Source of the DNA: a virus
DNA: 20,396 nucleotides
IMG/VR virus record: IMGVR_UViG_3300025151_000392
Coordinates: 1-20,396 of that record
Strand: one strand, 5' to 3'
Shown here piece by piece: positions 1 to 20,396 of the stretch. The position numbers were made by a program, and so were the translations under genes. Within the stretch, counting starts at the first letter, position 1; every line of letters starts with the position of its first letter. Below the pieces are notes generated by a model. It saw nothing but the letters and a program-made list of their open reading frames with translations, searched no databases and had not been told where the DNA came from.

Positions 1-1871
1 TTGGCCAAGAGTTCTAGCTCTTTGCGCTTGTAGAACTTAGTACTGCTCATCGCATCAACCACAACCCCAGCGATCTTGACTTCATCTTCTTCGCTGAGAG
101 GCGCCTTCACATTGCGCGGCGTAAACTCATTGACCTTCCACATCCCATCATCAAAGTCGAAACTGGCTAGATGTTCCTTTGGCTCCATGGCGTTACGCGC
201 CTCGTAGAAGACAGAGACATCAGGCTTTTCACCGCTGAGTTTGATACCGCTATCAAACCATCCTGCGAACACGCTGCCGCCTCGCGCCGACATGAACGAC
301 TTATCATCTGCCCGTTCTTTACCTGTATGGTGGGCAATGATCACGCTGATACCGTGCATGTCGATCAACATATCAACACGATCCAAGAGTTTGCGTATCT
401 CTGTGTTGGAGTTCTCCTCGCCATCGAAGAAGTTAATGATCGGGTCAATCATGACGAGATCTGGTTTGTGGAATGCAATCTCTTGGCTGAACTGTTCGAT
501 GTCTTGATCGCGCATCAGGTTCTTGCGTAGCCTGCCGCTGATGATCAGGTTGCTGTGCCCCATGGACAGTAGCTCTTGGTCGAACTCAAAGCGTCGATAG
601 TATGTGTCGATACGCCGCTTCAAGAACTCTGCAATGATCTCAGCCTGGAACCACATCACCTTGAGCGGACGGCTGAACTCGACATCCATGAAGTCGGTGC
701 CAGTGGTTGCCCCTGCTGCAAAGGCGCCGAGCCAGTTCGACTTACCAATCTTCGGCTTGCCCAACAGCAGCACCCGACTCTTCTGAAATATGAACGCATC
801 GCCCCAGTACTGTTCGATGCCATCGTCGGTCATAGTAGACCACTCATCAGCATTGAACGCTTGTAGCCCTAGGGGCCCTTGCTCCTGATCTTGTTCGCCA
901 TCACGCTTGAGTTCTTCGAGCGGGTCTTCTTGTGACTGAAGCTCTTTGAGATCTTCGTTGATCTCTGTCTGCCACGTTGATGTTTGCCACGCCATGATGC
1001 CTGCGTTGACATCATCTGGGTGCCGTTTGATGTGCCCGTTGACAATGCTGATCGTGGTTCGAGTAACCTCAATCAGGTCCATGGGCGGCACACAGGTTTG
1101 ATTCCAGTCTTGCGCCTTGATCAAAACCTCTCGCATACCCCAGCCTTCTTTAACCCACTTGCCGACTAGGCGCGCCAGAGTGTCGTTTCGGTTGCCCTGT
1201 TCCTTGGGTTCTTCGGTCAGTTTCTCTCGTATGCTTTCGACTTTGTTGCCGGTGTTGAAGACATGCACCTGTTGAATGTCGCCATCACCTAGGATTGGCA
1301 GATCATCCATGCCGGTCACGCCGTATGCTTTGTCGCATGACATGGTGTAACCGTGGGACGGGGCGACCATGACGTATCCGCCATCGCCTCGTACATCAAG
1401 CTTGTTCTGACCTACGCTGTTGCGGATCAGCGAACCACTGCCCAAGGAATAGAAGTAGTGCTTCCCGCCTCGAGGCGAAGTTTGTGTTAGTGGTGTTCGC
1501 GTGATGCCGCCTGCGTCTATCCATCTGACCGCATCGTCTGAGTCTGCATCGACTACGGCAAATGATATGCCCGTGATCGCTGCCCAGTTAGCGTTTGGAT
1601 ATTGGTTGTGCCATTGCGCTATCTCGTCTCTGGACGGCTGTATCTTTTGATAGTGTTGCCACTTGACTCGTGGTGTCTTTGCCCATTTGGCCTTGAGATC
1701 TTCCTCGGTATCAAATGGGTGTCTAGTCCTGAAGAACTGCGGCACCACCTCTGTTGGTGAGCCACATGGAATGATGTGCATCCCGTGCTCCCACATGGTG
1801 TGTAAGAGTTCTTCTTTTGCTTCGGGTGACATGGGCCCTTCGGAATCTGACGATAAGAAAGGCATCATCAT
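1..1871 (-). CDS. Primase-polymerase / RepA-like helicase fusion, 3' end beyond the window
   Basis: The reading frame is open for 623 codons from the ATG at 1871 to the left edge with no stop, so the C-terminus is missing. Residues about 30-172 look like a bifunctional primase-polymerase (Prim-Pol) domain: PNANWAAITG at 92-101, the acidic pair DAD at 108-110 as likely metal ligands, GGKH at 135-138, and DVRGDGGY at 159-166. Residues about 360-550 look like a RecA/RepA-type hexameric helicase (AAA_25-like): Walker A GKPKIGKS at 371-378, Walker B LVMID at 472-476, then an IIAHHTGK segment. This pairing is known in phages and plasmids that make their own replication primase-helicase. The gene starts with three ATG codons in a row; the first overlaps the stop of the 73-aa gene upstream (ATGA), and AAGGG lies just before it. 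Family assignment is firm; the role in origin-specific initiation is inferred. Confidence 0.9.
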   Translation of the reverse strand, partial: MMMPFLSSDSEGPMSPEAKEELLHTMWEHGMHIIPCGSPTEVVPQFFRTRHPFDTEEDLKAKWAKTPRVKWQHYQKIQPSRDEIAQWHNQYPNANWAAITGISFAVVDADSDDAVRWIDAGGITRTPLTQTSPRGGKHYFYSLGSGSLIRNSVGQNKLDVRGDGGYVMVAPSHGYTMSCDKAYGVTGMDDLPILGDGDIQQVHVFNTGNKVESIREKLTEEPKEQGNRNDTLARLVGKWVKEGWGMREVLIKAQDWNQTCVPPMDLIEVTRTTISIVNGHIKRHPDDVNAGIMAWQTSTWQTEINEDLKELQSQEDPLEELKRDGEQDQEQGPLGLQAFNADEWSTMTDDGIEQYWGDAFIFQKSRVLLLGKPKIGKSNWLGAFAAGATTGTDFMDVEFSRPLKVMWFQAEIIAEFLKRRIDTYYRRFEFDQELLSMGHSNLIISGRLRKNLMRDQDIEQFSQEIAFHKPDLVMIDPIINFFDGEENSNTEIRKLLDRVDMLIDMHGISVIIAHHTGKERADDKSFMSARGGSVFAGWFDSGIKLSGEKPDVSVFYEARNAMEPKEHLASFDFDDGMWKVNEFTPRNVKAPLSEEDEVKIAGVVVDAMSSTKFYKRKELELLA

Positions 1872-2089
1872 TTCACCCTTTGAACCCAGTAAGAATCTTC
1901 TTCGATCCTTCTTGACCTGACCTTCATTCCCAGTTTGTACGCAGAAGTCCTAATTGATCTGACCTCTTCTTCGCTGGTCAAAAAGATCGCGTCATTGACC
2001 TCCATTTTTGCTAAAAGCTTTTGCCATTTGCCAGACCCTTTTGTACCGTGTGGCGGCACGGGGGAGTTTTTTTCAATCACATAGCTCAT
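1868..2089 (-). CDS. Small conserved phage-type protein, function unknown (73 aa)
   Basis: A 73-residue basic protein (residues VPPHG at 11-15, KMEVNDAIFL at 28-37, then an Arg/Lys-rich stretch ending in a WVQRV tail). The layout of an N-terminal proline cluster, a MEVxD turn and a C-terminal basic strand is common to short phage proteins of unknown function that sit beside replication genes; I do not recognise a named function. A good ribosome site (AAGGAG, six bases before the ATG) supports this start. It is the first gene of a leftward operon that continues into the primase-helicase through a four-base ATGA overlap, so the two are likely translated together. A DNA- or RNA-binding role is possible given the charge, but it is only a guess. 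Confidence 0.75.
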   Translation of the reverse strand: MSYVIEKNSPVPPHGTKGSGKWQKLLAKMEVNDAIFLTSEEEVRSIRTSAYKLGMKVRSRRIEEDSYWVQRVK

Positions 2090-2236
2090 TGATGGCTCCT
2101 TATACCAGGTGCCGATACTATCTCGCCAAATTATTTAATACAATTTTTTTTATCAAAAGTGTTGCACTTTCTTTTTCCATGCGTCATATTCGGTTCCGTA
2201 GAGAGTTGAGTTGATAGATAGAAAAAGGAAAAGGAT
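2090..2236. promoter_or_regulatory. Divergent intergenic region with candidate promoters in both directions
   Basis: This 147-base gap separates the leftward primase operon from the rightward replication operon and is the only promoter-sized space in the window. It is AT-rich at 2127-2160. Leftward candidate: TTGATA at 2156-2151, 17 bases, TAATTT at 2133-2128; an alternative is TTGTAT (2143-2138), 17 bases, TAGTAT (2120-2115). Rightward candidates: TTGCAC at 2162-2167, 17 bases, CATATT at 2185-2190; or TACAAT at 2139-2144, a good -10 but with no convincing -35. All matches are moderate, so which is used is open. I found no clear operator dyad. The AT-rich core next to a primase gene could also serve as an origin, but that is inference from position alone. 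Confidence 0.5.
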
Positions 2237-2656
2237 ATGGCAAGCATTGAATGTTTGGCTAAGCAGTGGCTTGGAGCGAAAGAAAAGAAAGCAGAGATTG
2301 ATCGGTACATCCAACGGATTGAACGTGAGATTCTTGATTCAAAAGAAGCCACTGAGCTTCTAAGACCCATCCACAATGAAGGCGGCGAGAAGACTAAGGA
2401 CGGTATCACCGTTGCTATTAGTCGCACCCACGTCTGGGATCAAGCCCAGATCGATGAACTCCTAGAGGCTAAGCCTCAAAGCGAGTGGCCCTCCTTTGTT
2501 TCCCAGCACACTTCCTACAAGGTCGATATGCGCTCGTTCCAGACGTATGCCATGAATCATCCGAAGGATGCAGGCAAGTGGCACGATGCACATTCGATCA
2601 AACTCGGTGACCCTAAGGTCAAAACCATCAAGGCTGAAAACATAAAGGAGGCATAG
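2237..2656 (+). CDS. Conserved phage protein of the recombination module, function unknown (139 aa)
   Basis: First gene of the rightward operon, with an AAGGAAAAGGA ribosome site just before the ATG. Residues 8-45 are charged and probably helical (QWLGAKEKKAEIDRYI, then Glu/Lys-rich), followed by a short beta segment around DGITVAIS and a C-terminal part ending in DPKVKTIKAENIKEA. Proteins of this shape (N-terminal WxxAK helix, IERxI, then a polar C-terminus) are often found directly upstream of a Sak4-like ATPase and a DUF669 protein in phages, as here. Function is not known to me. It could be a partner of the recombinase or of the SSB. The stop lies one base before the next ATG, and the ribosome site of the next gene is inside this gene, so the two are tightly linked. 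Confidence 0.75.
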   Translation: MASIECLAKQWLGAKEKKAEIDRYIQRIEREILDSKEATELLRPIHNEGGEKTKDGITVAISRTHVWDQAQIDELLEAKPQSEWPSFVSQHTSYKVDMRSFQTYAMNHPKDAGKWHDAHSIKLGDPKVKTIKAENIKEA

Positions 2657-2657
2657 C

Positions 2658-3431
2658 ATGTCGCTACTTCAGCAAGTGACGAGCACCCGCGAAAGCGGTG
2701 GCTCAATACCGCCTGTCAGGATGAACATCCAAGGCACAGACGGTATCGGTAAAAGCACCTTTGGTGCAGGGGCTGAAAACCCTATCTTTATACAGGCAGA
2801 AGATGGCCTGTCATTCATCAGCGCCCCGCGCTTCCCTCAAGCGAACACTTGGCAAGATCTTCTTGAACAGGTGAAGACCCTTGTCATGGAAGACCATGCG
2901 TATAAAACGTTGGTGCTTGATACTACTGATGCTGCCGCAAAGCTGGGCGAAGCCCAAGTCTGTGAGCAGAACGGTTGGTCATCGGCGGCAGATCCCAAGG
3001 CAGGATACGGTGCGTTCTACGTTGCCGAAGAAAATTCTTGGGTGCATTTGTTGGCAGGCCTAAACGCGCTGCATACCCAGAAAGGTATGAACATCATCTT
3101 GTTAAGCCACGTTGCTTCCAAGGCATACAAAGATCCTGAACTGGAGCCGTATGACCGATGGGAAATGCGCTGCAACAAGAAGGTAAATGCGCTTATCAAA
3201 GATTGGGTTGATTTCAACCTGTTCGCAAACTACGAAACGCAGTTGATCAAGGATGGCCAGAAGGCCAGAGGTGTCAGCTACGGCAACCGTGGTCTGTACA
3301 CCAAGTTTGCTGCGGCATACGATGCGAAGTCTCGTATCGAACTGCCCTCCAAGCTTGAGTTTTCATGGGACAAGTTCATGGAAGCTTACACTGCAGCACT
3401 TGCTGCAAACACAAACACTGAAGCAGCTTAA
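2658..3431 (+). CDS. Sak4-like RecA-fold ATPase (AAA_24), ssDNA annealing/recombination
   Basis: A 257-residue P-loop ATPase with Walker A GTDGIGKST at 26-34, a following EDGL at 48-51, Walker B LVLDT at 85-89, and a sensor-like strand IILLSHV at 146-152. Order, spacing and length fit the short RecA-like ATPases of phages (AAA_24; Sak4 type), which are reported to promote single-strand annealing together with the phage SSB. The usual partner, a DUF669 protein, is the next gene, and an exonuclease lies further down the same operon. A near-perfect ribosome site AAAGGAGG (2644-2651) sits six bases before the ATG and fixes the start. No RecA C-terminal domain is present. I am confident about the fold and fairly confident about the recombination role; a DNA-repair ATPase of another kind is the main alternative. 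Confidence 0.85.
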   Translation: MSLLQQVTSTRESGGSIPPVRMNIQGTDGIGKSTFGAGAENPIFIQAEDGLSFISAPRFPQANTWQDLLEQVKTLVMEDHAYKTLVLDTTDAAAKLGEAQVCEQNGWSSAADPKAGYGAFYVAEENSWVHLLAGLNALHTQKGMNIILLSHVASKAYKDPELEPYDRWEMRCNKKVNALIKDWVDFNLFANYETQLIKDGQKARGVSYGNRGLYTKFAAAYDAKSRIELPSKLEFSWDKFMEAYTAALAANTNTEAA

Positions 3432-3443
3432 AGGAGCAGCATA

Positions 3444-3929
3444 ATGGGTCTATTAGATCAAGGTATCGATGTCAGCAATATTGAAGTTGGTGGCAACGAC
3501 AACACACCGTTCCCAGAAGGGGACTACACAATGGCTGCGGCATTATTCACTGAGGAGATGTCGAAGGCCGGTAACGAGATGATCAAGATTGAGTTCAACG
3601 TAGTTGGACCCACTCACGCAGGCCGTAAGATCTGGGATTATTTTGTTCTGAACAATCAGGTTGGCCTGTCTCGACTCAAGGCTTTCATCGGATCAACGGG
3701 ACAGGATGCATCTCAGTCGTTGAACACTGACATGCTTCGTGCGGCGATGGGCAAGCAGTTTACTGCAGCTATCAAAGTCGAGCCTGGCTCAGGCCAGTAC
3801 GGGCCCAGCAACAAGATTGGTGGGTACAAGTCTGGTGCCGGTGCGCCTCAGGCCCATGCTCAAACTGAGCAGCCACAGCAGGCACAAGCCACGCCAGCCC
3901 CTGGTTTGAACACCGCGAAGTGGGACTAA
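3444..3929 (+). CDS. DUF669-type single-stranded DNA-binding protein
   Basis: 161 residues. Residues 22-130 match the plan of DUF669 proteins: PFPEGDYT at 22-29, a KIEFNVVGP strand at 48-56, GRKIWDYF at 60-67, then a helix and a strand leading to the YGPSNKIGGY turn at 119-128. Phage DUF669 proteins are thought to act as ssDNA-binding proteins and are commonly encoded beside Sak4-like ATPases. The last 30 residues (131-161) are a low-complexity Ala/Gln/Pro tail ending NTAKWD. In bacterial SSB the flexible tail and its acidic tip recruit partners; this tip has a single Asp after Trp, so any partner docking would differ. The ribosome site AAAGGAG stands eight bases before the ATG. The gene is followed by about 100 bases with hairpins. 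Confidence 0.8.
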   Translation: MGLLDQGIDVSNIEVGGNDNTPFPEGDYTMAAALFTEEMSKAGNEMIKIEFNVVGPTHAGRKIWDYFVLNNQVGLSRLKAFIGSTGQDASQSLNTDMLRAAMGKQFTAAIKVEPGSGQYGPSNKIGGYKSGAGAPQAHAQTEQPQQAQATPAPGLNTAKWD

Positions 3930-3948
3930 CTTGCAGTTTGGCCGACCG

Positions 3949-3973
3949 CTCGTTGCTCTTCCCTTGCAACGAG
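3949..3973 (+). other. Hairpin downstream of the SSB gene
   Basis: An exact 8-bp inverted repeat, CTCGTTGC at 3949-3956 and GCAACGAG at 3966-3973, with a 9-base pyrimidine-rich loop, begins 19 bases after the SSB stop codon. It has no T-tract after it, so it does not look like an intrinsic terminator. A second weaker hairpin (CGCCG 3984-3988 with CGGCG 3997-4001) follows. Possible roles are mRNA 3'-end protection or a processing site that separates highly expressed SSB message from the downstream genes; these are inference. Confidence 0.5.
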
Positions 3974-4034
3974 TGATCCACAGCGCCGTTCCCGTCCGGC
4001 GTGGCCGTATGGCGGGCTAAATTTGGAGATGCTT

Positions 4035-4136
4035 GTGAGCAAAGACCACATCAAGACAGGCCTTCTTATAGGGGCTGGAATTGTTGTAGCAATAAATGTT
4101 CTGTCATTTATTTTGCTTTTGCTTGTAGGCCAATAA
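4035..4136 (+). CDS. Tiny single-pass membrane protein (33 aa, GTG start)
   Basis: A short frame between the SSB and the HTH-like gene. It begins with SKDHIKTG and then has an unbroken hydrophobic run from about residue 9 to 31 (LLIGAGIVVAIN followed by VLSFILLLLVG), long enough to cross a membrane once. The stop is TAA at 4134-4136. GGAG at 4025-4028 lies six bases before the GTG at 4035, a normal spacing; the upstream in-frame ATG at 4029 directly touches the GGAG and is less likely, though it would give 35 residues. The next gene's ribosome site follows immediately. I do not recognise it. A holin-like, antiholin-like or membrane-anchor role is possible, but no lysis genes are adjacent. Confidence 0.6.
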   Translation: MSKDHIKTGLLIGAGIVVAINVLSFILLLLVGQ

Positions 4137-4150
4137 AAAAAGGAATAAAG

Positions 4151-4690
4151 ATGGACTTACACTCTGAAAAAACAACACGCTTTGCTCGTAACGCATTGAC
4201 AAACCACATCATGGCTGCAGCCGTTACAAGCGGAGTCAAGAAGACGGCAGCGACTTTGACCATAGCCAACAGCATTGGTGTTGACCGTAAAAGCCTGAAG
4301 GACTTCATCGAAGGGACGGTGGCTAAGCCGTCCAATAGAGTCATGCAGAAGTATGTTGATTGGCTGGGAGAGAACCCAGAAAACGCTGACTCTCGTGATG
4401 AAAAGCCGCAGCCCATTGTAGCTAAAGGCACCGCTTTGTTGGTCACAGAAGACGAAATTGCAACGTTGATACATTTGTTGCAAGAAGCGGAGACGGCTAT
4501 TCATGATGACTGCAGTGGCTTTGAGGAAGACCAGGATCATGAGTGGGGCCGCGACGTTAGTGCTGCCACTTATCAGGCGCTGTATCGTCAGGAAGGTCTT
4601 TTGAAGCGGTTGAGAAGAAAGATTGAGTCGCAATCTCCGTGTCAATTCAAATGGGACGCCGAAATACAATCATTGGTTCCATTGGATTAG
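4151..4690 (+). CDS. Putative HTH DNA-binding protein (179 aa)
   Basis: Residues about 32-73 have the spacing of a Cro/C1-type helix-turn-helix: a helix TAATLTIANSIGV, the turn and recognition helix DRKSLKDFIEG, then KPSNRVMQKYVDWLG. The rest (about 97-165) is acidic and helical with a likely coiled coil (LLVTEDEIATLIHLLQEAE, later YQALYRQEGLLKRLRRKI). Such a layout suits an early phage regulator, but no target site is evident and the match is by eye. The frame is open upstream to a GTG at 4001, but that extension would run across the small membrane-protein gene in another frame. AAGGA at 4140-4144, six bases before the ATG at 4151, supports the shorter start. The next gene's ribosome site overlaps its stop codon. 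Confidence 0.7.
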   Translation: MDLHSEKTTRFARNALTNHIMAAAVTSGVKKTAATLTIANSIGVDRKSLKDFIEGTVAKPSNRVMQKYVDWLGENPENADSRDEKPQPIVAKGTALLVTEDEIATLIHLLQEAETAIHDDCSGFEEDQDHEWGRDVSAATYQALYRQEGLLKRLRRKIESQSPCQFKWDAEIQSLVPLD

Positions 4691-4704
4691 GAGAACAAAA
4701 CGCT

Positions 4705-4986
4705 ATGGATGATGAGTTCGATATCGAAATGCATTTTGAAGGCAGCAGCGAAGACCACGAATACGCCATGGATCTGATCAATAACTTGATAGAGGTCAGC
4801 GGTAAAGAGCTAGACACTCGAATCCTAATCGAGGTCATGATGGTGTATTCGCTTACTTGGAACATGGCTCATGATGATCTAGAGCTAATGTCTGAACTTC
4901 TGCCTCAGGTTATTAGCCGCATTGAAGATGGCAGTTATAAAGAAGCTGTTCAGTTCTTGCATGAGGAGGAAATGATATGTCATTAG
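4705..4986 (+). CDS. Acidic hypothetical protein (93 aa)
   Basis: 93 residues, strongly acidic and probably all helical (DDEFDIEMHFEGSSEDHEY at the start, then LINNLIEV, then a long helix LIEVMMVYSLTWNMAHDDL and a last helix to EEEMICH). I do not recognise a family. The frame also opens earlier at 4639, inside the preceding gene, but that start lacks a ribosome site; AGGAGA at 4689-4694 is ten bases before the ATG at 4705. The acidic N-terminus could mimic DNA or dock to a basic partner, which is speculation. Its end overlaps the beginning of the 59-residue gene by ten bases, and the ribosome site of that gene lies within its last codons. Confidence 0.65.
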   Translation: MDDEFDIEMHFEGSSEDHEYAMDLINNLIEVSGKELDTRILIEVMMVYSLTWNMAHDDLELMSELLPQVISRIEDGSYKEAVQFLHEEEMICH

Positions 4987-5156
4987 TCGCTGAAGACCGA
5001 TTCAAAAGTCGTAAACGTGCTGTCTTGCGATGCATAAGCAAGGTTCGTGACGCCCCTGATGATAACTGGGCCAAGCAATACTGGCAGCAAACGTATCGGA
5101 AACTGATGGAAGAGCGAAGGAATGAAGCTAAGGTACTACCAAGAAGAAGCAATTGA
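4977..5156 (+). CDS. Small basic hypothetical protein upstream of the helicase (59 aa)
   Basis: A 59-residue frame starting MSLVAEDRFKSRKRAVLRC and ending in AKVLPRRSN. It is basic and helical, with an Arg/Lys-rich first third and an aromatic stretch NWAKQYWQQTY in the middle. A strong ribosome site GAGGAGG at 4963-4969 lies seven bases before the ATG, better than those of many genes nearby, so it is very likely translated. It overlaps the end of the preceding gene by ten bases and the start of the helicase by 35 bases, in a different frame from both. This arrangement would couple its translation to the helicase. No family recognised; a helicase accessory or nucleic-acid-binding role is only suggested by charge and position. 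Confidence 0.65.
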   Translation: MSLVAEDRFKSRKRAVLRCISKVRDAPDDNWAKQYWQQTYRKLMEERRNEAKVLPRRSN

Positions 5157-6792
5157 AGCAGCACTGCACTGGTTTGATACCCAATCGACACACCCGCTAA
5201 TCGTTCTACCCACTGGGGCTGGCAAGACGGTTGTCTTTGCCAACCTCATCAAGCAACTGTTCGATGCAGAGCCTGACTGCAGAGTCTTGATCCTCGCGCA
5301 TCGACAGGAGCTTGTCACCCAGGCCGAGGACAAACTCAAGAAAGTATGGCCCTGTGCGCCATCTGGAATCCTTGCAGCCGGTCTTCGCCAGTACGAAGTC
5401 GATGGTCGTATTGTGATTGCCAGCAGAGATACGCTGGCTACACCCAAGCGGCTGGCTTCTTCTGGCCATTTCGACTACATCATCGTGGACGAGGCTCACC
5501 ATGTGGCGCCAGACCCGAAGACGCGATACCGCAAGATCTTTGACTACTTTGATGAAGAGCAGTGGACACCGCCAAAGATACTTGGTGTTACTGCTACACC
5601 ATTTCGTATGGGTCAGGGCTTCATATATGGCCTAGACGGTCAGTTTTTCTCAGGCGTAGCCTACCGCGTAGGCATCCCAGAGATGATCAAGAACGGTTAC
5701 CTGTGTCGCTTGTCGGCATACAAGGTCAGCGATGACGCTGTGATCGATGCTTCTACTGCAAGAGTGAAGTTCAAGGGCGGTGACTATCGTGAGTCAGACA
5801 TTGAGAAGCTGGCCATGGAAGATCAAACCATGCTGGCCATCGTTGCCGATTGGATCGACAAGGCGTACAGCAAGGGCAGAATGAGCAGCGTGTTCTTCTG
5901 TATCACCGTGGCTCATGCTGAAAAGATGTGCATGTACCTACGTCAGGCGGGCATCGAGGCTGCAGTTGTGACGGGTGAAACGCCCCAGGCCGAGCGCGAG
6001 GACATACTGGAACGCTTTGAAGACGGTAAGATACACGCGCTGTGTAACGTAGCTGTTCTGACTGAGGGCTGGGATGCGCCTCGTACTGACTGCATCGCAT
6101 TGCTGCGCCCCACCAAATCACTGGGCCTGTACATGCAGATCTGTGGCCGTGGTATGCGAACCTGGGGCGACAAGAAAGATTGCTTGTTGCTGGATTACGG
6201 CGAGAACATGCACCGCCATGGCTGCATTGATACTGCCAGACCTGTCACGCCCAAGGATGAAGACAAAGAGAAAGAGACAAAGATTTGGATTTGTGATTCC
6301 TGTGTGGCCGTCAACGACATGGACGATAAGCACTGTGTCGAATGTGGCGCGCCGAAGCCTGTTCCTGTCCAGCAACCCAAGCTATTTGAAGAGGAAGAGA
6401 AGGATGCTGCCGCTACTAGACAGGCGGCTCAAGGATCTGTGTTGTCTGATGAACTTGATGAACCAGCGCAGAAGCTTGAGAAGATCAAGAACATCGATTT
6501 CATCACAGCACAAAGAAAGACATCGAAGAGTGGAAACGACTACTTGAACGTTGCGTTCTCTAGCCCTAACGAATACTGGCCACAGAACATGCCCATCATG
6601 CTGGGTATGCGAGGCAAAGCAGGCTCGCTTGCAGAACGCAAATGGCGGGCCCTCACAAATAACTACGCTTGCCCAATCAACATCGATGATGCGGTTGATC
6701 AAGTGAACAATGAACATGTGCTCAGCCACATCAAACAAATAACTGTAAGAAAAGAAGGAAGGTACTGGAATGTCGTTAGCGTCCATTTTTGA
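5122..6792 (+). CDS. SF2 DEAD/DEAH-type helicase with zinc-binding insert
   Basis: A 556-residue superfamily 2 helicase that would unwind DNA or remodel forks and joints using ATP. Motif I PTGAGKT at 30-36, Ib-like LILAHR at 56-61, DEAH at 123-126, motif III TATP at 157-160, the V/VI region TEGWDAP at 314-320, and QICGRGMR at 339-346. The N-terminal RYYQEEAIEA is the usual Q-like motif. After the helicase core a CxxC...CxxC set (C391, C394, C405, C408) looks like a zinc ribbon, followed by an acidic linker and a C-terminal domain (about 455-556) of the OB-like type often attached to phage SF2 helicases. The start at 5122 is preceded by a GAAGGA ribosome site inside the 59-aa gene. The exonuclease gene starts 23 bases before its stop. 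Confidence 0.9.
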   Translation: MKLRYYQEEAIEAALHWFDTQSTHPLIVLPTGAGKTVVFANLIKQLFDAEPDCRVLILAHRQELVTQAEDKLKKVWPCAPSGILAAGLRQYEVDGRIVIASRDTLATPKRLASSGHFDYIIVDEAHHVAPDPKTRYRKIFDYFDEEQWTPPKILGVTATPFRMGQGFIYGLDGQFFSGVAYRVGIPEMIKNGYLCRLSAYKVSDDAVIDASTARVKFKGGDYRESDIEKLAMEDQTMLAIVADWIDKAYSKGRMSSVFFCITVAHAEKMCMYLRQAGIEAAVVTGETPQAEREDILERFEDGKIHALCNVAVLTEGWDAPRTDCIALLRPTKSLGLYMQICGRGMRTWGDKKDCLLLDYGENMHRHGCIDTARPVTPKDEDKEKETKIWICDSCVAVNDMDDKHCVECGAPKPVPVQQPKLFEEEEKDAAATRQAAQGSVLSDELDEPAQKLEKIKNIDFITAQRKTSKSGNDYLNVAFSSPNEYWPQNMPIMLGMRGKAGSLAERKWRALTNNYACPINIDDAVDQVNNEHVLSHIKQITVRKEGRYWNVVSVHF

Positions 6793-7861
6793 TCGGATCG
6801 ATGAGCAGATAGCCGAGAAGGAAGGTCGTAGTCGTGGCCACCTAGGATTCAGCGGGATAGGTGATGACGATGAGTACAAGCAGTGGATGGGATTCCATTG
6901 GTGCTTACCGTCCACCTTCGGCGGCAGAATGCTGCGCCTGTTTGACCTAGGCAATCGCATCGAAGATCAAGTCGTTGAGAACATGCGCGACACCGATGTT
7001 ATTTCCATTGCATCTCATGACAAGGACGGCAACCAATTCCGTGCGTCGTTCTTTGGCGGACACTTCGCAGGCTCCTGTGACGGCCTTCTCAAAGGCGTAT
7101 TTCCACCGCCTAGTGAAGAGGTGGTCTTGCTGCTTGAGGTAAAGAGCGCCAACGACAAGCGGTTCAAGGAGCTTGTAAAGCTGCAGAGCTACGAAGCTTG
7201 GAGCGAAACGTATCGATGGCAGATCCACGCTTACATGGGCGCCCTTGGCCTGGCCATGTGCATGGTGGTAGTGGTCAACAAGAACAATAGCGAGGTGTAC
7301 GAGGAGATCATCGATTTCAACCCACACCTATGGGACAAGGCACAGGCTAGAGCTTGGCGAATCATCACCAGTGATGCACCCGACAAAGACACACGCATGT
7401 CTGAGAAGGACTGGCGCATGAAGAATGAGTCCAACCTGTACCGTGATATCTACTACGGGCGCCGTCTGCCGGAATCGGTCAACTGCAGGAACTGCGTCAA
7501 CTCCAAACCGCTGATTGATTCAAACGGCGCTGTATGGTTCTGCAAGCGCAAGGAGAAGTCTCTGACGCTGCAGGAGCAACGTGACGGGTGCAAAGATCAC
7601 ATGTGGATACCTGCATTGGTTAACGCAAACCACCTGCCAGGCAAGAGTACAGACGATTCTATGGCCTATCAGGTGGGCATCATGGAGTTTTACAACTCAA
7701 CATCAGAGGTGACGGGCGAGTACCACTACAGCAGTTCTGAGATCAGAGAGCTATCAAAGGCAGACTTCGATGCTGGGCTAATGATGACTGGTGAAAGCGT
7801 GCGACGTGACTTCCCAGGTAGCTACCTAGATAACGTTGATGAGCGCAAGGTTCCGTTCTAA
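6770..7861 (+). CDS. PD-(D/E)XK exonuclease with a Cys cluster (Cas4/RecB-like)
   Basis: 363 residues. The nuclease core is visible as GSCDG (D104), LLEVKSA (E123 and K125) and RWQIHAYM (Q151), the D...ExK...Q pattern of RecB/Cas4-like nucleases. Four cysteines follow (C239, C242, C258, C274), with C239-x2-C242 first; in Cas4/AddB nucleases such cysteines hold an iron-sulphur cluster, though here all four lie after the core and a zinc site is equally possible. The last part (about 280-363) is of unknown fold. The gene overlaps the helicase by 23 bases and has AAGGAAGG eight bases upstream of its ATG, so the two are probably produced together. Likely job: resecting DNA ends for the Sak4/SSB pair. 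Its TAA interlocks with the stop of the opposing gene. Confidence 0.8.
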   Translation: MSLASIFDRIDEQIAEKEGRSRGHLGFSGIGDDDEYKQWMGFHWCLPSTFGGRMLRLFDLGNRIEDQVVENMRDTDVISIASHDKDGNQFRASFFGGHFAGSCDGLLKGVFPPPSEEVVLLLEVKSANDKRFKELVKLQSYEAWSETYRWQIHAYMGALGLAMCMVVVVNKNNSEVYEEIIDFNPHLWDKAQARAWRIITSDAPDKDTRMSEKDWRMKNESNLYRDIYYGRRLPESVNCRNCVNSKPLIDSNGAVWFCKRKEKSLTLQEQRDGCKDHMWIPALVNANHLPGKSTDDSMAYQVGIMEFYNSTSEVTGEYHYSSSEIRELSKADFDAGLMMTGESVRRDFPGSYLDNVDERKVPF

Positions 7862-8229
7862 TCCCACTCTCGTGGGTCTTTGACGATCAGTATCTTGGTG
7901 CCAGGGTAGAGGGCTTCGACAAGCTTCTTCTTGAGCGCGAACACTTGGGTGACTACACCCTTAACGTCCTCTACTACCACCTCGCCATCTCGTTTGTAGC
8001 GGAAGTCTGCGATGTATGAGCAGATCTTCTTTTCTTCGCCATCAACCATGATCCTGCACGGGAAGTCTACCTGGACCTCGAGGTCTGTCAGTTCACCCGT
8101 GGCTTCGTATTTCTTGAGTATCTTGTATCGCGCTGCTTCAAGCTTGGAGTCAAAGACAATGCCGTCGTACTCAGTCTTCTTTGCGAAGTACTTGCTCTTG
8201 CCTTTCTTTGGTGCCCGCTTTGGGATCAC
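7858..8229 (-). CDS. DUF1064 family PD-(D/E)XK nuclease, candidate junction resolvase
   Basis: 123 residues matching the DUF1064 layout: a basic N-terminus, KTEYDGIVFDSKLEAARY at 18-35 (E31), YIADF at 73-77 (D75), and VVEDVKG at 85-91 (D88, K90). These give the E...D...DxK arrangement of small restriction-fold nucleases such as phage endonuclease I, so a Holliday-junction or branched-DNA nuclease is likely. The start is GTG at 8229, one base after the stop of the 1347-aa gene; the ATG two bases earlier runs into a stop at once. It is the last gene of the leftward virion operon, so it would be made late, when branched replication products must be cleared before packaging. Its TAG overlaps the opposing TAA by three bases. 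Confidence 0.8.
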   Translation of the reverse strand: MIPKRAPKKGKSKYFAKKTEYDGIVFDSKLEAARYKILKKYEATGELTDLEVQVDFPCRIMVDGEEKKICSYIADFRYKRDGEVVVEDVKGVVTQVFALKKKLVEALYPGTKILIVKDPREWD

Positions 8230-8230
8230 A

Positions 8231-11200
8231 TCAACTACCGCCCATCAGTTTCTCTTCTTCCTGCTGGCGCAGGAACTGTGATGCACGATTAAACAGGGAT
8301 GGCATCTGAGGCGCAACAGGCGCTGTGCTAGGCTGTGCAGGCCCGCTTTGAGGCGCACTTTGTGGTGAAGGTGCAGCCTGCAAAGCTTCCGCTCTAGCCG
8401 CTTGTGCTTCAGCTTGAGCCTTTGGCCTAAAAGCAGCGCCTTGGAATTGAGCTAATTGCTCACCTATAGCGCCCATATCTAACGGATTAGATAGCTTGTT
8501 TTCATTTCCACGCAAAGCGATCTTTATCGTCTCAGAGCTTGGGAAGAATGCTTTAAATCGACCTGACATGACCATGCCTAGGTTTGGGGTTTTAGCTTCT
8601 TTCAGCGGCTTAATAATTTCAGAGTTGGTAAGCCCAAGCGTTTTGGCGTCTTCAATCGCCATGTTCAAATCGCGCAGCGCCTTGAAGCGTTGTTCGTTTG
8701 CAGTAATAAACGCCTGAGTGGTGGTTTCTGCATCAACATTGCCACGAGTCTTTGCCACCTGATTAAAGATACCGGCAGCATCACGGACGTTTCTTGCCGC
8801 TTCAAGTGCACGATAATACAGCACACGTTCAGTGCGTGGCTTGATGCTTTTGACGCCAGTCAAAGCCTCTGCAAATTCTTGTGCTGGGTCTAAACGATAA
8901 CCTTGCTTGCTAACACCAAGTTCTGCATCGCCAATAGAAACAGAGGCTACGGCTCTAGGAAAATCTCTGAGCGTAAATGACAAAGACCCAGGAGCAATTG
9001 ATGTTGGGCTGGTAGTAATATCTACTGGGCTGAATCCAGGCATCAAACCATCAGCAAAGTGAGCAAAGCTTTTGCCAAACTTTGTTCCTAGCGTATCTGT
9101 CTCTCTGTAGATTGGACGATTGAAGGTCGTATTGTTTCTCAATATGTCCAAAGCTTTTTCTGTAACAATCGCTTCGCTCATAAACGGCGAAAAGAACTCT
9201 CTTGCCGCACCACCTTCACCAAGGCTTGCGTTAAACGCGATGGTGCTCAAATCTTCTTCCTTCGTAATACCGTTGTTCACCGCATTGAACACAGCGGCGG
9301 CAGGTCTGCCAACGTAGTCATATGGATTGGTATACGAGAAGTTATAAAAGTCTGTGACCTTGCCATTCTTGTCGGTAGCAACAGGTATCAACGTCGAGTT
9401 TCTATCCCAGTCAGCAGCCATAGATCGCTTGTATGCATCAATCTGCTCCTGATCCGCGCCGGTCAGAAGCGTGCCTGCTTTTACTAATGAAGCTGGTATT
9501 GCTGCGTTTACTGATACAAGTCCAGCTAGGCGCTTCATACCTATCTCACGAAGCTCTGGTGACTCACTTGCCAGTTCTTTGATACTGCGCCCAAGAATGT
9601 TGCCACTGGTCCTGATCATCTCAGCAGGGAATGCTACGAAGTTACCAAATGGAAGTTGACGCAAACGTTTGATGGCTTCTGGAACACGCGCATAGTTAGG
9701 AACAGTGTCCTTAACAATCTCTGCAGCCTCTCGCTTCATGGCAATTTTAAGCTGTTCTGGCGTCAACTCAGATGGCCTTATGACTGGCCCAAACTCCGTG
9801 AAGTTTCTGGGATCAGACACAGGCAGTGCAGTGTTTGGGTTCTTAGCAAATATATTTTCAAGACGGCCAAGCTCCATCTCAAAGCTGTATGTTTTCCACA
9901 CATCATCAGACGCTTGGTAAAGCTTTGCGGCAAAACCGTTTTGCATTCCTTGGGCTTTCTTAAATAGTTTACCAGTCACGCCTGAACCAAGGCCTGTGCC
10001 TTCGGCTGCATCGTTGAGCAAGGACTCAAACTCACCAATCTTGGCATTAGTGTTAATAACGCCTAGGTCAACGAGTTCGTTGTAGTAATTTTGCCTTTCG
10101 GCCAACGTGGTGTTTGCTTTACCAGGACCCGTTAGCCTTTGGTTAAGATTGCTGAATATGGTTGAAACAGAGTTGGCAAGCGATTTTCCACCACCCACAT
10201 TGCCATTAGCAAGCGCAAAGAAGCTTGCGGTGGTAGCGTTTCTGATCTGAGTGATTGGGCTGTAGACAGTTTTCGCTATCTGAGACATACCCTTCAAGCC
10301 TAAAAACGTCGAGTACAAGGGTATATTTCCCTTGGACAAGTCAAACACATCGCTGCCACCCTCAAGCGCCGTCTTGTACTCATTCTTTATGTACTTGCCT
10401 GCAAGCGGACCAAACCTGGCTTTTTGTGAAGCAGTTATTTCGCCAAGGGGATTGCCCGCCTCTGCACCTACTCTTGAGTAATCTCCAAGCTTTGCGTTTG
10501 GCGGGATCGTATCGAATATAAACTTTGCACCGTCTGGAAGCTTGGCGTTGTAATCAATTAAGTTTTTGTAGTACTCAGCCTTCGCTATGTGCTTCGACAT
10601 GATGTCAACGGTTTCAACCATCTTGGTTCGCAAGCCAGCTTCTTGCTCACCAATGTCTCTAGCCCTGATACGTTCTGGACGGAACCGCATGACAACGTCT
10701 TTTGCGCCCGTGTACTCGCCAAGGAAGTCTCTTACTGCAGGTAGATCATCAAGCTTCCTGCCCTTCAACATTCCTTGAGACACGCCTTTCAGTGTTGCTG
10801 AATCAACAACATCTCTTGGTTGCATCTTAGCGTTGTTGAAGTTGCCTTGAATCATACTGTTCAACAACTCTCTAGCTTGAGCTTCGTCAAGCTGAGAGGC
10901 CTCATCTAGGCCACGGCTTGATTTAACAAGCTCCTCTACCGCAAGTTCTGCTTGTTCTGCCGTAGGCGAGTAGTTGGTATCTTTCAATGCGCGGTAAAGA
11001 CGCATGCCGTAAAACGTTTTGTTGTTTCCTATCGCCTCAATCAGAGCGTTTTTTGATTCATCGCTTTGAAGACCATCTTCTAATATGTCTTTTACAGATG
11101 TGCTCAAACCATCGATTTGTGCTCGCAGATCCCTCGCGCCATCGAACAAACTCAAGTCTTTCCTATTGCCGAATAGGCTTTTTGGTGTGTTCTGAGCAAT

Positions 11201-12274
11201 GATTTGATCTATTTCTTTTAACTTCTTTTCTGCTGCAATCTTTACAGCTTCACGTCCAACTCCAGGTTTCATGCCTGTGGTTTCTGCAAACAAAAAATCA
11301 TTCAGCGTATCAAGTACCTGCGACTTGTCTTGATCATTGAACAATCCTTCGTTCTTGTTCACAAAAGACAGAGCGTTCTCCATCTTCTCGACAGCTTGTC
11401 TTGCTTGAGAGTTCTGAGCCGCTATCTGAGTTACCCGCATGGCATCGTATTGAGCCGTGAACCTATCTGGCAACTCGCCTTGCTGAGTCAAATACTTACG
11501 ACCAACCTTCTTGAGACGATCTACCTGTCTTTGCATGAACGTAGGGTTTTCAAGGTCTGGCCTTACACCAACAGCACTAAATGGCGTCTCTGGATCTCTA
11601 ATAGCTTGAGCCGCAGCCTTTGCAAAATCTGTACGGCCAAGAGCGCCAAGCCCTGCGCCAACAGTCTTTGCGCCCAAAGATGCAATAGCGGGTACGCCAA
11701 GGATTACAGCAGCACCTTCTGCGCCTACACGCAAACGATTGGAAAGGTTGGCGGCAGAAAGCTCTGCACCAGATAAGTCTGATGTATCTATTCGCTTGGT
11801 GGGTCCAGCGTCAAAAAAGTCGCCAAGGGTTTCAACATCTGGTGTGGTGGCAGCTATATCTGCACCGACTGTTGCGCCAAGCTTCCCCACTGATCCAACG
11901 CCTTTAACCGCTTTAGCAGCGAGTCCACCAGGAGCAGCGAACTGAGCGATGAATCGAGAGGCTTTGCCTATCTCGGTTTGAGTTTCAGGCTTGTACTTGT
12001 TAAAGAAATTTCTTACAGACTGAATGCTTTCTTCGTCAGCACCAAGAAGCTCCATAGGCAATGTGGTGATGCCCTCTGTCGCGCTGACAAGGCCAGCGCC
12101 AATGCCTCTGCCGATATCACCTATGGCGGATACGTCTTCTTCGCCTAGCTGGGCGCCACGCTCTACAATTGGATTTTCAGCAGCCCATTCAGCCGCTCTG
12201 CGGGCAGCATAATCGGGATCGTCGGTGCGAACATTTATTGTTCTGCCACTTCCGTCAGGTACGGCTACTATCAT
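8231..12274 (-). CDS. Very large internal virion / DNA-ejection-type protein (1347 aa)
   Basis: The largest gene in the window. The N-terminus (MIVAVPDGSG, then YAARRAAEWAAENP at 22-35) is a short segment typical of phage ejected virion proteins. Gly/Ala-rich hydrophobic stretches occur at about 55-78, 183-212 and again near 910-935, as if the protein could enter a membrane. The middle is helical, with a segment near 680 (SPITQIRNATTASFFAL) and a later one (VPEAIKRLRQLPFGNF) of a kind I have seen in other large phage virion proteins. The last 80 residues are Ala/Gln/Pro-rich. No lysozyme or protease motif is obvious. Size, composition and place after other internal proteins suggest a P22 gp16/T7 gp16-like role by analogy only. 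Start ATG overlaps the previous stop as TAATG. Confidence 0.7.
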   Translation of the reverse strand: MIVAVPDGSGRTINVRTDDPDYAARRAAEWAAENPIVERGAQLGEEDVSAIGDIGRGIGAGLVSATEGITTLPMELLGADEESIQSVRNFFNKYKPETQTEIGKASRFIAQFAAPGGLAAKAVKGVGSVGKLGATVGADIAATTPDVETLGDFFDAGPTKRIDTSDLSGAELSAANLSNRLRVGAEGAAVILGVPAIASLGAKTVGAGLGALGRTDFAKAAAQAIRDPETPFSAVGVRPDLENPTFMQRQVDRLKKVGRKYLTQQGELPDRFTAQYDAMRVTQIAAQNSQARQAVEKMENALSFVNKNEGLFNDQDKSQVLDTLNDFLFAETTGMKPGVGREAVKIAAEKKLKEIDQIIAQNTPKSLFGNRKDLSLFDGARDLRAQIDGLSTSVKDILEDGLQSDESKNALIEAIGNNKTFYGMRLYRALKDTNYSPTAEQAELAVEELVKSSRGLDEASQLDEAQARELLNSMIQGNFNNAKMQPRDVVDSATLKGVSQGMLKGRKLDDLPAVRDFLGEYTGAKDVVMRFRPERIRARDIGEQEAGLRTKMVETVDIMSKHIAKAEYYKNLIDYNAKLPDGAKFIFDTIPPNAKLGDYSRVGAEAGNPLGEITASQKARFGPLAGKYIKNEYKTALEGGSDVFDLSKGNIPLYSTFLGLKGMSQIAKTVYSPITQIRNATTASFFALANGNVGGGKSLANSVSTIFSNLNQRLTGPGKANTTLAERQNYYNELVDLGVINTNAKIGEFESLLNDAAEGTGLGSGVTGKLFKKAQGMQNGFAAKLYQASDDVWKTYSFEMELGRLENIFAKNPNTALPVSDPRNFTEFGPVIRPSELTPEQLKIAMKREAAEIVKDTVPNYARVPEAIKRLRQLPFGNFVAFPAEMIRTSGNILGRSIKELASESPELREIGMKRLAGLVSVNAAIPASLVKAGTLLTGADQEQIDAYKRSMAADWDRNSTLIPVATDKNGKVTDFYNFSYTNPYDYVGRPAAAVFNAVNNGITKEEDLSTIAFNASLGEGGAAREFFSPFMSEAIVTEKALDILRNNTTFNRPIYRETDTLGTKFGKSFAHFADGLMPGFSPVDITTSPTSIAPGSLSFTLRDFPRAVASVSIGDAELGVSKQGYRLDPAQEFAEALTGVKSIKPRTERVLYYRALEAARNVRDAAGIFNQVAKTRGNVDAETTTQAFITANEQRFKALRDLNMAIEDAKTLGLTNSEIIKPLKEAKTPNLGMVMSGRFKAFFPSSETIKIALRGNENKLSNPLDMGAIGEQLAQFQGAAFRPKAQAEAQAARAEALQAAPSPQSAPQSGPAQPSTAPVAPQMPSLFNRASQFLRQQEEEKLMGGS

Positions 12275-13692
12275 TAGTCAATATCATCAGAGGGAGCGGC
12301 TGCAACCCCAAGGCTAACTCTTGCGTCTTCAGGAAGCCGGTAACCAGTTGCCGCTTCAAACTGTGCAATTTGTTCTGGAGTAACACTGCCAGCAGTATCA
12401 ACAGCCTCTGAGAATAAGGTCATGAATTCATCTCTAGGTGTTGCTTGGTTTGAAAGCAAAGAAATAATTTCATTGTCAGCAAGATCTGTTGTTTCTTTCA
12501 AGAACTGATAGTTGCGGATTAAGGCAGTATCATCAGGCTCTCTCTGCGCCTCAAGCTGCTTGTACTCCTCTTTGCCCAAGGTGAAGTCGCTGAAGAAGTC
12601 ACGCGGCACAAAACCTTCTGACGGCTGAGCCGCTTTAGCTAAAGCATATCTGGTAGCTGGATCTTGCAAGCCTTCAAGCACTCGACTGCCTGCACCCTTC
12701 AACATATCAAGGAAGGTTTGAGGTTTTGCTGTTTCTGTATCATCTCCAACACTTTCAGTAACAACAACAGGTGAAGGTACTTCAGCAGCTTCGGGTGGAG
12801 TTGGGCCAGAGATAAGTTCTGACAGCGCACTTATCTCTGGCGTTGCCATAAACCTATCGTATTCTTCTTTTGTAATTCTTCCTGCTCTTAAAGCCGCATC
12901 AAGAGCGGCGCTTAACCCAGAACTCAAATAATCTGTGCCAAATGCCAGATCTGTTGCGCCAGCGCCAAGTCCTGCAATCCCTGCGCCTTTCGCGGTGGAT
13001 TTTATTCCACGACCTACGGCCCTGACCGGCGTTGTTACCCTTGACGTTGCTGATGAAACGGCGTCCTTGGCACGAGCAACTCTGCCCAGGGCAGGCTTGG
13101 GTTTAGTCGGGACAATCGTTGTGCCTTGAATGTCCCTTTGGCTCATCACCCTTTTGCCAGAAGGTGGTGCAGCAAGATCCTCTGCGCTCATTTTGGCGCT
13201 AGGCTTCGCCTTTGGCTTGAAACCTTTAACTCTTCTTAATACTGGGTGAAGCTGCATCAGTGCAGTTATTGCAGCAGTGGTAAGAGCGCCAGAACCAGCG
13301 GCAGTAAATGCTTCCTCTGTGGTCATTTTTTTAAGTGCTTCATAAAGCTCGGGCGATATGGAATCTTCAGGGTTTCTAAGAAAGTCTCCAAAGCCTCTAA
13401 CTTCTTCGGCCAAGTCACCAACAAAGTCACCCTCTGCATACCCACGAATAGGCGCAACGCCTGCCATGATGCCGCCACCTTGGCGCATCTGTGGTGTTTG
13501 GAACATGGGTCTGTTCATGATTTCGTTGTACATCATGCCACCTTGATTCATCGCGTTTGCTTCTGACAGCGCAATTGCTATCGCCTGCTTTGGATTTGTT
13601 ACCTTTTTACCCGAACCGCCAGACTTGAGATCGCCCGCTTTGAACTCTCCCATGACCTTGCTGATCTTCTTTTCACGTTTGCTTTTGGCCAC
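12274..13692 (-). CDS. Ejection-type virion protein with N-terminal DUF6496-like segment (472 aa)
   Basis: The N-terminus resembles the short phage segment I know as DUF6496: KVMGEFKAGDLKSG, then KQAIAIALSEA about ten residues later. It is followed by a Met/Gln-rich linker with GVAPIRGYAEGDF, which recurs in phage internal proteins. Hydrophobic Gly/Ala runs (around 130-150 and 235-270) alternate with basic linkers; the C-terminal third is helical and acidic. The best start is GTG at 13692: CAAAGG (13704-13699) is six bases before it, whereas the TTG at 13698 would touch that site. This start overlaps the end of the 752-aa gene by 20 bases. Its stop overlaps the 1347-aa gene's ATG. Probably packaged with and ejected alongside its neighbours; the exact job is unknown. 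Confidence 0.65.
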   Translation of the reverse strand: MAKSKREKKISKVMGEFKAGDLKSGGSGKKVTNPKQAIAIALSEANAMNQGGMMYNEIMNRPMFQTPQMRQGGGIMAGVAPIRGYAEGDFVGDLAEEVRGFGDFLRNPEDSISPELYEALKKMTTEEAFTAAGSGALTTAAITALMQLHPVLRRVKGFKPKAKPSAKMSAEDLAAPPSGKRVMSQRDIQGTTIVPTKPKPALGRVARAKDAVSSATSRVTTPVRAVGRGIKSTAKGAGIAGLGAGATDLAFGTDYLSSGLSAALDAALRAGRITKEEYDRFMATPEISALSELISGPTPPEAAEVPSPVVVTESVGDDTETAKPQTFLDMLKGAGSRVLEGLQDPATRYALAKAAQPSEGFVPRDFFSDFTLGKEEYKQLEAQREPDDTALIRNYQFLKETTDLADNEIISLLSNQATPRDEFMTLFSEAVDTAGSVTPEQIAQFEAATGYRLPEDARVSLGVAAAPSDDID

Positions 13693-15931
13693 GGTCAACC
13701 TTTGAATAATCTACACGATAGTAGCCGTCTTCACCCATGAGTACGGCTGAAGGATCAACCTTGATTAACTCTTGAGCCATGACACCCTCAGTCGGGTCAT
13801 CAATACCCATTGCCTTTGCAGTGTCATTCCAAGTCCATGTGTACCAACCAACACCCGGCTGAACCTCATCAATCTTCATCACGTTTTCTTTCAAGCGAAT
13901 GTCAGAAAAGAATGGCGCTACTGTGGCCGCAACATTAGCGACTTTCGAGAACGTGCTTGGCTTTTGATAAGCTTGATTTTGATTAGAGCCGACACCGTAT
14001 CCGCTCGTGTATCCAGGCATAAACTGATTGCCTTGGCCAAGGATCTGCATGCCTCGCTGTAGTCTCATAAACGGCTCATCAGCCATTTGAGTGCCAGCTT
14101 TGTACTGAGCATCAAGCCCGCGTTGCTGTATGCCCCTGCCTGTTGCACCAAGGCCAGCGAGTGTACCAATCTGCCCAGTCAGCATGTCGTAGCCTTGTTG
14201 TCCTAAGCCAGCAATACCTTGAGCGCCTGAACGCATACCTTGCTGCCCAGCTTGATAGGCGCTTAATGCATCACCAAACGCTCCACGGGTCATCCTGTCC
14301 ATGCCACCCGCTGCGCCTTGGAAGCGAGCCATTTGATCCCCAAAGATACCAGAACCAAGCTGTTGACCAGACTGGAAGTCTCTTGCCAAACCAGAAGCGA
14401 TATCTGCGCGTTGTCCAGCTAGACCGCCAATACCTTGTTGAGCCTGTAACCCAAGGGCGCCACCCTGTTGAGCCATCTGGCCAGCGTACTCTTGAGCAGT
14501 CATGCCCAGTTGAGCAGCCCGCTGAGCAAGATCGCCTTGAGCCTGACCCGCCTGCAAGCCCATCTGGCCTCGCTGTTGAGCCAACCGACCAGCCAGTTCT
14601 TGAGCCGATATACCCATCTGTGCAGCACGTTGCTCAATATCTGCCTGAGAAGTAAGTCCGCTTAAACCAAGCTGGCCACTTTCAAGAGCGCCACGCTGTG
14701 CCAGTTGCTCTGCAGACAAGCCTAGGTTAGCTGCCTGCTGTGCAGCACTGATGCCTGTCTGAGCGCCTGCTTGGCCCAGAGAGCCAGTCAGTTGAGCAGC
14801 CTGCTGCCTACGCCCTTGTGCCTGCTCAAACGCCTGCTGAGCGGCCTGTTGAGCCTGCTGGAAGCCTTGTGAGCGCAACTCGGCGCCAGTCTTAGCTTGT
14901 TGTTGAAGGACATTGCGACCAATCTCAGCCTGAGCTATGGCTCCACGAGAGCCACCAAACGCACCAGAGCGAACCGCTTGATCACGCGCAGCAATCTTTT
15001 GCTGTTCACCCAAGCGCGCAATCTCGGCTTGTTGAGCCTCAATAACATCTCTGTTGAACGGGTCCATGAAGCTGCTTACTGATGAGGGGTCAAACTGCTC
15101 ACCTGTTCCTGCAAGACCAGCAATACCTTGAAGCGCAGTAGATCTACCCATTTCGCCAGCAGAGCGAAGATCCTGTCCCGCCATTTGTGTCTGCATTCTG
15201 GCGCGTTGTGCAGCATCCATGGCGCCTTCTTGAGCGCCACCAACCTGACCCATGATTCCTGAACCGGCACGCCGCATAGCTCTTTGGCCGATTCTAGACT
15301 CTAGACCAGAACCAATTTCTGCACCGCGCATCCCTCTCATTGCAGAAGCAATATCTTGACGTATGTCCCTACCCGCAGTGGCTAAGCCAGCTTGGCCAAT
15401 GTCAGCCTCTCGGCCAGTCGCCCTAGCAGCATCCATCATGCCTCTTTGAGCTATAGCCGCTTCTCGGCCCATGCCCATTTCAGCGCCACGGATATCCCTA
15501 GACGCATCCCTCATCATGGCGCGGGCTTGTTGATCCATAAACTGTGCGCCCATGCGAGGGTCATAACCACGGGTACTTTGCTCGTACAAAGCTCTAGCGC
15601 GTGGGTCTGAAAAAGCACCAGCAGATCTAGGGTCAAACCCTTGCGCTGCTCTACGATACATATCTTGTGCTTCAGCCAACTGACTGCCAAATGCACCAAG
15701 GCCACTGGCTAAATTCCTAGCTTGAATCTCCTGTGGCGAAAGGCCAGCAACTTGCTGTATGGGAATCGGTATTTGTCTGCCAATCATCCCGTATTCAGGA
15801 TTGAAGTAAGCATCCAGCATTTGCCGTGATGCCATTTCCACGGCAGGATCAGAATAGGTTTGGCCAGCTTGAGGCTGAACTGTCGGTACTGATGTTTCGA
15901 CTTCTTTAGTTTTAGAGCTAAATAACCCCAT
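13673..15931 (-). CDS. Repeat-rich virion protein with C-terminal S74 self-cleaving chaperone domain (752 aa)
   Basis: Three parts are visible. Residues 99-300 hold three copies of a [FY]DPx5FxDx3R motif. Residues 285-345 match a segment common in phage virion proteins, SFMDPFNRDVIEAQ followed by RSGAFGGSRGAIAQAEIGRN. Residues 398-505 are three 36-residue tandem repeats rich in Gln, Ala and Gly, probably helical. Residues 676-745 are an Peptidase_S74-type intramolecular chaperone: SDIRLKEN has the S676 and K681 spacing of the autocleaving dyad, and MAQELIKV and GYYRVDYSKV complete the pattern. S74 domains usually trimerise tail fibres or spikes and then cut themselves off. Here no receptor-binding domain is seen, so the domain may instead fold an internal or tail-lumen protein. 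Start ATG overlaps the previous stop (TAATG), with AGGAAGG five bases before it. Confidence 0.8.
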   Translation of the reverse strand: MGLFSSKTKEVETSVPTVQPQAGQTYSDPAVEMASRQMLDAYFNPEYGMIGRQIPIPIQQVAGLSPQEIQARNLASGLGAFGSQLAEAQDMYRRAAQGFDPRSAGAFSDPRARALYEQSTRGYDPRMGAQFMDQQARAMMRDASRDIRGAEMGMGREAAIAQRGMMDAARATGREADIGQAGLATAGRDIRQDIASAMRGMRGAEIGSGLESRIGQRAMRRAGSGIMGQVGGAQEGAMDAAQRARMQTQMAGQDLRSAGEMGRSTALQGIAGLAGTGEQFDPSSVSSFMDPFNRDVIEAQQAEIARLGEQQKIAARDQAVRSGAFGGSRGAIAQAEIGRNVLQQQAKTGAELRSQGFQQAQQAAQQAFEQAQGRRQQAAQLTGSLGQAGAQTGISAAQQAANLGLSAEQLAQRGALESGQLGLSGLTSQADIEQRAAQMGISAQELAGRLAQQRGQMGLQAGQAQGDLAQRAAQLGMTAQEYAGQMAQQGGALGLQAQQGIGGLAGQRADIASGLARDFQSGQQLGSGIFGDQMARFQGAAGGMDRMTRGAFGDALSAYQAGQQGMRSGAQGIAGLGQQGYDMLTGQIGTLAGLGATGRGIQQRGLDAQYKAGTQMADEPFMRLQRGMQILGQGNQFMPGYTSGYGVGSNQNQAYQKPSTFSKVANVAATVAPFFSDIRLKENVMKIDEVQPGVGWYTWTWNDTAKAMGIDDPTEGVMAQELIKVDPSAVLMGEDGYYRVDYSKVDRGQKQT
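14417..14740 (-). repeat. Three tandem 36-codon repeats inside the 752-aa gene
   Basis: Residues 398-433, 434-469 and 470-505 align without gaps. Each begins QxAAxxG or QRAAxxG, then has a [ILM][ST]AxxxAxx block, and later a [GA]x[LM]GL segment. Repeats 2 and 3 are much more alike than either is to repeat 1, suggesting a recent duplication of one unit after an older one. At DNA level the copies are diverged, so they should be stable. Confidence 0.8.
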
Positions 15932-17115
15932 TACGCCTTCCTCATTGCCTTCTCACCAGCCCTCTGCAACGCATACATCATGCGTGCGCCCTCTCTTCGC
16001 TGGTCAGCTTTAGAGCCGTTTGCGCCACTAAGCTTGCCTACTCCGCGAACAGCTTTTGCATTTACTACAAACTCGCCATCACTGAGCATGGCAGGTATGT
16101 CATCAGATGTTTCTGTCCCTGGACCAGAAATAGGGCCGTTCATGCGTGGATATTCAACATCGCCTCCATCAGCGTATTCAAGCATGGAGAGGTCGCCCAT
16201 TTCATTAAGTGCGGATGTGCCCCCAGGAGGTCTCCCTTTGGCGAGATCTGTTATTCCACCAACTATGGTTTTTACATCTGCACCAAGCCCACCTGAAGGT
16301 TTCTTTCCTGTCTTTATGAACTCGATTAACTCTTCACGAGTCATGTCTTCTATGCGTTTTCCAGAAAGAGCGCCAATACCACCAACCCCAGCCCCAGCCC
16401 CAGCCCCAGCCATGTTCGCGTTGTAATTCTGCATGCCTTTTAAAGCAATATCTTTGAGGCCACCCAAGCCCTTCGCTGCAGCGCCACCAAGGGCACTAGC
16501 CCCTTTGGCAAGAGCGCCTCCCGCTGCGGCAGCACCACTGCCGATTGCTGACATCAAGCCGCCCAAAAACATTTCTTGTGGTTGCAAAGAAGCGATGCCG
16601 CCTTGGGCCAGCCCTATAGAACCAATACCAATATCGCCTATTGCATCAGAAATGTAATCTTCAAAGCTTTTAAAAAGAGGCAGGCCTAACTCCGCTCTGT
16701 CCCTATTAACATCAATCAAAAGTTCGTCTTGAACGCTTTCAAGGGCTTCTTGATCAAGATCATTTACGCCTTGTTCGCCAACAGAAGTGCCGTCTGGATA
16801 TTGTCGGATAACTTCTGGCGCGGTGCCAATCGGGACATAGCCGCTAGGAGGTTGTGGCGCCACAAGAGGCCCCCCGATGTCTGGAGCCATTGTTTCGTAG
16901 TTAGCGTATTGAGCACCAGGCATTCTCTGATAGCCAAAGGAAGACGCCATGGGGTTAACCATACCTGGCGCTAAAAAGCTGGTACTGCGTGCAAGTGCAG
17001 GATTTATTTGTCCAAGAGGACTAGGGGCAAATCGATTGATAGAACCAGGTTGGTTGAGAACCTCCATAGTTCTTTGTTTTGATTGCTCTCTTAATTGTTC
17101 CGTGGTTGCCGACAT
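15931..17115 (-). CDS. Virion-associated protein with C-terminal SDDIPAMLSDGEFV motif (394 aa)
   Basis: An Ala/Gly-rich protein. The first 130 residues are Pro/Gln/Ser-rich and probably flexible; residues about 130-165 are acidic and helical; 185-255 alternate Gly and Ala with hydrophobic runs; and the C-terminus carries GPISGPGTETSDDIPAMLSD at 327-346 followed by GEFVVNAKAVRGVG. That C-terminal signature recurs at the ends of phage proteins encoded among tail or ejection genes, but its function is not known to me. A run of alternating Ala-Gly in the middle is encoded by a perfect hexanucleotide repeat. The ATG is one base beyond the upstream stop, with GGAAG seven bases before. Likely an internal virion protein or assembly factor. 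Confidence 0.7.
   Translation of the reverse strand: MSATTEQLREQSKQRTMEVLNQPGSINRFAPSPLGQINPALARSTSFLAPGMVNPMASSFGYQRMPGAQYANYETMAPDIGGPLVAPQPPSGYVPIGTAPEVIRQYPDGTSVGEQGVNDLDQEALESVQDELLIDVNRDRAELGLPLFKSFEDYISDAIGDIGIGSIGLAQGGIASLQPQEMFLGGLMSAIGSGAAAAGGALAKGASALGGAAAKGLGGLKDIALKGMQNYNANMAGAGAGAGVGGIGALSGKRIEDMTREELIEFIKTGKKPSGGLGADVKTIVGGITDLAKGRPPGGTSALNEMGDLSMLEYADGGDVEYPRMNGPISGPGTETSDDIPAMLSDGEFVVNAKAVRGVGKLSGANGSKADQRREGARMMYALQRAGEKAMRKA
16386..16409. repeat. Perfect hexanucleotide repeat, four CCCCAG units
   Basis: Four exact CCCCAG copies (plus a partial fifth) lie within the 394-aa gene and encode the alternating Ala-Gly run. The unit is a multiple of three, so slippage would add or remove Ala-Gly pairs without breaking the frame. 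Confidence 0.85.
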
Positions 17116-17116
17116 A

Positions 17117-17473
17117 TTAACACTTCCACCTGCGCCTAGCCTGACGCAATCTTGAATTAGGATCCTTTGCCGCCTTCGGGAACTTCTTCATCTGACCAGC
17201 AGAACGAGCGCAAAAAGACTTTCTGCGTTTCGCTCTCTTGCCCGTAGGCTTATCTTCTGTTACAGCCGTCTGCAGTTTACTACCAGGATTTGCTTTGCGA
17301 TAGGCCTTTACACCCGCCTTTGTCATGCCAGCACCTTCCTTCGTTGGAAGGTAATTAGCTGATTTGCCTTTAGTTGTTTTTGGTATTGGCTTTTCGCGCC
17401 TGCGCTTAGCGGCCTTAGATCGGCCACCAACAATGCCACCTTTTTCAAACTCTTCTGCAAAACGTCTAAACAT
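17117..17473 (-). CDS. Small very basic protein, DUF6321-like (118 aa)
   Basis: 118 residues, about one third Lys or Arg. The recognisable part runs from KSANYLPTKEGAGMTKAGV at 37-55 through RKANPGSKLQTAVT at 59-72 and GKRAKRRKSFCARS at 78-91 to a C-terminal RRRWKC. I associate this segment with a conserved small phage protein domain of unknown function (I believe DUF6321). C88 lies in a C-A-R-S motif also seen in the two genes upstream, and a second Cys is the last residue. The charge suggests DNA contact, for instance inside the capsid or in the ejected complex, but this is inference. The ATG overlaps the stop of the preceding gene as TAATG. Confidence 0.75.
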   Translation of the reverse strand: MFRRFAEEFEKGGIVGGRSKAAKRRREKPIPKTTKGKSANYLPTKEGAGMTKAGVKAYRKANPGSKLQTAVTEDKPTGKRAKRRKSFCARSAGQMKKFPKAAKDPNSRLRQARRRWKC

Positions 17474-17811
17474 TAAGAATACCTTGTTCTCTTCCGTCGA
17501 TCAGGCATTACAGCCCCACAACCTCGATGGTTTCTTTTCGTGATAAGACCGCCATCTTTCGCAAAGGTTTTTACCATGGTTGGTTTGCCACCAACTCCTT
17601 GCCTCTTAGATCTCTTTCGCTTGACCGCGCTAGATCGTTCAGAAGCTGTCATGGCTTTTGCCTTTGACCTAGGCACGCACTTTGGGTACTTGCGGCCACT
17701 GCTTTTTGTGCTTGATCGACCACAAGCTTGAAACTTGCCGTCTTTCTTGGGCGCTCCAATGTCAACCCAGTCGCCTTTTGATCCCTTGCCAAACCACTCT
17801 TTCAAGCTCAT
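17473..17811 (-). CDS. Small basic Cys-containing protein (112 aa)
   Basis: 112 residues with WFGKGSKGDWVDIGAPKK at 6-23, then QACGRS at 28-33, RKYPKCVPRSKAKAMT at 40-55, and a C-terminal RNHRGCGAVMPDRRKRT. Three cysteines (C30, C45, C98) sit in short basic motifs, which would suit a metal site or disulphide. Proteins with the WVDIGAPKK and YPKCVP motifs recur in environmental phage contigs next to tail genes; I do not know their function. Translation is probably coupled to the previous gene: its ATG overlaps the upstream TGA by four bases (ATGA) and there is no strong ribosome site of its own. Confidence 0.75.
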   Translation of the reverse strand: MSLKEWFGKGSKGDWVDIGAPKKDGKFQACGRSSTKSSGRKYPKCVPRSKAKAMTASERSSAVKRKRSKRQGVGGKPTMVKTFAKDGGLITKRNHRGCGAVMPDRRKRTRYS

Positions 17812-18071
17812 ACAAGCTTCGTCCTTGGGCGCTTGCCAGACAACATACCGTTAAAGCCTCTGGGGTCAATCAACCTAGCGCGTTTAGCAGCAAAGCCACC
17901 GCCATTCATGTTCCTAGGCTTTGATCCCTTGAAGTCTTTACGCTTCACTCCAGAAGGATCTTTTATCTTTCCTGCACATATCTTGCTGGCATATGCATTT
18001 GCATACGCCGAAGGATACACATCAAATTTTCGTTTAGCCGCAGCCTTTCCTCTAGCACACAGTTTTGTCAT
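17808..18071 (-). CDS. Small basic Cys-containing protein (87 aa)
   Basis: 87 residues, opening with MTKLCARGKAAAKRKFDVYP at 1-20, followed by SAYANAYASKICAGKI at 21-36 and a Gly/Arg-rich tail (NGGGFAAKRARLIDPRGF). The two cysteines, C5 and C32, flank a predicted helix. The pattern is one I have seen repeatedly in environmental phage contigs, always small and near structural genes, without a known role. It is joined to both neighbours by ATGA overlaps, and no clear ribosome site precedes its ATG, so expression should follow the 114-aa gene. It could be a DNA-bound minor virion component. Confidence 0.75.
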   Translation of the reverse strand: MTKLCARGKAAAKRKFDVYPSAYANAYASKICAGKIKDPSGVKRKDFKGSKPRNMNGGGFAAKRARLIDPRGFNGMLSGKRPRTKLV

Positions 18072-18412
18072 GAACCTACACTCACTACTATATCGCCGTT
18101 AGTAACCACTTGAACCGTCCCAACCTGCCCTGTGGCCTCAAGAGGGCTAGAAACAGATTCCGCTTCCGTACTGACACTCAACCATTCGTTACCAGTATAA
18201 ATCTGCAAAGAAGAGATTGAAGTATTCCAAATAACATCGCCAGCTTTAAACTGCAATGTATCTCTTTTGTTGCTCGTATACTGCGGAGTCGCATCAGGAT
18301 CAAACGAACCTAAACTTAGCTCAAGAAGCCGTACCGTCTTGTTAAATGTACTCCCATCAACTCCACCTTGGTCAGGGACAAAAGGTAGCGTACCTTTTAG
18401 TATCCTGCTCAT
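18068..18412 (-). CDS. Beta-rich hypothetical structural protein (114 aa)
   Basis: 114 residues with alternating polar and hydrophobic positions and many Ser/Thr/Val residues, which suggests beta strands (RLLELSLGSFDPDA, LQFKAGDVIWNT, LQIYTGNEWLSV, then VGTVQVVTNGDIVVSVGS). No family recognised. It lies directly after the gp10-like gene, where P22-like phages carry the tail needle and head-tail genes, but it is too short and too beta-rich for a coiled-coil needle. It may be a small tail or decoration protein. Its ATG overlaps the upstream TGA by four bases and its own TGA overlaps the next ATG the same way. Confidence 0.65.
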   Translation of the reverse strand: MSRILKGTLPFVPDQGGVDGSTFNKTVRLLELSLGSFDPDATPQYTSNKRDTLQFKAGDVIWNTSISSLQIYTGNEWLSVSTEAESVSSPLEATGQVGTVQVVTNGDIVVSVGS

Positions 18413-20304
18413 CTTCGACCATTAGGCTGTAAATCTAATCGAGTGCCGCCCACTCTAAAGCCCACCCCTAAACGATCCCCCATGGCGGCGTTGTCATCAG
18501 ACTCAAAACGAACAACCGCTTGGCGCCCTCTTGCTCTCGTGTTTATCTTGGTCGTAGTCGAAGTAAACGAAGAAGTTTGATCTGTTGTTAAAGCATCTCC
18601 TGGGTAGTTTCTAGCCTTCAAAACAAAATTGATCGATTGGGTATTACCGGAATCTCCTGTGAATTTGACATCAGGGATACATCTACGAATGAACTGAAAC
18701 TCTTCCCCTTCACCCAAATCAAAGTCACCGCTTTCAACAAAAACGTTGTCCATGGGCGCGCCATCAGCATCAAACCCAGTTTCGTGCGAATAAATGTAAT
18801 TGTTCCCATCTGTATAACCAGCGGCTCTAGGAAAGCTTTCAAGCCCTTCATCAAGCCATGCGGTTCTGGATAAATTCCCGATGGCCCACGTCTGTTCAAC
18901 GTAATTGTAGGTGACATATCTGTCTATAGCCGTGGAATCAGCAGAACAATAAAACCAACCAACCTCATCAAACTGTTTGTTCAAAAATCCAAACACCTGA
19001 AACGCTTGATCTTCGTTAAAGTTATCAAACACATACGCTCTAACGGTGCATGGGACTGCTTGAACCGCGCCTTGATAAGAGTAAAACCCTTTCTTGTCCA
19101 TCCAGAAAACACCTGCAGGCGTGTTCACTGAGGCGTTAGGTCCAATCAAGCTCACACCTTCATTGATTAGATTAAGGCCGAAGGTTAATGGTGCGCCAAT
19201 AAACTGAAGGCTATAAAGAGCAACATCAGTCCATATTAGAGTTTCTTGCCGCGCTCGTAATCCGCCAATTATTTGTGAACCTGCAGAACAACGTAAAGAA
19301 CCAGCAGTGTTAGTTGATGTAGGGAACCATTCGGCTGGGTTCTCTTGATCAGAAAACGCAACTAAAAGTGGGTCAGAAGAACCTGTTCTTGCTGTTGCGC
19401 TGTCGTTTATCGGATCAGCGCCAAGGGCAATAACGTGTCGGTCAATATCAGAAACCAGAACTTGAAGGGCAACCGTTGGCGTGAAGTTGGCGCCCGACAA
19501 CTCTGAAATGTTTACAGCACGATCTGTGCCCAAAGTCTTTGCGCTAGTGTCCCAATAATAAATTCCACCTGCCCGCACATTGGCAATCAAGTCTTCACCA
19601 AAACTATCCATAGACCAAAGCCGAAGCTGATTTAAGGAACTCAATGCGCTGGAAGAACCCCAAGAGCCAACGCTCCAAGCGCCAGATCCCCAACCTGTAC
19701 CAGAAACAAACACATCAAGGCCAACATTTATTTGGTAAGCCCCTACAACGGAACTGCCGCCGTTCCCAGTATCGCTGCTGTTCGCAGTGACTGTTGCTCC
19801 AGATGTGTCCTTTGCTGTAATGACGTATACGGAAGTACTAGTGATTGAGTCAATTTCGTATTCTTGATTAAGAACCGCAGCCGTTACATTGCCGCCTAAA
19901 GAAGATGCCCCACTGAAAGTAACAAAATCCCCTTTGGCAGCACCATGTGCCGCATCTGTTACATTGATAGAACTAGAACCATTTGTGGCCCCAAAAGTCA
20001 CATCTCCAGCAGCCGTGGTAGACCTTATTGGTGTAATATCGCTATAGCTGGCACCTGACTGTATATAAAGCTTGGTTCTCGTTCCAAGCCCCAGTAGTTT
20101 TGTGCCATCCAGAGAGGTCCAGCCCAACAACTTGCGCCCAGTCCCGTTGAAAGATGCAGTTATGTATTTGACCCAACCGCCTATCTTTTCTGGCAACCCC
20201 TTGCGAAACCGCATTAGATTTCCGTCGAACCATCCACCTTCTGCTGTATAGCTGGTGCCCTCTTTGTTAATCCCTGGATTGAAGATAAACTTCTGCAAAG
20301 GCAT
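18409..20304 (-). CDS. P22 gp10-like head-tail closure (packaged-DNA stabilisation) protein (631 aa)
   Basis: The N-terminus PGINKEGTSYTAEGGWFDGN followed by LMRFRKGLPEKIGGW (about residues 30-44) is typical of phage proteins related to P22 gp10, and the repeated short strands such as GWTSLDGTKLLGLGT fit a beta-propeller-like fold. Residues about 100-178 look like an inserted beta domain (INVTDAAHGAAKGDFVTFSG, then a strand-rich end SVYVITAKDTSGA), found in several phage tail proteins. The remainder is all beta with Trp-rich repeats (WFPTST, WTDVALYSLQF). P22 gp10 is about 470 residues, so the extra length is largely this insert plus longer loops. Start ATG overlaps the previous stop (TAATG), with GGGGAG about ten bases before it. 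The fold call is by resemblance, not a search. Confidence 0.65.
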   Translation of the reverse strand: MPLQKFIFNPGINKEGTSYTAEGGWFDGNLMRFRKGLPEKIGGWVKYITASFNGTGRKLLGWTSLDGTKLLGLGTRTKLYIQSGASYSDITPIRSTTAAGDVTFGATNGSSSINVTDAAHGAAKGDFVTFSGASSLGGNVTAAVLNQEYEIDSITSTSVYVITAKDTSGATVTANSSDTGNGGSSVVGAYQINVGLDVFVSGTGWGSGAWSVGSWGSSSALSSLNQLRLWSMDSFGEDLIANVRAGGIYYWDTSAKTLGTDRAVNISELSGANFTPTVALQVLVSDIDRHVIALGADPINDSATARTGSSDPLLVAFSDQENPAEWFPTSTNTAGSLRCSAGSQIIGGLRARQETLIWTDVALYSLQFIGAPLTFGLNLINEGVSLIGPNASVNTPAGVFWMDKKGFYSYQGAVQAVPCTVRAYVFDNFNEDQAFQVFGFLNKQFDEVGWFYCSADSTAIDRYVTYNYVEQTWAIGNLSRTAWLDEGLESFPRAAGYTDGNNYIYSHETGFDADGAPMDNVFVESGDFDLGEGEEFQFIRRCIPDVKFTGDSGNTQSINFVLKARNYPGDALTTDQTSSFTSTTTKINTRARGRQAVVRFESDDNAAMGDRLGVGFRVGGTRLDLQPNGRR

Positions 20305-20396
20305 TAGCGATACTCCCCAGTCCTTATCATTTCAGTAACTTCTTCGGCTCTTCGACCTACTTGTTTGGCCCAACGGCTGTCCATAAACTCATCAGC
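20304..20396 (-). CDS. C-terminal end of an upstream virion gene (30 aa seen)
   Basis: Only the last 30 codons are inside the window, reading ADEFMDSRWAKQVGRRAEEV and then TEMIRTGEYR before TAA at 20306-20304. The segment is helical and basic. Its TAA overlaps the ATG of the gp10-like gene (TAATG), the same junction seen at several places further down, and it carries the GGGGAG ribosome site of that gene, which supports it being a real coding end. In P22 the gene before gp10 is gp4, a tail accessory factor; this could be its counterpart, by position only. Confidence 0.6.
   Translation of the reverse strand, partial: ADEFMDSRWAKQVGRRAEEVTEMIRTGEYR

Follow-up and report, generated by a model that had tools for sequence, protein, structure and literature searches.

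The DNA analysed here, referred to as the window, is an IMG/VR virus record of 20,396 bases, from a marine phage, whose left part holds replication genes and which carries a structural block on the minus strand. Along this block the genes, all on the minus strand, follow in this order: a 631-aa gp10-like protein (18409..20304), of the packaged-DNA stabilisation or virion structural type; a 114-aa protein (18068..18412) with weak PHROG matches to tail-fibre or virion-like proteins; three small proteins, P1, P2 and P3, which together occupy positions 17117-18071; a 394-aa protein (15931..17115) with a tape-measure-type C-terminal motif; and a 752-aa virion or DNA-ejection-like protein (13673..15931) that bears a C-terminal S74 chaperone domain. 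The small genes are real open reading frames of 87, 112 and 118 aa which, as an earlier note on this DNA had described, overlap in a row: P1 overlaps the 114-aa gene directly upstream by 4 bases, P2 overlaps P1 by 4 and P3 overlaps P2 by 1, an arrangement that resembles a translationally coupled operon. Two further features of the block can be recorded. The C-terminal stretch of the 394-aa protein (15931-17115, minus strand), SDDIPAMLSDGEFVVNAKAV, matches the terminal parts of many tape-measure proteins, which are far longer, and a 474-aa protein (12274-13698, minus strand) beside the ejection-like genes has an N-terminal DUF6496 module, a small basic domain (38.6 bits against a cut-off of 24).

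P1 (17808..18071, minus strand) has a net charge of +19 and cysteines at positions 5 and 32, and its module, M1, with the pattern KRKFxVYPSAYANAYxxxxC, corresponds to the N-terminal part of DUF5872. P2 (17473..17811, minus strand; net charge +25) has cysteines at positions 30, 45 and 98, and its module M2 (residues 1-84) corresponds to the C-terminal part of the same domain. P3 (17117..17473, minus strand; net charge +29) has cysteines at positions 88 and 118, the latter being its last residue, and contains a DUF6321 domain, the profile match spanning 17126-17332. These charges bear out the earlier description of the three proteins as basic. Approximately residues 88-112 of P2 form a C-terminal tail, RGCGAVMPDRRKRTRYS (17476..17550, minus strand), a mobile add-on that is found on P1-type proteins in other phages. 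With its pattern RGCGAVMxxRRKxT, the tail is a mobile mini-module with one cysteine that other phages have exchanged between proteins of the P1 and P2 types (L003:5798-5992; L246:4733-5113).

The assignment of the three proteins to families relies on profile searches. P3 scores 50.9 bits against Pfam DUF6321 (PF19846), for which the curated cut-off is 28.5, and belongs to this family, in which two cysteines are invariant across 31 aligned members; it differs in being a stand-alone protein of 118 aa, not the terminal part of a large protein. P1 and P2 themselves give no match to the DUF5872 profile (PF19197) even at an E-value of 1, and their membership is seen through relatives only: P1-type relatives match positions 1-38/39 with 37.6 and 39.0 bits, and P2-type relatives match positions 48-112 with 54.1 and 53.3 bits (cut-off 27.5). 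Since the two sets of relatives cover successive parts of the profile, P1 and P2 together are read as a split DUF5872, and a natural P1-P2 fusion matches positions 10-103. The two half-domains and their order are those of the Pfam entry, whereas in the window they are encoded by two overlapping genes instead of one chain; fused halves occur at six IMG/VR loci. These profile matches give good support to P1 and P2 as the two halves of DUF5872, each encoded by a gene of its own, and to P3 as a DUF6321 protein. NCBIfam searches with the three proteins returned no matches. In the open-access literature that was searched, DUF6321 is nowhere named and DUF5872 is named by a single paper, which reports it in the alga virus CpV-BQ1 (PMC12085832).

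The earlier note had drawn attention to a C-[AG]-R-[SG] signature followed by an aromatic residue and proline, and had proposed that the three proteins may be diverged copies of each other. The signature is literally there, as CARG, CGRS and CARS in P1, P2 and P3, with the aromatic-proline pair (YP, YP and FP) 15, 13 and 11 residues after the cysteine, respectively. As a family trait it does not hold: in non-redundant sets of modules, C[AG]R[SG] occurs in 93% of the P3 type, compared with 9% of the P1 type, which mostly have CPRG or no cysteine at this position, and 10% of the P2 type, which mostly have CGRK. The full signature, including [FYW]P, is found in 8 of 90 P1-type, 61 of 145 P2-type and 111 of 141 P3-type modules. 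By chance, C[AG]R[SG] arises in 0.8-1.6% of shuffles of each protein itself, a figure to be read in the light of a pattern picked post hoc, and 1.6% of shuffled triplets have some common C-anchored 4-mer that is equally loose. The feature that does stand far above chance is that the three families keep a conserved neighbourhood.

Descent from one ancestral cysteine protein would account for the superficial C-x-R...[FY]P likeness in the window proteins, for the automatic alignments that in some cases place P1 on P2, and for an hhalign probability of 10.9% between small P1 and P2 alignments. When the profile-profile comparison that the earlier note had suggested was carried out by hhalign between deeper module alignments, with 60 column-shuffled decoys for each pair, the scores were like those of the decoys, which scored as high in 24/60, 23/60 and 19/60 cases. 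In addition, most P1 and P2 relatives are devoid of the signature, P1 and P2 match separate parts of DUF5872, and the cysteines lie in non-equivalent places, the outcome that the earlier note had named as speaking against shared ancestry. Because the signature is mostly absent from P1 and P2 relatives and the profile scores equal those of decoys, shared ancestry is unsupported; it was rejected as an explanation, and we regard it as extremely improbable. On the evidence of their sequences, P1, P2 and P3 are three unrelated modules.

Scans of IMG/VR confirmed at least 551 relatives of P1, 447 of P2 and 557 of P3. P2 is present in 76 of the 80 viral contigs fetched with P1, always in the order P1-P2 and on one strand, and the two are fused in six ORFs. 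In contigs with full context, P2 is present in 35/35 and P3 in 28/35. P3 can also be found alone, with no partner in view in 50 of the 79 contigs fetched with it, many of which are short. Isolates that carry the set include HTVC023P, HTVC027P, 023Pt_psg01, P-SCSP2 and C75C1, each time in the structural region and in different settings: 3' of the capsid gene, in the interval between scaffold and capsid, or between portal and GroES. In uncultured phages, further neighbours are portal, terminase or fibre genes. The pelagiphages HTVC023P, HTVC027P and 023Pt_psg01 have the same three families as separate small genes of the structural region, annotated only as hypothetical; P1-P2 and the P3 gene of HTVC023P are separated by about 4 kb. 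As for expression timing in HTVC027P, its split genes gp49, gp50 and gp52 are unnamed in the section on temporal profiling. Conservation of the cassette across phages is well supported by these gene orders. The modules are absent from the podoviruses P-SSP7 and Syn5 in the scaffold-to-capsid region, and for this reason they look accessory. In one contig (L131:4001-8269) the cassette adjoins terminase large subunit and integrase genes; given this setting, temperate phages probably carry it too. When 84,980 species genomes of bacteria and archaea were searched with P1 and P2, just 38 loci were returned; they are dispersed among unrelated taxa, most of them in contigs of marine assemblies, which suggests that they are viral sequence.

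The three families differ in their cysteines. P1 and P3 have two cysteines and no histidine each, and P2 has three cysteines and one histidine; in the P2 family only Cys30 and Cys45 of the three are conserved, and these are invariant. P1-type modules have both cysteines in 36 cases, neither in 54 and a single one in none, nine cyanophage modules with the pair at shifted positions having been scored as 'neither'. In P3-type modules the main pair is invariant, and an extra pair is complete in 8, missing in 133 and single in none. Gain and loss of cysteines in pairs is typical of disulfides. Metal binding, which the earlier note had also put forward, is not favoured. If P1-P3 were small zinc-binding proteins with cysteines as metal ligands, the cysteine pairs kept by the P2 and P3 families would be explained, as would a further pair that adjoins a histidine in one P3 subtype; nevertheless, two cysteines and zero histidines leave P1 and P3 short of one zinc site per chain, and many P1-type modules are without any cysteine, which makes this reading very improbable. 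A zinc finger, whose sites need four or more Cys/His ligands, was rejected, as P1 and P3 have too few and only two of the P2 cysteines are conserved. The paired gain and loss, together with the shortage of ligands in P1 and P3, therefore favours disulfides over zinc sites for the cysteine pairs.

AlphaFold2 models show an all-helical core in P3 and, in a fused relative (L158), a helical hairpin at the P1 part, flanked by its two cysteines; both are of modest confidence, and the folds are tentative owing to a mean pLDDT of 68 and a pTM of 0.41-0.44. The P3 model has no match in the PDB, and its sole credible match in BFVD, a viral protein of 561 aa with 59% identity, is related to it by sequence. 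For the P1-P2 fusion model, PDB matches are limited to E > 6, and no DNA-binding fold was recognised in the fold searches of either model. Searching solved structures by sequence gave zero matches for P1 and P3; for P2, marginal matches to Csy4 (E 0.04-0.05) were judged compositional and dismissed.

Relatives of the three modules are fused in T4-like cyanophages. The T4-GC119 protein of these phages (e.g., S-SCSM1 ORF29, S-RIM2 gp101 and S-SM2 gp109; compare PHROG 727 and 3477) has P2-, P1- and P3-type modules and a fourth cysteine module in a single chain, the P3-type module forming the very end of the chain in almost all cases. In HMM searches run against a small target set, the P3 modules are strongly supported, at 5e-25 or better, and the P1 modules moderately, at approximately 1e-6 to 1e-8; P2 has weaker support, 5e-8 in S-SCSM1 and 7e-5 to 3e-4 in S-CREM2 and S-RIM2. 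Independently of this result, P2 matches PHROG 727 and 3477 near their N termini and P3 matches them at their C termini. The cyanophage gene shares with the window the same three module types, a C-terminal P3 and a location in the late structural region, but it encodes a single chain of ~300-900 aa with linkers and extra cysteine modules, whereas the window has three genes, none of which unites P2, P1 and P3. In S-CREM2 two proteins share the modules between them: gp137 carries P3, and gp160 carries P2, the fourth module and P1. The fourth module, CWxGYxxxGxxxxxGKxxxxC, recurs in fused cyanophage proteins (L008, L009, L010 and L256) and also ends a P2-type protein (L077:1695-2150).

Some of these carriers have been detected in virions. 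The proteome of CsCl-purified S-CREM2 virions contained gp137 with 4 and gp160 with 7 unique peptides (PMC10665884); the coverage of gp137 was 4.1%, and the report does not give the positions of the peptides. For S-SCSM1, 45 proteins were identified by mass spectrometry (PMC9602691), and ORF29, which holds all modules, has the database label virion protein. The DUF6321 carrier of S-SZBM1 is missing from the 30 proteins detected for that phage, the label of the S-SM1 T4-GC119 protein is still hypothetical, and no virion proteomics was found for the window phage or for podoviruses with split genes. The role in the virion at which the earlier note had hinted from gene position is supported through these homologues and through the structural-region location in unrelated phages. 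The proteins might alternatively be intracellular helpers of packaging or of nucleoid takeover, basic proteins on DNA in the infected cell that merely stick to virions. The carrier gene does lie between the terminase subunit genes in T4-like cyanophages, the cassette of L131 adjoins terL, and peptide coverage was low. Against this stand the detection of two carriers in a single preparation of purified virions and the structural-region setting in every phage examined, and we consider such an intracellular function distinctly unlikely.

The internal proteins of T4 provide a parallel. They are small, basic, several per phage, packaged with the DNA and trimmed by the prohead protease (PMC9026906). 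Each is present in ~300 copies per head, and DNA binding is assumed; packaging takes place via an N-terminal capsid targeting sequence (CTS), which the prohead protease cuts off, and the proteins enter the host with the DNA. P1-P3 resemble IPI, IPII and IPIII in being small and strongly basic (87-118 aa, +19 to +29), and one cyanophage relative, the DUF6321 carrier of S-SZBM1, starts with MKTFKQYITEA, comparable to MKTYQEFIAEA in T4 ipII and ipIII. Beyond this start no likeness to the T4 proteins was seen, and no CTS was found on P1, P2 or P3. In 16 cyanophage loci, seven ORFs have CTS-like starts, each of them either a carrier or at most two genes away from one, and four long stretches (176 kb) among these loci have none. 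An association of CTS-like starts with module carriers in cyanophages is suggestive only, because most of the other loci are short stretches centred on the carrier. The prohead-protease-like motif [ILVMF]xE[GASDEKNR] occurs at most 12 residues upstream of 26 of 40 module starts, compared with 8.6 (sd 2.6) expected at linker positions, in a set of mutually related fused proteins and with a cleavage-site motif picked after inspecting the data.

Two side observations concern the same cyanophages. A gene of ~105 aa at or near T4-GC119 (L007:5213, L009:5356, L249:3210, L252:3175 and L255:2718) has a T4-CTS-like start, e.g., MKTFKQFMSESVNI, and is a candidate for an unrecognised internal head protein. 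S-SZBM1_194 (L249:463-2586), of 707 aa, has an internal YREFIAEG, which closely resembles the final part of the CTS of T4.

Presence in the virion could also mean a place other than the interior of the head, at the neck, the tail or the surface of the capsid, where the proteins would be small connectors or serve for decoration and their disulfides would stiffen the particle. Detection in cyanophage virions gives no location, the cassette often adjoins portal, head-tail, terminase or fibre genes, and in the window it is preceded by the gp10-like gene. Nevertheless, the very high positive charge, the CTS-like starts and protease-like sites of the cyanophage relatives, and the variety of neighbours, none of which is constant as an assembly partner might be, render this placement somewhat unlikely.

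The explanation that we prefer, to which we give an even chance, is that the split DUF5872 and DUF6321 cassette encodes disulfide-capable basic proteins packaged in the head, similar to the T4 internal proteins. The cassette of P1, P2 and P3 would be a late one, coupled in translation, and its three unrelated modules would be small, mostly helical and strongly basic, with a conserved cysteine pair in each. All three would be made late and enter the head together with the DNA, where they may help to neutralise or condense it, and they would exit with it at ejection, like IPI-III of T4. Inside the particle, the cysteine pairs would be disulfide-bonded. In T4-like cyanophages the modules would be made as one chain, probably cut apart by the prohead protease, and in the window phage the same parts would simply be encoded as separate genes. 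By analogy, the binding of packaged DNA by P1-P3, one of the functions that the earlier note had offered, is plausible; the location inside the head, the disulfides and the cutting by protease are what we infer from the evidence above. A bolder extension sees in the cassette a viral counterpart of protamines. Unrelated basic modules, a kit shared by ocean phages and perhaps by giant algal viruses, would coat the genome once it is packaged; disulfides would lock them in oxidising seawater, and the reducing cytoplasm of the host would free them after ejection. Podoviruses would deliver the kit as separate genes, T4-like cyanophages as a polyprotein cut by a protease. We hold this broader picture to be quite improbable.

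The modules occur in pelagiphages and cyanophages, which are among the most abundant phages of the sea, and are currently listed as hypothetical proteins or DUF entries. Taken together, the split genes, the fusions and the virion proteomes turn three unknowns into one hypothesis, that these are internal head proteins of phages whose cysteine pairs are sensitive to redox state, for which existing mass-spectrometry data would be worth re-reading.
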